Shown here: positions 1 through 64,000 of the stretch, piece by piece | Position numbering within the stretch: the stretch's first letter is position 1 | How the letters are laid out: every line of letters begins with the position of its first letter | NCBI RefSeq assembly: GCF_023555495.1 | Contig: NZ_JALCZO010000001.1 | Location: 186,001-250,000 of the forward strand | Direction of reading: 5' to 3' | Length of the DNA: 64,000 nt | Source: Polaribacter sp. Z022 | GTDB lineage: Bacteria; Bacteroidota; Bacteroidia; Flavobacteriales; Flavobacteriaceae | Made by a program: the position numbers and the translations under genes | Notes under the pieces: generated by a model | What the model was told of the DNA's origin: nothing | The model's input: the letters and a program-made list of their open reading frames with translations, nothing else | Databases searched by the model: none

Positions 1-614
1 TCTCTATACCCATCAGAAGTTAACGCACCAACATGTGCAATAATTGATGAGTTTTTAAACTCTTTACCAACAGTTACAGAACCGTTTAATTGGCCAAAAG
101 AACCTGCTTCTGCATTTACAGAAACTGTATCTGATAAATTCTTTTTAGTAACAATATTTATAGCTCCAGTAAATGCATTTTGCCCAAAAACTCTTGCTGC
201 AGGACCTTTAATAATTTCTATACGCTCAATAACCTCAATTGGTAAAGCAGCATTCATTGTATGGTGCCCTGTTTGTGCATCGTCCATTTTTATACCATCA
301 ATTAAAAGTAATGTTTGATCAAAACCTCCACCTCTAATATATAAATCTGCTTGACTTCCAGCAGTTCCTCTTCTTCTAATATCAACTCCTGCTACTTGTT
401 GTAATAAATCTACCACATTTGTTGCAGCACTATTTTTTATTTGGTCTGATGAAATTACATTGATTGTTCTAGAATTTTCTTTAAAAGGTAAATCTATTCT
501 AGAAGAAGTAATAATAACTTCTTTTAAAGTGTCTCTTTTTACAGAGTTGTCTTGTGCTTTTACCTGAAAAGCAACTAATAATAAAACAATTACTAAAGTA
601 ATTTTAATTTTCAT
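1..614 (-). CDS. TonB-dependent outer-membrane receptor, N-terminal part (runs off the window)
   Basis: Only the first 204 or so residues are inside the window; the gene continues leftward past base 1. They read as a signal peptide (MKIKITLVIVLLLVAFQ, cut near VKAQ) and then a complete-looking plug domain: LKEVIITSSR, VVDLLQQVAGVDIRRRG, LYIRGGGFDQTLLLIDGIKMDD and IERIEIIKGPAARVFGQNAFTGAINIVTKK. The plug resembles BtuB/cobalamin-type and siderophore-type receptors, which import a ligand across the outer membrane using TonB energy. The beta-barrel, which would show the substrate, is not visible, so the substrate cannot be called. It starts with ATG at 614 and diverges from the MocR-type regulator at 683, leaving 68 bp between them, so that regulator may control it. 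This is inference. Confidence 0.9.
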   Translation of the reverse strand, partial: MKIKITLVIVLLLVAFQVKAQDNSVKRDTLKEVIITSSRIDLPFKENSRTINVISSDQIKNSAATNVVDLLQQVAGVDIRRRGTAGSQADLYIRGGGFDQTLLLIDGIKMDDAQTGHHTMNAALPIEVIERIEIIKGPAARVFGQNAFTGAINIVTKKNLSDTVSVNAEAGSFGQLNGSVTVGKEFKNSSIIAHVGALTSDGYR

Positions 615-652
615 GTTTTGTGATTTTAATAACGTTGCAAAAATCGTAACTT

Positions 653-700
653 TCCGGACGATTAAAATAGTCCAGTTTTAAAATGATTGATAGTCCGGTT
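653..700. promoter_or_regulatory. Candidate MocR operator: TAGTCC direct repeats plus an inverted half-site
   Basis: TAGTCCAGTTT at 668 and TAGTCCGGTT at 691 are direct repeats 23 bp apart, and CCGGAC at 654-659 is the inverted form of GTCCGG (693-698). The complement of the first repeat, CTGGACTA, resembles the CTGGACYTAA repeats described for the MocR protein TauR. The second repeat lies just inside the predicted regulator gene, so binding there could give autorepression as well as control of the divergent receptor. Function is inferred from layout only. Confidence 0.4.
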
Positions 701-2188
701 AAAATTCTTTTTAAACAACTCATTGAGTTTGATAAATCTCTTACACAACCTGTATACATACAAGTATCACAACAAATTATCAATGCCATTCAACGAAACT
801 ATTTATCAAAAGGAACTGTGTTACCAGGAACTCGTGTTTTAAGTAAATTACTAAATATTCATAGAAACACAGCTGTAGCAATTTACGAAGAATTGGCATC
901 TCAAGGTTGGGTAGAAATTATTCCAAATAAAGGAACATTTGTTTTAGACCCTGCATTAAAAAATACAAAGATAAAAGCGCCTTCACAAAAAATAAATGAA
1001 GCTTACAAGTATGCAAAAAACACTGGTTTTCCTTTCGAAAAATCATTCAACTTAGCATCTACAATACAACTAACAAATGCAACTTATTCCATTAATGATG
1101 GAAATCCAGATTTACGATTACACCCAGTTCATCAATTTACAAGATGGTACAGTGCTGCCATGAAACGTAAAACTTTAATAAAAAAATGGAACAGACCTAA
1201 CGAATCTTCTTATTCATTATTTCAAACACAACTTTGCAATTATTTAAATGCTACTCGCGGTTTTCATATTAACCCAAACAACTTAATAAGTACAAGAAGT
1301 ACAGAAATGAGTTTGTACATTGTTTCGCAATTATTAATAAAACAAAACGATGTTGTATTGGTGGGTAATTTAAGTAATTATGTAGCTAATATGATTTTTC
1401 AACAAGCAGGGGCTAACATTAAAACAATACCTGTAGATAAAAGCGGATTAAACGTTGCTTACATTAGAAAACATTTTATAAAAGGAAGCATTAGATGTGT
1501 ACATATTTGTGCTCATAGAGATTACCCAACCACTGTAACTTTAAGCGCAGAACGTCGTATAGAATTATTACAACTTGCCAAAGAATACGGTTTTGCTATT
1601 ATTGAAGATGATTACGATTATGATTTTCAGTTTGAAGGTTCATCTATGTTACCCATGGCAAGTGCAGATGCTAATGGAATGGTTATTTATTTAGGAAAAT
1701 TAGGGCAATCCTTATTTCCTAGTTTTCAAACAGGATTTGTGGTAGCCCCAGAAAATTTAATTTCTGAAGCAAAAAATTATTTACAATTATTAGATGAACA
1801 AGGAGATTTAATTCAAGAACAAATGTTGTCTGAATTAATTTATGAAGGTGAAATTCATCGTTTAATGAAGAAAAACATTGTTATCTATAAACAAAGACGC
1901 AACTGTGTATCTAAACTTTTAAAACAAGATTTTTCTGAAATTGCACAATGGGATATTCCTTCTGGTGGTTTGGCTTTTTGGATACAATTTCAACCCAAAA
2001 TATCGCTTGTTAAATTAGCTGAAGAATCAGAAAAAAATGGTTTATTTATACCAAAAACTATTTTATTTCAAGATAAAAACACCTGTGCTATTCGTCTTGG
2101 TTTTGGTCATTTAAATGAAGAAGAAATTGCCCTTGTACTTCAAAAATTAAAACTTGCTTATCACAAAGTTTATATAAAATCTATTTAA
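683..2188 (+). CDS. MocR-family (GntR/aminotransferase-like) transcriptional regulator
   Basis: The 501-residue protein has the two-part MocR layout. An N-terminal GntR winged helix (about residues 22-90; PVYIQVSQQIINAIQ, LPGTRVLSKLLNIHRNTAVAIYEELASQGWVE, NKGTFV) is joined to a fold-type I aminotransferase-like domain (about 130-500). PLP-site features are visible: the aspartate region IIEDDYDYDF, and a lysine in YLGKLGQSLFPSFQTGF at the Schiff-base position. Such proteins use PLP or PLP adducts as effectors and regulate vitamin B6, GABA or taurine genes, among others. No B6 or GABA genes are nearby; the divergent neighbour is a TonB-dependent receptor. The ATG at 683 is chosen because homologs begin about 20 residues before the HTH. 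The target is unknown. Confidence 0.88.
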   Translation: MIDSPVKILFKQLIEFDKSLTQPVYIQVSQQIINAIQRNYLSKGTVLPGTRVLSKLLNIHRNTAVAIYEELASQGWVEIIPNKGTFVLDPALKNTKIKAPSQKINEAYKYAKNTGFPFEKSFNLASTIQLTNATYSINDGNPDLRLHPVHQFTRWYSAAMKRKTLIKKWNRPNESSYSLFQTQLCNYLNATRGFHINPNNLISTRSTEMSLYIVSQLLIKQNDVVLVGNLSNYVANMIFQQAGANIKTIPVDKSGLNVAYIRKHFIKGSIRCVHICAHRDYPTTVTLSAERRIELLQLAKEYGFAIIEDDYDYDFQFEGSSMLPMASADANGMVIYLGKLGQSLFPSFQTGFVVAPENLISEAKNYLQLLDEQGDLIQEQMLSELIYEGEIHRLMKKNIVIYKQRRNCVSKLLKQDFSEIAQWDIPSGGLAFWIQFQPKISLVKLAEESEKNGLFIPKTILFQDKNTCAIRLGFGHLNEEEIALVLQKLKLAYHKVYIKSI

Positions 2189-2240
2189 AATTATTTCTTT
2201 TTTTAAGCAATTAAGATATTAACAACTGCTTTTTGCCTGC

Positions 2241-2249
2241 TATTTTTTG
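2241..2249 (+). promoter_or_regulatory. Weak candidate -7 box for umuC (TATTTTTTG)
   Basis: TATTTTTTG matches the Bacteroidota TAnnTTTG box but with one extra base between TA and TTTG. It lies 13 nt before the umuC ATG. I see no -33 TTTG at the usual distance and no LexA-like palindrome in this 74-bp gap. Confidence 0.35.
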
Positions 2250-2262
2250 ATACTTTTATAGC

Positions 2263-3528
2263 ATGTTTGCACTAATAGATTGTAATAATTTTTATGCTTC
2301 TTGTGAGCGGGTTTTTAATCCGAATTTACAAGGAAAACCCATTGCTATTCTAAGTAATAATGATGGTTGCGTAATTTCTATGAGCGATGAAGCTAAGAAA
2401 TTACAGTTGCCTTTTGGTGCACCTATTTTTAAGTGGGAACAGTTTTGTAAAGCAAATAATATTACCATTTTATCATCAAATTACCCTTTATATGGAGACA
2501 TGAGTGCAAGAGTTATGAATATTTTAGCTCAATTTTCTCCAGATGTAGAAGTATACTCTATTGACGAATCTTTTTTACAATTAAAAGGATTTGAAAATTA
2601 TGATTTAGAAGATTACGCTACCCAAATTAGAAGTAGAATTTTAAAATGGACAGGTATACCAACTTGTGTAGGTATTGCACCAACAAAAGCATTGAGTAAA
2701 GTTGCCAATAAAATTGCACGATCTAACCTAAAACAATCTAAAGGAGTTTGCATAATTGATTGCGAAGAAAACAGAATAAAAGCATTAAAATGGACTAAAA
2801 TTGGAAACGTTTGGGGAATTGGACGTCGTTTAAAAAAACGTTTACAAGCCAAAGGATGTGAAACTGCATACGATTTTACACAATTACCAAGCAACTGGGT
2901 TTTAAAAAATTTTTCTATTGTAGAGTGGCGTTTGCAAAAAGATTTACAAGGCATTTCTAAAATTCCTCTAGAAGAAGTTTCTTCAAAAAAAATGATTGCA
3001 ACAACACGTAGTTTTGAGTACACATATTCTGACATTGATAACCTTAAAGAACGTATTTCTACCTTTGCAGCAAGTTGTGCAGAAAAATTACGAGTGCAAA
3101 AATCGAGTTGTCATATGCTAATTGTACAACTTTCTAGTGACAGACATAAAAAAGATTTAGAACAACATAGAGAAAGTAAAACTGTTGTTTTTTCTTACCC
3201 AACAGATTCTACTTTAATAATTTGTAATGCAGCTGTAGAAGCTATAAAAGCAATGTTTAAACCCGGAATTAAATACAAAAGAGCTGGTGTTATTGTTGCT
3301 GGCTTAGTACCAAATGATAATTTTCAACTAAATTTATTTGATCACGAAAACCCAAAACACAAACCTTTAATGTCTGCAATTGATCATTTAAACCGTAAAT
3401 TTAAAGCAGATAAAATTAAATTAGGAAATCAAGATTTAAAACGCACCTGGAAAATGCGTCAAGAACGTTTGTCTCCAAAATTTACCACAAATATTAATGA
3501 TGTTTTTATTGTAAAAACCTCTAAATAA
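2263..3528 (+). CDS. umuC: Y-family DNA polymerase V catalytic subunit UmuC
   Basis: The 421-residue length is normal for UmuC. The polymerase core is plain: the first metal-binding motif in FALIDCNNFYASCERVF, NNDGCVISMSDEAKKL, and the catalytic SIDESFL motif, followed by the PTKALSKVANKIA finger/palm region and the little-finger and C-terminal UmuC extension (LNLFDHENPKHKPLMSAIDHLNRKF). It copies damaged DNA as pol V together with processed UmuD. The partner gene umuD lies 1.2 kb downstream on the same strand, separated by two small genes, which is not the usual adjacent umuDC order. The ATG at 2263 follows the MocR gene by 74 bp. Confidence 0.95.
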   Translation: MFALIDCNNFYASCERVFNPNLQGKPIAILSNNDGCVISMSDEAKKLQLPFGAPIFKWEQFCKANNITILSSNYPLYGDMSARVMNILAQFSPDVEVYSIDESFLQLKGFENYDLEDYATQIRSRILKWTGIPTCVGIAPTKALSKVANKIARSNLKQSKGVCIIDCEENRIKALKWTKIGNVWGIGRRLKKRLQAKGCETAYDFTQLPSNWVLKNFSIVEWRLQKDLQGISKIPLEEVSSKKMIATTRSFEYTYSDIDNLKERISTFAASCAEKLRVQKSSCHMLIVQLSSDRHKKDLEQHRESKTVVFSYPTDSTLIICNAAVEAIKAMFKPGIKYKRAGVIVAGLVPNDNFQLNLFDHENPKHKPLMSAIDHLNRKFKADKIKLGNQDLKRTWKMRQERLSPKFTTNINDVFIVKTSK

Positions 3529-3537
3529 AATATTTTT

Positions 3538-3915
3538 ATGAATGATGATTATAACATTTTAGCTGTATTTGAATATTCTACAGAAGCACATGTTACCAAA
3601 TCTAAATTAGATTCAGAAAACATTCAAACAATGCTAATGGATGAAAAAACCATAGACTCTGACCCTTTGGTTAGCAATGCTATTGGAGGTGTAAAATTGC
3701 TAGTTCATAAAAACGATTTTGAAAAAGCAGTAAAAATATACAATGAAATTAGAATGTATCAAAAAGACAAAAATGGCAATGAAATTAACTGCCCTAAATG
3801 TCAATCAAACCGAATTTTAATAGCTCCAATTCAAAGAAAAAATGTCTTTTACATGTTGTTTCCTTTTTTTGAAAAAAGAAGGCATATTTGTAATGACTGT
3901 AAAACCATATTTTAA
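3538..3915 (+). CDS. DUF2007-type small protein with C-terminal zinc-ribbon cysteines
   Basis: A 125-residue protein with an N-terminal DUF2007 (putative signal-transducing) domain: ILAVFEYSTEAHVTKSKLDS, LMDEKTIDSDPLVSNAIGGVKLLV, DFEKAVKIYNEI. A tail carries CPKCQ and CNDC pairs, which suggests a zinc ribbon split by an aromatic stretch (VFYMLFPFF). The biochemical role of the family is not known. It follows umuC by only 9 bp and is probably co-transcribed. No signal peptide is visible, so it is likely cytoplasmic. Confidence 0.75.
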   Translation: MNDDYNILAVFEYSTEAHVTKSKLDSENIQTMLMDEKTIDSDPLVSNAIGGVKLLVHKNDFEKAVKIYNEIRMYQKDKNGNEINCPKCQSNRILIAPIQRKNVFYMLFPFFEKRRHICNDCKTIF

Positions 3916-3946
3916 GTAATCTAAACTCTTTTATTTAAAGAAATGT

Positions 3947-3955
3947 TATAATTTG
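3947..3955 (+). promoter_or_regulatory. Candidate -7 box (TATAATTTG) of the lipoprotein gene
   Basis: The 13-mer GTTATAATTTGCA here occurs again before umuD at 4713. It is a variant of TAnnTTTG with a three-base gap and lies 21 nt before the ATG at 3977. Confidence 0.4.
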
Positions 3956-3958
3956 CAC

Positions 3959-3975
3959 GTTCTTAAAACAAGAAC
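3959..3975. promoter_or_regulatory. Perfect palindrome GTTCTT-AAAAC-AAGAAC abutting a start codon
   Basis: Six-base arms with a five-base loop end one base before the ATG at 3977. It could be an operator just downstream of the -7 box or an RNA hairpin over the start codon. I do not see the same palindrome before umuC or umuD. Confidence 0.45.
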
Positions 3976-3976
3976 A

Positions 3977-4687
3977 ATGAAATACTTTGCATTATTTTTT
4001 TTATTTACAATAGGGTTTTTAACAAGTTGCAAAAAAAATGAAAAAACAGAAATTATTAAAGAAAAAGTTTCTGTAGAAAATTTAGCTTCTAAAAACATAC
4101 ATCAGATTAAAGTAATCGAAAAAATACCTGCTGGAGGATATGTTTATATTAAAGTTTTAGAAAAAGAAAAAAAATATTGGATGGCAATTCCTGGTAGACC
4201 TATAGAAATAGGAGCTACTTATTATTATGATGAAGGAGCAATGCAAATGGGGAAATATGAAAGCAAGAGTTTAAACAGAACTTTTGATAATATTGTTTTT
4301 GCACAAGGCATTAGAGATGAAAAAATTGCAACTAAAAAACCTAAAAAAAGAACTATCAATAAAGGAAAATCTAACGTGGTTAACGTTGATAAAGCTCCAA
4401 ATGGAATTAGAATTGCTACTCTTTTTGAAAACCTAAAAGAATATCAAAATAAGCAGGTAATTATTAAAGGGCAAGTTATTAAGGTTAATAATGGAATTTT
4501 AGGCGTTAATTTTCTGCACTTACAAGATGGAACAAAAGGAAATGGCGAATTTGATATTACAGTTACAAGTAATGCTGAGTTTAAAGTTGGTGAAATAGTT
4601 ACCATAAAAGGAACTGTTGTGTTAAATAAAGATTTTGGTTCTGGTTATACTTACGATGTAATCATTGAAAAAGCCGTTATTTTATAA
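3977..4687 (+). CDS. Lipoprotein with a C-terminal OB-fold-like domain
   Basis: The protein begins MKYFALFFLFTIGFLTSCKK, a lipoprotein signal with lipobox LTSC (Cys18), so it should be membrane-anchored. Residues about 40-110 form a small unit (KVIEKIPAGGYVYIKVLE, YWMAIPGRPIEIGATYYY), followed by a basic linker (KKPKKRTINKGK). About residues 150-236 look like an OB-fold of the nucleic-acid-binding or BOF type (KQVIIKGQVIKVNNGILGVNFLHLQDGT, FKVGEIVTIKGTVVLNKDFGSGYTYDVIIEKA). The ATG at 3977 is preferred to a TTG at 3953, which lies inside the putative promoter. It sits between umuC and umuD, but a repair role is not shown by its sequence. Confidence 0.75.
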   Translation: MKYFALFFLFTIGFLTSCKKNEKTEIIKEKVSVENLASKNIHQIKVIEKIPAGGYVYIKVLEKEKKYWMAIPGRPIEIGATYYYDEGAMQMGKYESKSLNRTFDNIVFAQGIRDEKIATKKPKKRTINKGKSNVVNVDKAPNGIRIATLFENLKEYQNKQVIIKGQVIKVNNGILGVNFLHLQDGTKGNGEFDITVTSNAEFKVGEIVTIKGTVVLNKDFGSGYTYDVIIEKAVIL

Positions 4688-4714
4688 TATTTTTTAAAAC
4701 ATCTAATAAAAAGT

Positions 4715-4723
4715 TATAATTTG
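4715..4723 (+). promoter_or_regulatory. Candidate -7 box (TATAATTTG) of umuD
   Basis: Same GTTATAATTTGCA string as in front of the upstream lipoprotein gene. Only 9 nt separate it from the ATG at 4733, so the mRNA leader would be a few bases at most. Confidence 0.45.
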
Positions 4724-4732
4724 CAACATATT

Positions 4733-5167
4733 ATGAACGCATCTAAAACACTTACTTTTTTTACACCTAAAGCTTCATCAGGAAATGGTGCTATTTTTGT
4801 AGATACTGGTATTTCTGCCGGATTTCCATCACCAGCAGATGATTTTAGAGAAACGCGTATTTCTTTAGATGATGAGTTAATCACCAATAAAGATGCTACT
4901 TTTTTTGCAAAAGTAAAGGGACAATCTATGATTGATGCTGGTTTAGATGATAACGATTTATTAGTTATTGATAGAAGTTTAGAACCTGCAAACAATAAAA
5001 TTGCAGTTTGTTTTTTAGATGGAGAATTTACCGTAAAAAGACTTCGAGTAGAAAAAAATGAAGTTTGGTTGCAACCAGAAAACCCAAATTACCCAATTAT
5101 AAATATCACTGAAGAAAATGATTTTGTTATTTGGGGAATTGTAACCAATGTTATTAAAAAAGTATAA
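4733..5167 (+). CDS. umuD: Translesion DNA polymerase V accessory subunit UmuD (S24 self-cleaving peptidase)
   Basis: A 144-residue LexA/UmuD-type serine peptidase. The self-cleavage site reads ISA|GFPSPADDF (Ala29-Gly30). The nucleophile is Ser65 in KGQSMIDAG and the general base is Lys102 in DGEFTVKRL. Spacings from cut to Ser (35) and Ser to Lys (37) equal those of E. coli UmuD (Gly25, Ser60, Lys97). After RecA-stimulated cleavage the protein would join UmuC to form pol V. The ATG at 4733 is chosen over a TTG at 4721 that falls within the -7 box. It ends at a strong terminator. It has no DNA-binding domain, so it is not LexA. Confidence 0.95.
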   Translation: MNASKTLTFFTPKASSGNGAIFVDTGISAGFPSPADDFRETRISLDDELITNKDATFFAKVKGQSMIDAGLDDNDLLVIDRSLEPANNKIAVCFLDGEFTVKRLRVEKNEVWLQPENPNYPIINITEENDFVIWGIVTNVIKKV

Positions 5168-5199
5168 AAAAACTCCAAATTTTCATTCGGAGTTTTTTT
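5167..5199. terminator. Bidirectional intrinsic terminator between umuD and the S9 peptidase gene
   Basis: The stem AAAAAACTCC pairs with GGAGTTTTTT around a 12-nt loop, with A and T runs on both sides, so it can stop the converging transcripts from both directions. Confidence 0.85.
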
Positions 5200-5235
5200 A
5201 TAATATGAGTTCTCGACTGCGTTCGAACAGACAAA

Positions 5236-7737
5236 TTATCTTTTCATTGGTTTGTCCATATTCATAAATAAAAAGTCAACATCAGTTACTTCTTTACCTA
5301 ATAAGTATTTACTAAAATGATCTGCTCTTAACCAAAAAGAATATTCAGACATATTACCAAAACCATGTCTTTGCCCTGGCATTACCATAAATTTAAAACG
5401 TTTATTCGCTTTAATTAATTGGTTTGCCATTCTAATAGTTCCTGCAGGATTTACGTTATTATCCATATCTCCATGAATCAACATTAAATGTCCTTTTAAG
5501 TTTTTTGCCAAAGATTGATTGGTGTCAATTTTATATTTATGTGTAATTTTTCCTTTACCATCAATTTCTTCTTTTACTCCATGATGGGTTTCACTCCACC
5601 AAGAATTATATACTGTATTATCATGATTTCCTGCAGATGAAACTGCTGCTTTAAAAAAGTCTGGATACACTAACATTGCAGCTGTAGACATAAATCCACC
5701 TCCTGAATGTCCATAAATTCCAACTTTTTCAATATCAATAAACTTATGTTTATTTGCCAATTGTTGTGCAACATATTTTTTATCTGCTAAACCATAATCG
5801 CGTAAATTTCCATAACCATAATTATGATACCATTTAGATCTATCTGGATGCCCACCTCTATTTCCTAAAGTAATTACAACAAAACCAACTTGCGCCATTC
5901 TATCTAAACGATCCATTCTGTAAGAAAAAGATTTGTTTACAGCTTCTGTTTGTGGTCCAGGATAAACATATTCTAACAACGGATAAACTTTTGTAGAATC
6001 CATGTCAAAAGGCTTATACATTACACCATAAATATCTGTAATTCCATCATCTGCTTTAACTTTAAATGGCTCTGGAAATTTGTAACCTGATGCAAATAAT
6101 TGCGATAAATCTGCAGTTTCTAAATCCATTACTTTTCTACCACTTGCATCTCTAACTTCCGATTTTGGAACTGTATTTACTCTAGAGAAATTATTAATAA
6201 AATACTTATTAGAGTCTGACATACTAGTTCTTGTAGTAAAATCTCCAGCATTTAAAGTTCGCATACCTGTTCCGTTTAAATTAATTTTATACATATGTGC
6301 ATAATATGGGTCTTGCTCTTTATTTACACCATTTGCAGTAAAATATAAAGTTCTTGTTTTTTCATCTAAACCATCAAAATTATCTACATGAAAATCTCCA
6401 GAAGTAACTTGTTTCTTTAAATTTCCATCTGTATCATAATGATAAAAATGTGCCCAACCATCTCTTTCTGCCCAATGCAACATTTCTTTTTCATTGTTAA
6501 ATAATATTAACGGACGAGACTCTATATATGTATTAAAACGCTCTTCTATTAAAGTTTTGTACTCACCTGTATTAATGTCTGCAACATTAATATCTAATTT
6601 TTTTCTATCTCTAGAAATTACACTGAAATATACTTTTCCTTTTTTAGATAGTAATAATGAAGGCTTAAAATCATCATCTCTACTAGATTGTTTTCTTGGA
6701 GATCTATATACAGAAATACTTTGCTGACGAACAGTGTCTAAAGGTACTTTAATGTGTGTTTTTGTAGGGATATCAAAAATTAGCAACTCAGATTTGTAGT
6801 ATTCTTGTTCCCCAGGCATATGATATTTATATGTTTCTAAAGTTGGTCTTTTTTTACCTGTTGAATTTATAACCCATAAATCTTTAATATGCCTTGAGTC
6901 TGATTTTTGAAAAACGAATTTTTTAGAATCATGAGACCAAGTTCCCCAAACACCTTTTCTGTCGTCTTTCTTTTTTTCTTTATCTACATTATCTTGTCCT
7001 CTACCTCCCCAAGTGTAACCGTAATTTTCTTCACCGTCTTTTGTCCATTGATTTTCTACAACAGTACTATCTTTTTCATCTTTAATAAACTTTTTAAAGT
7101 TTACTTTGTCCATCCAATATATGTTATGATTTTTACCATATAAAACAATAGAACTATCTGGTGCTATATTTGCCCATTTTTTCCAAGGCTCCTTTTCTTT
7201 CTTCTTAGTATCTATAATTGTTAATCCATTACTACCTAACCTATATTCTAAATGGTAAGTTTTCTTCTCCATTTTAGGTTTTTTCTTTTTAGTTTTTTTG
7301 GTAGATGTAGAATCTTTTTTAGTCTTCATTTTATTATCAACAACTTCTACTTCTTCTGTAGATGTTACTCTAAAACGAATAGCATTTTCGGCTTTATTAA
7401 ACTTAAAACGTAGACGTGGTAAATGTTTAGCATCATAAGGATCTTTAGTTATTTCTGTTAACCATTTTGCCATTTTTACATTATCAAACAAAAACTTCTT
7501 AGTTTTTTTATCTAAATCTACAATGTAATGATTGGATCCTTCAGATGTTTTATAAGCATACCAAAAACGATTTCCTTTTTTTAACCAGTGTGGATTTACA
7601 CTTGTAGAATGGACCATTTTAGCTAAATTCTTGGGAGAGTATTTAGAGGCTGCTCTATAATTTGGAGTTGGAGTTTCTTGTGCAGATATTATTGAAACAG
7701 TAAGAATCATCACAAAAAATAAAATGATTTTTTTCAT
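5236..7737 (-). CDS. Secreted prolyl-oligopeptidase-family (S9, DPP IV-like) peptidase
   Basis: An 833-residue protein with a signal peptide (MKKIILFFVMILTVSIISAQ). A long N-terminal region (about 30-560) with a Lys-rich insertion near residue 140 fits the beta-propeller, followed by an alpha/beta-hydrolase domain. The catalytic triad is visible: Ser in GIYGHSGGGFMS, Asp in LIHGDMDNNVNP and His in MPGQRHGFGN. Relatives remove dipeptides, often Xaa-Pro, from oligopeptides in the periplasm or at the cell surface and feed peptide catabolism. It is a single gene with a terminator at its end. The exact specificity cannot be read from the sequence. Confidence 0.92.
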   Translation of the reverse strand: MKKIILFFVMILTVSIISAQETPTPNYRAASKYSPKNLAKMVHSTSVNPHWLKKGNRFWYAYKTSEGSNHYIVDLDKKTKKFLFDNVKMAKWLTEITKDPYDAKHLPRLRFKFNKAENAIRFRVTSTEEVEVVDNKMKTKKDSTSTKKTKKKKPKMEKKTYHLEYRLGSNGLTIIDTKKKEKEPWKKWANIAPDSSIVLYGKNHNIYWMDKVNFKKFIKDEKDSTVVENQWTKDGEENYGYTWGGRGQDNVDKEKKKDDRKGVWGTWSHDSKKFVFQKSDSRHIKDLWVINSTGKKRPTLETYKYHMPGEQEYYKSELLIFDIPTKTHIKVPLDTVRQQSISVYRSPRKQSSRDDDFKPSLLLSKKGKVYFSVISRDRKKLDINVADINTGEYKTLIEERFNTYIESRPLILFNNEKEMLHWAERDGWAHFYHYDTDGNLKKQVTSGDFHVDNFDGLDEKTRTLYFTANGVNKEQDPYYAHMYKINLNGTGMRTLNAGDFTTRTSMSDSNKYFINNFSRVNTVPKSEVRDASGRKVMDLETADLSQLFASGYKFPEPFKVKADDGITDIYGVMYKPFDMDSTKVYPLLEYVYPGPQTEAVNKSFSYRMDRLDRMAQVGFVVITLGNRGGHPDRSKWYHNYGYGNLRDYGLADKKYVAQQLANKHKFIDIEKVGIYGHSGGGFMSTAAMLVYPDFFKAAVSSAGNHDNTVYNSWWSETHHGVKEEIDGKGKITHKYKIDTNQSLAKNLKGHLMLIHGDMDNNVNPAGTIRMANQLIKANKRFKFMVMPGQRHGFGNMSEYSFWLRADHFSKYLLGKEVTDVDFLFMNMDKPMKR

Positions 7738-7840
7738 TTGTAAGAGTTTGTTTGGTTTGAATTGTTGATAAAGTTCTCTAAAACAAACTAACCCACAAAT
7801 TTTAATGTAAAAATTGTTAAATATTTAACAGTTTTTAACA

Positions 7841-8290
7841 CTAATTCAAATTACGTTTTTCAATAAAAAAGCGTTTCAAAAGCTGAGAACATTCGTTTTC
7901 TAAAATTCCTGATACAACTTTTGTTTTTGGATGGATAGTTGTTTTTAAATTGACAAATCCTCTTTCTAGCTCAGAAGCTCCATAAACAATCTTACCAATT
8001 TGCGCCCAATAACTTGCACCAGCACACATCTGACAAGGCTCTAAAGTAACATACAACACACAATCTTTTAAATATTTTCCTCCTAAAAAATCTGCAGCAG
8101 CTGTAAATGCTTGCATTTCTGCATGTGCAGTAACATCGTTTAAAGTTTCTGTTAAGTTATGAGCTCTTGCAATAATTTTATCTTTAAAAGTAATGATTGC
8201 ACCAACAGGAACTTCACCTTTATCAAAAGCAAATTCTGCCTCTTGTAGGGCTTTTTTCATAAAATAAGTGTCGTCAAAAGGTTGAATCAT
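7841..8290 (-). CDS. tadA: tRNA-specific adenosine deaminase TadA
   Basis: A 149-residue cytidine/deoxycytidylate-deaminase-fold enzyme. The zinc site is complete: HAEMQAF (His and catalytic Glu) and PCQMCAGA (two Cys). VGAIITFKDKIIARAHN and the GGKYLKDCVLYVTLEPC region match TadA/nucleoside deaminases of this clade, which convert A34 to inosine in tRNA-Arg(ACG). A guanine-deaminase-like activity cannot be excluded from sequence alone. It is divergent from dxs, 57 bp away. Confidence 0.88.
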   Translation of the reverse strand: MIQPFDDTYFMKKALQEAEFAFDKGEVPVGAIITFKDKIIARAHNLTETLNDVTAHAEMQAFTAAADFLGGKYLKDCVLYVTLEPCQMCAGASYWAQIGKIVYGASELERGFVNLKTTIHPKTKVVSGILENECSQLLKRFFIEKRNLN

Positions 8291-8332
8291 TTTTTAAAAA
8301 TATAAAAACCAATATTACAAAAAGTTAAATTG

Positions 8333-8340
8333 TATTTTTG
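8333..8340 (+). promoter_or_regulatory. -7 box TATTTTTG of dxs, near-leaderless
   Basis: A perfect TAnnTTTG match only 7 nt before the dxs ATG at 8348, so the transcript should begin at or just before the start codon. Confidence 0.65.
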
Positions 8341-8347
8341 CTTTTGC

Positions 8348-10117
8348 ATGACAAATTTGTTAGACCACATATCAAATCCTTCAGATTTAAGAAAATTAAA
8401 TCCTAAGCAATTACCTCAACTCGCAAAAGAATTGAGAGCATTTATTATAGATATTGTTGCCACAAAAGAAGGTCATTTAGGAGCCAGTTTAGGTGTTGTA
8501 GAGTTAACTATAGCTTTGCACTATTTATTTGACACTCCAAACGATTTGTTAGTTTGGGATGTTGGTCATCAAGCTTATGGTCACAAAATCTTAACCGAAA
8601 GAAAAGACATTTTTTATACCAACAGACAATTTGGTGGTGTAGCAGGATTTCCATCAAGAAATGAAAGTAAATTTGATGCTTTTGGAGTTGGACATTCATC
8701 TACATCTATTTCTGCTGCTTTAGGAATGGCAATTGCGTCTAACTTAAAAGGCGAAACAGAAAAACAACATATTGCTGTTATTGGAGATGCTTCTATTGCT
8801 AGTGGTATGGCTTTTGAAGCCTTAAATCATGCAGGAGTTTCTAATGCTAACTTGCTCATTATTTTAAATGACAATGCAATTGGTATAGACCCTTCTGTTG
8901 GAGCTTTAAAAGAGTATTTAACAAAAGTTAAAACAGATAAAAGGTTAGCTGTACAAAACAATATTATAAAAGCTTTAAATTTTGATTATTCTGGTCCAAT
9001 TGATGGTCATGATTTACCTACTATTTTAAAAGAATTAGAAAGATTAAAATCGGTTAAAGGACCAAAATTTTTACATGTAATTACTACTAAAGGAAAAGGA
9101 TTACAACAAGCAGAAGAAGATCAGGTTACTTATCATGCACCTGGAAAGTTTGATAAAATTTCTGGTGAAAGAATTAAAAAAGAAGCAAGTTTATACACAA
9201 AATACCAAGATGTTTTTGGTAAAACTATTGTAGAATTAGCAGATAAAAATGATAAAATTGTAGGTATAACTCCTGCAATGTTAACAGGTAGTTCTTTAAA
9301 ATTGATGTTAGAGAAATATCCTGAAAGGACTTTTGATGTTGGTATTGCAGAACAACATGCAGTTACTTTAGCATCTGGAATTGCAACACAAGGTTTAATT
9401 CCTTTTTGTAATATTTACTCCACTTTTTTACAACGTGCATATGATCAAGTTATACATGATGTTGCTTTACAAAATTTACCTGTTGTATTTTGCCTAGATA
9501 GAGCAGGTTTAGTTGGCGAAGATGGAGCAACACATCATGGTAATTTTGATTTAGCATATTTACGATGCATTCCTAATTTAATAGTTTTTGCTCCTAGAAA
9601 TGAAATTGAATTGCGTAACATTTTATATACTGCTCAATTAAGTTTAAAAAACCCAATTGCAATTCGTTACCCTAGAGGAAGAGGAAACATAATTGATTGG
9701 AAACAGCCTTTTAAAGAAATTAAAATAGGTAAAGGTGTTCGCCTACAGAAAGGAAATAAAATTGCAATTTTATCTATAGGAACTATAGCAAAAAACGTAA
9801 TTGATGCTTTGACTCTGGTAAAGAATACTACATGTTTTTCTCATTATGATATGCGTTTTGTAAAACCTTTAGACATTGTTTTATTACATACAATTTTTAA
9901 AACACATCAAACAATAATTACAATAGAAGATGGAACAATTAAAGGTGGTTTTGGTAGTGCAATTTTAGAGTTTGCCTCTGATAATAATTACCAAAATAAA
10001 ATTGAAGTTTTAGGAATTCCTGATAATTTTATTGAACATGGAAGTGTTTCTAGACTTCAATTAAAATTAGGTTTAGATGCCACTAGTTTAGCAAATCATT
10101 TTAAATTATTGATATAA
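8348..10117 (+). CDS. dxs: 1-deoxy-D-xylulose-5-phosphate synthase
   Basis: This thiamine-diphosphate enzyme condenses pyruvate and glyceraldehyde-3-phosphate, the first step of the MEP isoprenoid pathway. The 589 residues are a normal length. Visible motifs are GHLGASLGVVELTIALHY and WDVGHQAYGHKILT near the N-terminus; GDASIASGMAFEALNHAG with LNDN (thiamine-diphosphate/Mg site); the catalytic glutamate in FDVGIAEQHAVTLASG; DRAGLVGEDGATHHG; and the transketolase C-terminal domain (TIEDGTIKGGFGSAI). The ATG at 8348 is used because the upstream TTG at 8330 lies in the promoter. It ends at an intrinsic terminator. Confidence 0.96.
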   Translation: MTNLLDHISNPSDLRKLNPKQLPQLAKELRAFIIDIVATKEGHLGASLGVVELTIALHYLFDTPNDLLVWDVGHQAYGHKILTERKDIFYTNRQFGGVAGFPSRNESKFDAFGVGHSSTSISAALGMAIASNLKGETEKQHIAVIGDASIASGMAFEALNHAGVSNANLLIILNDNAIGIDPSVGALKEYLTKVKTDKRLAVQNNIIKALNFDYSGPIDGHDLPTILKELERLKSVKGPKFLHVITTKGKGLQQAEEDQVTYHAPGKFDKISGERIKKEASLYTKYQDVFGKTIVELADKNDKIVGITPAMLTGSSLKLMLEKYPERTFDVGIAEQHAVTLASGIATQGLIPFCNIYSTFLQRAYDQVIHDVALQNLPVVFCLDRAGLVGEDGATHHGNFDLAYLRCIPNLIVFAPRNEIELRNILYTAQLSLKNPIAIRYPRGRGNIIDWKQPFKEIKIGKGVRLQKGNKIAILSIGTIAKNVIDALTLVKNTTCFSHYDMRFVKPLDIVLLHTIFKTHQTIITIEDGTIKGGFGSAILEFASDNNYQNKIEVLGIPDNFIEHGSVSRLQLKLGLDATSLANHFKLLI

Positions 10118-10144
10118 AAAAAGACGCTAAAAAGCGTCTTTTTT
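10116..10144. terminator. Bidirectional intrinsic terminator after dxs
   Basis: AAAAAGACGC / GCGTCTTTTT stem with a six-base loop. It is placed between the converging dxs and small lipoprotein genes. Confidence 0.88.
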
Positions 10145-10166
10145 ATTTCTATTTATATCAAAATAA

Positions 10167-10592
10167 TTACATTGGAAAATCCATTGTAGATTTTTTGGTT
10201 AAAACTATTTTAACATATTTTAATTTACCTTCTGCAGAATAACTTACTACAGCTTCATTATTATCTAACTTAAAAGGAATTTCTAATTCATTTGTTTTTT
10301 TAGAATCACTTTCTTTAATAAATCCTTGAAAATTTCCTTTTCCTTGATCCTTAAGGTTGGTGAATTTTCCTTTAAAATAAACACCTTCAACAACAATATC
10401 TTTGTCATTAACACTATTATCTAAAAACAAATAAATACTAAAACCTGAACCTCCTTCTTTTATTCCAGAAGACCAGTTTTTATAGTAAGACTCTTTAAAA
10501 TTTAATTCAGATTTTTTTTCTAATTTATAAGTATTAGCACATCCTAAAAAAATTGACAATAAAAAGAAACTTAAAAAATTAGTTTTTGACAT
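10167..10592 (-). CDS. Small lipoprotein of unknown function
   Basis: A 141-residue protein that begins with a lipoprotein signal ending FLGCA (Cys18). The rest is a beta-rich domain with KNWSSGIKEGGSGFSIYLFLDN and VVEGVYFKGKFTNL. I do not recognise the family with certainty. It starts 11 bp after the stop of the secreted propeller protein at 10604 and is probably its downstream partner in one transcript. No catalytic motif is visible. Confidence 0.7.
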   Translation of the reverse strand: MSKTNFLSFFLLSIFLGCANTYKLEKKSELNFKESYYKNWSSGIKEGGSGFSIYLFLDNSVNDKDIVVEGVYFKGKFTNLKDQGKGNFQGFIKESDSKKTNELEIPFKLDNNEAVVSYSAEGKLKYVKIVLTKKSTMDFPM

Positions 10593-10603
10593 TTAATTAA
10601 ATT

Positions 10604-13291
10604 TTAGTTTTTAACGAACTTAAAGTTTTGCTTTTTACCATTTACACTTAAATTAACAAGATAAACTCCAGAATTTAACGTTTCAACATTAATTTTTCTA
10701 TTTAAAACAGTTCCTGTTTTAATAGTTTTCCCTGTAATATCAGAAATATTGTAAGTTAAATTATTGCTTAAATCTAACGTTTTACTTTGTAAATTTAATT
10801 CCTTTTGTGTAGGGTTTGGATAAAAAGAAACTTCTAAATTATTTGAATTAAAATCATTTGTAGATAATGTTCCACCAACTGTAGTTTCAAACATACCATT
10901 TCCATGAGTACCAATTAATAATTTATTATCTGCTGGTCTGTATGCTAATCCACTAATTAAAGCAAGTCCTATATCATCTGCTCCTTCCATTTGCCAATCT
11001 ATACTTGTAGGATCTGTAGAACTATACAAACCTCTTGCTGTACCTACAAAATAAACAATATCTGAACCTACTTGAGTAATAGCAGCAGATCTAATAGAAT
11101 GCTTATCTAAATTTCTTTCTACTAAAGTCCATGTTGGTGTTGCAGAAGTTGCATTTGTAGTTAAATAAATATTATTAATACCGTAATTAGCATAGGTTAC
11201 TAAAACAATATCTGGGTTTGTTGGGTGTATAGCTATATCACTAACATTGGTTCCAAAATTAGTATTAGCTCCTGTTGGTGTAATATTAGTTGCTGTACTT
11301 ACACTTGTAGCATTTTTAGGGTCATTTACTTTAAAAACACCTCCTTTACCACCACCAACTAACATAAAACTAGTTGATGCATCGTAAGTTCCTCTTGTGG
11401 TAGCAATAGTATTAATTATCTCAAAAGATGGTAAAAAACCAGCATTAACCCAAGAATCAGAATCTACATTAGCTGCATCATCTGTTTTAAATAATGTATT
11501 CTTACTTCCATAATATAATAGGTCATTATTATCTGGGTCTAAATAAAAATAAGTAACAAACTTTGCACTTGAACCACTTGCTGCATCAGTAGGTGTAATT
11601 TCTCTATACCCACTAGGGTAATTCGTATAAATTGGTCCTTGTTGAAAACCTAAAAATAATTGTAACTCTGTGTCAGAATCTCTCCTTGCAATTCCTACAG
11701 CAACACCATCTCCACCAGCAATTGAATTCATTGAAGTATTATCTGCAAAACCTGCATCTGTACCTCCCATAGTTGTTCCATTATCTTGAGCCCCACCAAT
11801 AACTATATTACTTCCAGATAAAGGATCTAAAGTTACATGATAATATTGGTATGTTGTGTAGTTATTATTTAAACTTATCCAAGTAATACCTAATGAAGTT
11901 ATATCTAAAGTTTTATGAATCCCTCCATCTGTACCACTATAAAAAACATTATTATTATTTGGATCAAACTCTAAAGAATGAATATCTGGATGATGATTAT
12001 TATAGCTAGCATATCCTGTATTATCTTTATAACCACCTATTCTAGAGAATGTAGCATCAGTTGTTATATTAGCAATTTTATAAATATTAGTTCCTCCAAT
12101 AGTTACAAAGTTCTCATCATCTGGTTTTACAGAAACAACCAAGTCATAACCTCCTTGAACCGCAAATGGATCATTACCATCTGAATCACCTCCAGCCTCA
12201 TCTGGTAATTTTGAAGAATAATTAGTCCAAGTAGATGTTGTAGAATTATACTGCCATAAATCTGCTTCAATACCAGATTTTCCGTTTACATATAAAGCAT
12301 AAACCATTCCATCATTAGAAGCTGCTTCACCTAATACAATTCTTCCTGTAGCAGACCAATCTGCAGGAGTACCATTTTTAGCAATTTGTGTCCAAGAACC
12401 ATTTCCATTTGGAGAAGCCCAAACTCCTTCTAAACTTGAATTACCTGCAAAACTAACATAAACTTTTCCACTAGGAGTAATTACCACATCTGTATGGCTT
12501 GTACCTGAAGGTTTCAATTCAGAATTAAAATTAACTCCATCATATCTAAAAATTTCATCACTTGTTGCTATAAATAAATCTCCTGTAACAGGATGAACTT
12601 CTAAAGCACTCGTATAATCAAAAGAACTATCAAATGTTTGAAAATCTGAATCTGTTCCTGGAAGTATAGTCCAACTTTGTCCACTATCTGTAGATTTCCA
12701 AACACCTTGTCCATTATAAGCTGTATTACCTAAGGATGCACTGTTTCCAGAAAATTCTCCAGTAGCATAATACCAAATATTTTGAAAACCAACTCTTGGG
12801 TCTTGTGCTAAAGCAGATACATTATGTATTTGTCCTTGAGGAGTTACTTTTGTCCAACTAGCTCCTCCATCTGTAGTTCTAAAAAGTCCACTACTAATAC
12901 CTCCTGAAAGCATTGTATTACTTGTTGCGTCAGAAATATCTACTGCAAATGCTCTGGTTCTACCTCCTAAATTAGAAGGACCTCTAGATATATATGAATT
13001 GGCACTAGATTTTCTTAGTTTTTGAATTCTCATTAAATCTACTGCAGTATTATATTCTCTTGCTTTTTCATCTAAAGGAATCTCTCCAGTAACTGGGTTT
13101 TTTTGCATATTAAACTCATACTTTTCTCTTTCTAAAGCATATAAATATCTTGCATTTTCAGGCTTAGATTTTGGTTTTAATTTTCCTTGAGAAGTATTAT
13201 TAAGTATTTTATTATTATTACTTTGCTTGTTAAAATAAAAAGCTAAAATTGTTATAATGGCAATAAATGGAATTAGTAATTTTTTATTCAT
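10604..13291 (-). CDS. Secreted VPS10/BNR beta-propeller protein with type IX sorting domain
   Basis: An 895-residue protein with an N-terminal hydrophobic export segment (LLIPFIAIITILAFYF). A long region of sortilin/BNR-like Asp-box repeats follows, e.g. TTDGGASWTKV, STDSGQSWTIL and GTDGGIHKT. The C-terminal ~75 residues are a type A T9SS sorting domain (FYPNPTQKELNLQS, YNISDITGKTIKTG, LNSGVYLVNLSVNGK, ending KFVKN). It should cross the outer membrane through the T9SS, whose SprA is encoded in this window. The propeller may bind glycans or peptides; a glycosidase function is not shown. Confidence 0.85.
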   Translation of the reverse strand: MNKKLLIPFIAIITILAFYFNKQSNNNKILNNTSQGKLKPKSKPENARYLYALEREKYEFNMQKNPVTGEIPLDEKAREYNTAVDLMRIQKLRKSSANSYISRGPSNLGGRTRAFAVDISDATSNTMLSGGISSGLFRTTDGGASWTKVTPQGQIHNVSALAQDPRVGFQNIWYYATGEFSGNSASLGNTAYNGQGVWKSTDSGQSWTILPGTDSDFQTFDSSFDYTSALEVHPVTGDLFIATSDEIFRYDGVNFNSELKPSGTSHTDVVITPSGKVYVSFAGNSSLEGVWASPNGNGSWTQIAKNGTPADWSATGRIVLGEAASNDGMVYALYVNGKSGIEADLWQYNSTTSTWTNYSSKLPDEAGGDSDGNDPFAVQGGYDLVVSVKPDDENFVTIGGTNIYKIANITTDATFSRIGGYKDNTGYASYNNHHPDIHSLEFDPNNNNVFYSGTDGGIHKTLDITSLGITWISLNNNYTTYQYYHVTLDPLSGSNIVIGGAQDNGTTMGGTDAGFADNTSMNSIAGGDGVAVGIARRDSDTELQLFLGFQQGPIYTNYPSGYREITPTDAASGSSAKFVTYFYLDPDNNDLLYYGSKNTLFKTDDAANVDSDSWVNAGFLPSFEIINTIATTRGTYDASTSFMLVGGGKGGVFKVNDPKNATSVSTATNITPTGANTNFGTNVSDIAIHPTNPDIVLVTYANYGINNIYLTTNATSATPTWTLVERNLDKHSIRSAAITQVGSDIVYFVGTARGLYSSTDPTSIDWQMEGADDIGLALISGLAYRPADNKLLIGTHGNGMFETTVGGTLSTNDFNSNNLEVSFYPNPTQKELNLQSKTLDLSNNLTYNISDITGKTIKTGTVLNRKINVETLNSGVYLVNLSVNGKKQNFKFVKN

Positions 13292-13343
13292 AATTTTATA
13301 AATTCTTTAATAAGGTTAGCAATTTAGGTATAAATAATAATTT

Positions 13344-14681
13344 TTAAATAATATTTCCTGTTAATTTTTTATGCATTCTTATTGCATATCCATCTGACAT
13401 TCTAGAAACATAGCTACAAACTTGCATAATTCTGTTGTACAAATTACTAGTTTCTGAATGGTATTCTTTAGGTAATAAGTTTAAAACTAACTTGTCAAAA
13501 TTAGATTGATTTCCATCAAACTTATTGTTTAATGCAGTTACAAATACATCTAAAAGATCAGCAATAATTCTGTAGCCTGCTACTTCTTTTTCTATCACTT
13601 CTTTACTTTGATAAATTTTATCTACACTAATTTTAATGATGTCGTTAATTTGTGCTTCATACTTACACTTATCTAGTAAAGATTTATTAAAAGTACCATT
13701 TAAAATAGCTTCTTCATTTTCTAAGAAAATAGCAACAGCTTCATTAATTAATACTCCAATTGCTAAGGCTCTTAAATAACTTACTCTATCTTTTTTGTGC
13801 TGTAATAAGTGATATTTCTTAGAATCTATGGTGTCTTTTACCAACTTAATCATGTATTCTAGAGCAAACTCTTCTTCTATTAAGCCTAAGTTAATACCAT
13901 CTTCAAAATCTATAATTGTGTAACAAATATCATCTGCTGCTTCTACCAAATACGCTAATGGATGTCTGTAAAAGGATACTGATGAGTTAGATTTTTGTTT
14001 CATTCCTAAAGTATCAACAACATCTAAAAATTCATTTTTTTCAGATTGAAAAAAACCATATTTTTTATCTACAATATGATTTGTTGGTTTTTTAGGCAAA
14101 CTTTCTTTTGGGTATTTTAAAAAGGCACCTAAAGTTGCATAACTAAGTCTTAATCCTCCTGAAATACCTTCTCTAGATTCTGTTAAAATTTTAAATCCAT
14201 TAGCATTTCCTTCAAAATCTATTAAATCTTGATATTCTTTTTCTGTTAATTGGTCTTTATATTTTAAGCCTTTTCCTGTTTTAAAATACTCTCCAATTGC
14301 TTTTTCTCCTGAATGTCCAAAAGGAGGGTTTCCAATATCGTGCATAACAGATGCTGCTGCAACTATGGCTCCAAAATCATTAAAGGTATATCCTAATTTT
14401 CCTAAATTTGAATGACGCTCTAACAATACTTTACCAACTCTTCTTCCTAAAGTTCTACCCACTACAGAAACTTCTAGACTGTGTGTTAAACGAGTGTGAA
14501 CAAAGTCTGTTTCTGATAAAGGAATAACCTGAGTTTTGTCTTGTAAACTTCTAAAAGCTGATGAAAATATAATTCTATCAAAGTCTACATCAAAACCTAA
14601 GCGTGTTTCATCTTGTGTTGCTCTTGGTCGTTTCTGAGTGTCTCCAAAGCGTTTTAAAGAAAGAAGTTCTTCCCAATTCAT
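13344..14681 (-). CDS. dgt: Deoxyguanosinetriphosphate triphosphohydrolase (dGTPase)
   Basis: A 445-residue HD-domain dNTPase that converts dGTP to deoxyguanosine and triphosphate and so limits the dNTP pool. Diagnostic motifs are FSSAFRSLQDKTQV, HTRLTHSLEVSVVGRTLG (first His), MHDIGNPPFGHSGE (the HD pair), YRHPLAYLVEAADDICYTIIDFEDG (metal Asp) and a C-terminal Y(A)IRMHKKLTG. It follows the Na/Pi transporter by 11 bp in one orientation. The ribonucleotide reductase genes lie 1.9 kb upstream in the same direction, behind a terminator. Confidence 0.93.
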   Translation of the reverse strand: MNWEELLSLKRFGDTQKRPRATQDETRLGFDVDFDRIIFSSAFRSLQDKTQVIPLSETDFVHTRLTHSLEVSVVGRTLGRRVGKVLLERHSNLGKLGYTFNDFGAIVAAASVMHDIGNPPFGHSGEKAIGEYFKTGKGLKYKDQLTEKEYQDLIDFEGNANGFKILTESREGISGGLRLSYATLGAFLKYPKESLPKKPTNHIVDKKYGFFQSEKNEFLDVVDTLGMKQKSNSSVSFYRHPLAYLVEAADDICYTIIDFEDGINLGLIEEEFALEYMIKLVKDTIDSKKYHLLQHKKDRVSYLRALAIGVLINEAVAIFLENEEAILNGTFNKSLLDKCKYEAQINDIIKISVDKIYQSKEVIEKEVAGYRIIADLLDVFVTALNNKFDGNQSNFDKLVLNLLPKEYHSETSNLYNRIMQVCSYVSRMSDGYAIRMHKKLTGNII

Positions 14682-14692
14682 TTAAATATTTT

Positions 14693-16456
14693 TTATTTAT
14701 TACCGTTTTCTAAGATTACATCTTTTTCTGAATATAACAGTTCTGCAACCTGTATTAATTTCTTTATTAAATCATTTACATTAACATTATCATTTACTAA
14801 TGAAGATGCCATATTTGTAGTGATTAAGTTTTCTCTTATAACTCTATCTATAGATTTATTTTCTTCATGAAGCGCATTTTTTGCTTCCTTTTTTAGTTTT
14901 TTTAAGATACTAAAATACTCTTCTTTATCTTCATTTTTATCAAAACCGTAGATTACTCTTAAAACCTTAACAACCTTTTTTCTAAACTTGTTATATTCTT
15001 TTTTAATTTCTTCATTATCTGACTCTAAGAATTGAGTTACATTTTTTTCTAATTCTCTGGTATCTTTTATAATTTCTACCATTCTTCTATTGGCAAATTT
15101 TAACTCAGAAAGTCTCTTATTTTGTGCTTTGGTTAATTTTAAATCTTGTTGACCTCTGGTTACAAAACTTATAATTTTACCATAGATGTTTTTTACTTTG
15201 TTATAGTAAAGTTCTTCAATATTTGCTTTTATTTGAATGTCTGACTTTTTTATTAGTTTTTTAATTTTTATATCAGATTTAATATCATCTCTATGAATAT
15301 TTAAAGCATGGGCTATTATTTCGAAAATGGCGTTTTTATATAAATATTTAGATTCCTTTAAAACAGAAGATATTAGTGTTCCTGGAAACTCTAAGATTGC
15401 TTCGTTTAAATATTTTGGTTCATCTATTGCCTTTCCTTCTTCTTCTTTATATAGTTTTAATAAAAACTTTTCTAGTTTCTTAATAAAAGGAATCATTATA
15501 AGAACCCCTAAAACATTAAATATTGTATGAAATAACGCTAGTTTAAGAGTGTAATCTGTTTCTGAAAAATGTAAAAAATTTGATAAATAATTAACCAAAT
15601 TTGCTAAAGGAAAAATAAGTGCGAGTGCTAAAATACCTGTAGTAAAATTGAAAATTAAATGGGCAATAGCCAATCTTTTACCTGCTGCATTAGAACTTAA
15701 AGAACCCAAAACAGCAGTTATTGTAGTACCAACATTAGCACCAATTGCTAATGCTAATGCATTTTGATATTCTATTTGACCTGCAGCAAGAGCTGTTAAA
15801 ATTAAGGCTAAAGTTGCACTACTAGATTGTAAAACTGTAGTAATTATAATTCCTAAGCCTGCATAAATTACAGCTCCTAAAAACCCAGAAACTGCAAATT
15901 GAGTTAAATCTATATAATCTTTAAAAAAGTCGAAACCTTCTTTCATGTAATGAATACCTAGAAAGAAAAAACCTAAACCTGCTAAAACATTTCCTATTCC
16001 TTTAAAAGTAACATTCTTTTTAAAAGAAAAGATTAGCCCGAAAATTAGCATTGGCATTGCTAAAGCAGATATTTTAATTTTTAAACCAAAACCAGCTACT
16101 AACCATGCAGTTGCTGTAGTACCAATATTTGCCCCAAAAATTAAACCTAAACCACCAGAAAGACTTATTAAACCTGCACTTATAAAAGATATTGTAATTA
16201 CAGAAACTAACGAGCTAGATTGCACTAAAGCTGTAACTAAAGCTCCTGCACTAATACTTTTATATAATTTATTTGTAGCTTTTTTTAAGAAATTTTGTAA
16301 CGGCCCTTTTGTAAAAACTTTAAAACCTTCTTCTAACATTATCATTCCAAAAAGAAGAACTGCAACACCTGCTGCAATCGTTTTAAAGTTTGGATTGAAA
16401 TATAAAATTATAGCAAGTATAACTAAGAAAAAAGTAAATAGAATTTTTTTAATCAT
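14693..16456 (-). CDS. Na+/phosphate cotransporter family protein with PhoU-like tail
   Basis: A 587-residue membrane protein of the NptA/YjbB (PF02690) type. There are two inverted repeats of the QSSS motif: VTALVQSSSLVSVITISFISAG and TVLQSSSATLALILTALAAG, each followed by a glycine-rich GANIGTTATAW or GANVGTTITAV segment. The last ~200 residues are helical and charged, like PhoU, and are probably cytoplasmic. It would move phosphate, probably outward or with sodium. It is probably transcribed with dgt, though the phosphate/dGTP link is not established. Confidence 0.88.
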   Translation of the reverse strand: MIKKILFTFFLVILAIILYFNPNFKTIAAGVAVLLFGMIMLEEGFKVFTKGPLQNFLKKATNKLYKSISAGALVTALVQSSSLVSVITISFISAGLISLSGGLGLIFGANIGTTATAWLVAGFGLKIKISALAMPMLIFGLIFSFKKNVTFKGIGNVLAGLGFFFLGIHYMKEGFDFFKDYIDLTQFAVSGFLGAVIYAGLGIIITTVLQSSSATLALILTALAAGQIEYQNALALAIGANVGTTITAVLGSLSSNAAGKRLAIAHLIFNFTTGILALALIFPLANLVNYLSNFLHFSETDYTLKLALFHTIFNVLGVLIMIPFIKKLEKFLLKLYKEEEGKAIDEPKYLNEAILEFPGTLISSVLKESKYLYKNAIFEIIAHALNIHRDDIKSDIKIKKLIKKSDIQIKANIEELYYNKVKNIYGKIISFVTRGQQDLKLTKAQNKRLSELKFANRRMVEIIKDTRELEKNVTQFLESDNEEIKKEYNKFRKKVVKVLRVIYGFDKNEDKEEYFSILKKLKKEAKNALHEENKSIDRVIRENLITTNMASSLVNDNVNVNDLIKKLIQVAELLYSEKDVILENGNK

Positions 16457-16515
16457 CTTTAAAGCATGCCTTTGTTTACAAAGATTATGTAAACATAAAG
16501 ATATTATTTATAAAT

Positions 16516-16547
16516 AAAAAAGAGAAGTCTTTCGACTTCTCTTTTTT
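16516..16547 (-). terminator. Intrinsic terminator after nrdA
   Basis: GAGAAGTC / GACTTCTC stem with a TTTC loop and a T6 tract on the minus strand, 20 bp beyond the nrdA stop. Confidence 0.88.
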
Positions 16548-16566
16548 ATTTTTGTTATCAAGATGA

Positions 16567-18348
16567 TTATCCTTCACAAGAAGCACATTCTTTCTTTTGT
16601 TTAAATTTCTGAGCTGCATTCATACTATGTTGGTAATACATAGATTTTACACCTAATTTCCAAGCATTAATATAAACAGCATTAACATCTTTAATTGGCA
16701 TATCTGGATGTACCATAATGTTAATAGATTGCCCTTGATCTATATGGTTTTGTCTATTTGCTGCTTGATATACAATTACATTTTGATCAATTTCTGAATA
16801 GGTTTTAAAAACATCTTTTTCTGCATCAGTTAAAAAATCTAAATGCAATACAGAACCATCATTATCTCTAATACTTTTCCAAACATTAGAAGTATTGTAG
16901 CCTTTTTCTTCTAAAACTTTTTCTAAAATAGGATTCTTAATTGTTGTTTTAATTTTAGCAATATCTTTTACATAAATGTTAGACCAAATTGGCTCAATAC
17001 CTTGTGAAACTTGCCCTAATATAAATGCTGAAGATGTAGTTGGTGCAATTGCATTTAAAGTAGTGTTACGTCTTCCATAACCTTTTAAAATTTCTGGCTC
17101 ACCAAACATTTTTGCCATTTCTACAGATGCTTTGTAAGATTTCTCTTTAATGACCTTAAAAATTTCACTGTTTAAAGAGTATGCTTCTGCACTATCAAAT
17201 GCTAACATTTTAGATTGTAATAAAGAGTGCCAACCTAAAGCTCCTAAACCTAAAGCTCTGTTATCTTTTGCAAATTTATAGGCTTTTTCCATAAATCTAA
17301 AAGTAAATTGATCATCTCTATTTGGTGAGTCTTTATAAACATCTAATTTTGTTATAAACTCTTCCATTACTGCATCTAAGAAATAAGTAAGTGTTTCTAC
17401 TGCATCTGTATCTTTCCATTTATCATAATGCAATAAATTCATAGAAGATAAACAGCAAACAAAAGACCACTCATCATTAGATGGTAACATTATTTCTGTA
17501 CAAAGGTTACTTGCATAAATTTCTAAGTTTTTGTCTTTATAAACATCAACAGTTCCATTATTTGCATTGTCTCTAAAAAGAATATATGGATATCCTATTT
17601 CTCCTCTTCTTTGTAATATTTTTGCCCAAATATTTCTCTTTTCTACATCACCATCAATCATTTCTTGCATCCAATCATTACCCACTGTAACTCCATGGGT
17701 TAATTCTTGAATTGGGTTTCCTTCTGTACCAATTTCTAAAAACTCTTTTATGTCTTTATGATCTATAGGTAAATAAGGAGAAAAACGACCACGTCTTACA
17801 GAACCTTGACTAACTACATCAACCATTTTTTCAAACAATTGCATGATATGTACAGAACCTGATGATGAACCATTATTTTTTACATCTGCTCCTCTTTCAC
17901 GTAATTTACCAAAGTAACCAGAAGTTCCTCCTCCAAGTTTAGACATCATACCAACTTCTGATTGAGAGAATAAAATATCTCCCATATCATCTGCTACATG
18001 AGACCCAAAACAACTAATTGGTAAACCTCTTCTTTTTCCGAAATTAGACCAAATTGGTGATGCTAAAGAAAAGAATCCTTCAGCCATATATTTGTAAAAT
18101 TTATCAGAAAAACCATCAATTTTTAAAATACGTTCTGCATTGTCTGCAATTTCACGAATTCTTTCTTCTGGTGTTGTATCTCCTGTTAAATAACCAGATT
18201 CTAAAAATTTACGACTATTTTCTGTTAGCCATGTTATTTCTGGTTGTTTAGAATTTTTAAGCATTTCTTTTCTAGCAAGATTTCTTGCTTGAATAAGTTG
18301 TTCGTGTTCAGTAAGTTGTTCAGTGGTTTTTGTGGTGCTTTGGTTCAT
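16567..18348 (-). CDS. nrdA: Class I ribonucleotide reductase large (catalytic) subunit, lacking an ATP-cone
   Basis: NrdA reduces ribonucleotides to deoxyribonucleotides. At 593 residues it is short because the usual N-terminal ATP-cone is absent; the protein goes almost directly into the catalytic barrel. Active-site residues are present: Cys113 (LPISCFGS), Asn281/Cys283/Glu285 (NLCTEIMLP), Cys298 (FVCCLSSMNL), the radical-transfer tyrosines in SMYYQHS, and the C-terminal redox pair in CASCEG. The overall-activity switch has moved to the partner NrdB, encoded 3 bp upstream. This matches the pattern known from Leeuwenhoekiella blandensis, where the ATP-cone acts from the radical subunit. Confidence 0.95.
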   Translation of the reverse strand: MNQSTTKTTEQLTEHEQLIQARNLARKEMLKNSKQPEITWLTENSRKFLESGYLTGDTTPEERIREIADNAERILKIDGFSDKFYKYMAEGFFSLASPIWSNFGKRRGLPISCFGSHVADDMGDILFSQSEVGMMSKLGGGTSGYFGKLRERGADVKNNGSSSGSVHIMQLFEKMVDVVSQGSVRRGRFSPYLPIDHKDIKEFLEIGTEGNPIQELTHGVTVGNDWMQEMIDGDVEKRNIWAKILQRRGEIGYPYILFRDNANNGTVDVYKDKNLEIYASNLCTEIMLPSNDEWSFVCCLSSMNLLHYDKWKDTDAVETLTYFLDAVMEEFITKLDVYKDSPNRDDQFTFRFMEKAYKFAKDNRALGLGALGWHSLLQSKMLAFDSAEAYSLNSEIFKVIKEKSYKASVEMAKMFGEPEILKGYGRRNTTLNAIAPTTSSAFILGQVSQGIEPIWSNIYVKDIAKIKTTIKNPILEKVLEEKGYNTSNVWKSIRDNDGSVLHLDFLTDAEKDVFKTYSEIDQNVIVYQAANRQNHIDQGQSINIMVHPDMPIKDVNAVYINAWKLGVKSMYYQHSMNAAQKFKQKKECASCEG

Positions 18349-18351
18349 AGT

Positions 18352-19626
18352 TTAAAATAGGTCGTCGCTAGTTATACTTTTAGTTCTTTTACTGTAGTTA
18401 ATTGATCTTTTTACGAAGAAATCTCCGTGTTTGGTTCCAATAATTTCATCATCAAACCAATCTGTTTCTGCCACTAAAGCTTCATCAACATCAAATACTT
18501 TTGAAATACCAATGCTCTCTAATGAGTTATTAAATCGGTTTTTAATAAATTCTTTTATTACTTTTTTAGGTAGAAAATCTAGTTCTCCACTTTCAAAAAT
18601 CCAATCTATAATTTTGCTTTCTGATAGATAAGCTTCTTTACAAGTTTCTTGTACTAATAAGCTATGATCTTCATCAAACCAATCTGGATTTTCTTCTTTT
18701 ATAATTTTAATAATATCTATACCAAAATCTCCATGAATTTGCTCTTCTTTAGAAGTAGCCTCTACAACATTAGATATCCCTTTTAAAACATTTTTATGCT
18801 TATTAAAAGCCATAATAATTAAGAACTGAGAAAATAAAGATACATGCTCTATAAATAAAGAAAATAAAATTATAGATTCTGAAAACTCTTTGTTGTCTTC
18901 ACTTCTTACGTTTTTTAAGGCACCTTCTAAATAGTTTACACGCCTCATTATTACTGGGTTTTTCTTTAAGTTTTTAAACTCATTATTTAACCCTAAAACT
19001 TCTAATAAATGCGAGTAAGCATCATGATGACGTACTTCACTCTCTGCAAAAGTTGCTCCTACAGAACCAATTTCTGGTTTTGGCATTTTTTTATAAATGT
19101 CTCCCCAAAAAGTTTTTACTGCAACCTCAATTTGAGAAATTGCTAACATGGTATTTTTAATAGCGTTCTTTTCTACACTTGTAAGAACTGCTTTAAAATC
19201 TTGAATATCACTTGTATAATTAAACTCTGTATGTATCCAATAAGAGTGTCTAATAGCATCTACATATTCATTTAAAGCAGGATAGTCATAAGGTTTTAAG
19301 TTTAACCTTTTTTCAAAAATATTTAATTTTCTACTTCTAGATTGCTCATCTCTATATAAGATATATGCTTTTGCAACATCATGAAAAGGACTGTCCATTA
19401 ACTTGTCTTCTACAATGTCTTGTACTTGCTCTACAGTAGGTACATAAAGAGGTTCGTTTAACTTTCTTTCTAATAAAGTTCCGTTAACAATATTAGTTAT
19501 TGCAATTGCATCTTGTCTACTACCATTATTTACTGAAAGCATTGCTTTTTCAATAGCTTTTGTGATTTTTTCTAACTCAAAATCGCTTGTTTCTGAGTCC
19601 CTTTTTATAATCTGAGTAATTTTCAC
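18352..19626 (-). CDS. nrdB: Class I ribonucleotide reductase radical subunit with N-terminal ATP-cone
   Basis: The 424-residue protein is about 90 residues longer than a plain NrdB. Residues 1 to about 95 are an ATP-cone (FELEKITKAIEKAML, TVEQVQDIVEDKLM, AKAYILYRDEQ), and the rest is a ferritin-like radical domain. Metal ligands are visible as Glu197-x-x-His200, Glu260 and Glu295-x-x-His298, with an acidic residue near 152 as the likely first ligand. A tyrosine (Tyr204, HHDAY) sits at the E. coli Tyr122 position. In the characterised homolog, dATP bound to this cone drives inactive oligomers and the metal site is dimanganese. Metal use here is inference. It starts with GTG; no ATG is available at this point. 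Confidence 0.95.
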   Translation of the reverse strand: MKITQIIKRDSETSDFELEKITKAIEKAMLSVNNGSRQDAIAITNIVNGTLLERKLNEPLYVPTVEQVQDIVEDKLMDSPFHDVAKAYILYRDEQSRSRKLNIFEKRLNLKPYDYPALNEYVDAIRHSYWIHTEFNYTSDIQDFKAVLTSVEKNAIKNTMLAISQIEVAVKTFWGDIYKKMPKPEIGSVGATFAESEVRHHDAYSHLLEVLGLNNEFKNLKKNPVIMRRVNYLEGALKNVRSEDNKEFSESIILFSLFIEHVSLFSQFLIIMAFNKHKNVLKGISNVVEATSKEEQIHGDFGIDIIKIIKEENPDWFDEDHSLLVQETCKEAYLSESKIIDWIFESGELDFLPKKVIKEFIKNRFNNSLESIGISKVFDVDEALVAETDWFDDEIIGTKHGDFFVKRSINYSKRTKSITSDDLF

Positions 19627-20031
19627 GATGAATTGGTGTTATTTAAAAGTTAATTAAATGCTAAAAACGAGTCTTACAAAGATTGACTTTTTTGTTCCAA
19701 AATGAAAGTCATACTTATTCACAAAACCCTTGAAGTTTTTAACAAATTTGTCATTTTCGTATTTTTATCATCAAAAAATTGATTTTTTAACAATCTAAAT
19801 ATCAGTATTTTATCATAAAAAAATCGCTGAAAGTACTATAAATATTGAGATTCTTAAAATGCTCTTTTTAAATCTTTAATTATCATAATTTCTGCAATCT
19901 TTTTTAAAGCTTAAAAAAAATGCAATTTTATTATCTTTTTTAATCAATTTTATTTAATAACAGTTATTATGTACAACCAACAACTTATAACCTTATATTT
20001 GTAGTATTATTAACATTTATTATTTATTACA
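19627..20031. other. 405-bp intergenic region between nrdB and the cold-shock gene
   Basis: Very AT-rich, with no plausible gene on either strand. It must hold the divergent promoters of nrdBA and csp. The csp -7 box is at 19994. I find no perfect TAnnTTTG box for nrdB, and only one weak ACTATAAATATTG segment near 19834 that resembles half of an NrdR site. Confidence 0.7.
19994..20001 (+). promoter_or_regulatory. -7 box TATATTTG of the cold-shock gene
   Basis: Perfect TAnnTTTG match 30 nt before the GTG start, predicting a leader of about 24 nt. That is much shorter than the long leaders of E. coli cspA. Confidence 0.65.
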
Positions 20032-20223
20032 GTGAAAAACGGAACAGTAAAATTTTTCAACGAATCTAAAGGATTTGGATTTGTAGTTGAAGACGATTCA
20101 AAAACAGAGTATTTTGTACACGTATCAGGTTTAATTGACGAAATTAGAGAAGGTGATGCAGTAGAATTTGACTTAAAAGAAGGAAGAAAAGGTTTAAACG
20201 CAGTAGACGTTAGAGTAATCTAA
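20032..20223 (+). CDS. Cold-shock domain protein (CspA family)
   Basis: A 63-residue single cold-shock domain with both nucleic-acid-binding motifs: RNP1 in KGFGFV and RNP2-like EYFVHVSGL. It opens with KNGTVKFFNESKGFGFV. It should bind single-stranded RNA or DNA and act as an RNA chaperone. GTG at 20032 is the only start that keeps the first strand. It is a single gene with its own terminator; cold induction cannot be judged from the sequence. Confidence 0.93.
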   Translation: MKNGTVKFFNESKGFGFVVEDDSKTEYFVHVSGLIDEIREGDAVEFDLKEGRKGLNAVDVRVI

Positions 20224-20253
20224 TACTTTATAATCTTTTTAAAAGTAAAAGAT

Positions 20254-20283
20254 CGTCTAAAATATTTTGGACGGTTTTTTTTT
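20254..20283 (+). terminator. Intrinsic terminator of csp, overlapping the ctaA promoter
   Basis: CGTC / GACG continued by a T-G pair and AAAA / TTTT, then a T-run. The TTTTG inside the 3' half (20265-20269) is also placed as the -33 element of the next promoter. Confidence 0.8.
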
Positions 20284-20295
20284 GCCTTATTTTTG
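20265..20295 (+). promoter_or_regulatory. Promoter of heme A synthase gene (TTTTG, 18 bp, TATTTTTG)
   Basis: The -7 box TATTTTTG at 20288-20295 is perfect and has a TTTTG 18 bp upstream, one of the best -33/-7 pairs in the window. The ATG is 16 nt beyond. Confidence 0.65.
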
Positions 20296-20311
20296 CATAA
20301 ACTTTTTTCTG

Positions 20312-21334
20312 ATGAAGAATAAATTTCCAAAAATTGTACAGATTTCAATTATTTCTGTTTACTTAATTTTTTTAGCGGGCTCAGTAGTTAGAATGACAGG
20401 TTCTGGAATGGGTTGTCCTGATTGGCCAAAATGCTTTGGTTATTATATACCACCAACTTCTGAAGAACAAATTACCTGGAAACCAGATACTGAATTTAAA
20501 AAAGGCTTTATTATTATTAAAGATGAAGTTTTATTTGTTGCAGAAAAAGATGTAAAAACTACTTCTGAGTTTAACCCAAAAAATTGGGAAAAATATACAA
20601 AACACGATTACGCAAAATTTAATAAATACCATACTTGGACAGAATACATTAATAGACTTTCTTCTGTAATTGCAGGTTTTGTCTTTTTATTTTTAATTTA
20701 TGGAGCTGCAAAATTTTGGAAAACAGATAAAAAAATTCCACTATTAGCTTTTAGCGCTTTCTTTTTAATGTTGGTAGAAGCATGGTTAGGAAAAACTGTA
20801 GTAGACACCAATTTAAAACCAACTGTAATTACCATACATATGGTAATAGGTCTTATTATAATTGCGCTTTTATTACAACTGCATTTTCATATAACTAAAA
20901 GAAAAACTTTTTTAAAGTACAATTCTGTTTTTAATAAACTATTAATTGTTTCTGTAATTTTTTCTCTTGTACAAATTGCAATGGGTACACAAGTAAGACA
21001 ATTTATAGATGAACAAGTAAAACTTTTTGGGTTTGAAAACAAAAACTTCAGCTTAATGAAACCTAGCTTTAAATTTTACTTTCACAGGTCTTTTACCATA
21101 GCAATTGTATTAGTAAACTTAGGTTTGTTTTACCTTAATCAAGCAAAAAATTTAGGCTACAAATTGGTTAATTGGGTTGTTTTATTAATTTTTATTGAAA
21201 CCATTACTGGTATTTTAATGTATTATGCAGAATTTCCTTTAGGTACACAAGCTATCCATTTATTGTCTGGAGCTCTTTTATTTGGTTTGCAGTTTTACCT
21301 TTGGCTACAGAGTAAAAAAACAGTTAACAATTAA
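20312..21334 (+). CDS. ctaA: COX15/CtaA-family heme A synthase
   Basis: A 340-residue integral membrane protein with about eight transmembrane segments. MTGSGMGCPDWPKCFGY in the first loop, EYINRLSSVIAGF, VITIHMVIGL and FYFHRSFTIAIVL carry the conserved glutamate and histidines that hold the hemes. The enzyme oxidises the methyl group of heme O to make heme A for cytochrome oxidase. The preceding enzyme, heme O synthase (ctaB), is 24 kb away in the oxidase operon. The ATG at 20312 is chosen; an upstream in-frame start at 20267 lies inside the csp terminator. Confidence 0.92.
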   Translation: MKNKFPKIVQISIISVYLIFLAGSVVRMTGSGMGCPDWPKCFGYYIPPTSEEQITWKPDTEFKKGFIIIKDEVLFVAEKDVKTTSEFNPKNWEKYTKHDYAKFNKYHTWTEYINRLSSVIAGFVFLFLIYGAAKFWKTDKKIPLLAFSAFFLMLVEAWLGKTVVDTNLKPTVITIHMVIGLIIIALLLQLHFHITKRKTFLKYNSVFNKLLIVSVIFSLVQIAMGTQVRQFIDEQVKLFGFENKNFSLMKPSFKFYFHRSFTIAIVLVNLGLFYLNQAKNLGYKLVNWVVLLIFIETITGILMYYAEFPLGTQAIHLLSGALLFGLQFYLWLQSKKTVNN

Positions 21335-21339
21335 CTTGT

Positions 21340-21762
21340 TTAAGGATGTGCATTTACCCAAACTTCTCCATCTGAAAAATATTCTTTTTTCCAGATTGGA
21401 ACAGTTTCCTTTAAAGTATCTATAGCAAACTCACAAGCCTCAAAAGCTGCTTTTCTGTGCTTAGAAGAAACAGTGATTATTACAGGAATATCTCTTATTT
21501 GTAACATTCCTTCTGCATGATGAATGGCTATTTTTTTAACATCGAACTTTTCTAAAGCTGCGTCTGCAATTTTTTGCATTTCTTTTATAGCCATTGGTTT
21601 GTAGGTAGAAAAATCTAATTGTTTTACTTCTTTTCCTTGAGTATCATTTCTTACTGTTCCTACAAAAGCAGAAATACCTCCACAAGAATCATCTTCTACA
21701 AAATGGTAACATTCTTGTAAGTTTAGTTTTTCTGAAGTAATTTTTATCGAAGTTCTTTGCAT
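21340..21762 (-). CDS. moaE: Molybdopterin synthase catalytic (large) subunit MoaE
   Basis: A 140-residue MoaE, which with thiocarboxylated MoaD inserts the dithiolene sulfurs into cyclic pyranopterin monophosphate. Signature segments are GGISAFVGTVRND, HHAEGMLQIRDIPVIITVSSKHR, AFEACEFAIDTLKETVPIWKKE (catalytic Lys region) and DGEVWVNAHP. The ATG at 21762 is preferred over one at 21786, because the -7 box CAAAAATA (reverse of TATTTTTG) lies between them. The partner moaD is 340 bp upstream on the same strand, with an opposite-strand gene in between. Confidence 0.95.
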   Translation of the reverse strand: MQRTSIKITSEKLNLQECYHFVEDDSCGGISAFVGTVRNDTQGKEVKQLDFSTYKPMAIKEMQKIADAALEKFDVKKIAIHHAEGMLQIRDIPVIITVSSKHRKAAFEACEFAIDTLKETVPIWKKEYFSDGEVWVNAHP

Positions 21763-21769
21763 TGTTCTG

Positions 21770-21777
21770 CAAAAATA
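21770..21777 (-). promoter_or_regulatory. -7 box TATTTTTG (minus strand) of moaE, near-leaderless
   Basis: Perfect match 7 nt before the moaE ATG, so the mRNA should start at or next to the start codon. Confidence 0.62.
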
Positions 21778-21790
21778 ACAATTCAAAATG

Positions 21791-21798
21791 TATCTTTG
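21791..21798 (+). promoter_or_regulatory. -7 box TATCTTTG of the DUF3817 gene
   Basis: Perfect TAnnTTTG match 26 nt before the ATG at 21825. It is back to back with the moaE promoter, 13 bp apart. Confidence 0.6.
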
Positions 21799-21824
21799 CT
21801 ATCAAATTTTTAATACTTCATAAA

Positions 21825-22097
21825 ATGAAAAGTATCTTTAGAATTGTAAGTTTACTAGAGGGTATTTCTTACTTATTACTTTTATTTATAGCTACACCAA
21901 TAAAATACTTACAAGACAATCCAGAATATGTAAAAATGTTAGGAATGCCTCATGGAATTCTTTTTATGCTATATGTAGTTTTAGCTTTTATGATTAAAAA
22001 AGAAATGAATTGGGATAATAAAACTTTAGGTATTGTTTTAGCTTGCTCTATTATACCTTTTGGTACTTTTTATGTTGATAAAAAATATTTAAGGTAA
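21825..22097 (+). CDS. DUF3817 small membrane protein
   Basis: A 90-residue protein with three hydrophobic segments and the DUF3817 signature: FRIVSLLEGISYLLLLF, PIKYL, GMPHGILFMLYVVLAF and FGTFYVDKKYL. The family is widespread, membrane-bound and functionally undefined. It lies between moaE and moaD on the opposite strand and ends 4 bp before the moaD stop. No link to molybdenum cofactor is evident. Confidence 0.85.
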   Translation: MKSIFRIVSLLEGISYLLLLFIATPIKYLQDNPEYVKMLGMPHGILFMLYVVLAFMIKKEMNWDNKTLGIVLACSIIPFGTFYVDKKYLR

Positions 22098-22101
22098 TAT
22101 T

Positions 22102-22344
22102 TTAACCTCCAGAAACTGGGGGAATAACAGCAATAACATCATTTTCTTTTAACAAAAGCTCATTAGAAGCATATTCTTCATTCACTGCAATTGCATAAGA
22201 ATCTATATTTTCTAACTTAGGATAATTCTCTTTAAGCAAATTCTTAAAACTAGAGACAGATAATCCTTCTAAGACACCTAATTCTAAGTTAGAAGTTGCT
22301 ACTAAATCTGTTGTTATTCCAAAAAAGAGTACTTTAATTTTCAT
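22102..22344 (-). CDS. moaD: Molybdopterin synthase sulfur-carrier subunit MoaD
   Basis: An 80-residue ubiquitin-fold protein ending in the obligatory Gly-Gly (VIPPVSGG), which is thiocarboxylated and docks into MoaE. IKVLFFGITTDLV and AVNEEYASNELLLKENDVIAVIPPV are typical. It lies 9 bp beyond the DUF5686 gene on the same strand and may be co-transcribed with it. Confidence 0.94.
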   Translation of the reverse strand: MKIKVLFFGITTDLVATSNLELGVLEGLSVSSFKNLLKENYPKLENIDSYAIAVNEEYASNELLLKENDVIAVIPPVSGG

Positions 22345-22353
22345 GTTTCAAAA

Positions 22354-24825
22354 TTAGTTAAACATACTCAATCTAAACAATAAACCATCGTTTTTAATTC
22401 CTGCATTAAAAGATTTTACATAATCTATCCTTAAAAAACGCCATTTACCAAAACCAATATTATCTAACCCAACTGAGTATTCTGTATAAGGTTTTTTATC
22501 TGCCATTAGCAACGTTTTTGCACCTCCTACTAAGTGAAAGTTTAATTTATTTACCAATGGAATTTTACCTAAAATAGCTCCTCTAAAATTATGCTCTATG
22601 TGTGCTTCTGCATATTTATCATTAGTGTAAAACTTATAATACTCTAACAGCCCAAAACTATTTAATTGACCATCTAATGGAAAATCTAACTGATTACCAT
22701 TAGCTTGTAATTTATCCATTAAAGCAATATTTTTCTTCTTTAAAAACATACCTCCTCTTAAATTATAAGATAAGTTACCATAATTACCTGCATTGACATC
22801 TTGTCTTAAACTTGCAACAAATAAATCTGAATTTAATTCAGAATTAGAAGCCCCAAATCTTTTTGTATAATTTATATTTAATGTTGGGTATTTATCATTA
22901 CCAATATTAAATTTTCTATCTGGGTAAGACAAATATTTTTGTCCAAAAACAATAGACGCACCAACATTTAATGTTGCAATTTTATGCTCTGTAAAAGCAG
23001 CATTTACAAAATCTGTTGTATTTAAAGGGTTGTTAGATGTATATGGTTCTGTATTACTTTGCTTTGCAAACGAATAATTTGTTGTATTAAATAACGGCTT
23101 TCTGTTAGCATATTCTAAAGAAGAAGAAAAATAAATACCATTTTTTATTTCTTCTGAATAATTGATTTTAGCAAAGCCTTTTTCGTAAATTTTTAAATGA
23201 TTTCTTCTATAAAACAAAGAAGCAATAGTGTTATTTAAATCCATAATTGGATTTCTACTATTAAATTGAGCTGTTGTAATTCCTCCAGAAATAGTCATTC
23301 TTGGTCTAGAAATATTATTCCATTTTTTACTAAAGAAAACTGTTGGTCTTAAGCGTTTATCTGAAAAACCATAATTAGCACTTATACCAGCATTCCACCA
23401 TTTTCCTTTTTCATTTTGTCTTTTAAAATAACTAAAACCTAAAGAAGTATTAAAACCTTGTACTGTATTAAAACCAAAATTACCTAGCAAACCATCATAA
23501 GAAAAAGACCATTTTTCGTAAGAATTTCTATATGTGTAGCCTGTAATTGGCGCTAATAAACTAAACTCATTTTGTTTTTTATTTACAGAATCTAAATATT
23601 TTTTAGATTTTCTAACAACCTTAATACTATCTTTAATTTTATAATCTTTAACTTCTTCTATAGTTAAGGGCACTGGTCTTAATTTATTCCAATAAACAGC
23701 ATTTTTTTCAGTAGCTTTTTTCTCAAAAGTTAATACTTCATTTGTAAAAGTATTCTCTTCATATTTAGGCGAAAATTTATATTCTGAATATGCTGATGAA
23801 AACCTTCCATCAAATTTAAATCCAAATACATTTACCTTAAAATCTATACTTTGACTTATTAAAACCCAAGCATCAGTTTTATTAGCATAATTATAATTTT
23901 GTTTTAAATGCAAAACATCTACCATAGGTATATTTACTTGAGCACCAGTTACAGATACATCTGCTCCATACATTGCCCAATCATCTTCTACAATATAAAT
24001 TGATCCGTTAAAAACTCTGTCGTTTTTTCTTTTAGGAATTAATTTTATTTTATTGATAAGTTTCCCATTTTTATCATAAAAAGTTCCTTCTAACTTATAC
24101 TTATAATAACTAAACGCATTTGTAGAAATTGGCGAAACCAAATCATTACCAAACTCAACACTATTTTGATAAAAATTAATATTTGCATCTTCTGCTCTAT
24201 TAAAACTTATACCATTATCTGTACCAGAAACCTTAGATGCAATAATATTCTCTTTAAATTTTTTTGGTTTTTTTTGAAATTTAATTTCAGAAATAGTTTC
24301 AGAAAGGTAAATTATTCCACTTCTTGTAGAGTCTAATCCTCCCCCAAAATCTCCCATAGTTTGCCCCATAAATTTTTCTGGAGCATCTTTTATTTTATAC
24401 AATCCTCTAGAGTAAAATTTAGCAGTATATTTTGCAAACTTATCTGTATTTTTCTCTTTGTTTTCTATTACATTTCTAATAATTCTATTTGCAGGATTAT
24501 CTTTTGTAGAAATTGAAATTTCATCTAACTGTACATTTTCCTCTGCTAATTCTACATTTAATTCAAATGGAAAAGAAGAAATAGTAACTTTCTTTTTAAA
24601 AGTTTTATACCCTAAAAATTGAAAAACAATAGTGTGATTTCCTTTTTTAGAAATATTTAAAACATACTCTCCATTATCATTAGAAGTTGTACCTGTAACT
24701 GTTTTATCTAAATAAACACTCACAAATGATAAAGGTCTGTAATTGGTGTCTGTAATCTTTCCTTTTACTTGCGCAAAAAATGTTGTTGAAACAAAAAGAA
24801 AGAATAAAAAAGTAATTTTTTGCAT
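22354..24825 (-). CDS. DUF5686 outer-membrane protein with carboxypeptidase-like regulatory domain
   Basis: An 823-residue protein with a signal peptide (MQKITFLFFLFVSTTFFAQ) and a CarboxypepD_reg-like domain (about 20-100; VKGKITDTNYRPLSFVSVYL, GTTSNDNGEYVL). A long DUF5686 region with many alternating amphipathic strands follows, ending in an aromatic C-terminus (LLFRLSMFN) as in outer-membrane barrels. It is common in Bacteroidota; function unknown. The ATG at 24825 is used because the upstream alternative overlaps a perfect -7 box at 24849. Confidence 0.85.
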   Translation of the reverse strand: MQKITFLFFLFVSTTFFAQVKGKITDTNYRPLSFVSVYLDKTVTGTTSNDNGEYVLNISKKGNHTIVFQFLGYKTFKKKVTISSFPFELNVELAEENVQLDEISISTKDNPANRIIRNVIENKEKNTDKFAKYTAKFYSRGLYKIKDAPEKFMGQTMGDFGGGLDSTRSGIIYLSETISEIKFQKKPKKFKENIIASKVSGTDNGISFNRAEDANINFYQNSVEFGNDLVSPISTNAFSYYKYKLEGTFYDKNGKLINKIKLIPKRKNDRVFNGSIYIVEDDWAMYGADVSVTGAQVNIPMVDVLHLKQNYNYANKTDAWVLISQSIDFKVNVFGFKFDGRFSSAYSEYKFSPKYEENTFTNEVLTFEKKATEKNAVYWNKLRPVPLTIEEVKDYKIKDSIKVVRKSKKYLDSVNKKQNEFSLLAPITGYTYRNSYEKWSFSYDGLLGNFGFNTVQGFNTSLGFSYFKRQNEKGKWWNAGISANYGFSDKRLRPTVFFSKKWNNISRPRMTISGGITTAQFNSRNPIMDLNNTIASLFYRRNHLKIYEKGFAKINYSEEIKNGIYFSSSLEYANRKPLFNTTNYSFAKQSNTEPYTSNNPLNTTDFVNAAFTEHKIATLNVGASIVFGQKYLSYPDRKFNIGNDKYPTLNINYTKRFGASNSELNSDLFVASLRQDVNAGNYGNLSYNLRGGMFLKKKNIALMDKLQANGNQLDFPLDGQLNSFGLLEYYKFYTNDKYAEAHIEHNFRGAILGKIPLVNKLNFHLVGGAKTLLMADKKPYTEYSVGLDNIGFGKWRFLRIDYVKSFNAGIKNDGLLFRLSMFN

Positions 24826-24848
24826 AGGTTGGCTTTTGTTGGTAGACG

Positions 24849-24856
24849 CAAACATA
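24849..24856 (-). promoter_or_regulatory. -7 box TATGTTTG (minus strand) of the DUF5686 gene
   Basis: Perfect TAnnTTTG on the minus strand, 23 nt before the ATG at 24825. Confidence 0.6.
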
Positions 24857-25091
24857 GAGTTTATGTTACAATCAAATCTTTAAAATTTGTTAAACAAGCA
24901 TTAATGATTTCATAATTTTTAATAAATAAGCAATAAAAGCATCTATTTATAAGCCATAAATTATATGAAAAATTTAATACTTTTATTAATACAAATAGAA
25001 TCTACTAATCAAATTAACTTTTTTAGTTAAAAGCATTAAAACAAAGCTCTTAAAAGTAACAATATATCATTAACAGTTTCGTTGAAAACCC

Positions 25092-25099
25092 TATATTTG
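25092..25099 (+). promoter_or_regulatory. -7 box TATATTTG of maeB
   Basis: Perfect TAnnTTTG, 29 nt before the maeB ATG. It could drive the downstream ruvA-sprA-gcvH genes too, as no terminator intervenes. Confidence 0.6.
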
Positions 25100-25128
25100 T
25101 TCGCTATAAACAATGCAAACAACATTTT

Positions 25129-27411
25129 ATGAGCGATTCTAGAAAACGACATGAAGCTTTACTTTATCATGCAAAACCAAAACCAGGAAAAATTGAAGTA
25201 ATTCCTACCAAAAAATATGCTACTCAACACGATTTAGCTTTGGCATATTCTCCAGGTGTTGCAGAGCCTTGTTTAGAAATTGCAAAAAACAAAAACAACG
25301 TTTATAAATATACTTCTAAAGGAAATTTAGTAGCTGTTATTTCTAATGGTACTGCAGTTTTAGGTTTGGGCGATATTGGTCCTGAAGCTTCTAAACCTGT
25401 TATGGAAGGAAAAGGATTGCTTTTTAAAATATTTGCAGATATTGATGTTTTTGATATTGAAGTAGACACAACTGATGTAGACAGGTTTATTGATACAGTT
25501 AAAGCAATTGCACCAACTTTTGGTGGAATTAACCTAGAAGATATTAAAGCTCCTGAAGCTTTTGAAATAGAAAGACGTTTAAAAGAAGAGTTAGACATCC
25601 CTGTAATGCATGATGATCAGCATGGAACTGCAATAATTTCTGCAGCTGCTTTAAAAAATGCTGTAGATATTACAGAAAAAGACATTAGCAAAGTTCAAAT
25701 TGTTGTTAATGGTGCTGGAGCTGCTGCTATTTCTTGTACTCGTTTATACTTAAAACTAGGTGTAAAAAGAGAAAACGTTGTAATGTGTGATAGTAAAGGG
25801 GTTATCAGAAAAGATAGAGAAAACCTTACCACACAAAAAGCAGAATTTGCTACAGATAAAGATTTAAATACTTTAGATGATGCAATGGTTAATGCAGATG
25901 TGTTTATTGGTTTATCTATGGGTAATGTTGTTTCTACTGAAATGTTACTATCTATGGCTAAAGACCCTATTGTTTTTGCAATGGCAAATCCAGATCCAGA
26001 AATAGAATACGACTTAGCAGTTGCAACTAGAAAAGATATTATAATGGCTACAGGAAGATCAGATCATCCTAACCAAGTTAATAATGTACTAGGATTTCCA
26101 TTTATTTTTAGAGGTGCTTTAGACGTTAGAGCTACTAAAATTAATGAAGAAATGAAAATGGCTGCCGTAAATGCTTTAGCAGACCTTGCAAAACAAACTG
26201 TACCAGAACAAGTAAATATTGTTTATGATGAAGTAAGTTTAGCATATGGTAGAGATTATATCATACCAAAACCATTTGATCCAAGATTAATTTATGAAAT
26301 TCCACCAGCAATTGCAAAAGCTGCAATGGACTCTGGTGTTGCATTAGAACCCATTGATAATTGGCAAAAATATCGCGAAGAATTAATGGAAAGATCTGGT
26401 TCTGGAAGTAAAGAAATTAGACTTTTACACAACAGAGCTAAGAGTAATAAAAAACGAATTGTTTTTGCTGAAGCAGATCATTTAGATGTGTTAAAAGCAG
26501 CACAAAGAGTGTTTGAAGAAAAAATTGGAATCCCTATTTTACTTGGAAGAAAAGATGTTATCCTAGACTTGATGGAAGAAATAGGTTTTACAGGTAATGT
26601 TACAATAATAGATCCAAAAACAGACGAAGAAACTGAACGTAGAGAACGTTTTGGTGAAGTATATTGGAAAAATAGACAACGTAAAGGACGTACTTTTTCT
26701 GAAGCAAAAAAATTAATGCGAGAACGTAATTATTTTGCTGCAATGATGGTAAATGAAGGTGAAGCAGATGCACTAATTACTGGATACTCTAGACCTTACC
26801 CTACAGTTGTAAAACCAATTTTAGAACTTATTGAAAAAGACAAAGGAATCACTAAGATTGCTGCAAGTAATTTAATGCTTACTAAACAAGGTCCTTTGTT
26901 TTTAGCAGATACAACTATTAATGAAAACCCATCTGCTAAAGATTTAGTTAAAATTGCTCAAATGACGGCTAACTTTGTTAAAATGTTTGGTATGAAACCA
27001 AATATGGCAATGGTTTCGTTTTCTAATTTTGGATCATCTAACTCAGAAACATCTAAAAAAATTAGAGAATCTGTATCTTATTTACATCGTCATTTTCCAG
27101 ACACAGTTATAGATGGTGAATTACAAGCAGATTTTGCTTTAAATCCAGAGTTATTAGCAAAAGAATTTCCTTTTTCTAAATTAAATGGTAAAAAAGTAAA
27201 TGTTTTAATTTTCCCTAACTTAGAATCTGCTAATATTACTTATAAATTATTAAAAGAAGTAAATAAAGCAGAATCTATTGGTCCTGCAATTTTAGGTTTA
27301 AGTAAACCTGTACATATTATTCAATTAGGAGCAAGTGTAGATGAAATGGTTAATATGGCTGCATTAGCTGCTGTAGACGCTCAAGAAAAAGAAAAAAGAA
27401 ACAACAAATAA
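25129..27411 (+). CDS. maeB: NADP-dependent malic enzyme (MaeB type, with phosphotransacetylase-like domain)
   Basis: A 760-residue two-domain protein. Residues about 1-430 are the malic enzyme (DLALAYSPGVAEPCLEI, NLEDIKAPEAFEIERRL, MHDDQHGTAIISAAALKNA, IVVNGAGAAAISC), which decarboxylates malate to pyruvate. Residues about 430-760 form a phosphate acetyltransferase-like domain (RIVFAEADHLDVLKAAQR, ALITGYSRPYPTVVKPI), usually regulatory through acetyl-CoA. It supplies NADPH and pyruvate. ruvA follows after 38 bp. Confidence 0.95.
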   Translation: MSDSRKRHEALLYHAKPKPGKIEVIPTKKYATQHDLALAYSPGVAEPCLEIAKNKNNVYKYTSKGNLVAVISNGTAVLGLGDIGPEASKPVMEGKGLLFKIFADIDVFDIEVDTTDVDRFIDTVKAIAPTFGGINLEDIKAPEAFEIERRLKEELDIPVMHDDQHGTAIISAAALKNAVDITEKDISKVQIVVNGAGAAAISCTRLYLKLGVKRENVVMCDSKGVIRKDRENLTTQKAEFATDKDLNTLDDAMVNADVFIGLSMGNVVSTEMLLSMAKDPIVFAMANPDPEIEYDLAVATRKDIIMATGRSDHPNQVNNVLGFPFIFRGALDVRATKINEEMKMAAVNALADLAKQTVPEQVNIVYDEVSLAYGRDYIIPKPFDPRLIYEIPPAIAKAAMDSGVALEPIDNWQKYREELMERSGSGSKEIRLLHNRAKSNKKRIVFAEADHLDVLKAAQRVFEEKIGIPILLGRKDVILDLMEEIGFTGNVTIIDPKTDEETERRERFGEVYWKNRQRKGRTFSEAKKLMRERNYFAAMMVNEGEADALITGYSRPYPTVVKPILELIEKDKGITKIAASNLMLTKQGPLFLADTTINENPSAKDLVKIAQMTANFVKMFGMKPNMAMVSFSNFGSSNSETSKKIRESVSYLHRHFPDTVIDGELQADFALNPELLAKEFPFSKLNGKKVNVLIFPNLESANITYKLLKEVNKAESIGPAILGLSKPVHIIQLGASVDEMVNMAALAAVDAQEKEKRNNK

Positions 27412-27449
27412 AATTTGTTACTTTAGAAGCCTAAAAAAAGTCATTAAAT

Positions 27450-28031
27450 ATGATTACACAAATTAGAGGGAGATTAGTTGAAAAAAATCCAACAGAAGTT
27501 GTTGTAGATTGTAATGGAGTTGGGTATTTACTCCATATTTCATTAAATACTTTTTCTAGTTTACCAAATGATGAAGCTGTTATTCTTTATACACATTTAT
27601 CTATAAGAGAAGATGCTCATACGCTATTTGGTTTTATTAATAAAACTGAAAGAGCCGTTTTTAAATTATTAATTTCTGTTTCTGGAGTAGGACCAAGTAT
27701 TGCAAGAACTATGTTATCTTCTATGACATCAGAAGAAATACAAAATGCTATAGCCTCAGAAAATGTACCTTTAATACAATCTGTTAAAGGTATAGGTGCA
27801 AAAACAGCACAAAGAGTAATAGTAGATTTAAAAGATAAAATTTTAAAGACGTTTGATATTGATGAAGTTTCATTAACTACAAGCAATACAAACAAAGATG
27901 AAGCGTTATCTGCTTTAGAAGTTCTAGGTTTTAATAAAAAACAATCAGACAAAGTTGTGTCTATGATTTTAAAAGAAAACCCAGATGCTTCTGTAGAAAA
28001 TTTAATAAAATTATCCCTAAAGAACTTATAA
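27450..28031 (+). CDS. ruvA: Holliday junction branch migration protein RuvA
   Basis: 193 residues with the three RuvA domains. These are an N-terminal OB-fold (MITQIRGRLVEKNPTEVVVDCNGVGYLLH), tandem helix-hairpin-helix motifs (LISVSGVGPSIARTMLS and LIQSVKGIGAKTAQRVIVDLKDKI), and the C-terminal domain III (DEALSALEVLGFNKKQSDKVV) that contacts RuvB. It binds four-way junctions and loads the RuvB motor. sprA follows after 4 bp, so sprA translation is probably coupled to ruvA. Confidence 0.96.
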   Translation: MITQIRGRLVEKNPTEVVVDCNGVGYLLHISLNTFSSLPNDEAVILYTHLSIREDAHTLFGFINKTERAVFKLLISVSGVGPSIARTMLSSMTSEEIQNAIASENVPLIQSVKGIGAKTAQRVIVDLKDKILKTFDIDEVSLTTSNTNKDEALSALEVLGFNKKQSDKVVSMILKENPDASVENLIKLSLKNL

Positions 28032-28035
28032 TCAA

Positions 28036-31000
28036 TTGAATAATTTTTTAAAAAATACATTTTTATTATTTGCTTTTGCAATTATAGCAAGCATTAATTC
28101 TTATGCGCAAACAAATAAAAATAACGATTCTTTATCCTCAAAAAAAGACAGTTTAAAATTAAGGTACAACTTTAAGAAAAACCAAACAGGTGGTTTATTT
28201 TTAGACTATTTAGCTAAAAAAGAAATAGTTTTTGACAAAGAGTTAAACAGGTATGTAATTATAGAAAAAATAGGTAACTATCAGTCTAGAACACCTATTT
28301 ATCTTACACCAAAACAATATGCTCAATATCGTTTAAAGAGAGATATGTTGTTATACTTTAAAGACAAAGTAAGTGCAACAAACTCTAAAAGAAAAGGGGC
28401 AAAAAATGCTCAAAAAGACCTTTTACCAACCTATTATGTTAATTCAGAGTTTTTTGAAACAATTTTTGGTGGTAGTACAATTAAAGTAACACCTACAGGT
28501 AGCTTAAATTTAAAGCTAGGTTTTATCTATCAAAATACAGAAAACCCTCAATTATCAGAAGAAAATAGAAGTAGTTTTACTTTTGATTTTGATCAGCAAA
28601 TTAACGCAAGTATAAAGGCTCAAGTTGGTGAACGTTTAGAGTTTACTGCAAATTATGATACACAATCTACTTTCGATTTTCAGAACTTAGTAAAAATAGA
28701 TTACACACCTACAGAAGATGATATTTTACAAGGAATAGAAGCAGGTAATATTTCTATGCCAATTAAAAACTCATTAATTAATGGTGCTCAAAGTTTATTT
28801 GGTGTAAAAACACAATTAAAATTTGGTAACACAAATGTTACAGCTGTATTTTCTCAACAAAACTCAGAAAGTAAAACTGTAGTTGCAGAAGGTGGTGCTT
28901 CTATTCAAGAATTTGAATTACAAGCCACAGATTATGATAATGATAGACACTTTTTTTTAGGTCAGTATTTTATTGATAATTATGCCAATTCTCTTAAAAA
29001 TTATCCTTTAATAAATAGCCAAATTAATATTACAAGAATAGAAGTTTGGATTACAAACAGAAATGCAAGTACAGAAGATTATAGAAGTATTGTAGCGTTG
29101 GCAGATATTGGAGAATCTGATACTAATGTTTTAGTAAATCAAACAGGTGCTGTAACTCCTACAAATCCACCTACTACAACAGGTGGTAACATACCTAGTA
29201 ACGAATCTAACAACCTATCTTCTTTACTTACAACCACAAGTGGAATTAGAAGTATTTCTACAATAAACAGCACATTATCTCCTTTTAACATGAGTGAAGG
29301 TACAGATTATTCTGTTTTAGAAAATGCTAGAAAATTAGATGCAAGCGAATTTACACTAAACTCTCAGTTAGGTTTTATCTCTTTAAATAGAAGATTAAAT
29401 GATGGTGAAGTTTTAGCTGTAGCATATGAATATACAGTTGCTGGTGGTGTAACAGGAAGCACAAAAACTTCTTTTAAAGTTGGTGAGTTTTCTAATGACG
29501 GAATTTTATCTCCACAAACATTAGCTGTAAAATTATTACGTAGTGAAATTCTTACAACAAAAAGAGACAAAACTGTAAATGGTGTTACTGTAGAAGAATC
29601 TTTTCCTACATGGCGTTTAATGATGAAAAACGTTTATGCATTGGGTGCTTTTCCATTAACACAAGATGGTTTCCTATTCGAAATTCAATATAGAGATGAC
29701 CAAACAGGTATTCCTTCTAACGTTTTACAAAATGCTAAAACTGCAGGTATTCCAAATTTACCATTAATTCAAGTTTTAAAGTTAGATCAATTAGATCAAA
29801 GTCAATTTAGAGCTCCAGATGGTTTTTTCGATTATGTAGAAGGTATCACAGTTAATTCACAAAACGGTTTTGTATTTTTTCCAGAACCAGAGCCTTTTGG
29901 TAATGATTTAGTAAAACAAAACACAAATGATGTTGGTTTAGATGAAACTTTAGATGAAATTTACTTGTTTAAAGAACTTTATTTAAATACAAAAATTAAC
30001 ATTCAGAATAATTTTCAGAACAAAGATAAATACTATTTAAAAGGATACTTTAAATCAGAAAATTCTGGAGGTATTCCTATAGGAGCATTTAATGTACCAA
30101 GAGGTTCTGTAAAAGTTACAGCTGGTGGAAGACAATTGGTAGAAGGTGTAGACTATGTAGTAGATTATCAATTAGGACGTGTACAAATTATAGACCCAGG
30201 TTTGCAAGCTTCTGGTACACCAATTAGTGTTTCAACAGAAAACAATGCAGTATTTAATCAACAACGTAAAACATTTATGGGTGTAGATGTTGAGCATAAG
30301 TTTTCTGATAAATTTATACTTGGTGCAACAATTTTAAATGTAAATGAAAGACCAATTACACCAAAAGTAAATTTTGGATCTGATCCAATAAACAACACTA
30401 TGTTTGGTGTAAATATTGATTACTCTACAGAAGTACCTTATTTTACAAAACTAGCAAACAAATTACCTTTTGTAGACACAGATGTTCCTTCTAACTTATC
30501 AGTTAGAGCAGACATGGCATATTTAATTCCAGGAACTCCTAGTGGAATAGATGTAACAGGTGCTGCAACAACTTATATAGATGATTTTGAAGCTTCTCAA
30601 ATTCCTATAAGTATTTTATCTCCTTTAGATTGGTATGAGGCAAGTACACCAAAATATTTTCCTGGATTTAATGGAGAACAAACAGATTTGTCTTATAATT
30701 ATCAAAGAGGAAAACTTGCATGGTATAATGTAGATCAAATTTTTTATGGAGCTGGAGAAACGCCTGCAAGTATTACTGCAGACGAACTTTCTAGAGCAGA
30801 AACAAGACAAATTAATTATAGCGAATTATTTCCTAATGTTCAATTAGATATTACTCAAAACTCTTTAATTAGAACATTAGATTTAGCTTATTTTCCTGCA
30901 GAAAGAGGTTCTTATAATTTTGATACAGGTATAAATGTAAATGCAGATGGAACATTTAAAGACCCTCAAAATAGATGGGCAGGAATTATGCGTCCGTTAA

Positions 31001-34000
31001 CAACGAATAACTTTGATCAAGCAAATGTAGAATATATTCAGTTTTGGGTAATGGATCCTTATGAAAACTATTCTATGACTGCTGCAGAAGGTGTACCAGA
31101 TGAAATAAACCCTCAAGACCCATCTAATCATGTTGGAGATTTATACATTAATTTAGGTAATGTTTCTGAAGACATTTTAAAAGATAGTCGTAAAATGTAT
31201 GAAAATGGTTTACCAGAAACTGGTGGAATCTTAAATACAGACCCAACAACTTGGGGTAAAGTTCCTACAAACCCTTCTATTATTTACGCATTTAACGAAG
31301 AAGATGATGCCAGAAATAATCAAGACCTTGGTTTTGACGGTTTATCAGATGGAGATGAATTTACAAAGTATAGCACAACAATTGCTAACTTTAGTAAATT
31401 AGATCAAAACGATCCTGCTTCAGATAATTTTCAATTTTTTAGAGGTAGTGAATTAGATGCAGCAAATGCATCTATAATTTCTAGATATAAAAACTACAAT
31501 AATACACAAGGTAACTCACCTACATTAAATCAATCTACAGAATCTTATCCAATTTCTTCAACAACATATCCAGATGTAGAAGACATTAACAAAGATCAAA
31601 CAATGAATACTGTAGAAAGCTACTATGAATATAAAATTTCTATGAATAGAAATGATTTAGTTGTAGGTAAAAACTTTATTGTTGATGAAAAAACTACTGA
31701 TGTTACTTTAGAAAACGGAGCAACTCAAAAAACAACTTGGTATCAATTTAGAGTTCCTGTTAGAAGTGGAACTTCTATAAACGGAATCTCAGATTTTAAT
31801 AGCATTCGTTTTGTAAGAATGTTCTTAACCAATTTTAAAATGCCAGTTGTAATTCGTTTTGGAGAAATGGATTTAGTACGTGGAGATTGGAGACGTTACA
31901 CAAAAACCTTAGATGAAACTTTAACTGAACCTATAGAATTAGATGAAAACGAATTAAAAGACTTTGAAGTTGGTGTTGTTAGTATAGAACAAAATGAAGG
32001 TAGCTACATACAACCTCCAGGTATAGAAAGAGAACGCTTACAAGGTAGTACAACAGTTCAATTACAAAACGAACAATCTGTAACACTTAAGGTTAATAAC
32101 TTAGAAGCAAATAAAACAAGAGCAATTTATAAAAACATCAGTATAGATTTAAGACGTTTTAAAAACTTAAAGATGTTTATGCACCTTCAATCTAATGAAG
32201 GAGCTGTAGCAATAAATGATGATGATTTTTCTGCAATTATAAGGTTAGGTACAGATTTAGATGATAATTATTATCAAATTGAATTGCCTTTAAAAGTATC
32301 TACAAACGGAACTTCTGCTTTAGATCTTTGGCCAGAAGCAAACAACTTAGATGCATTCTTAGAAACTTTTGGAAAAGTAAAATTAGAAAGAGATAAAATA
32401 GACTTTTCTATAACAGACCTTTATACTTCTGTAGAACAAGATGCAAATTTACCATATACAATCTCTGTAAAAGGAAATCCAACTTTAGCACAACTAAAAA
32501 CGATTGTTTTAGGAATTAAAAATAAAACTACAGCACCAATAAGTGGTGAGGTTTGGTTTAATGAGTTACGTTCTGCAGGTTTTGACAACAAAGGTGGTTG
32601 GGCTGCAGTAGTAAATGCAGATGCAAATTTTGCAGATATAGCAAACGTATCTTTATCTGGTAGTATGTCTACTATAGGTTTTGGTAATGTAGAAGAAAGA
32701 GTAAACCAAAGAAGTTTAGATGAAACTAAACAATATGATGTTGCCACAACTGTAAACTTAGGAAAAGTATTAACTCCTAAAAAATGGGGAATTCAATTAC
32801 CTATGAGCTATAGTGTTGGAGAAACTTATATAGATCCAAAATATGACCCTCAATATCAAGATGTAGAATTAGCTGATGCTTTAGGTGAAAATGATAACAG
32901 TGAGTTTTCTAGAGATTATACAAAAAGAACAAGTATTAGTTTTACAAATGTTAAAAAGAATAGAAACCCTAACTCAACTAAAAAACCTAAGTTTTACGAT
33001 ATAGAAAATTTAGCAGTTTCTTATGCACACAACAAGGAGTTTCAAAGAAATTATAACATTAAAAAACGTATAAACGAAACTGTAAGAGCATCTGCTTCAT
33101 ATAATTTTAGTTTCGATTCTAAACCATTAGAACCTTTTAAAAACTCAAAAGCATTTGAAAGCAAATATTTTAAATTAATTAAAGACATTAACTTTAATCC
33201 AATTCCTAAAACATTTGCAATTAACTCTAGCATTAATAGAAATTATAACGAACAACAATCTAGAAATTTAGTAGAAGGGTTAGCTCCTCAACCAGAATTA
33301 AAACAACGTAGATTTATGTTTGATTGGGATTACACAGTTGGTTTCGACTTAACAAAATCATTACAATTAAACTTTAACGCTACTAATAGCTACATCTACG
33401 ATACTTTTGATAACAATGATGATGTACAAGTTTTTGATGATTTCTTTAATACAGGAAGAGCAAATCATTATCACCAAAAATTAAACGGAACTTATAATTT
33501 ACCAATAGATAAAATTCCTTTTTTAAGTTTTATAAAAGCAGACTATGCTTACACAGCAGATTTTGATTGGCAAGCAGCACCTCAAAATACAATTAATGTA
33601 AATGGTGTTGATGTTGCTTCTGTAGATTTAATTGGTAATGTTATTCAGAATTCTAATACACACAATTTAAACACAACCATTAATTTTGATCGTTTTTACA
33701 AAGGTTTAGGTTTTGAAAAGTTATTAATGACTAAAAAACAACGTAAAAACACAAAAGGGTTAAATGGTACAGGTTTACCAAGAACTCCAGGAAGAGTTAA
33801 TCAAAAGAAAAAATTATCTGTTGGAAAACAAATTTTAAAAGGCGCTTATGATATTTTAACATCAGTTAAACAAGGTAAAATAAGTTATTCTGAAAATAAC
33901 GGACAATTATTACCTGGTTATACAGAAGACATTGGCTTTTTAGGAGGAGCACCAACTTCTTTTGCATTTGGTAGTCAAGTAGATATTAGAAATAGAGCTT

Positions 34001-35151
34001 TAGAAAATGGTTGGTTTGTTACTAGAAATCAGGGTGATGAGTATTATAGTAAAACCTTTAGTAAAACACATTACAATAAATTAGATTATACATTTACATT
34101 AAAACCTATTAAAGATTTAAATATAGATGTAAGAGGAAATAAAATTCAAACAAGAGATATTTCTCAACAATTAGATTTAATTGATGGAAACAATCAATTT
34201 GAAACTACTCCTTTCTTTGAATCTGGAAACTTTAGTACAAGTTACTCAATGCTCTCTACTGCTTTTTCAGATAGTGATGCATTATTTCAAAACTTAAGAG
34301 ATTACAGAGGTGTAATATCAAACAGGTTAGCAACAGAAAACGGTGTACCAGTTTCTGGTTTTGGAGAAAATAGTCAACAAGTATTGTTACCTGCTTTTAT
34401 GGCTGCATATTCTGGTAAAAGTCCAGATAAGGTAGATACTGGTTTATTTAGAGATATTCCAATTCCTAACTGGACATTACGTTATAGTGGATTAATGAAA
34501 TTTAAATTCTTTAAGAAAAATTTTAGCAATTTTGTAGTATCTCATGGTTATAGATCTTCTTATACAGTTTCTAGTTTTACCAATAATTTACAACATGATA
34601 GAGAAAATCCTTATGCAAATATTAATGTAGCTAACAATTATGAACCAGAATTATTAGTATCTGCTGTTACTTTAGTTGATGAATTTTCGCCACTAATAAA
34701 ATTAGATATGAAAATGAGAAATTCTTTTTCATTAAGAGGAGAAGTAAAAAGGGATAGAACATTAACAATGAATTTTAATAATAGTACTTTAACTGACATT
34801 AAAGGTACCGAATACATTTTTGGTATGGGCTATGTTTTTAAAGATGTAAAATTTAATACACGCTTTACTGGTAAAAAACAATCTTTAAAAGGCGATATAA
34901 ACTTAAGGGCAGATGTATCTTTAAGAGATAATTTAACACAAATAAGATCTGTAGAAGAAGATAATAATCAAATTAGTGGTGGTCAAAAACTTTTTTCTAT
35001 TAAATTTACAGCCGATTATAGATTAAGCAGTAATTTAACAGCTTCTTTTTACTACAATCACCAAACATCTAAATATGCAATATCTACCACATTCCCTAGA
35101 CAAGCAATAAATGGTGGATTTAATATTATTTACAACTTAGGAGGAAATTAA
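28036..35151 (+). CDS. sprA: Type IX secretion system outer-membrane translocon SprA
   Basis: A 2371-residue protein that forms the very large single-chain barrel through which T9SS cargo leaves the cell; it is needed for gliding adhesins and secreted enzymes. The length is typical of SprA (about 2300-2500). A signal peptide (NTFLLFAFAIIASINSYAQ) is present. The recognisable SprA body includes TPTGSLNLKLGFIYQNTENP, DYVVDYQLGRVQIIDPG, AYLIPGTPSG and TYIDDFEASQIP, and the C-terminus is barrel-like. It starts at TTG (28036), because no ATG occurs before the signal peptide; that may keep expression low. The ruvA-sprA-gcvH order is common in Flavobacteriia. Confidence 0.96.
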   Translation: MNNFLKNTFLLFAFAIIASINSYAQTNKNNDSLSSKKDSLKLRYNFKKNQTGGLFLDYLAKKEIVFDKELNRYVIIEKIGNYQSRTPIYLTPKQYAQYRLKRDMLLYFKDKVSATNSKRKGAKNAQKDLLPTYYVNSEFFETIFGGSTIKVTPTGSLNLKLGFIYQNTENPQLSEENRSSFTFDFDQQINASIKAQVGERLEFTANYDTQSTFDFQNLVKIDYTPTEDDILQGIEAGNISMPIKNSLINGAQSLFGVKTQLKFGNTNVTAVFSQQNSESKTVVAEGGASIQEFELQATDYDNDRHFFLGQYFIDNYANSLKNYPLINSQINITRIEVWITNRNASTEDYRSIVALADIGESDTNVLVNQTGAVTPTNPPTTTGGNIPSNESNNLSSLLTTTSGIRSISTINSTLSPFNMSEGTDYSVLENARKLDASEFTLNSQLGFISLNRRLNDGEVLAVAYEYTVAGGVTGSTKTSFKVGEFSNDGILSPQTLAVKLLRSEILTTKRDKTVNGVTVEESFPTWRLMMKNVYALGAFPLTQDGFLFEIQYRDDQTGIPSNVLQNAKTAGIPNLPLIQVLKLDQLDQSQFRAPDGFFDYVEGITVNSQNGFVFFPEPEPFGNDLVKQNTNDVGLDETLDEIYLFKELYLNTKINIQNNFQNKDKYYLKGYFKSENSGGIPIGAFNVPRGSVKVTAGGRQLVEGVDYVVDYQLGRVQIIDPGLQASGTPISVSTENNAVFNQQRKTFMGVDVEHKFSDKFILGATILNVNERPITPKVNFGSDPINNTMFGVNIDYSTEVPYFTKLANKLPFVDTDVPSNLSVRADMAYLIPGTPSGIDVTGAATTYIDDFEASQIPISILSPLDWYEASTPKYFPGFNGEQTDLSYNYQRGKLAWYNVDQIFYGAGETPASITADELSRAETRQINYSELFPNVQLDITQNSLIRTLDLAYFPAERGSYNFDTGINVNADGTFKDPQNRWAGIMRPLTTNNFDQANVEYIQFWVMDPYENYSMTAAEGVPDEINPQDPSNHVGDLYINLGNVSEDILKDSRKMYENGLPETGGILNTDPTTWGKVPTNPSIIYAFNEEDDARNNQDLGFDGLSDGDEFTKYSTTIANFSKLDQNDPASDNFQFFRGSELDAANASIISRYKNYNNTQGNSPTLNQSTESYPISSTTYPDVEDINKDQTMNTVESYYEYKISMNRNDLVVGKNFIVDEKTTDVTLENGATQKTTWYQFRVPVRSGTSINGISDFNSIRFVRMFLTNFKMPVVIRFGEMDLVRGDWRRYTKTLDETLTEPIELDENELKDFEVGVVSIEQNEGSYIQPPGIERERLQGSTTVQLQNEQSVTLKVNNLEANKTRAIYKNISIDLRRFKNLKMFMHLQSNEGAVAINDDDFSAIIRLGTDLDDNYYQIELPLKVSTNGTSALDLWPEANNLDAFLETFGKVKLERDKIDFSITDLYTSVEQDANLPYTISVKGNPTLAQLKTIVLGIKNKTTAPISGEVWFNELRSAGFDNKGGWAAVVNADANFADIANVSLSGSMSTIGFGNVEERVNQRSLDETKQYDVATTVNLGKVLTPKKWGIQLPMSYSVGETYIDPKYDPQYQDVELADALGENDNSEFSRDYTKRTSISFTNVKKNRNPNSTKKPKFYDIENLAVSYAHNKEFQRNYNIKKRINETVRASASYNFSFDSKPLEPFKNSKAFESKYFKLIKDINFNPIPKTFAINSSINRNYNEQQSRNLVEGLAPQPELKQRRFMFDWDYTVGFDLTKSLQLNFNATNSYIYDTFDNNDDVQVFDDFFNTGRANHYHQKLNGTYNLPIDKIPFLSFIKADYAYTADFDWQAAPQNTINVNGVDVASVDLIGNVIQNSNTHNLNTTINFDRFYKGLGFEKLLMTKKQRKNTKGLNGTGLPRTPGRVNQKKKLSVGKQILKGAYDILTSVKQGKISYSENNGQLLPGYTEDIGFLGGAPTSFAFGSQVDIRNRALENGWFVTRNQGDEYYSKTFSKTHYNKLDYTFTLKPIKDLNIDVRGNKIQTRDISQQLDLIDGNNQFETTPFFESGNFSTSYSMLSTAFSDSDALFQNLRDYRGVISNRLATENGVPVSGFGENSQQVLLPAFMAAYSGKSPDKVDTGLFRDIPIPNWTLRYSGLMKFKFFKKNFSNFVVSHGYRSSYTVSSFTNNLQHDRENPYANINVANNYEPELLVSAVTLVDEFSPLIKLDMKMRNSFSLRGEVKRDRTLTMNFNNSTLTDIKGTEYIFGMGYVFKDVKFNTRFTGKKQSLKGDINLRADVSLRDNLTQIRSVEEDNNQISGGQKLFSIKFTADYRLSSNLTASFYYNHQTSKYAISTTFPRQAINGGFNIIYNLGGN

Positions 35152-35178
35152 AAATAACAATATATAATTATTAATAAC

Positions 35179-35559
35179 ATGAATTTACCATCAGAATTAA
35201 AATATACTAAAGATCACGAGTGGATTAAAATAGAAGACAACATTGCTACTGTAGGAATTACAGATTTTGCTCAAAGTGAATTAGGAGACATTGTTTATGT
35301 AGATGTAGACACTTTAGATGACTCTATTGAAGAAGGAGAAGTATTTGGGTCTGTAGAAGCTGTAAAAACAGTTTCAGATTTATTTATGCCTTTAACTGGT
35401 GAAGTAATAGAATTTAATGAAGAATTAGAAGACGAACCAGAATTAGTAAACTCAGATCCTTATGGAAAAGGTTGGATGATTAAAATTGAAATCTCTGATA
35501 GTTCTCAAATTAACGATTTATTAGATGCTGAAGCTTACAAAGAGCTTATTCAAGGATAA
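35179..35559 (+). CDS. gcvH: Glycine cleavage system H protein
   Basis: A 126-residue lipoyl-carrier protein that shuttles the aminomethyl group between the P, T and L proteins. [28 protein letters not shown] and the lipoylation site [12 protein letters not shown] (Lys in the centre) are diagnostic, followed by [13 protein letters not shown]. No glycine riboswitch is visible upstream (27-bp gap after sprA). Its last 35 bases overlap the start of the vanZ-like gene. Confidence 0.96.
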
Positions 35560-35908
35560 CCTTTTTATCATTGCAATAGGAATTACTCTTGGTATTGCTT
35601 ATTTAAGTTTAATGCAAGTACCAAAAACTCAACTATCATTTACTAGTATTGATAAAGTATATCATCTATTTGCTTATTTTACGTTAACAATCTGTTGGTT
35701 ATTCTCATTTTACAAAAAACCATCAATAAAATTCAAAATAGTTATAGCGTGTATAGTTTATGGCATAATTATTGAGGTTTTGCAACACACGTTGACTAAG
35801 TATAGAACAGGTGATTTTTATGATGTGCTTGCAAATACAGTTGGAATTTTCTTAGGAATGATAGTTTTTAACCTTTTTTTAAAAAAAATTAAGGTTAATT
35901 CATACTAA
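35525..35908 (+). CDS. VanZ-family membrane protein
   Basis: A 127-residue protein with about four transmembrane segments and the VanZ-like signature: [52 protein letters not shown]. Some VanZ proteins affect glycopeptide resistance, but the role here is unknown. The ATG at 35525 lies inside gcvH. The overlap is needed to include the basic leader and complete the first helix, so translation is probably coupled. Confidence 0.82.
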
Positions 35909-35966
35909 GACTTGTATATAAACGAATAATTTAATTAAATTAGCGAACTATTAAAAACTCTTTACA

Positions 35967-36686
35967 ATGGAAATTAAGAAAAACCCGAAATCAAACTTAG
36001 AAAATTATAGCAAAATTTTTATGCAAATTGGTCTAGTATTAGCACTTTTTGTAACATATGCTGCAATTGAAAAGAAAACATACGATAAAGTTATTGGTGA
36101 TTTAGGTTCGGTAACAATGAATGCTGAAATGGAAGAAGAAACGGTTATTACTGAAAGAGTAGAGCCAGTAAAACCAAAAACTCCACCACCACCAGCACCG
36201 GAAAAAATTGAAATTGTAGAAGATGAAAAAGAAGTAGAAGAAACTGTAATTGAATCTACTGAAACAGATGAAACTGAAGCTGTAGAAGTTGAAGAAATTG
36301 TAGAAGTAGAAGAAGTAGAAGAAGTTGTAGAAGATGTAAGTTTCATGATTATTGAAGATGTACCTGTTTTTCCTGGTTGTAAAGGAAACAAAACTCAATT
36401 AAAAGCATGTTTCAGTAAAAAAGTACAAAAACACTTTTCTAGAAAATTTGACTCTGATTTACCAAACGAATTAGGTTTATCTGCAGGTAGAAAAAGAGTA
36501 TTTATTGGTTTTAAAATTGATAGAAACGGAAATATTGTAAACGTTAACGCAAGAGCTCCACACCCAAAAATTAAAAGTGAAGTAATTAAAGTAATGAAAC
36601 AATTACCAAAAATGAAACCAGGTAGACAAAGAGGTAAACCTGTAGGTGTAAAATATAGTATTCCTTTTACTTTAATTGTAGAGTAA
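35967..36686 (+). CDS. tonB: Energy transducer TonB (copy 1)
   Basis: 239 residues: a short cytoplasmic head, one transmembrane helix (IFMQIGLVLALFVTYAAI), and a Pro-rich (KPKTPPPPAPEK) then strongly acidic Glu/Val linker (about 75-125). The periplasmic TonB C-terminal domain follows (VFIGFKIDRNGNIVNVNAR, VIKVMKQLPKMKPGRQRGKPVGVKYSIPFTL). In front of it is the Bacteroidota-type segment VPVFPGCKG...ACF, with two cysteines likely to form a disulfide. It passes proton-motive force to TonB-dependent receptors. It is followed by a strong terminator. A paralog is at 49231. Confidence 0.93.
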   Translation: MEIKKNPKSNLENYSKIFMQIGLVLALFVTYAAIEKKTYDKVIGDLGSVTMNAEMEEETVITERVEPVKPKTPPPPAPEKIEIVEDEKEVEETVIESTETDETEAVEVEEIVEVEEVEEVVEDVSFMIIEDVPVFPGCKGNKTQLKACFSKKVQKHFSRKFDSDLPNELGLSAGRKRVFIGFKIDRNGNIVNVNARAPHPKIKSEVIKVMKQLPKMKPGRQRGKPVGVKYSIPFTLIVE

Positions 36687-36702
36687 TAGAAAACAAAATA
36701 TT

Positions 36703-36740
36703 AAAAGCGTTTAGAATTAAATTTCTAAACGCTTTTTTTT
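36703..36740 (+). terminator. Strong intrinsic terminator after tonB copy 1
   Basis: GCGTTTAGAA / TTCTAAACGC ten-base stem with a short loop, flanked by A4 and T8. Confidence 0.9.
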
Positions 36741-36817
36741 GCTATAAATTTAAACAGAATAACACTTAATTTAAATTTGATATATTTATAGTATTATAAA
36801 TTTAAAAAAATAAGATT

Positions 36818-37018
36818 ATGGCAATAATGAAGGTTATAGAAGTATTAGCTAATTCTGATAAAAGTTGGGAAGAAGCAACAAGAAAAGCAGTAAAACAAGC
36901 TTCTAAATCAGTAAAAAACATTAAATCTGTTTTTGTTCAATCTCAAAGTGCAGTAGTAAATGATGATGAAGTAACTGAGTTTAGAGTTAACTTAAAAATT
37001 ACTTTCGAAGTAAACTAG
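36818..37018 (+). CDS. Dodecin family protein
   Basis: A 66-residue beta-alpha-beta-beta protein with dodecin features: MKVIEVLANSDKSWEEATRKAVKQASKSVKNIKSVFVQSQSA-type organisation and the flavin-facing Trp in KSWEEA. Dodecins form 12-mers that store flavins or CoA. It is a single gene with its own upstream region. Confidence 0.88.
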   Translation: MAIMKVIEVLANSDKSWEEATRKAVKQASKSVKNIKSVFVQSQSAVVNDDEVTEFRVNLKITFEVN

Positions 37019-37092
37019 CCTTAATAAACTAACTACTTAATAGCGATTTGATTTCAGAATTAAATCGTTATTTACTTTTAAATATAAATAAA

Positions 37093-37449
37093 ATGAAAAT
37101 CATTCAAATTATCTCAATAAGTGTAGTAGCAATAATACATATTTATATAGTGTATTTAGAAATGGTTTTATGGACCACTAATAAAGGAATTAAAACCTTT
37201 GGATTAAAAAGTAAAGAATTTGCTAAAGAAACTAAAGTAATGGCCGCTAACCAAGGTTTATATAATGGTTTTTTGGCTGCAGGTTTAATCTGGTCTTTAA
37301 TAGTAAATAATACAGATGTTTCTTTATTCTTTTTAACTTGTGTTTTTATAGCTGGTCTCTATGGATCTTATTCAACTAAGAAAAAAAGTATTCTAATCAT
37401 ACAATCTATTCCAGCTTTAATAGCAATAATTTCATTATACATAAAATAA
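37093..37449 (+). CDS. DUF1304 family membrane protein
   Basis: A 118-residue protein with four hydrophobic helices and the DUF1304 pattern: IHIYIVYLEMVLW near the N-terminus, MAANQGLYNGFLAAGLIW in the middle, then FVFIAGLYGSYSTKK and a last helix (IQSIPALIAIISLYI). Function unknown. The ATG at 37093 is preferred because residues before it are polar and not conserved in this family. Confidence 0.85.
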   Translation: MKIIQIISISVVAIIHIYIVYLEMVLWTTNKGIKTFGLKSKEFAKETKVMAANQGLYNGFLAAGLIWSLIVNNTDVSLFFLTCVFIAGLYGSYSTKKKSILIIQSIPALIAIISLYIK

Positions 37450-37480
37450 CCTTTCTTTTCTTTGTTATCATATAAACTAT

Positions 37481-37488
37481 TATTTTTG
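37481..37488 (+). promoter_or_regulatory. -7 box TATTTTTG of mscS (with TTTG 16 bp upstream)
   Basis: Perfect -7 box, with TTTG at 37461-37464 as a possible -33. The ATG at 37511 is 22 nt beyond. Confidence 0.58.
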
Positions 37489-37510
37489 TTGCTCATATCT
37501 AACAAAAAAA

Positions 37511-38314
37511 ATGATGGAAAAATACATTGAAAATTTAAAAAACTTAGTAATAGAATACACCCCAAAAATTTTAGTTGCCTTGGCAATTTTAATTATTGGT
37601 TTATTTGCAATAAAAATTGTAGTAAAAACATTTAGAAACATCTTAAAGAAAAGAGATGTAGATGAAACTTTACAAAAATTCTTAGGCGATTTAATTAGTT
37701 GGGCTTTAAAAATCTTATTGTTTGTTACTGTTATATCTAAATTAGGTATAGAAACTGCTTCTTTTGCTGCTATTATAGCTGCAGCTGGTTTAGCTGTTGG
37801 TTTAGCTTTACAAGGGTCTTTAGGTAATTTTGCTGGAGGTGTTTTAATTATGATTTTTAAACCATTTAAGTTAGGAGATTTAATTGAAGCTCAAGGTGAA
37901 ATTGGAGTTGTAAAAGAGATTTCTATATTTACTACAAAACTTACTGGCTTATCTAATAAAGAGATTATAATTCCTAATGGAACTTTATCTAATGGAAACA
38001 TTGTAAACTACACTACAGAAGGTACAAGAAGAGTAGATTTAACAATTGGTGTTTCTTATGATGCAGATATTAAACAGACAAAAGAGGTTTTAATGAATAT
38101 TTTAACTGCGCATTCAAAAGTTTTAAAAGATCCTGCTCCTGCAGTTACAGTTGCAGAATTAGCAGATAGTTCTGTAAATTTTGCTGTAAGACCTTGGTGT
38201 AAAACAGAACACTATTGGGATGTATATTTTGAAGTTACAGAAACAGTAAAAATAGAACTTGATAAAGCAGGAATTGAAATTCCTTATCCACATCAAGTAA
38301 ACGTTAAAAAATAG
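37511..38314 (+). CDS. mscS: MscS-type mechanosensitive ion channel
   Basis: A 267-residue small-conductance channel with three transmembrane helices. The pore helix is AAIIAAAGLAVGLALQGSLGNFAGGVLIMIFKPFKLGD with its alternating Gly/Ala pattern, followed by the MscS beta domain (VVKEISIFTTKLTGLSNKEIIIPNG) and the C-terminal alpha/beta domain. It opens under hypo-osmotic stress to release solutes. Its last 11 bases overlap the end of tsaB on the opposite strand, with no terminator between. Confidence 0.94.
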   Translation: MMEKYIENLKNLVIEYTPKILVALAILIIGLFAIKIVVKTFRNILKKRDVDETLQKFLGDLISWALKILLFVTVISKLGIETASFAAIIAAAGLAVGLALQGSLGNFAGGVLIMIFKPFKLGDLIEAQGEIGVVKEISIFTTKLTGLSNKEIIIPNGTLSNGNIVNYTTEGTRRVDLTIGVSYDADIKQTKEVLMNILTAHSKVLKDPAPAVTVAELADSSVNFAVRPWCKTEHYWDVYFEVTETVKIELDKAGIEIPYPHQVNVKK

Positions 38315-38990
38315 GTTTCTTTTTCTTTTCAGGAATTGCAACAAAATCTTTTAGATAAAAAGGTTCAAAATAAGCGACATCTTCGATGTCGTTTTTTTTG
38401 TACTTATTATATGACAAACGAGCCATTTGTTTAGCAGATGGAAATTTATTATCAATAAAATTAGCATTTTCATGAGTAATAACTTCTTTACACTTGTGAG
38501 CACCATCACCTAGAAAATATACTTTCCCTGCTTCTAAATAATCAGAAAACGAATTTTCATCAATAATTTCTGCTTTAATTTCTCTAATTTCAGAATAATT
38601 TTCATCAAAAACAGATGCATAAACTTCCATTCTTCTAGCATCTAACATTGATACAATAACCCCTTTTTCTACAACTATTGCATTTGCTAAAGATTCTAAT
38701 GTGTTTATTGAAATTAATGGCTTGTCAAAAGCAAAACAAAGGCCTTTTGCAGCAGAAACTCCAATTCTTAAGCCAGTATAAGAACCAGGTCCTTTACTTA
38801 CAGCAACAGCTTGTATTTCTTCTGTAGAAATATTTGCTTCTTTTAAAGTATCTAAAATAAAAGGGTGCAAAACTTCTGCATGAGAATAATTACCATTATT
38901 CAATTCTTTTATTGCTAAAACTTCTCCGTTTTTTGCAATACTTACAGAGCAGTTTTTTGTTGCAGTTTCTATGTTAAGGATTATTGCCAA
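38304..38990 (-). CDS. tsaB: tRNA threonylcarbamoyladenosine biosynthesis protein TsaB
   Basis: A 228-residue ASKHA-fold partner of TsaD and TsaE in t6A37 synthesis on ANN-decoding tRNAs. Signature segments are ILNIETATKNCSVSIAKNG, HAEVLHPFI and AVSKGPGSYTGLRIGVSAAKGL. I start it at TTG 38990, which gives the canonical AIILNIET opening. An upstream ATG at 39041 would lie before the -7 box at 39007 and inside the tolC terminator. Confidence 0.92.
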   Translation of the reverse strand: MAIILNIETATKNCSVSIAKNGEVLAIKELNNGNYSHAEVLHPFILDTLKEANISTEEIQAVAVSKGPGSYTGLRIGVSAAKGLCFAFDKPLISINTLESLANAIVVEKGVIVSMLDARRMEVYASVFDENYSEIREIKAEIIDENSFSDYLEAGKVYFLGDGAHKCKEVITHENANFIDNKFPSAKQMARLSYNKYKKNDIEDVAYFEPFYLKDFVAIPEKKKKPIF

Positions 38991-39006
38991 CTTATTATTT
39001 TTTATG

Positions 39007-39014
39007 CAAATATA
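39007..39014 (-). promoter_or_regulatory. -7 box TATATTTG (minus strand) of tsaB
   Basis: Perfect TAnnTTTG 16 nt before the TTG start. It supports the shorter TsaB. Confidence 0.62.
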
Positions 39015-39020
39015 AGTTAT

Positions 39021-39054
39021 AGAAAAAAGAAAACCTCGCAAAATTGCGAGGCTT
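39021..39054 (-). terminator. Intrinsic terminator after tolC
   Basis: CCTCGCAA / TTGCGAGG stem followed on the minus strand by a T-rich tract, 22 bp beyond the tolC stop. Confidence 0.86.
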
Positions 39055-39075
39055 CATATAATATAAGTTTTTAAA

Positions 39076-40398
39076 TTATTCTAAAACTAAATCTCCAGAA
39101 TAAAATTGCAATACTTTAGTTTTAAAAACATAATCATATTTAGATCTAATCATTGCTCCTTGAGCGCTTACTAAACGATTTCTTACCTGATCAAAATCGA
39201 ATAAAGTCATTGCTCCAAAATTATATCTTTCTTGAGCATTTTTAAAAGCTTCTTTTTGTGCTGCTAAAGAAATTTTAGCTGCTTCAAAAGTTTTTAAAGC
39301 AGATTTAACATCTAAAAAAGCTTGCTCTATTGTTTGTTTAAGTGTTAGTTTTTCACTTTCTAATCTTGTTTCAAAAATTTCTTTATTAATCTTAGATTTA
39401 GCAACTCCATTTTTGGTTTGAAAACGGTTAAAAATTGGAATACTTACATTAAAACCTAAACCATACCCTAAATTATCATTTAATTGAGTAAAGAAAGTTG
39501 TATTTGGTCCTGTTTTTAAATTATATCCGTAATTAGTGTTTAAACCTGCAGAAGCAGAAACTGTTGGTAAAAAAAAGCTTTCAGAAATTTTAATATTTAA
39601 ATCTGCGTTTTCAATTGCCAATTTAGCTCTTGCAATTTCTGGCATTCTTTGTACAGATCTATCAAATACTGATGATGAGTTTTTATACAATAAATCTGAT
39701 GAAGGTGTTCCTACATCTATTGGTGCAACATCAAAATTTTCAACAGGTACTTGCAATAACTGAGCTAAATTTAATAAAGCAATATCTAAAGCATTCTCTT
39801 GTGTAATTACACTTTGTAAATTAGTTGCTGCTGTAGATTGTGTATTTAAAAGCTCTCCTTTTGCAATTACACCAGAATTAAATCTATTTTCTGCTGCTTC
39901 AATTTGCTTTTTACTAATTTCATATTGAACTTTAACAGCATTTAAATTTTCTTTTGCAAACAAAACATTTAAATAACCATTTACTACAAATAAAGAGATA
40001 TCGTTTTCAATTTTTTGTAAATCTAATAAACTAGATTCTACACCTAATTGTGCTTGCTTAAAAGTGTTAGTATTTCTAAAACCGTTAAATACTGTATAGC
40101 CAGCACTTAATCCTAAAGAACCTCCAAAAATACTTGTACTAACTCTATTTTGGGTTACATAATCAAAACCAGATCCAAAATTTAAATTACCACCTGTAGA
40201 TGCATTTAAGTTTGGTAAAAAATTTCCTTTGGCAATTTCTACATCTTTTTTTGCTAACTCTAAGCTTAATTTATTTTGTTGAATTGAAATGTTTTTATCT
40301 AAAGCTTGATCTACACATTCTTTAAGCGTCCATTTTTTTTGAGAAAAAGTAGCTATAGATGTTAAAAGAGCTACAAACAGTATCAGTTTAGTTTTCAA
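39076..40398 (-). CDS. tolC: TolC-family outer-membrane efflux protein
   Basis: A 440-residue trimeric outer-membrane channel subunit: signal peptide (LILFVALLTSIATFSQ), then the internally duplicated TolC fold with paired coiled-coil helices (TLKECVDQALDKNISIQQNKLSLELAKKDVEIA and, in the second half, QTIEQAFLDVKSALKTFEAAKISL). It ends with RYNFGAMTLFDFDQVRNRL. It would be the exit duct of a tripartite efflux or type I system, but no membrane-fusion or pump gene is adjacent here. The start is TTG at 40398; no ATG precedes the signal peptide. Confidence 0.92.
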   Translation of the reverse strand: MKTKLILFVALLTSIATFSQKKWTLKECVDQALDKNISIQQNKLSLELAKKDVEIAKGNFLPNLNASTGGNLNFGSGFDYVTQNRVSTSIFGGSLGLSAGYTVFNGFRNTNTFKQAQLGVESSLLDLQKIENDISLFVVNGYLNVLFAKENLNAVKVQYEISKKQIEAAENRFNSGVIAKGELLNTQSTAATNLQSVITQENALDIALLNLAQLLQVPVENFDVAPIDVGTPSSDLLYKNSSSVFDRSVQRMPEIARAKLAIENADLNIKISESFFLPTVSASAGLNTNYGYNLKTGPNTTFFTQLNDNLGYGLGFNVSIPIFNRFQTKNGVAKSKINKEIFETRLESEKLTLKQTIEQAFLDVKSALKTFEAAKISLAAQKEAFKNAQERYNFGAMTLFDFDQVRNRLVSAQGAMIRSKYDYVFKTKVLQFYSGDLVLE

Positions 40399-40521
40399 AA
40401 CGTATTATTTTTAGTTGATATAATATATTATTAAACTTCAAAAAAAGTAAATTTCTTTTGATAGTGACAATAAGACGATTAAAAGTAAAATATGTTACAC
40501 CAATTTACTCTTATATATATG

Positions 40522-40743
40522 TTAATTTTTAGCTTTCTTTTTATATCTATAAATTATATAAAATAATGCACCTATTAAAAGGTAAGGAAAAACCATTAAA
40601 TAAGTAATTCCGTTATTTACACCTTCTGCCATAGAAACATCTCCATTTTCTACAACTGCTTTACACATTGCACATTGTGAAAACGTAACTTTAGAGGTTA
40701 CAAACAACAACAAAACAATTAAAAAAATACGTTTTTTATGCAT
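40522..40743 (-). CDS. Small CxxC membrane protein at the end of the oxidase operon
   Basis: A 73-residue protein: a signal or first membrane segment (IFLIVLLLFVTSKVTFSQ), a QCAMCKAVVENGD motif with a CxxC facing outward, and a C-terminal helix (ITYLMVFPYLLIGALFYIIY) with a basic tail. It overlaps the DUF420 gene by 8 bp. It has no assigned function that I know of. Given the position after SCO and DUF420 genes, a role in thiol or copper handling during oxidase assembly is a reasonable guess only. Confidence 0.75.
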   Translation of the reverse strand: MHKKRIFLIVLLLFVTSKVTFSQCAMCKAVVENGDVSMAEGVNNGITYLMVFPYLLIGALFYIIYRYKKKAKN

Positions 40744-41275
40744 AATATGGAGATATCATTATATAAACTACAACACCAGTAATAGCAACATATAGCCATA
40801 AAGGAAATGTAAGTTTTGCTATTTTTTTATGTTGAGGAAAGTTACCCAATTTTGCTCTCATAAATGTTGTTAAAACAAAAGGGATAATTACAACAGATAA
40901 AACAATGTGTGTGATTAGAATAAAATAATAGATGTATTTTATAGCTCCTTCTCCACCAAATTTAGTAGAATCTGAAGTCATATGATAACCTATATATAAA
41001 AGTAAAAAAACTAAAGAACAACCAATTGCAAAAGTTGTAAGTTGCTCATGTAATTTTTTATTTCCTTTTTTTATTGCAATAACTGCAGCTATTAAAACAA
41101 TAGCTGTTAATCCGTTTATTGTAGCATAAATTGGTGGTAAAAATGTTAAAGGTTCTACATTAAAACCAAGTTTTCTTAAATTAACACCAAATAGAGCAGC
41201 AACAGCTAAAGGTATTATTATAGATAAAGCTGTAATTATCTTTTTGTATTTTTTTTCTTGCGCTAAATTACTCAT
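40736..41275 (-). CDS. DUF420 (CtaM-like) oxidase assembly membrane protein
   Basis: A 179-residue protein with five hydrophobic helices. It shows the DUF420 pattern: LPPIYATINGLTAIVLIAAVIAIKKGNKKLHEQLT, GYHMTSD, HIVLSVVIIPFVL and KIAKLTFPLWLYVAITGVVVY, with conserved histidines. A DUF420-like protein (CtaM) is needed for heme-copper oxidase maturation in Firmicutes. It overlaps the SCO gene upstream and the small CxxC gene downstream by 8 bp each, so the three are translationally linked. Confidence 0.9.
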   Translation of the reverse strand: MSNLAQEKKYKKIITALSIIIPLAVAALFGVNLRKLGFNVEPLTFLPPIYATINGLTAIVLIAAVIAIKKGNKKLHEQLTTFAIGCSLVFLLLYIGYHMTSDSTKFGGEGAIKYIYYFILITHIVLSVVIIPFVLTTFMRAKLGNFPQHKKIAKLTFPLWLYVAITGVVVYIMISPYYA

Positions 41276-41969
41276 TCAACAAAATTTTAATATCTTCTTT
41301 TAATTCTTCTATTTGATCAGGAAAAGTTTGCTCTTTTAAAGCTCTATAATACATAATTGGGTTTCCAAATTTATCTTTTCTAGATCTTATATTTCCTTGT
41401 TTATCTATTAAAGCAAATAACCCTGAATGTTCAAAACCACTGTGATCTTCATCTCCTTTACCAACAAATAATTTAAAACCTTTGTTGGATAAAGCGTAAA
41501 CTACTTCTTCTGGTTGACCTGTTAATAAATGCCAGTTTTTATGAGTTATACCATTAGTTTTGGCATAAGTTTTCATCACTTCTGGTGTATCAATTTCTGG
41601 AGTTATTGATATAGATGCAATTCCGAAGTTTAAATTGTCTTTAAATTCATTCTGGATGGTTAACATCTTTTTATTCATAATAGGACAAATAGTAGGACAA
41701 GTAGTAAAGAAAAATTCTACAACATAAACCTTTCCTTTAAAATCATTATTGGTAATAATTTTACCATTTTGATTTATAAATTCAAATGCAGGAACTTTAT
41801 CAAATTTGTATAAACTACTTTTAACTTCTAATTTTTTATTTACTTTGTTTAACCTATTGTCTTTAATCAATTCATCTTTATCTACTCTACTATCTATGTT
41901 TCTAACAACATAAATACCAAATAAAAGAATAATAAAAGAAATACCTATGTAAGAATATTTTTTACTCAT
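41268..41969 (-). CDS. SCO1/SenC-family copper chaperone
   Basis: A 233-residue membrane-anchored thioredoxin-fold protein. An N-terminal helix (YSYIGISFIILLFGIYVV) leads into a complete copper site: CPTICPIMNKK (CxxxC) and the distal His in EHSGLFALIDKQG. It delivers copper to, or reduces, the CuA site of cytochrome oxidase subunit II. It overlaps the preceding SCO-like gene by 4 bp. Confidence 0.93.
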   Translation of the reverse strand: MSKKYSYIGISFIILLFGIYVVRNIDSRVDKDELIKDNRLNKVNKKLEVKSSLYKFDKVPAFEFINQNGKIITNNDFKGKVYVVEFFFTTCPTICPIMNKKMLTIQNEFKDNLNFGIASISITPEIDTPEVMKTYAKTNGITHKNWHLLTGQPEEVVYALSNKGFKLFVGKGDEDHSGFEHSGLFALIDKQGNIRSRKDKFGNPIMYYRALKEQTFPDQIEELKEDIKILLNE

Positions 41970-42631
41970 AACCCTACTTCTTTTCTGTCTGCTTTATTTT
42001 TGTTTTTATCTTTAAATGCTGCATAGTATTCATAATACAACACTAATACATCATCTTTTAATTTACCATTTAATACAGAAACAGAATTCATATTGTAACC
42101 AAATAGTTTTCCGTTTTTTGCATCTGCATCATTAATTCTACCTCTTAAATCGCCATTTTTATCTACTAAAAAAGCATTAGATGTATAAAGATTATTTAGA
42201 GTGTCTAAAGAATTAAAACTTGCATGTAATTTATTTATATCTTCTTTAGAAGCAGCAATAAAATTCCATTTAACCATATCAGTAAACGCACTAATATCTT
42301 TTTTTGTTTTCTTAGCTTCTTCTTCTTTTCCTTTAGGGTAAATAGCTAAAATTTGAAAATTATTATACTCTATAAATTTCTTATAAATTTTTTCGTTAAG
42401 ATTAAAAAAACCTCCTTTGTTAGCTTCTATATCATTACCAAGAAAGCACACTATAGAAATGTTCCCTTTAAATGTTTTAGAAGAATCTATAAGAGAAATA
42501 TCAACAACATTTTTAGTAACAACTGGTAGTTTTGTAAAATTATTTTTTCCTGTTGATAAAATTAAAAAACAGATTAAAGGAAAAATAAAAAGCAAGAATA
42601 ATACAACTCTTTTTTTAGTAAGTTTCATCAT
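41966..42631 (-). CDS. SCO/thioredoxin-like protein lacking the CxxxC site
   Basis: A 221-residue protein with an N-terminal membrane helix (VVLFLLFIFPLICFLIL) and a thioredoxin-like fold (GNISIVCFLGNDIEANKGGFFNLNEKIYKKFIEYNNFQILAIYP, NAFLVDKNGDLRGRI). The segment where SCO proteins carry CxxxC reads VCFLGNDIEANKG, so the copper and redox cysteines are absent. It immediately precedes the true SCO gene (4-bp overlap) and may be its degenerate partner. Similar proteins occur in Bacteroidota oxidase operons, to my knowledge without assigned function. Confidence 0.75.
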   Translation of the reverse strand: MMKLTKKRVVLFLLFIFPLICFLILSTGKNNFTKLPVVTKNVVDISLIDSSKTFKGNISIVCFLGNDIEANKGGFFNLNEKIYKKFIEYNNFQILAIYPKGKEEEAKKTKKDISAFTDMVKWNFIAASKEDINKLHASFNSLDTLNNLYTSNAFLVDKNGDLRGRINDADAKNGKLFGYNMNSVSVLNGKLKDDVLVLYYEYYAAFKDKNKNKADRKEVGL

Positions 42632-42641
42632 TACAATGTAT

Positions 42642-42668
42642 AAAAAAAGGTGGTTAAAACCACCTTTT
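42642..42668 (-). terminator. Internal intrinsic terminator/attenuator in the oxidase operon
   Basis: AAAAGGTGGTT / AACCACCTTTT stem with a two-base gap and a T7 tract on the minus strand. It lies between subunit IV and the SCO-like gene, whose ATG is only 10 bp further, so those genes depend on readthrough. Confidence 0.82.
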
Positions 42669-42679
42669 AAATTTTTAAA

Positions 42680-43021
42680 TTACCATTTTACTAGTGGCGC
42701 TAATGTGCTATGAAGATATTCTCCTTCAATTAATAGAAGCGTTACTAAGTAACAGATTAAGAAAACTGCTGTCCAAACAATAGAGCGTCTAAACCATTTT
42801 TTTTCTCCTTCTAAATGCATAAATGCCCAAGCAATATAATATGCTTTTACTAATGTTAAAATAATAAATATCCAGTTTAAAGGACTTGTTCCTAAAAAGC
42901 TAGTTAGGTGTAAACTATCTGGTTTAACAATACCTAAAGCAACTTCTACAGTAGTTAATACTGATAAAATACCTAGAACTATCCAAATTCTTTTTGTGTT
43001 TGATTCGTGTGCGTGTGCCAT
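42680..43021 (-). CDS. Cytochrome c oxidase subunit IV-type protein
   Basis: A 113-residue membrane protein with three helices and the COX4_pro/CyoD pattern: RIWIVLGILSVLTTVEVALGI, IFIILTLVKAYYIAWAFMHLEGEKK, IVWTAVFLICYLVTLLLIEGEY. The His-rich start (MAHAHES) is usual. It follows the large subunit III gene by 19 bp and is a small structural subunit of the heme-copper oxidase. Confidence 0.88.
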   Translation of the reverse strand: MAHAHESNTKRIWIVLGILSVLTTVEVALGIVKPDSLHLTSFLGTSPLNWIFIILTLVKAYYIAWAFMHLEGEKKWFRRSIVWTAVFLICYLVTLLLIEGEYLHSTLAPLVKW

Positions 43022-43040
43022 TTTAAATCTTATTTTATAA

Positions 43041-44024
43041 TTATACTAAGTAGAAGAATGTAAATACAAATACCCAAACTAAATCTACAAAGTGCCAATA
43101 TAATCCTACTTTTTCTACCATTTCATAATGTCCTCTACGTTCATAAGTACCTAGAATAACATTAAAGAAAATAATGATGTTTATAATAATTCCTGAGAAT
43201 ACGTGAAAACCATGGAAACCAGTAATAAAGAAAAAGAAATCTGCAAAAATTGTATTTCCATATTCATTTACTTCAAGGTTTGCACCTTCAACAACCAATT
43301 TTGTTTTAGCTAATTGTGCTAAACCTTCTTCTCTAGAAAGAATTGTTTTTTGTTTTGTTGCTGGATCTATAAGTTCTGTACGTACTAAAACATCTGAATT
43401 TGCTTTATATGAGTCTTGAATTTGAGCAATTGAATATTGAGATATTGTTGCTTCTTTTTCAAACCATAATCCATTTTCTCTTTGATGTTGTACTCTACCA
43501 TCAGTTCTTTCTCCAACAACAAAATCAGATAAAGCAATTTGATGCCCATCTTTTACAAATTGTAAAATTTTACCATCAGTAGTTTTAACAGCACCATAAG
43601 AACCATTAATAAAGTTTTTCCACTCCCAAGCTTGAGAACCAACAAAAATAATTCCAAAAATAATTGTAGCAAACATATACCAAGCTACCTTTTTTTGTTT
43701 CATTTGATGACCTGCATCTACTGCCAAAACCATTGTTACAGAAGATACAATAAGAATAAATGTCATTAAAGCCACATAATACATAGGTGCATGTACACCA
43801 TGTAACCCAGGAAAGTGCGTAAACACTTCATCTGCAATTGGCCATGAATCAATAAATTTAAATCGTGTTAAACCATAAGCTGCTAAAAATCCTGAAAAAG
43901 TTAAAGCATCAGAAACGATGAAAAACCACATCATCATTTTACCATAACTTGCTCCAAAAGGTTTTACTCCACCACCACTCCAAGTTTCTTTACCATCTGA
44001 AGGTATAGCAATATTTGCTCCCAT
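43041..44024 (-). CDS. Cytochrome c oxidase subunit III, long form with an inserted extramembrane domain
   Basis: A 327-residue heme-copper oxidase subunit III. Helices typical of COX3 are present: GKMMMWFFIVSDALTFSGFLAAYGL, GAHQMKQKKVAWYMF-type loop, FFFFITGFHGFHVFSGIIINIIIFF and the C-terminal VGLYWHFVDLVWVFVFTFFYLV. Between WEWKNFINGSYG and TIFADFFFFITGFHG is an insertion of about 120 polar residues that ordinary subunit III lacks, so it should project outside the membrane. It has its own -7 box upstream (44063). Confidence 0.92.
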   Translation of the reverse strand: MGANIAIPSDGKETWSGGGVKPFGASYGKMMMWFFIVSDALTFSGFLAAYGLTRFKFIDSWPIADEVFTHFPGLHGVHAPMYYVALMTFILIVSSVTMVLAVDAGHQMKQKKVAWYMFATIIFGIIFVGSQAWEWKNFINGSYGAVKTTDGKILQFVKDGHQIALSDFVVGERTDGRVQHQRENGLWFEKEATISQYSIAQIQDSYKANSDVLVRTELIDPATKQKTILSREEGLAQLAKTKLVVEGANLEVNEYGNTIFADFFFFITGFHGFHVFSGIIINIIIFFNVILGTYERRGHYEMVEKVGLYWHFVDLVWVFVFTFFYLV

Positions 44025-44062
44025 ATTATATTCTGTGTTATATTAGTTCTTAGTTAGTTCGC

Positions 44063-44070
44063 CAAAAATA
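44063..44070 (-). promoter_or_regulatory. Internal -7 box TATTTTTG (minus strand) before the long subunit III gene
   Basis: Perfect TAnnTTTG in the 57-bp gap between the two subunit III genes, 38 nt before the ATG at 44024. It may give separate control of the second half of the operon. Confidence 0.55.
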
Positions 44071-44081
44071 ACTATTTTTCA

Positions 44082-44669
44082 TCACCTAATAAAATAGAAA
44101 AAGAAAAATAGATAAATCCATAGTATATCTACAAAGTGCCAAAAGATTGCTCCTAGTTCAAATCCTAGCATATCATTGGGTTTGTACTTGTTTTTAAAAT
44201 GATTATAAATAACAACTAAAAGCACCAAAACACCTGCTAATAAGTGTAATACGTGCATAAATGTTATACCTATAATAAAAGATGTAGACACTGTACTTTC
44301 TGGTCCAGTAAAAAATAAACCAACACTTTTTAATTGATTAAAACCTACATATTGTTGCCAAATAAATCCTATTCCTAATAAAAAAGTTACTAATAGTAGT
44401 ATTAAAGACAGTTGTCTTTTGTCATTTTTTAAGAATTTTTGCGATAAAAACAACGTAATACTGCTAGCTACAATAAAAAAAGTACTTACATAAAATGCTT
44501 GTGGTAAATCAAAAGAAACCCAATCATCTCTTTTCATACTTATTACATATGCACTTGTTAAACCTGCAAAAAACATAACCATACTTATCATGGAAATCCA
44601 TAACATTGGTTTAGCTGATTTTTTCTTAGCTACTGATAATTCTTCTTGTAATATTTCTTCTTGTACCAT
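44082..44669 (-). CDS. Cytochrome c oxidase subunit III, short form
   Basis: A 195-residue heme-copper oxidase subunit III with five helices: MLWISMISMVMFFAGLTSAYVI, AFYVSTFFIVASSITLFLS, LILLLVTFLLGIGFIWQQYVGF, IIGITFMHVLHLLAGVLVLLVVIY and ELGAIFWHFVDILWIYLFFFFYFI. It starts 2 bp after the ctaB stop. The side-by-side short and long subunit III genes match the arrangement seen in Bacteroidota caa3-type oxidases. Subunits I and II are not in this window. Confidence 0.92.
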   Translation of the reverse strand: MVQEEILQEELSVAKKKSAKPMLWISMISMVMFFAGLTSAYVISMKRDDWVSFDLPQAFYVSTFFIVASSITLFLSQKFLKNDKRQLSLILLLVTFLLGIGFIWQQYVGFNQLKSVGLFFTGPESTVSTSFIIGITFMHVLHLLAGVLVLLVVIYNHFKNKYKPNDMLGFELGAIFWHFVDILWIYLFFFFYFIR

Positions 44670-44671
44670 TA

Positions 44672-45574
44672 TTAATGTAAAAATTTATCAATTACATATA
44701 CAACTTGTATTACTGTAATATATAAAACACTTGATAGCATAAGTTTTCTTGCATCAACGTTTTCTTCACTTTTATGTAATTTAATTCCAAAATATAACAT
44801 ATACACTCCTAATAGCGCTACAATTACTGCTGTTATAGGATGTATATAAAATGCACCAGATAATTTTAATACAGGTGCAATAGATACCAATATCATTATT
44901 ATAGTGTAAAAAATAATCTGTTTTACTGCTCCTTTGTCTTTTTTTCCCATAGGTAGCAAATTAAAACCTGCTTTCATATATTCTTCATGTTGTAGCCAAC
45001 CAATTGCCCAAAAATGCGGGAATTGCCAAAAAAACTGAATCATAAATAAGAAACCAGCTTCCATACCAAAATTATTAGTTGCAGCTACCCAACCTAACAT
45101 AAAAGGAATTGCTCCTGGAATTGCACCAACAAAAACAGATAATGGAGTAACAGCTTTTAAAGGAGTATAAACACTTGTATATAAAAATATTGAAATTGCT
45201 CCAAATAAAGCTGTTTTAGGATTAATAGTATATAATATTGTTAAACCTAAAATTGTAAACACAATTGCTAAAGTTAATGCAACATTAACAGACATTCTAC
45301 CAGTTGGCAAAGGTCTATTTTGTGTACGTTTCATTATTGCATCTGTATCTTTTTCTATAATTTGATTAAATGCATTTGATGCACCAACCATAAAAAAACC
45401 ACCTATAGCTAATAATAAAAGAGTTACGTAATTTATTACATCTATAGCAAGCAAATATCCTGCTACAGAAGAAAAAACAACACTTAATGACAAGCCAACT
45501 TTAGTAAGTTGTTTAAAGTCAGAAATAATAGTTTGCATAGATATTTTATTGTCTGTATTAACTGCTGATTCCAA
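44672..45574 (-). CDS. ctaB: Protoheme IX farnesyltransferase (heme O synthase)
   Basis: A 300-residue UbiA-family prenyltransferase that attaches farnesyl to heme b, giving heme O for the CtaA step. The two Asp motifs are clear: NAFNQIIEKDTDAIMKRTQNRPLPTGRM and FPHFWAIGWLQHEEYMKAGFNLLPMGKKDK. About eight helices. The start shown is TTG at 45574; an ATG at 45538 (MQTIISDFKQLTKVGL) would also give a normal protein and cannot be excluded. It is first in the oxidase biogenesis operon. Confidence 0.94.
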   Translation of the reverse strand: MESAVNTDNKISMQTIISDFKQLTKVGLSLSVVFSSVAGYLLAIDVINYVTLLLLAIGGFFMVGASNAFNQIIEKDTDAIMKRTQNRPLPTGRMSVNVALTLAIVFTILGLTILYTINPKTALFGAISIFLYTSVYTPLKAVTPLSVFVGAIPGAIPFMLGWVAATNNFGMEAGFLFMIQFFWQFPHFWAIGWLQHEEYMKAGFNLLPMGKKDKGAVKQIIFYTIIMILVSIAPVLKLSGAFYIHPITAVIVALLGVYMLYFGIKLHKSEENVDARKLMLSSVLYITVIQVVYVIDKFLH

Positions 45575-45595
45575 AATTTATAAAAAAATAGTTTG

Positions 45596-45603
45596 CAAAG
45601 GTA
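45596..45603 (-). promoter_or_regulatory. -7 box TACCTTTG (minus strand) of the ctaB operon
   Basis: Perfect TAnnTTTG 21 nt before the TTG at 45574, and downstream of the two terminators of the previous transcript. Confidence 0.6.
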
Positions 45604-45652
45604 TTTGATTATTATGACTTTACCATATTTTTTATTGGCTTTTGATTTAAAT

Positions 45653-45681
45653 AAAAAAACCCACTCAATAAATTGAGTGGG
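45653..45681 (-). terminator. Second of two tandem terminators after the remB-like gene
   Basis: CCCACTCAAT / ATTGAGTGGG stem with a T7 tract on the minus strand. Confidence 0.86.
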
Positions 45682-45691
45682 AAAATTGCTA

Positions 45692-45730
45692 TGAAAAAGA
45701 AAAAGTGTGGTTTACGAATAAACCACACTG
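45692..45730 (-). terminator. First of two tandem terminators after the remB-like gene
   Basis: GTGTGGTTTA / TAAACCACAC ten-base stem with a CGAA (TTCG on the minus strand) loop and a T-rich tail on the minus strand, 40 bp beyond the stop. Confidence 0.84.
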
Positions 45731-45769
45731 CAAATATATATATAATATTTTTTCTTTTTGCAAAAAATT

Positions 45770-47839
45770 TTAAAAATCGAAATACCAATTAAATAAATCT
45801 GCTCTAACACCTACAGAAAACCAAACATTTGTACCTGAAGGAGAACTTGTTAAGGGTGTTTTAGAAGAAAAATCTCTAAAAGATAAACTTGCAAATAAAT
45901 TAGTATTGTTGGATGGGTTTATTAAATAATTAGCTTGTATGTCTGCAATAAAGATGTTTGCTGTATTACCTTGTGTAAGTTCTATACCTGTATCTGCTAA
46001 CCTGTTTTCGTAAGTTTGATAAATATCTCCACCATAACTTATAACCTGATCATTTAGGTCAAACCCTTTTTTTCCATAAATAATTTTTGCACTACCACTC
46101 CATCTATCTTTCTTGTATCTAGCAATTGCAATGGCTTCCCAAAAGTTTGCACCCCAAGAATGTCCTAAAGGTTGACTGTAGTTTCCGTAATTTAAAATTG
46201 GTGATTTATGTGCAAAAGTATAAGGGCGAGCTCTATTATATTCTAATTGTAATAATAGGTTTTCTACTTTAAAGGCATCAAAATATTTTGCTCCTAATTG
46301 ATAGGCAAATTTATGTCTCCAATCACTCATATCTCCTAAATTTCCAAAAGAAAATTCATCAACCATAAATTGAGAGTATAAAGAAATGTTATCATTTAAC
46401 TTATACTTACCTGTTAAACCAATAATTGCATTACCTGCATCTTCACCTCTATTAAACTCTAGAGATCTGTAAAAAATTATCGGATTTAAAAAACCTGCGT
46501 CTATTCCATTTTCTCCAGCAGAAATAGCTGTTTCAAAAAAACCTAAGTTTAATTTATCTGTAATATTTACACTTAAATAATGAGCTGCAACATATTTTCT
46601 AGCATGTTCATTTGGATCTGATACAGAACTTATTGAAGGTTCTGTGTTCCACATCCAAATATTGGTGTATTGAAATTTCCATAAATCTACTTTCATTTTT
46701 AGGTAAGTAGTAGGAGAAGAAACATCAGATAAAATAAATGACCTATAACCATCTCCAATAAAATTTTTACCATTCCCAAATTGAAATTGCATGTGTTTAT
46801 TTGGTGTATAGGCTAAATAGGCTTCTGCAACAGGATAATCGTGAGAATCTGTTCTGTGTCCTTTAGATTTACCTCTTCCAGGAACTAAACCTTCAGAATT
46901 TTTAGGTTTAAAGTTTAAAGCAGGATTTGTAATATAACTATTTACATACTCTGCAAATCTACCTTGGCTTTCATAATATGTAGTAGAAAATGAAAAATTT
47001 TTCCCTATTTCTCCATTTACATTTACAATTCTAGAATTATTAAAAGTATAGGCTAGGTCTGAGTTATCTTTTCCTAATTGAACATCAAACAACATATCTA
47101 CAGTAAACCAATAATCATCTTTTTTTACTTGCAATAAATGTTCGTTCCAAACTTTATTACCTAACCAAGTTCTTTTGTTTGGTTTTAAAAATTGCTTTTT
47201 ATTCTCAGTCAAATCATAATGAGCACTAACTTCATTATATGTATAAGGTTTAGATGCTGTGTGTGTGCCTTTTGCTTTATGCAAAGCAAATTCATAATCT
47301 ACATAGTTTTTATGTGTAAAAGGAATGTTTAATTTACTAGTATGTTCTAAAAATGTAGAGTCTGCAATTCTTGTTTTTTCTACAACATCAAAAAGACTTT
47401 CTTTTTTTACTTCTACAATTGTTGGATTAACTTCTGTATTAAAAGTTTCTTCTACAATTGGAAACTTTATAGGAAGCTCGAACTTCATTTCTATTGCATG
47501 ATTATTATAAAAAGCTGGTGTAATTTTAGGAAAAACTTTAAATGCTCTTTTTACCTCTTCTCTAATTTCTCCATAAGGAGTATTTACATAAATTAACTTA
47601 AAATTACCCTCTGCAGTAACTGCAAAAATAGAATTTGCTGTACCAACAAAACCTTCGTTTTCTACAATAGCTGGTGTTTTAAATTCTGCAAAAAAATGTT
47701 TTTTTGCAGTTGCGTAAAAACAATCTTCTAAAGACTTAATTTCTGATCCTTTACAGACATCAAAAACAGGAAACCTTTCTTCTTGAGCCAATAATATTGA
47801 TGGAAATAATAAAACTAAAAATATATATTTTTTTATCAT
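45770..47839 (-). CDS. remB: RemB-like outer-membrane protein with N-terminal TonB-CTD-like domain
   Basis: A 689-residue protein with a signal peptide (YIFLVLLFPSILLAQ). Residues about 20-130 resemble the periplasmic C-terminal domain of the two TonB proteins here: FPVFDVCKG...LEDCFYATAKKHF, then FAVTAEGNFKLIYVNTPYGEIREEVKRAFKVFPKITPAF. The rest is a long beta-barrel-like region in the capsule-assembly Wzi/gliding RemB style (QFGNGKNFIGDGYRSFILSD, SPTTYLKMKVDLWKFQYTNIW), ending with an aromatic strand (DLFNWYFDF). RemB affects colony spreading in Flavobacterium johnsoniae. The family call is from memory of that protein, so it is moderate. It is last in an operon with deoC and an acyltransferase. 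Confidence 0.62.
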   Translation of the reverse strand: MIKKYIFLVLLFPSILLAQEERFPVFDVCKGSEIKSLEDCFYATAKKHFFAEFKTPAIVENEGFVGTANSIFAVTAEGNFKLIYVNTPYGEIREEVKRAFKVFPKITPAFYNNHAIEMKFELPIKFPIVEETFNTEVNPTIVEVKKESLFDVVEKTRIADSTFLEHTSKLNIPFTHKNYVDYEFALHKAKGTHTASKPYTYNEVSAHYDLTENKKQFLKPNKRTWLGNKVWNEHLLQVKKDDYWFTVDMLFDVQLGKDNSDLAYTFNNSRIVNVNGEIGKNFSFSTTYYESQGRFAEYVNSYITNPALNFKPKNSEGLVPGRGKSKGHRTDSHDYPVAEAYLAYTPNKHMQFQFGNGKNFIGDGYRSFILSDVSSPTTYLKMKVDLWKFQYTNIWMWNTEPSISSVSDPNEHARKYVAAHYLSVNITDKLNLGFFETAISAGENGIDAGFLNPIIFYRSLEFNRGEDAGNAIIGLTGKYKLNDNISLYSQFMVDEFSFGNLGDMSDWRHKFAYQLGAKYFDAFKVENLLLQLEYNRARPYTFAHKSPILNYGNYSQPLGHSWGANFWEAIAIARYKKDRWSGSAKIIYGKKGFDLNDQVISYGGDIYQTYENRLADTGIELTQGNTANIFIADIQANYLINPSNNTNLFASLSFRDFSSKTPLTSSPSGTNVWFSVGVRADLFNWYFDF

Positions 47840-47840
47840 C

Positions 47841-48413
47841 CTATAATTTTATAACAGTATTGTTTTTTAGTTGATATTTTTGATTGCTCTCTTTACAAAT
47901 AGCAATTCCGTTTTTGTTAAACTCTAAAGTATGCCCATACTCACTTACCCAACCAATTTGTTTAGAAGGGTTACCAACAACAAGTGCATAAGGTAAAACT
48001 TCTTTTGTAACTACAGATCCTGCACCTATAAGTGCAAACTCTCCAATATTGTTACCACAAATTATAGTTGCATTTGCACCTATGCTAGCTCCTTTTTTTA
48101 CAATAGTTTTTTGGTAGTTTGTATTTCTTTTTATGGCGCTTCTAGGGTTTATTACGTTTGTAAAAACCATAGATGGACCTAAAAACACATCATCTTCACA
48201 AATAACACCAGTGTAAATAGAAACATTATTTTGAACTTTTACGTTTTGTCCTAAAACCACTTCTGGAGAAACTACTACATTTTGACCAATATTACATTGA
48301 TTACCAATTACACAATTAGACATTATATGACTAAAATGCCATATTTTAGTGTCTTTTCCTATACTGCAATTTGCATCTATTACAGCAGTTTCATGTGCAA
48401 AATATTCTGGCAT
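47841..48413 (-). CDS. Left-handed beta-helix acyltransferase (WbpD/WlbB-like)
   Basis: A 190-residue hexapeptide-repeat protein. Repeats run from [21 protein letters not shown] through [48 protein letters not shown], then [32 protein letters not shown], with [16 protein letters not shown] at the end. That layout fits N-acetyltransferases acting on UDP-linked 3-amino sugars for surface polysaccharide. No other sugar-nucleotide gene is adjacent, so the substrate is uncertain. It lies 1 bp upstream of remB and 3 bp downstream of deoC. Confidence 0.8.
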
Positions 48414-48416
48414 AAA

Positions 48417-49163
48417 TTAGTATCCTGAATTTGAGTTTTTTTCTTTATTTACAATTTCTTTAGATGATGATGTACCTATTCTATCTACACCTAATTCTAC
48501 CATTTTTACAGCAGTTTCATAATCTCTTACACCTCCTGCAGCTTTTATTTTTAATGGTTTTGAGTTGTCTGCAATTAATTGCATAGTCTCAAATGTAGCT
48601 CCATTTGGTAAGTTATTTTCTGTTTTAAAAAAACCTGTTGAAGATTTTACAAAAACTTTACTTGCATTTTCTTCTCCAAATACTGTAAAAACAATGTTTT
48701 TAATTAATTGTGAAATTACAACTATTTCTTTATTTGTTAAGGCAGCAACTTCAATTATCCATTTTACAACTTTGTTGTTATCTAATGATAATTTAATTCC
48801 ATTAGTTATTTCGTTTTTAACCAACTCAATTTCACCTCTTTTAAAAGCTTGGTAATTTACTACAAAATCTAACTCATCTACACCTAAATCTATTGCCTTT
48901 TGTGCTTCTTCTAATTTTTCTTCAGTTGTATAAGTACCTTCATGAAAACCAATTACAGTTCCTATAAGAATACTTTTATTTGCTTCTTGAAGCATTTTTT
49001 TTGCTAATGAAATATAATTAGCACGAATCATTATTAGTTTATAATCATACAAAATAGCTTCTTTAATTAATTCGATAACTTTTTGCTGATTTTCTTCTTC
49101 TGAAAGATTTGCTTGACTTGCTGTTTTTAAGTAAGTAGCATCTAAATATTGATTGATTTCCAT
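48417..49163 (-). CDS. deoC: Deoxyribose-phosphate aldolase
   Basis: A 248-residue TIM-barrel aldolase that splits 2-deoxyribose-5-phosphate into glyceraldehyde-3-phosphate and acetaldehyde. Active-site features are DELDFVVNY (Asp), the Schiff-base Lys in VFVKSSTGF and the second Lys in KIKAAGGVRDYETA, then ELGVDRIGTSSS in the phosphate site. A -7 box sits only 4 nt before the ATG. Confidence 0.93.
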   Translation of the reverse strand: MEINQYLDATYLKTASQANLSEEENQQKVIELIKEAILYDYKLIMIRANYISLAKKMLQEANKSILIGTVIGFHEGTYTTEEKLEEAQKAIDLGVDELDFVVNYQAFKRGEIELVKNEITNGIKLSLDNNKVVKWIIEVAALTNKEIVVISQLIKNIVFTVFGEENASKVFVKSSTGFFKTENNLPNGATFETMQLIADNSKPLKIKAAGGVRDYETAVKMVELGVDRIGTSSSKEIVNKEKNSNSGY

Positions 49164-49167
49164 ATTA

Positions 49168-49175
49168 CAAAAGTA
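49168..49175 (-). promoter_or_regulatory. -7 box TACTTTTG (minus strand) of deoC, leaderless
   Basis: Perfect TAnnTTTG with 4 nt to the deoC ATG, so transcription should begin at the start codon itself. Confidence 0.58.
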
Positions 49176-49198
49176 AGGAATTCTAAAAAATTAATGAT

Positions 49199-49224
49199 AA
49201 AAAAACCCAACCTTTTGGTTGGGT
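49199..49224 (-). terminator. Intrinsic terminator after tonB copy 2
   Basis: ACCCAACC / GGTTGGGT stem with a four-base loop and a T7 tract on the minus strand. Confidence 0.88.
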
Positions 49225-49230
49225 AAATTA

Positions 49231-49983
49231 TTATTCTATTCTAAAAGAAATGGGTAAGTTATACCTAACTTTTACTGTTTTACTATTTTGTTTACCTGGT
49301 TTAAATTTTGGTAACTTTTTTATAATTCTATTTGCTTCTTTTTCTAGAGCTTTATATGCAGTTCTAATTTTAATATCTACAACTTCGCCTTTATCATCAA
49401 TAACAAACTGTGTTTGTATTTTATGCTTACCAGAATGTAAACCTATTTCATTAGCTAATTCTATATCAAAATTACGTTGTACAAATTGTTTCATCTTTTT
49501 ATCAAAACAACGTTTATTTTTTTCTTTTGATAAGTTTTCACATCCTTTAAAAACAGGTGCATCCTGAATATTAATAAAAGGAATATCCCCACCAAAATTA
49601 CAATACTGAATCTCTTCTTCCTCTATAACTTCTTCAAAACTATCTAAATCTATAAAAGTAGGTTCTTCATTAGAAATATCTAAAATATTTTCTATACTAT
49701 TATTATCCCCTTTTACAACCTCATCAGCAATAAAAGGTATTGGTTTTACAACTTTTACTTTAGGAATAACTTTAGGCTCTTTTGTAAAAAGAACTTCTGT
49801 ACTTGGATCTATGTAAACAGTTTTGAGTTCTTCTGGGTAATTATGACTCATTACTGTTTTTTGAACGGTTTGGTGCTCTAGTGCAACATACACTATAAAG
49901 AGCACTAAGACTAACCCTAACTGCATAAAAATGTTAGAGAATTTTTCTAATTGTTTGGTTGGTAGTTTTTTTAAGTTTTTCAT
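49231..49983 (-). CDS. Energy transducer TonB (copy 2)
   Basis: A 250-residue paralog of the TonB at 35967: cytoplasmic head, one helix (IFMQLGLVLVLFIVYVAL), and a Lys/Pro linker (PKVIPKVKVVKPIPF) followed by an acidic stretch (EEVIEEEEIQ). The cysteine-containing segment (DAPVFKGCENL...RCFDKK) precedes the TonB C-terminal domain (TQFVIDDKGEVVDIKIRTAY, IIKKLPKFKPGKQNSKTVKVRYNLPISF). It stands alone between terminators. Confidence 0.9.
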   Translation of the reverse strand: MKNLKKLPTKQLEKFSNIFMQLGLVLVLFIVYVALEHQTVQKTVMSHNYPEELKTVYIDPSTEVLFTKEPKVIPKVKVVKPIPFIADEVVKGDNNSIENILDISNEEPTFIDLDSFEEVIEEEEIQYCNFGGDIPFINIQDAPVFKGCENLSKEKNKRCFDKKMKQFVQRNFDIELANEIGLHSGKHKIQTQFVIDDKGEVVDIKIRTAYKALEKEANRIIKKLPKFKPGKQNSKTVKVRYNLPISFRIE

Positions 49984-50050
49984 AATTAGAAAGTTTTTAA
50001 ATGTTAAGACTTTGTTAAAACAAAGAGTATGCCATAAAAAAACTACAGTC

Positions 50051-50728
50051 TTATTTCTTTTTAAAAAACTTAAAAAACAATAAAACTAAAACGCTAAAAC
50101 AGAGCAAGATAACCCAATATATTTGTTTGTTATCAGCCACTACAACAGGGGCAACATCACCAGAAACAATTAAACCTGCCCAATAATAGGGTTTTTTAAG
50201 CTTAAAGTTTGTTTCCTTTTTTAAATAGGCTTTTTTAGCTTCTTTAAGTGCTTCATTTTTTGTGAATCCTTTTGCAAGATTTGTATAAAAATGAATCATA
50301 ATTTCTTTAGTAGAATTGTCTGGAATTTTCCATAAACTAGAAACTGTGGCTGGAATTCCAGAAAAACTAAAAGCTCTTTGTAAAGATACTGGAGAAAGAT
50401 TATTATCTATAGTTCCACTTCCTGTATTGCATGCACTTAACACAGCTAAATTTGAATTTAATTTTAAACCATAAAGCTCTTCTAAATACAATTTATCTTC
50501 TTTAAAATCTGAAAACATAAAATAACTTAATTCTGGTTTTACATTATCTATTTTAGCATGCATTGCCAAATGTAATATTGATGCATTTTTAGAGTATTTA
50601 ATAAAATTATTTTTAGATGCTTGCTTTGCAGAATACAATTTGCTTGGAAATAATGTTGCTATTTTTTCTGCTTCTTCATTAGCCCCTTTTAAACTAGATT
50701 TATAATTAGGTAAGAAAATTTTTAGCAT
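50051..50728 (-). CDS. CHAT (caspase-like) catalytic half, out of frame with the upstream TPR half
   Basis: 225 residues that align with the C-terminal third of the intact CHAT protein at 58927: SSLKGANEEAEKIATLFPSKLY, ILHLAMHA (His57), LAVLSACNTGSG (Cys100), RAFSFSGIPATVSSLW and PYYWAGLIVSGD. A membrane helix (WVILLCFSVLVLLFF) and a KKK tail follow. The catalytic His and Cys are intact, so the coding sequence is not decaying. The frame is -1 to that of the TPR half, and its ATG overlaps that half's stop codon (ATGCTAA). It may be made by -1 frameshifting at 50743-50749, by reinitiation, or the split may be a mutation or sequencing error. Confidence 0.8.
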   Translation of the reverse strand: MLKIFLPNYKSSLKGANEEAEKIATLFPSKLYSAKQASKNNFIKYSKNASILHLAMHAKIDNVKPELSYFMFSDFKEDKLYLEELYGLKLNSNLAVLSACNTGSGTIDNNLSPVSLQRAFSFSGIPATVSSLWKIPDNSTKEIMIHFYTNLAKGFTKNEALKEAKKAYLKKETNFKLKKPYYWAGLIVSGDVAPVVVADNKQIYWVILLCFSVLVLLFFKFFKKK

Positions 50729-52731
50729 AGAATTTTGTGCTCCTTTTTTTCTTGATTTAAAAAAATTAAATGAGATGCATAAGATATATTGTAACTTTCA
50801 ATCAAATAACTTTTATTAGTATTCACTAAAGTTTCAAAAGGTAAATTGTGTAAAATTTGATCGGGAATAATATATAAATTTTGTGCAAAATTTAATTTGA
50901 ATGGTACTAAAGTAGTGTATAAATAAGCCCCAATTTCTTTATTTTCTTGAATACTTTTTATAATTTTTAAATATTCTTTTACTGCTGTTTTAGCATCTTT
51001 TTTAAAGGTAATTTTCTTTAAAATTACTTCTAAATTTGTTATTTTAAACACATATAAGTCTTCTTCAAAAAACTTATATCTTAAAACAACATCTTCTTTT
51101 TTTAATATTGATTGAAATTCTGAAATAGAAAATTTTGAAAAAAGTGATGTTGCAATTTCTGGATGCTTTTTCTCTATTTTACTTCTGTATTCTACTATTT
51201 TTTTTTCTAAATCTATAATAAGAAGTGTGTCATTTTTTTTTCTGGCATCCACTATTTGACTTCTTATTTTTTGTTCGAAAGTAAAAAGTGAATCTGGTAA
51301 AAACGATTTGCTTAAAGTTCTGTTTTGAAGAAAATTTTTCCAAGCTAATTTGTTTTCAATATTTTCTATTTCAGTAATAATTTCATTAGTTTTTAAACTA
51401 TGTACTTCTTTTGTTTTTAAAAGACCTCTAAAAGTAAGATTGTAATAGTCTTTAAGTTTCTCACTAAATTCTTCTTTTGAATAAACGTTTTTAAACTGAG
51501 TTAAGCCCATTAAATACATTTTAGAAGCAAATTCTTTAGCTTGTTCTTTTTTAGGAAAAGCTTCTAAAATCATGTCTGCAATTTCTACAAACAAACCTGT
51601 ATGATTTAATGCAGAACTTGGCTTAAAATTGGTGAAGTCTTTATCTAGTTTTTGGTTTCCTTTATGAATAGACAAAATCATTTTACTAAAAGTTTCTAAA
51701 GCTTTATTAAAATCTTTTTGTCCTAAATAAACAATACCCCTTTGTGCTAAAAAAAAAGGAATTCTACTATCATCTTTAGATGCTAAAGAAAGAATTTCAT
51801 TGTTTTTTAACAACGCTTCTTTATAGTTTTTACTAAATCTTAACTTTTTTACTAAATTAAATTTAAATTGAATAACATATTCTGGATTGTTTTTTTTGTC
51901 CAGAACAAACAAGGCTTTTTCTAAATAATTACCAGCTTTAAAAAATGCTTCTTTTAAGTTAAATTTTTCTCTATGGTTTAAATAAAAATCGCCAACTAAA
52001 TTTAAAGAAACAGCATACATTAAAGTTTCTTTGGTATTAAATTGTTTCTGATTTCTAATTTTTTGAAGTTTAGTTAAACTAGAAATTAGTTTTTTTTCAT
52101 TTCCTTGAGCTGCATATAAAACAACAGATTTATACAATAACAAAACATCTTTAGATGCTTGGTTTTTATCTACTTGTATGTGTTTTTTATGTTTTTCATA
52201 CGTATCTAATCCTTTTTTTATATAATATTCTGCCTCATTAAAGTACCCATATCCAGTTGCAGAACTACTTACATCTGCATAAATAGAAATTAAATAATCG
52301 TAATTAGGGTTTTTTAATTTACTTAAAATAGCTTCAGCAGATTTTACAGAATTGTAAGAAATTAAATATTGCTCTGTATAATATTCTGAAAAAGCCCTAT
52401 CAAAAAAAGCCATTCCTTTTAAGTTTTTTCCTTCATCATTATTTGTACTAAACTTAATAACATTGTTATAAGAAAAAATAGATTCTTTATACTTACCTAA
52501 ACCATATAAAGAGTTTGCTTTTAAATAATGAATTTTGGTTTGTAATAAACTGTCTTTTGAGTTCTTAGCAACATTAAATGTTTGTGTATTTATGCTGTCT
52601 AATACTTTTTGGTAAGCTCCTTTATTATATAAATTATTTAAATAATCTATTAGTTTTTGGTTTTTATTTTGCTGAAAACCAAAAGAACATAAAGAATAAA
52701 AAAAGGTGATAAAAAATACTTTTTTAAGCAA
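50722..52731 (-). CDS. TPR half of a TPR-CHAT protein, interrupted before the catalytic core
   Basis: 669 residues: signal peptide (VFFITFFYSLCSFGFQ), then a long helical TPR-type region (about 25-430) and the N-terminal part of the CHAT domain (EDVVLRYKFFEEDLYVFKI, LYIIPDQILHNLPFETLVN). It stops at 50722, where the paralog at 58927 continues without a break. Adding the -1 frame restores a protein of about 895 residues, close to the 911 of the paralog. The start is TTG at 52731; it lies 64 bp after the leucine-rich surface protein gene and is probably in its transcript. Confidence 0.8.
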   Translation of the reverse strand: MLKKVFFITFFYSLCSFGFQQNKNQKLIDYLNNLYNKGAYQKVLDSINTQTFNVAKNSKDSLLQTKIHYLKANSLYGLGKYKESIFSYNNVIKFSTNNDEGKNLKGMAFFDRAFSEYYTEQYLISYNSVKSAEAILSKLKNPNYDYLISIYADVSSSATGYGYFNEAEYYIKKGLDTYEKHKKHIQVDKNQASKDVLLLYKSVVLYAAQGNEKKLISSLTKLQKIRNQKQFNTKETLMYAVSLNLVGDFYLNHREKFNLKEAFFKAGNYLEKALFVLDKKNNPEYVIQFKFNLVKKLRFSKNYKEALLKNNEILSLASKDDSRIPFFLAQRGIVYLGQKDFNKALETFSKMILSIHKGNQKLDKDFTNFKPSSALNHTGLFVEIADMILEAFPKKEQAKEFASKMYLMGLTQFKNVYSKEEFSEKLKDYYNLTFRGLLKTKEVHSLKTNEIITEIENIENKLAWKNFLQNRTLSKSFLPDSLFTFEQKIRSQIVDARKKNDTLLIIDLEKKIVEYRSKIEKKHPEIATSLFSKFSISEFQSILKKEDVVLRYKFFEEDLYVFKITNLEVILKKITFKKDAKTAVKEYLKIIKSIQENKEIGAYLYTTLVPFKLNFAQNLYIIPDQILHNLPFETLVNTNKSYLIESYNISYASHLIFLNQEKKEHKILC
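50743..50749 (-). other. Slippery heptamer A AAA AAG at the CHAT frame junction
   Basis: In the zero frame the codons are GAA AAA AAG, which sets the heptamer as A-AAA-AAG, the phase of the E. coli dnaX -1 site. Slipping back one base gives AAA AAA GGA GCA CAA and enters the catalytic frame without meeting a stop. A weak AGCA / TGCT hairpin follows. Confidence 0.55.
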
Positions 52732-52795
52732 AGGTTTATTTTAAGAAATTCATCTAAAAATAAACAAATATTTTTTAGCACCTTTCTTAAGAATT

Positions 52796-55700
52796 TTAAT
52801 TTATGATGAACCTTTTAGATACAACTTGATTTTCGGTATTTGTTTTTATAAAATAAATACCTTTTGACAAATTAGATGTATTTATGGTAAGCGTAGAATT
52901 GTTAAAACCATTTTTAACTAAAACTTTTTTACCTAAAGTATTAAACACTTCAACTTTATTTAAACCAGAATTATTTAAAAGTTTAACTGTAACAATTGTT
53001 GATGCAGGGTTAGGGTATAAAACTAACTCGTTTTTAAATTCTAAAAACTTTTCTACAGATAACACACTTGTTTCTGCTGCTTTTAATGTAAATGTTCCTG
53101 TTTCAGATGTGTTTTGAGTTTTAGGTGCATTGGCCTCTAACCAAACTTTAAGGTAAAATGTTGTACCAACTGTTAAATTGTTTAAAGAAATTGCGGTTCC
53201 ACATGCAATTGGAGCCAAACTACTACAAGATTGATAGATTGCAAATTTTAACTGCCCTCCAAAACCAGAACCTTCTATACTAAACTCTCCACTTTGTGGA
53301 ACAATAACAGAAAACCAAACATCTGCAATAACATTGCCAACTGCACAAGAAGGATTGTTATTAGCATTTCCACTATTTAAGTTTCCTGGTGTTTGTTGTC
53401 CAAAAGTTAGCGGAATTGCATTTGAACAATCGTCATTAAATGGAATACAATCTAAACTAAAAGAACTCGTATTATCTATACTTAAAAGATTATTTGTTGC
53501 CCAGGTTACATCATCTACTTTAATACAAGTTAAATTAGGATTATTAACAGATGTAAATAAATTTATTTTTGAAGTGTTATCATTTTTAAGATTTAAACTT
53601 GTTAACTCGTTGTTTGAAATACTTAATTGCGTTAAATTTTTATTGTTTTGAATATCGAAATACTTTAATTTATTAGAAAAAGCATCTATACTAACCAATA
53701 AAGTATTTGAGTAAACATTTAAATTTACCAATTGATTTGTACTACAATTTAACACTTCTAAATTGGGGTTTTTACTTAAATCTAACTTTGTTAACTGATT
53801 ATTAAAACACCATAATTTTGTTAGATCTGAAAAACCAGTAACATCTAAATCTATTAATAAATTAGCACCAACATGTAATTCTTTTAACTTTACATTGGTT
53901 TGTAAATTAATACTTGAAATTGAATTTGAAAATAAATTTAATTTCTCTAAATCTATATTATTTGATAAATTTATAATTGAAATTTGGTTATCGCTAGCAT
54001 TTAAATCTATTAAAGAAGTAAATGCCTCAATACCTGTTAAATCTGAAATATTTTTATCAGAAACATCTAAAATAGTTAGAGCATTTATTTGATCTGTATT
54101 CACATATTTATCTCCTATAATTCCATTTCCTAAACCTAATGATTCTAAATAAGATTCAAAGTTTACATCTGGTATTAAAGTTCCTTCTCCACAAGTTTCA
54201 GAAAAGGTACTATTAGAATCTTTGGTCCAAACAATTGTATTTGTAGCACTATAATTTGCATTATCTACATTAATACATAACAATTTTGGGTTTTGTTGAC
54301 TTTCAAAATTTGTAATATTTGTATTGTTACCGTTTTTAATATTTAAGGTTGATAAATCATTTAACCAACAAACAAGTTCCACTAAAACTATATTTTTTGA
54401 TAAATCTAAACTTTTAATGATGTTGTCATTAATAATAAGTCTCTGTAGTTTTAAATTATTGGTAACATCTATTTCCGAAAGTTTATTTCTTGCAAGTCTT
54501 ATTGTTTCTAATTCTAAATTTTTACTTACATCTATTGAGGTTAAATCATTTTCATTAACATCTAACAGCGTTAAAGAAGTAAAGTCTTCTATACCTGTTA
54601 AATCAGAAATATTACCTGCTCCAATACTTAAAGATATTACCCCAGATATATCTGAAGTTAAAACTTTTCCATTTAAAGAATTATCAGAATCTATATTTAA
54701 ATCTATTAATGCTTGCTCAAAATTAGAATCTGGTATTGCAGTTGTTGGTCCTGTAGAATTATTTTCTAAAACTTTACCAAAATCTTTCCAAACATCTGTA
54801 CCTCTATAAGCAGTATGTGTATTTGTTGGCACATGTAAATCTGCAGTAGCTAATGCAACGTTATCAAAAACATTGGCTGTTATTGCTAAAGGAGTAATCC
54901 AATTTACTTTTACTTGAGTTAAAGAAGTATTAGATAAAGCAAAATTATTAATTGTTGTAACTGTTTTAGGTATTTCTATTTCTGTTAATGCCAAACAATT
55001 GTCAAAAACATAAGAAGATAATGAAGATAGCGTGTTTGGCAAAGTTACATTTGATAACTTATAACATTTATGAAAAGCATAATCTGCAATTGTATGTACA
55101 GTATTAGGAATTACTATATCTGTTAATTTATAACATTCTTGAAAAGCTCTATTTTTAATTTCTTCTAATGAATTAGATAATGAAACTGTTTCTAATTTAA
55201 TACATCTTTGAAAAGAACTTATTCCTACAGATGTAACAGAATTTCCCATAGTTACATTTGTTAAATTTCTACAATCTCTAAAAGCAAATAGTTCTATTTC
55301 TTCTACCAAATTAGGTATAACAATAGAAGTTAAACCACTAGCTTCAAATGAACTCTCGTTTATCTTCTCTAAAGAAGTTGGTAATGATATGCTAGTTAAA
55401 CTTGTACAACTTTGAAAAGCTGAGTCTCCAATAAAATCTACACTATTTGACATACTAATACTTGCTAAATTTGAACAACTATTAAAAACATCATTTTGAA
55501 TTATTGTTACAGAATCTGGTAAAGAAATACTTGTTAACCCACTATTAAAAAATAAATAATCTTTTAATATTTCTATAGAGCTAGGTAATGTAATTGTTGT
55601 TAAGTTAGTACAACCCCAAAAAACACTACTACCCATTTGAGTAATAGAATTTGGTAAATTTATAGTGGTTAAATTTGTACAATTTCTAAAAGTACTATTA

Positions 55701-56050
55701 TAAATTGCTGATAAAGATTCTGGCAAAATAACTTCTACTAAAGATGAGCAGCCCCAAAAAGCATTTTCTCCAATTACATTTACTTCATTTGGTATCGTAA
55801 TTTTTGTAATAGTAGTACATCCATTAAAAGCTCCAATTCCTATTTTAGAAACTGTATAAGAAATTCCATTATTTTCTACAGTACTTTGTAGGTTTAATTC
55901 TCCATTATAACAAGAATTCCCATCTACTTCTACAATTAAATTTGTTGAATCTGTAATTTTATAATTTACTCCATCAATTGTAAAATCTTGAGCATTTATA
56001 AACCCTATTGATATAAATAATGCTAATATTAAAGTAATTTTTGTTTTCAT
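52796..56050 (-). CDS. Secreted leucine-rich-repeat surface protein with type IX sorting domain
   Basis: A 1084-residue protein with a signal peptide (ITLILALFISIGFINAQ). Two kinds of repeats follow: BspA-like LRR_5 (about 60-420; IGENAFWGCSSLVEVILPESL and more than a dozen relatives), then internalin-like LRRs in two blocks (about 440-640 and 650-890; DLTGIEDFTSLTLLDVNEN, LTKLDLSKNPNLEVLNCSTNQ). A beta-sandwich-like domain and a C-terminal T9SS type A sorting domain (LYPNPASTIVTVKL, LSKGIYFIKTNTENQ) end the protein. It is exported by the T9SS and anchored at the surface or released. BspA proteins mediate adhesion in oral Bacteroidota, but the target here is unknown. The TPR-CHAT gene follows on the same strand. 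Confidence 0.9.
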   Translation of the reverse strand: MKTKITLILALFISIGFINAQDFTIDGVNYKITDSTNLIVEVDGNSCYNGELNLQSTVENNGISYTVSKIGIGAFNGCTTITKITIPNEVNVIGENAFWGCSSLVEVILPESLSAIYNSTFRNCTNLTTINLPNSITQMGSSVFWGCTNLTTITLPSSIEILKDYLFFNSGLTSISLPDSVTIIQNDVFNSCSNLASISMSNSVDFIGDSAFQSCTSLTSISLPTSLEKINESSFEASGLTSIVIPNLVEEIELFAFRDCRNLTNVTMGNSVTSVGISSFQRCIKLETVSLSNSLEEIKNRAFQECYKLTDIVIPNTVHTIADYAFHKCYKLSNVTLPNTLSSLSSYVFDNCLALTEIEIPKTVTTINNFALSNTSLTQVKVNWITPLAITANVFDNVALATADLHVPTNTHTAYRGTDVWKDFGKVLENNSTGPTTAIPDSNFEQALIDLNIDSDNSLNGKVLTSDISGVISLSIGAGNISDLTGIEDFTSLTLLDVNENDLTSIDVSKNLELETIRLARNKLSEIDVTNNLKLQRLIINDNIIKSLDLSKNIVLVELVCWLNDLSTLNIKNGNNTNITNFESQQNPKLLCINVDNANYSATNTIVWTKDSNSTFSETCGEGTLIPDVNFESYLESLGLGNGIIGDKYVNTDQINALTILDVSDKNISDLTGIEAFTSLIDLNASDNQISIINLSNNIDLEKLNLFSNSISSINLQTNVKLKELHVGANLLIDLDVTGFSDLTKLWCFNNQLTKLDLSKNPNLEVLNCSTNQLVNLNVYSNTLLVSIDAFSNKLKYFDIQNNKNLTQLSISNNELTSLNLKNDNTSKINLFTSVNNPNLTCIKVDDVTWATNNLLSIDNTSSFSLDCIPFNDDCSNAIPLTFGQQTPGNLNSGNANNNPSCAVGNVIADVWFSVIVPQSGEFSIEGSGFGGQLKFAIYQSCSSLAPIACGTAISLNNLTVGTTFYLKVWLEANAPKTQNTSETGTFTLKAAETSVLSVEKFLEFKNELVLYPNPASTIVTVKLLNNSGLNKVEVFNTLGKKVLVKNGFNNSTLTINTSNLSKGIYFIKTNTENQVVSKRFIIN

Positions 56051-56197
56051 AGTTTTTATATTAGTGTTGTTGATTTTGTTAGTGCAAACGTTGTTATTAT
56101 AATCTATTATTTGCTCATTTTTTATTTCTAATACTTGTAGAGATTACAAACACAAACAATAAATTAAGTGGTAGTTTTTTTTAAAAAGCAACTTATT

Positions 56198-57610
56198 TTA
56201 AATGCCCATTTTTTTATACTCAGAAGTGTTTATAGTTACATTTTTGTTTGAAACTTTAACAACCTTAATTGTCCAACTTTGCCCTTGATGATTTGAGTTT
56301 AATTCTAAAACAAAACCTTGTAAATAAGGATTGTTTAATTTCATACCCAACAATGGCATTTCTATATTTTGGATTGGAAATTCTTTTGTAACCCAAAAAC
56401 TAGCAGAACCTTTAGAGTTTGTATAATTATAATCCACCCTATATTCTTCACAATTATATCCTAAAATAGATTTTGTTTTTCCTGTTTTTTTGTATTCAAA
56501 ATCTTTACCATCAGGTAATTTATCAGACATATTGTACTGATTTCCCATTTGCTCTAAAGAAGTAGATTTTTTCATTTTCATACCAGCAACATTCATAAAA
56601 GCTGTTGATGATTTTGGTGTCATAACCATAGTTACAGAACCTTGACCTTGCATTTCTTTAGCAGCAACAGACATTCCATAAATATCAGGGTAATTACCTA
56701 ACAGAAATTCCATTTCATATTTTTCATTTCTATTATCAGTAATTTCTACTTCAATACTTTTGTTAAATGAAAATGCTTTTGGAATGTTAATAGTAGGAGA
56801 CAGTTTTTTATTGATATAACTTTTATCCGTTTTTGTAATAGAAGTATTGGTTGTAACATTCTTTTTTTCGTTTATAATTTTAGTAACTAAAAACTCAGGC
56901 TCAATTGTGCTAAAATTTCCTAAAACCATAGAAGTCCCTTTAGTTTTTGTATAACTACCGTCATTATTTTCAATTACAGAAGTAACTAACTCACCTTCTC
57001 CATTAAAACTAAAATCTACTTTTTTATCTTTCTGAATATTAATAGTTACAGCCCCTTTTTTTAAAGAATAAGTTTGATAGTTTTTAGTAACAGCTTTTGT
57101 AAAATTATCTTTAGATTTTGCTTTGTTTGGCAATGAAGGATCATAACTTAACTTTAATGTAGCTTCAGAAGGAATTAAAAATTTCCCCTTTTTATTGATT
57201 TCTTCAATACTGATTCCGTTTTTTAAAATCAACACATAACCATCATGAATATCTGCACTATGAGACCACCAAGATCCATTTAATTGAAACTTTTTTTCTT
57301 CTTTCATAATTTTTGTTCTTCCTAATTCATCAATGGTAACACTTCCAAATTTAGTGGTGTGAGAAATTGAAAAATCCCCATAATCTTTATTTTTATTTAC
57401 AGGTAAAGCAACTTCTTTTTTCTTAGTTTTCTTTTTTCCGTTTAACAAACTATCAACAGTTTTATCTGCTTCATTTTCTATTTTATTTTCTACCTTTTGC
57501 TGTACTTTATTTTTTAGTTTTTTCCAAAACTGAGCGTTTGTAGGCGTTATAAAACAAATTGATAAAATTAAAAATGTGGTTAGAATTTTTTGGTTGGTTT
57601 TAAATATCAT
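56198..57610 (-). CDS. Exported DUF4412-like protein of unknown function
   Basis: A 470-residue protein with a signal peptide ending TNAQ and a basic coiled region (FWKKLKNKVQQKVENKIENEADKTVDSLL). The middle is beta-rich, and the C-terminal ~190 residues resemble DUF4412 (SILGYNCEEYRVDYNYTNSKGSASFWVTKEFP, preceded by Met-rich VAGMKMKKSTSLEQMGNQY). Such proteins are periplasmic or surface-exposed and uncharacterised. It diverges from the sigma-factor operon with 98 bp between starts, so it could be a target or antagonist of that system. That is inference. Confidence 0.65.
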   Translation of the reverse strand: MIFKTNQKILTTFLILSICFITPTNAQFWKKLKNKVQQKVENKIENEADKTVDSLLNGKKKTKKKEVALPVNKNKDYGDFSISHTTKFGSVTIDELGRTKIMKEEKKFQLNGSWWSHSADIHDGYVLILKNGISIEEINKKGKFLIPSEATLKLSYDPSLPNKAKSKDNFTKAVTKNYQTYSLKKGAVTINIQKDKKVDFSFNGEGELVTSVIENNDGSYTKTKGTSMVLGNFSTIEPEFLVTKIINEKKNVTTNTSITKTDKSYINKKLSPTINIPKAFSFNKSIEVEITDNRNEKYEMEFLLGNYPDIYGMSVAAKEMQGQGSVTMVMTPKSSTAFMNVAGMKMKKSTSLEQMGNQYNMSDKLPDGKDFEYKKTGKTKSILGYNCEEYRVDYNYTNSKGSASFWVTKEFPIQNIEMPLLGMKLNNPYLQGFVLELNSNHQGQSWTIKVVKVSNKNVTINTSEYKKMGI

Positions 57611-57708
57611 CTTTAAAGTATTTTTTCTTTAATGATTCTAAAACCTAAAGGTTAACATTTTTTTATTTATTTTTATTATTTGTTAACCTTTCACTTTTAA
57701 AAACATTA

Positions 57709-58260
57709 ATGAGCGAACATCAACTAATCTTACTTTTAAAAGATTCTGATAAAGAAGTGCTTAAAATGTTGTACACAGAAAATAGAAATCCCTTTATAAA
57801 TTTTGCAAGAAAATTTCAGATTTCTGAAGAGGACATTCTTGATGTATATCAAGATGCAATAATAGTACTACAAGAAAAAGCTATTAAAGGAGAATTAGAA
57901 AATTTAACCTGCTCTATAAGAACCTTTTTATTTGGTATTGGAAAATATATGTTGTTTGAAAAAGCTCGAAAACATAAAAAGAAATTACCTCTTTTTCCAG
58001 AAAAAAAAGAAGATTACAATTATCTAGAAATTTGTAATGATTTTTTTGAAATTGAAGAAGAACTAAATGAATTACAAGTGTTACTAAAAAATGCTTTTTC
58101 AACATTAGGTAAGAAGTGTAAGGAAGTTTTAACGCTATTTTATTATAGAGGTTATACCATTGATGAAATTTCAGAAACATTAAATTATGAAAATAAAAAT
58201 GTAGCTAAAAGTCAGAAATCAAGATGTATAAAACAATTAAAAGAAAAGATTAAAAAGTAA
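57709..58260 (+). CDS. ECF-like sigma-70 family RNA polymerase sigma factor
   Basis: A 183-residue sigma factor with region 2 (about 20-75; FARKFQISEEDILDVYQDAIIVLQEKA, RTFLFGIGKYMLFEKAR) and region 4 (about 125-180; LGKKCKEVLTLFYYRGYTIDEISETLNYENKNVAKSQKSRCIKQLKEKI). There is no region 1.1 or 3, as in ECF factors. The next gene, 5 bp downstream, is a single-pass membrane protein in the position of an anti-sigma factor, followed by a TPR-CHAT peptidase. A variant -7 box (TATTATTTG, near 57675) precedes it. Confidence 0.9.
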   Translation: MSEHQLILLLKDSDKEVLKMLYTENRNPFINFARKFQISEEDILDVYQDAIIVLQEKAIKGELENLTCSIRTFLFGIGKYMLFEKARKHKKKLPLFPEKKEDYNYLEICNDFFEIEEELNELQVLLKNAFSTLGKKCKEVLTLFYYRGYTIDEISETLNYENKNVAKSQKSRCIKQLKEKIKK

Positions 58261-58265
58261 AACTC

Positions 58266-58901
58266 ATGGAAGAAAAAGAGTTTGATAAAAATCTAAAAAA
58301 AATAATTACTTCTCAAGAACGTAAACTCCAAAAAAAGTATTTACGCTCTGTAGAAGCATCTTTAATTAACACAAATAAAAGTAAAAAATTTAGCTGGTTA
58401 ATAGCTGCTTCTATTGGTTTGTTTATAGGTTTAGGTAGTTATTTGTTTTTATTTAACAACTCTCTTTCTAACGAAGAAATTTACAACACCTACTTTTCTC
58501 CATATGCTAATGTTGTTGAGCCTATTGTAAGAGACAAAGTAAACCTATCAAAAAAAGCAGAAGCATTTAGTTTGTACGAAAGAGGAGAGTATAAAAAAGC
58601 AATTATAAGCTTTAATCTTTTAAGTGATAAAGATTCTATAAATACTGCAACTCTTAATTTTTACAAAGCGAATACCTACATAAAGTTAAATGAGTTTGAA
58701 AAAGCTAAAAAACTTTTTCATAAAGTTATAGAAAATAACAGTAAAGAATGGAAACAAGAAAGTATGTGGTATTTAGCTTTAATTGCTATAAAACTGAATA
58801 ACATAGATACTGCTAAAACGCATTTACAAAACTTACAAAAACAAAATAAACAAGCTTTTAAAACTGAAGAAATAAAAACAATTTTAAGTAATCTTAAATA
58901 G
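58266..58901 (+). CDS. Single-pass membrane TPR protein, candidate anti-sigma factor
   Basis: A 211-residue protein with a 42-residue charged cytoplasmic segment (EEKEFDKNLKKIITSQERKLQKKYLRSVEASL), one transmembrane helix (about 43-63; FSWLIAASIGLFIGLGSYLFLF), and an outer domain with TPR-like helices (KAEAFSLYERGEYKKAIISFNLL, TLNFYKANTYIKLNEFEKAKKLFHKVI, MWYLALIAIKLNNIDTAKTHLQNL). Topology and operon position match an anti-sigma factor, but no HxxxCxxC zinc motif or known anti-sigma domain is visible. The outer TPR region could meet the TPRs of the co-encoded CHAT protein. Confidence 0.75.
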   Translation: MEEKEFDKNLKKIITSQERKLQKKYLRSVEASLINTNKSKKFSWLIAASIGLFIGLGSYLFLFNNSLSNEEIYNTYFSPYANVVEPIVRDKVNLSKKAEAFSLYERGEYKKAIISFNLLSDKDSINTATLNFYKANTYIKLNEFEKAKKLFHKVIENNSKEWKQESMWYLALIAIKLNNIDTAKTHLQNLQKQNKQAFKTEEIKTILSNLK

Positions 58902-58926
58902 ATTTTATTAATGTAAAACCAAAATA

Positions 58927-61662
58927 ATGATTTGTAAAACTAAAATACTTTTTTGCTTTTATTATGTTTGGTTTTTCTTTAGTTTTCAATCTATATCTGC
59001 GCAAAAAACAACTATTAATAGCAATGCAGAACAATTAAAAGAGTTAAAAAACAAAAAACTACAAAGCTCTAAAGATAGCCTTAAACTTGCCCAATTATAC
59101 CTTTATCAATTTATAGAACTACACAAAGAAAAAAAAACTATAAATAACCTTTCTTCTATTGACAATGGAATTTTAGCATGCCCAAAATCTCAAAAAGGAG
59201 ATAGTCTTAAAGCTGTTTTTTATAATAAGAAAGCCTACTTAGAAAGCGAGTTAGGGTTTAGTATGAAAAGCTATAAAAGCATTTTAACCTCTTTAAAATT
59301 ATTAGAAAAAATAGACAATCCAAACTCTGGTTATGTAATGGGTGCCTATCTTTTATTATCTAATAAAAACGCTTATTTCGGAAATTTTGAACAAGCTAAA
59401 CATTACATGCGTTTAGCCGAAAAGACTTACGCTAAAAATAAAACTTTTATTGACCAAAATACTTGGCAATTAAATGGTAATAATCATAGACTTGGAGTTA
59501 TAGCCAAATATCGAAAAATATACATGCTTTGGAAATTGTCTAAAAATTCAAACGATAGTTTATCAATTATAAACACTATGAATTCTTTAGAAAAAATACA
59601 CAACCAATCTAATTTTCATAAAGAAGAAAGAATTTATTATAGTACAGCTCTAAATCATATTGGAGATTGGTATATTACTCATAAACATGATTCTTTAACA
59701 ACTTTTAAAGACATTTCTACTGGTTTAAATTTTCTGTTTAAAGCGCAAAATTTAACAGAAAAAGAAAAATATCCTGGTACAATTTGGTCTATAAAATACA
59801 ACATTGCTAAAGGTTTTACTAAAGGAAACTTGTTAAATAAAGCAGATAGTACAATGGCTGTTTTATTTAAAGGAATCTCTAAAAATGATGGTAGGCTTCC
59901 TTTTTTCTATGCTCAAAAAGGATTGATCAAAGCTAGGAAAAATCAAAAAGATAGCGCGTTATTTTATTTTAACAATTCTATTAAAAAAATTCATCGTGGA
60001 AAAAACATTCTTACCAAAGATTATAAGAATTTTAAACCTAGTAAAAGTTACAATCATACACGTTTACTTCTAAGAATAAGTGAAGAACTTACTAATTATT
60101 ATTCTAAAGACTCTATTGTTCAAAAAAAAATAGCATCTATCTATTATTTAGCTTTGCAACAATTCGAAAACAGTTATTTAGATACCAACTTTAATGCAAA
60201 ACAAAATAATCAGCTTCGTAGAATAATTCAGGGTGTTTTAAGAAATAGAAAAACAGGGTATCTTAATAATTATTTACCTCAAAAAACAATTTTAAACAAG
60301 TTTGAAATTTTTAGAAATAAACTGGAATGGAAAAAGTTTTACGAAAATCGTTACACAAATATTTTACCAGAACTAGATTCTATAAAAAATAGAAATTTAG
60401 AATTAGCTTCTTTAATCAATAAAGCAAAAATTGCTAAAAACGTACCACTTAAGGATTCTATTCAAAAACTTATTTATACTCACGAAGATTACAAAAAAAA
60501 GGAATTTCCTCAGTTAGAATTACTAAGTAACTTTAATTTTTCTATTGATAAATTACAAGATAAATTAACCAATAAAGATCTAATTTTAAAATACATTTTA
60601 TTAAATAATGAAATTGCAATTTATCAAATATCTAAGAACAATTTTAAAGTTCAAATACTTCCTTGGAGAGCAAATGAAAAAAATGAATTAAACAATTTTA
60701 TAAAAAACATTCGTAACAGAAACTACAACTCTAATTTAGGAATAAAATTAGGGCAAAAACTAATACCAGATGTAAATAAAAGTATTACTCACCTTATCAT
60801 TAATCCAGATGGAATGCTATTTAAATTACCTTTTGAAACTTTACAAACAAAAGGAAAATTTACAACAGACCGTTTTCAATTTAGTTATACATCTAATTTA
60901 GGTTTAATAAATTTTAAATCTAATAAAACATCAACATCAAAAGATATTCTTATTTACGCTCCATTATATGCTAATTCAAGCACCAATAATAATATTAGAA
61001 ATAAACCTTCCTTTTTAAAAGGTGCAAGTACAGAAGCTAAAAATATAAGTAAACTATTTCCTTCTAAACTTTATAATGATAAAAATCTAACAAAAGCTAA
61101 ATTCATTTCTACTGCAGTTAAAGGTAAAATTTTGCACTTAGCAATGCATGCAGAAGTAAATTATGATTATCCAGAATTAAGTCGATTGTTGTTTAGTAAT
61201 AATTTAAAAAATGAGGATGAACACTTATACTTAGAAGAATTGTATGGTTTAAGTTTAAATGCAGAATTAGCTATTTTAAGTGCATGTAACACTGGCTCTG
61301 GAATAGAAAAAAATGGAAATTTAGAATCTTTTCAAAGAGCTTTTACTTTTGCTGGAGTACCTGCAACAGTTGTAAGTTTATGGGAAGTACCAGATTCTTC
61401 TACAGAACAAATTATGGTGCTATTCTATAAAAATTTAAAAGAAGGTCAAACAAAATCTGAAGCATTACAAAATGCAAAATTAAAATTTAGAGAAACAAAT
61501 ACTTTTAACAAATTATCTGCTCCATATTTTTGGGCAGGTTTTGTTGTATATGGAGATGATGCTCCAATAACAAATGATAAATCATCTTCATTTTACTTTA
61601 TAATTACTGTTTTAATTATGTTTGTTTTGATGATACTTTATAAGAAAAAAAACAAAGTATAA
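58927..61662 (+). CDS. Intact membrane-anchored TPR-CHAT (caspase-like) protein
   Basis: 911 residues: signal peptide (ILFCFYYVWFFFSFQSISAQ), a long TPR/helical region (about 35-480), a CHAT domain (about 540-880) and a C-terminal membrane helix (FYFIITVLIMFVLMILY) with basic tail. The catalytic dyad is present: His741 in ILHLAMHAE and Cys787 in LAILSACNTGSG. The peptidase would face the periplasm, tethered to the inner membrane. CHAT enzymes are clan CD cysteine proteases related to caspases and separase. It is third gene of the sigma/TPR operon, 25 bp downstream, and paralogous to the split copy at 50051-52731. Confidence 0.9.
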   Translation: MICKTKILFCFYYVWFFFSFQSISAQKTTINSNAEQLKELKNKKLQSSKDSLKLAQLYLYQFIELHKEKKTINNLSSIDNGILACPKSQKGDSLKAVFYNKKAYLESELGFSMKSYKSILTSLKLLEKIDNPNSGYVMGAYLLLSNKNAYFGNFEQAKHYMRLAEKTYAKNKTFIDQNTWQLNGNNHRLGVIAKYRKIYMLWKLSKNSNDSLSIINTMNSLEKIHNQSNFHKEERIYYSTALNHIGDWYITHKHDSLTTFKDISTGLNFLFKAQNLTEKEKYPGTIWSIKYNIAKGFTKGNLLNKADSTMAVLFKGISKNDGRLPFFYAQKGLIKARKNQKDSALFYFNNSIKKIHRGKNILTKDYKNFKPSKSYNHTRLLLRISEELTNYYSKDSIVQKKIASIYYLALQQFENSYLDTNFNAKQNNQLRRIIQGVLRNRKTGYLNNYLPQKTILNKFEIFRNKLEWKKFYENRYTNILPELDSIKNRNLELASLINKAKIAKNVPLKDSIQKLIYTHEDYKKKEFPQLELLSNFNFSIDKLQDKLTNKDLILKYILLNNEIAIYQISKNNFKVQILPWRANEKNELNNFIKNIRNRNYNSNLGIKLGQKLIPDVNKSITHLIINPDGMLFKLPFETLQTKGKFTTDRFQFSYTSNLGLINFKSNKTSTSKDILIYAPLYANSSTNNNIRNKPSFLKGASTEAKNISKLFPSKLYNDKNLTKAKFISTAVKGKILHLAMHAEVNYDYPELSRLLFSNNLKNEDEHLYLEELYGLSLNAELAILSACNTGSGIEKNGNLESFQRAFTFAGVPATVVSLWEVPDSSTEQIMVLFYKNLKEGQTKSEALQNAKLKFRETNTFNKLSAPYFWAGFVVYGDDAPITNDKSSSFYFIITVLIMFVLMILYKKKNKV

Positions 61663-61686
61663 ATACTATTTCAAAAGTATATAAAC

Positions 61687-61718
61687 TAAAAAAAGCATCA
61701 CAAAATTGTGATGCTTTT
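61687..61718. terminator. Intrinsic terminator (minus-strand ncRNA 1; probably also the CHAT operon)
   Basis: AAAAGCATCACAA / TTGTGATGCTTTT thirteen-base stem. The better T-run (seven) is on the minus strand, with a weaker T-rich tail on the plus strand. Confidence 0.85.
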
Positions 61719-61787
61719 ATTTATAAATTGATTAACCCCCTACAGTAAATCAATAAATAAAATTTCTTTATGATACATTCCTAAATG
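61687..61787 (-). ncRNA. Candidate small RNA 1, about 100 nt
   Basis: Predicted from the minus-strand -7 box TACATTTG (61793-61800) to the terminator at 61687. The inside carries a stem (ATTGATT / AATCAAT) closing a loop with CTGTAGGGGG, then a TTTATAAATAA single-stranded stretch, then the terminator. The order of parts, loop sequence and spacing from the upstream direct repeat are the same in candidate RNA 2. There is no plausible start-to-stop peptide. Expression is inferred; the RNA family is not one I recognise. Confidence 0.55.
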
Positions 61788-61792
61788 CTTTA

Positions 61793-61800
61793 CAAATGTA
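61793..61800 (-). promoter_or_regulatory. Minus-strand -7 box TACATTTG of candidate ncRNA 1
   Basis: Perfect TAnnTTTG; the identical octamer occurs at 62026. Exactly 30 nt separate it from the upstream direct repeat in both copies. Confidence 0.55.
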
Positions 61801-61830
61801 AAATTTACTTATTTAATTAAAACCAACTTT

Positions 61831-61860
61831 TGTATAATTGGTTGTAAATAATGTACCAAT
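61831..61860. promoter_or_regulatory. Phased direct repeat (LytTR-like site), copy 1
   Basis: TGTATAATT (61831) and TGTACCAAT (61852) start 21 bp apart, i.e. 9-mers with a 12-bp spacer, as in LytTR-domain binding sites. Confidence 0.5.
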
Positions 61861-61906
61861 AACAATAAATTGTATTAAAACATCTCAAATTAAAACCTTA
61901 TAAAGT

Positions 61907-61938
61907 AAAAAAGCCTCACAAATTTGTGAAGCTTTTTT
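61907..61938 (-). terminator. Intrinsic terminator of candidate ncRNA 2
   Basis: AAAAAAGC / GCTTTTTT and TCACAAA / TTTGTGA pair around one C-A mismatch, with a T-run on each strand. Confidence 0.82.
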
Positions 61939-62020
61939 ATTTATAAATTGGCTAACCCCCTACAGTTAATCAATTTTAAACTCTTTCTTTTCATTGAAAA
62001 GTTACATTTCCCCCAAAATG
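61907..62020 (-). ncRNA. Candidate small RNA 2, about 114 nt
   Basis: Runs from the -7 box TACATTTG (62026-62033) to the terminator at 61907. It shares with RNA 1 a GCATTT..GG 5' segment, the CTGTAGGGGG loop and the TTTATAAATAA stretch. Its loop stem is ATTGATTAAC / GTTAGCCAAT with one mismatch and one G-T pair. The 5' region is longer and holds a GGGGGAAATG stretch. Confidence 0.55.
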
Positions 62021-62025
62021 CACTC

Positions 62026-62033
62026 CAAATGTA
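62026..62033 (-). promoter_or_regulatory. Minus-strand -7 box TACATTTG of candidate ncRNA 2
   Basis: Same octamer as at 61793, again 30 nt from its direct repeat. Confidence 0.55.
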
Positions 62034-62063
62034 AAAAGAACTACATTTATAAAATTTTACTTT

Positions 62064-62093
62064 TGTATAAATGGAAGTAAATTCTGTATAAAT
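62064..62093. promoter_or_regulatory. Phased direct repeat (LytTR-like site), copy 2
   Basis: TGTATAAAT at 62064 and again, identical, at 62085: a 21-bp period. It also lies 66 bp upstream of the LytTR gene's own -7 box, so it could serve both directions. Confidence 0.52.
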
Positions 62094-62159
62094 AACAATT
62101 TTTAGAAGCAAATCGATCTTTCTATATTATTAAAGTAATAAAAAATGTAAATAATATAG

Positions 62160-62167
62160 TATTTTTG
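62160..62167 (+). promoter_or_regulatory. -7 box TATTTTTG of the LytTR operon
   Basis: Perfect TAnnTTTG, 15 nt before the ATG at 62183. Confidence 0.6.
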
Positions 62168-62182
62168 GGTAAAACCGTTTTT

Positions 62183-62917
62183 ATGTTAACAGCTGTAATT
62201 GTAGATGATGAACCAAAAGCCATACAAGGCTTATCTTGGGAATTATCTAATTTTAAAGACCAAATAAAGGTTATTGCAACTTTTAATGATCCAGAAAAAG
62301 CTTTAATTTATATAGCTGAAAATGAAATTGATTGTCTTTTTTTAGACATTGAAATGCCAACTATGGATGGTTTTCAGTTTTTAAGCAAACTTAAATCTAG
62401 AGATTTTGCAGTAGTTATTACAACTGCCTATAATGAATATGCAATAAAAGCTCTAAAAAATGAAGCTATAGATTACCTACTAAAACCTATAGACACTGAT
62501 GATTTAGAAGAAACCATCGTAAAAGTTAAAAACTATAATTTTAGATCTTTAAATTCTAGTAAGATTGAAAAAGTATTGCTAAATTTTAATAAAAAATTAA
62601 ACAATAAAAAAATAACTATTAATACTGATGGAAAGTTAATTTTTTTAGCACCCAAAGAAATTTTATTTATAGAATCTGATGGAAATTATTCTACAATTCA
62701 TACTACAGAAAACAAGAAAATTGTTGTAACAAAAAAATTAAAAGAAGTAAATACTTTATTACCTGAAGATGTGTTTTTTAGAATTCACAATTCTTTTATT
62801 GTAAACTTAAAAAAGGTAAAAGAATTTTATAAAACTGATGGATATGTAGTTTTAGAACAGAACCATAAAATACCTGTTTCTAGACAAAAGAAAGCAGAAT
62901 TTTTAGATAAACTATAA
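62183..62917 (+). CDS. LytTR-family response regulator
   Basis: 244 residues: receiver domain (about 1-120) with the acidic pocket VDDEP, phosphoacceptor Asp55 in CLFLDIEMPTMDG, Thr in VITTAYNEYA and Lys in LLKPID. A LytTR DNA-binding domain (about 150-244) follows (KLIFLAPKEILFIESDGNYSTIHT, FFRIHNSFIVNLKKVKEF, VVLEQNHKIPVSRQKK). LytTR domains bind paired direct repeats one helical turn-pair apart, such as those at 62064. An in-frame TTG at 62165 lies in the -7 box, so I start at 62183. The sensor gene follows after 5 bp. Confidence 0.94.
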   Translation: MLTAVIVDDEPKAIQGLSWELSNFKDQIKVIATFNDPEKALIYIAENEIDCLFLDIEMPTMDGFQFLSKLKSRDFAVVITTAYNEYAIKALKNEAIDYLLKPIDTDDLEETIVKVKNYNFRSLNSSKIEKVLLNFNKKLNNKKITINTDGKLIFLAPKEILFIESDGNYSTIHTTENKKIVVTKKLKEVNTLLPEDVFFRIHNSFIVNLKKVKEFYKTDGYVVLEQNHKIPVSRQKKAEFLDKL

Positions 62918-62922
62918 GAAGT

Positions 62923-64000
62923 ATGAAAGTTAAAATAACTTCAATTGTTTTTTTACTATTTAGTATTGTTTCTTTTTCTCAAACAAAAGAAATCAATAAA
63001 AAAATAGATTATCTAGTTGATAACAAATTTTCATCTTTAGATATTATTGATTCTGTTTTAAGAAAAAACAGAAAAGATAAACCTATCTTAGAATTATTAG
63101 TTAAAAAAAGTAAAGAAAAAGCTTATTTAGAAGGTGAGTTTTACGGATCTAATGGTTTAGGTAGGTATTATAGAGATCACTCTATTTTTAATAAATCTAT
63201 TACTTTTTACAAAAAAGCTCTTGGAATTAGCAGAGTTTTAAAAGACACTGTTTCTGAAGTAAAGATTTTAAATTCTATGGGTTCTGTTTACAGAAGGCAA
63301 GATGATATAAGAAAAGCATTAAATTACCATAAAGAAGCTTTAGACATAGCAGTTCATATTAAAAACCCAAAAGTTAGTATTAAAAAGAGTATTAGTATTT
63401 CGCAAAATAGTATTGGAAATATTTACATATCATTAAAACAATACAAATTAGCTTTAAATGAGTTTAAAAAATCAATTGTTGTTCAAAGAGAACTTGGACA
63501 TAAATTAGGCTTAGCTATAAATCATCAAAATATTGGAAATGCACATGAAGAACTTGGAGATTTAGATAAGGCTCTTAATAATTATAAAAAATCTTTAAAT
63601 TATAACAACCAAATAAGTTCTAAAATTGGAAGAGTAATTTGTGGTTATAGTATAGCTAATGTATTAATAAAACAAAAAAAATATAACAAAGCTTTTATTA
63701 CTGTTGATACTGTTTTACAAACAGCCATACAACAAAAAGACAAATACTACCTTTCTAACACTTATAGTACTTTAGGTTTAGCTCAATTGCATTTAAATAA
63801 ATTGGATAATGCTAAAAAAAATTTAACAACCGCTTTAAAAATTGCAACAGAATTTAACGTACATACAATTGTTGTTAAAGCAAATGAAAATTTAGCTTTA
63901 TTATATGAAAAACAGAATGATTTCCAAAAAGCATTTAATTATTATAGAATTGCAAAAGAAGAAGATGCTAAAACTCTTAACGAACGTAATTTACTTTATG
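62923..64000 (+). CDS. TPR-containing sensor protein, probably histidine kinase (N-terminal part)
   Basis: The reading frame is open from ATG 62923 to the window end (359 codons), so the gene is cut. It begins with a signal peptide (ITSIVFLLFSIVSFSQ), followed by at least five TPRs in the sensing region (SITFYKKALGISRVL, ALNYHKEALDIAVHI, NSIGNIYISLKQYKLALNEFKKSI, NIGNAHEELGDLDKALNNYKKSL, TYSTLGLAQLHLNKLDNAKKNLTTAL). TPR sensors of this form in Flavobacteria usually end in a membrane helix and a LytS-type His-kinase domain and pair with LytTR regulators; that end is outside the window. Confidence 0.82.
   Translation, partial: MKVKITSIVFLLFSIVSFSQTKEINKKIDYLVDNKFSSLDIIDSVLRKNRKDKPILELLVKKSKEKAYLEGEFYGSNGLGRYYRDHSIFNKSITFYKKALGISRVLKDTVSEVKILNSMGSVYRRQDDIRKALNYHKEALDIAVHIKNPKVSIKKSISISQNSIGNIYISLKQYKLALNEFKKSIVVQRELGHKLGLAINHQNIGNAHEELGDLDKALNNYKKSLNYNNQISSKIGRVICGYSIANVLIKQKKYNKAFITVDTVLQTAIQQKDKYYLSNTYSTLGLAQLHLNKLDNAKKNLTTALKIATEFNVHTIVVKANENLALLYEKQNDFQKAFNYYRIAKEEDAKTLNERNLLY

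Follow-up and report, generated by a model that had tools for sequence, protein, structure and literature searches.

What are the two diverged copies of one unit that stand at 61687-62033 on the minus strand of a 64,000-nt stretch of the Polaribacter sp. Z022 genome (hereafter the window), and, if they are RNA genes, what switches them on and what do they act on? The answer that we regard as probable is a LytTR-RNA module, in which paralogous trans-acting RNAs would be activated by the regulator and would pair through G-runs with C-run leaders. The RNA, its structure, its promoter, and its linkage are supported by the comparison of sequences, and the support for a C-run target, at a lipocalin-like gene, is limited to Tenacibaculum-type genomes. 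Binding of the regulator to its presumed site, activation rather than repression, the sign of the effect on targets, and the same mode or other targets in the window's species are inferences.

Two related units share one design

In both copies, the order from 5' to 3' is a -7 box TACATTTG, a 5' hairpin, a middle hairpin with the loop CTGTAGGGGG, and an intrinsic terminator, which confirms the two minus-strand units with box, hairpin, and terminator that an earlier note on this DNA had described. Counted from the base after its -7 box (62026-62033) to the end of the terminator T-run, copy A covers 61907-62025, with the true start probably a few bases inside 62025; its middle hairpin lies at 61947-61974 (loop at 61956-61965) and its terminator at 61907-61938. 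Copy B covers 61688-61792 behind a box at 61793-61800, with the middle hairpin at 61727-61754 (loop at 61736-61745) and the terminator at 61689-61718. With the end of the -7 box as the starting point, copy A is 119 nt and copy B 105 nt long; values of about 100 and 114 nt had been given before for the pair.

The 38-bp cores (61937-61974 in copy A and 61717-61754 in copy B) are identical at 35 of 38 positions, as had been estimated. The loop had been described as kept in structure although its bases differ, and here the description must be corrected, as CTGTAGGGGG is identical in both copies. A TTTATAAATAA stretch pointed out in the same place is indeed common to both copies but is not kept in relatives. 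What had not been listed is a second G-run of copy A, TTTTGGGGGAAA, in the loop of its 5' hairpin (62003-62022, minus strand; GCATTTTGGGGGAAATGT); the 5' hairpin of copy B (GCATTTAGGAATGT) has only GG there. Hairpins like the 5' one of copy A were seen by eye in G029, Hel1_85, G044, BM10, IC073, and DS7-9.

Both units fold much better than their shuffled versions (z -5.07 for copy A and -5.15 for copy B, with 0 of 200 shuffles as good in each case). Model R2 gives them 59.5 and 56.2 bits, scores that call for caution since copies A and B were themselves among the sequences from which R2 was built. The loop decamer CTGTAGGGGG occurs exactly only at the two RNA sites when both strands of the 3.49-Mb assembly are considered, and CCCCC starts at four plus-strand places of the 64-kb window, three of which are the G-runs of the two RNAs. 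On the other side of the RNAs, genes for a sigma factor, a TPR protein, and a CHAT-domain protein stand in a row (57709-61662), and the end of this row converges on the RNAs.

Homologous RNAs keep the structure

Exact matches of CTGTAGGGGG in relatives were rejected as a source of homologs, being mostly chance: of the 31 loci that were read, which include both loci of the window itself, L016 alone could be recognized as homologous, and further exact matches exist beyond these 31. In L016 (G044), the same RNA lies by the same LytTR gene, with the stem rewritten as AACTAGTTA/TAACTAGTT and the loop unchanged. Orthologs of the regulator were used as a handle that is independent of the RNA. A regulator match at E <= 1e-50 was present in 47 of 97 genus genomes; 44 loci were orthologs, with 66-100% identity, and 42 of them could be scored, having a start that was found and a readable divergent side, which left two orthologs unscorable. 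The RNA lies divergently upstream of the LytTR ortholog in 23 of these 42 loci of the Polaribacter/Tenacibaculum genus set, with lengths of 86-139 nt. A script that demanded the direct repeat described below, a -7 box, GGGG, and a terminator returned 26 RNAs in 22 of the 42 loci, and L079 was added by eye. As GGGG was demanded, the presence of a G-run in alignment A3, which comprises 25 of the 27 RNAs (L069 and L079 were left out), is partly a matter of selection.

The RNAs form two groups. Group I consists of the window, G029, G044, Polaribacter sp. Hel1_85, and BM10, all with the loop CTGTAGGGGG. Group II, Tenacibaculum and others, mostly has TTGATAAATTGGGGGATTAATCAA with a GGGG tetraloop; among the 20 rows of A3 that belong to this group, 13 have a second 5' G-run of at least four G (AAGGGGAA), and in the other seven it is shorter or absent. 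With the 25 RNAs, RNAalifold found the middle hairpin and the terminator unprompted. When the middle hairpin was imposed, 94% of the cells paired and 7 of 10 pairs had changes on both sides, compared with 0-3 pairs if the partners were slid by 1-3 columns and a mean of 2.8 in shuffles. A small peptide gene was considered as well and ruled out by indels between members; a reading frame is unlikely because L068, L074, and L079 differ from other members by a one-base gap beside the loop.

The earlier view that these are structured RNAs and not spacer is borne out by relatives, which keep the place, the promoter spacing, a compensating hairpin, and the terminator. Two structured minus-strand RNAs are supported by these comparisons, with expression unshown, and we are very confident that a real small-RNA family is at hand, even in the absence of expression data. 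Of the features by which we would assign an RNA to the trans-acting base-pairing small RNAs, a conserved non-coding structure with its own predicted promoter and terminator is present; for a conserved complementary site in target mRNAs, the findings given below point in both directions. The note had also named homologous loci without the RNA features as a possible refutation. The claim was not refuted in this way, yet the test was not passed everywhere: in 19 of the 42 genus loci that were scored, the regulator has no RNA of this kind at its side, the loop letters vary by lineage (CTGTAGGGGG in the window's group, mostly TTGGGGGATT in Tenacibaculum), and the second hairpin is lost or changed in a few close relatives, with DS7-9 seeming to be without it and IC073 having no G-run in it.

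It was in principle possible that the hairpins are mere terminators, for example of the convergent CHAT operon, that were duplicated by chance. The terminator of copy B starts about 27 bp behind the CHAT stop codon, its other strand may be used by this operon, and T-rich stretches are present on both strands. However, the -7 box, the fixed-distance repeat, the 5' part, and the loop are conserved in relatives with other neighbors, and a CHAT-operon terminator, which had been offered as a partial alternative, cannot explain homologs that adjoin other genes. We give this possibility hardly any credence and continue with RNA genes. A further point, which like the second hairpins of DS7-9 and IC073 counts against our model, is that two homologous loci (L117 and L123) have a C-rich second loop (CTTCCCTAGG and TTTCCCTAG, respectively) in place of a G-rich one.

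A direct repeat connects the RNAs with a LytTR regulator

Divergent from the RNAs, the plus strand carries a gene for a LytTR response regulator (62183-62917; Pfam Response_reg and LytTR) and the start of a gene for a TPR sensor histidine kinase (62923-64000; Pfam TPR and His_kinase), which is complete in L194 with 638 aa. The two RNA units would be paralogous trans-acting small RNAs that form one module with this divergent regulator and kinase. Between regulator and RNA lies a direct repeat with 21-bp spacing, close to ACCATTTAYACA-N9-ACCATTTAYACA, which is the presumed LytTR site. Upstream of copy A (62064-62096, minus strand), the repeat scores 20/24 and is the best place in the window, with ten shuffled windows reaching 17-18. 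The repeat upstream of copy B (61831-61863, minus strand) scores 18/24 and is no better than the best shuffled windows; it stands 38 bp before the -7 box end, as in relatives.

Among the scored genus orthologs, the repeat reaches at least 17/24 in 42 of 42 loci and at least 18 in 40 of 42, and two regulator paralogs (45-48% identity) have scores of only 14 and 16. We also scanned named genomes with the regulator alignment and analyzed the best 80 loci of 422 relatives. In these best 80, a spacing of 21 was best or tied in every case, 78 loci scored at least 18/24 as against 0.2 in shuffles, and a TTTG ended behind the repeat at a distance of 38 bp in 46 cases and of 37 bp in 10. Since the consensus of the repeat was drawn from some of the scored loci, its score does not count as independent evidence, but the fixed spacing and distance had not been built in. 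Given the repeat in all 42 loci and a -7 box whose end mostly lies 37-38 bp behind it, we consider it very probable, on sequence evidence alone, that the RNA is driven by the regulator. Of the features by which we would recognize a response-regulator-controlled RNA, an adjacent regulator gene and a regulator-type site at a fixed promoter distance are present, as judged from the sequence. In the mechanism that we propose, the phosphorylated regulator would bind the two-part repeat, about 40-75 bp before the start, and would activate the RNA promoter.

As the site lies between divergent genes, it could serve either of them, and the regulator might just as well repress the RNA promoter, or the repeat might serve only the regulator's own gene; L084, L090, L093, L094, and L096 do keep the repeat without a box at the usual distance. 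Against both versions stands the geometry, with a mostly constant 37-38 bp to the divergent -7 box and a varying 18 to more than 300 bp to the regulator ATG, as well as the finding that unlinked RNA copies keep the site. We consider these versions quite improbable and retain an activated RNA promoter.

By eye, the same site faces other products in other lineages. In several Polaribacter, the product is a secreted protein (AQFWKKLKKK or similar); in Maribacter and Eudoraea, it is a small protein, and in Gelidibacter, Meridianimaribacter, and Ichthyenterobacterium, a different hairpin RNA, with GTGGGGATTCAC. Our inference is that the site goes with the regulator and that the RNA is among its outputs. 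When the window's own genome was searched for the LytTR site, copy A's site came up together with a single place with three mismatches, compared with four matches of the reversed control. As the control out-matched the search, we claim no further regulon. Look-alikes of the window gene 56198-57610 lie divergent from the regulator in other Polaribacter, and the region before this gene does not rank with the top repeat scores in the window.

Two side aspects of the regulator loci may be added. In L084, L090, L093, L094, and L096, the repeat is found 18-24 bp from the regulator start, and no RNA was seen. Hairpin RNAs of other genera that are divergent from the same regulator, with a GTGGGGATTCAC-like loop and a TGATTAAATGCTATTAATCA-like hairpin, occur in L135, L154, L173, L174, L179, and L190.

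Distribution of the family and unlinked copies

With R2 at 49.8 bits or more, 30 matches were obtained in 27 of the best 80 named loci, all of them upstream of the regulator and divergent from it; some named loci come from the same genomes as A3, so that this result is not wholly independent. The carriers comprise Polaribacter, uncultured relatives, and Tenacibaculum, the last with T. discolor, T. gallaicum, the fish pathogens T. finnmarkense, T. dicentrarchi, and T. soleae, and others. An R2 census of the 97 genus genomes found 30 with a match at E <= 1e-4, of which the weakest are possibly due to chance (e.g., G116); with 43 candidates scored per genome, some RNAs may have been missed. Over 397 family genomes from 237 genera, R2 matched only the window's genome at E <= 1e-6, which is a weak negative, as 10 candidates were scored per genome. 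Model R1, built from three sequences, had matches in all 97 genomes at E <= 1, and those read were mostly AT-rich terminators; weak R1 matches were therefore not counted.

Two copies stand beside the regulator in the window's genome, G029, Hel1_85, G127, and G128. Further multiplication is found in G107, with four R2 matches of which three are unlinked, and in G132, with six matches, five unlinked, one of them weak. Seven unlinked copies were read (L214, L228, and L229 in G107; L218, L239, L241, and L242 in G132). In six of the seven, the repeat lies exactly 38 bp before the box end (scores 15, 17, 20, 20, 23, and 24 of 24); L228 has a repeat of 23/24 with no ordinary box behind it. L214 and L241 adjoin a lipocalin-like gene.

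Related TTGGGGGAT hairpin RNAs were also noted in L380 (G020), L382 (G026), L383 (G125), L385 (G097), and L387 (G042), from genomes without a LytTR ortholog match at 1e-50; some have a different upstream direct repeat, about 30 bp apart (by eye). In L108 (G029:C1:1302700-1303900), a TTGATAAACTGTAGGGGGTTTATCAA hairpin and a terminator-like hairpin lie at about 490-570, behind an apparent protein-gene end, and the repeat is absent (best score 14).

C-runs at the start of a lipocalin-like gene

According to our model, the RNA would expose one or two G-runs, in its 5' part and in the middle hairpin loop, and these would pair with C-runs in short target-mRNA leaders and control translation, most likely by blocking the start site. 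To our knowledge, these bacteria do not use Shine-Dalgarno pairing. The lipocalin-like gene was noticed through the adjoining RNA copies in G107 and G132 and through C-runs in three orthologs (G017, G132, and G049). It encodes a secreted protein (about 124 aa) that matches Lipocalin_4 weakly, with one ortholog above the Pfam cut-off and one below it. A protein search at E <= 1e-15 found the gene in 15 of 97 genomes, and all 15 belong to the 30 genomes with an R2 match (E <= 1e-4), whereas it was found in none of the remaining 67.

Each of the 15 leaders carries at least one CCCC run in the 22 bp that precede the ATG, 13 carry two, and in all 15 a -7-like box (loose pattern) stands 9-21 bp before the first C-run. 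Three of the 15 genes had been found through C-run searches; among the 12 that had not, 12 have a run and 10 have two. As a background, we took 511 ORFs of at least 100 aa in regulator loci, of which three have one run within 30 bp and none has two. Given 15 of 15 leaders with C-runs compared with 3 of 511 in the background, pairing at the start site is the likely mode at this gene. As the orthologs go down to 34% identity to the query, the C-runs were kept while the protein changed. We computed duplexes between 14 of the 15 leaders (60 nt) and the first 66 nt of the linked RNA, ignoring RNA structure, and 0 to 48 of the 511 background leaders were as good or better. Inspection by eye shows, in several duplexes, the 5' G-run opposite the 3' C-run and the loop G-run opposite the 5' C-run.

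Phylogeny is a confounder here, as the RNA and the lipocalin-like gene could both mark one clade. Because such shared ancestry could by itself give the co-occurrence, the pairing model is likely and not shown. With this reservation, we lean toward the view that the RNA pairs with C-run leaders in Tenacibaculum.

A real and regulator-driven RNA might also act without any mRNA pairing, if its G-run loops bound a protein in the manner of a CsrB-like titrating sponge. Sponges of the CsrB/RsmY type bind CsrA through repeated GGA motifs, and CsrA is not known to occur in the phylum. The short G-run motif is present twice in many members, and the RNAs are multiplied in some genomes, as titrating RNAs are. 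However, the letters around the G-run differ between lineages, and the gene that is confined to genomes with an R2 match has start C-runs in 15 of 15 cases. In our view, such a sponge is improbable, and mRNA pairing remains the preferred reading.

No clear genome-wide tie between C-runs and the RNA

In 18 group II genomes, the loop complement AATCCCCCAA had 97 matches as against 35 of the reversed pattern; a part of the 97 are the RNA genes themselves and unlinked copies. Seventy-one other places were read, and eight of them lay just before an ORF ATG on the sense strand and five on the opposite strand. With another C-run decamer as a control (30 of 35 places read), 7 of 30 lay before ORF starts, with 0 of 30 on the opposite strand. 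As this second decamer also matched ORF starts, a place before the start is not peculiar to C-runs that are the exact complement. Double C-runs were found in 26 of 97 genomes across the genus, namely in 8 of 23 with the regulator-linked RNA and in 18 of 74 others; by R2 match, the counts are 11 of 30 with and 15 of 67 without. Among 27 double runs that were read, nine were start-proximal, four of these in genomes without an R2 match. Double C-runs are not clearly tied to the RNA genome-wide, which is evidence against a simple genome-wide rule. AATCCCCCAA near ORF starts was dropped as a signal tied to the RNA, as neither the control with the other C-run nor the genus-wide search for double runs gave a tie, which was obtained for the lipocalin-like gene alone.

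These counts bear on the possibility that the C-runs of the lipocalin-like gene have nothing to do with the RNA, being instead a DNA operator or some feature of the leader, and that the RNA has other targets. The runs begin 9-21 bp behind the -7-like box, where a repressor could bind, and such a feature would agree with start-proximal C-runs in genomes without an R2 match and with double runs that lack a clear tie to the RNA. Against it stand the co-occurrence in 15 of 15 genomes, the RNA copy adjoining the gene in two of them, and the ranks of the duplexes before most background leaders. We consider an operator or unrelated feature unlikely, while keeping it in mind, and hold to pairing at this gene.

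Some individual C-run places deserve mention in their own right. Similar lipoprotein genes in three species (L266, L269, and L287) have C-runs before the ATG, and those in L269 and L287 have C-runs also within the first codons; a CAP domain was found in L266, the sole one scanned. In L222 (G120:C5 near 44633-44666), a short intergenic inverted repeat has the arms AATCCCCCAA and TTGGGGGATT.

Candidate partners in the window's species

In the window's genome, there is no lipocalin-like match at E <= 1e-15, and the RNA genes are the only places with an exact 10-nt complement of the loop. CCCCCTAC, the complement of most of the loop, is found five times in this genome: twice in the RNA genes, twice antisense to ORFs, and once in L302. 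G044 has a single other CCCCCTAC, which precedes by 3 nt the ATG of an ORF of 156 aa whose start is signal-like (L296). L302 and L296 are single cases for which no conservation is shown. That the same pairing mode operates in the window's species is entirely inferred, with no target established, and we regard it as an open matter that leans slightly to the doubtful side.

In L302 (G000:C44 near 237362, minus strand), a terminator hairpin that follows a TATATTTG box carries CCCCCTAC in its loop, and a second C-run there is complementary to copy A's 5' loop; by eye, the complements to the two loops of copy A comprise 10 and 9 nt. L302 is a candidate for a C-run small RNA that acts as a sponge. 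At another place of the window's genome, L344 (G000:C10:850805-850819, minus strand), three C-runs lie between a stop codon and a terminator-like hairpin. One could extend the model to a G-run/C-run code under LytTR-controlled RNAs, in which two G-runs would grip two leader C-runs, copies would settle beside their targets, and C-run RNAs of some genomes, such as L302, would be sponges; we put this forward as a speculation that is unlikely to hold in full.

Discussion

The RNAIII and FasX families are included in Rfam. Rfam 15 gave no match at threshold in the window and none in eight related loci, so that no homology to RNAIII or FasX was indicated by this measure, FasX having been compared through Rfam only. 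Without the threshold, there were 29 matches at E <= 10, all under the gathering scores.

AgrA, the regulator of the agr system, is a LytTR protein, and RNAIII is an RNA of about 514 nt that codes for delta-hemolysin. In agr of Staphylococcus aureus, a regulator operon and a regulatory RNA are divergent as in our case, the regulator activates the RNA promoter, and the RNA pairs with mRNAs (PMC4691137). The present RNAs differ from RNAIII in their size of about 100 nt, in the TPR kinase, and in G-rich loops, whereas the loops of RNAIII are C-rich. FasX is also under a LytTR regulator. The FasX RNA of Streptococcus pyogenes is similar in being a small RNA whose run-rich seed acts on the 5' part of mRNAs for secreted proteins (PMC4691137). 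Its seed is C-rich (UCAAUCCCC), whereas the present RNA is G-rich, and the phylum is a different one.

Several similar RNAs per genome under one response regulator are known from the Qrr RNAs of Vibrio, and CiaR of Streptococcus pneumoniae is a non-LytTR regulator. The pneumococcal csRNAs under CiaR resemble the situation in G107 and G132, with several similar RNAs under one response regulator in one genome (PMC4691137). Unlike the RNAs described here, they carry CCUCCU, which is implicated in blocking the ribosome site (PMC4691137).

Comparable within the family is Rfp18 of Flavobacterium psychrophilum, a structured small RNA of Flavobacteriaceae that affects metalloprotease mRNAs (PMC9723704). 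Identity of our RNA with Rfp18 is neither shown nor excluded, and no F. psychrophilum locus is among the best 80 named loci. Without an Rfam match and with this identity not excluded, the RNA family of Polaribacter and Tenacibaculum looks undescribed. In the literature searched, we found no report that joins LytTR regulators and small RNAs in Flavobacteriaceae, with PMC5395568, which matches all three terms, as a possible exception.

The proposed module mirrors a pattern from Gram-positive bacteria in which C-rich RNA motifs meet the ribosome site (PMC4691137), with the letters reversed here. Small RNAs of Flavobacteriaceae are little known, and this RNA family is a clue to gene control in these bacteria. 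A defined module of regulator, RNA, and target in marine Polaribacter and Tenacibaculum would make post-transcriptional control without Shine-Dalgarno pairing directly testable.
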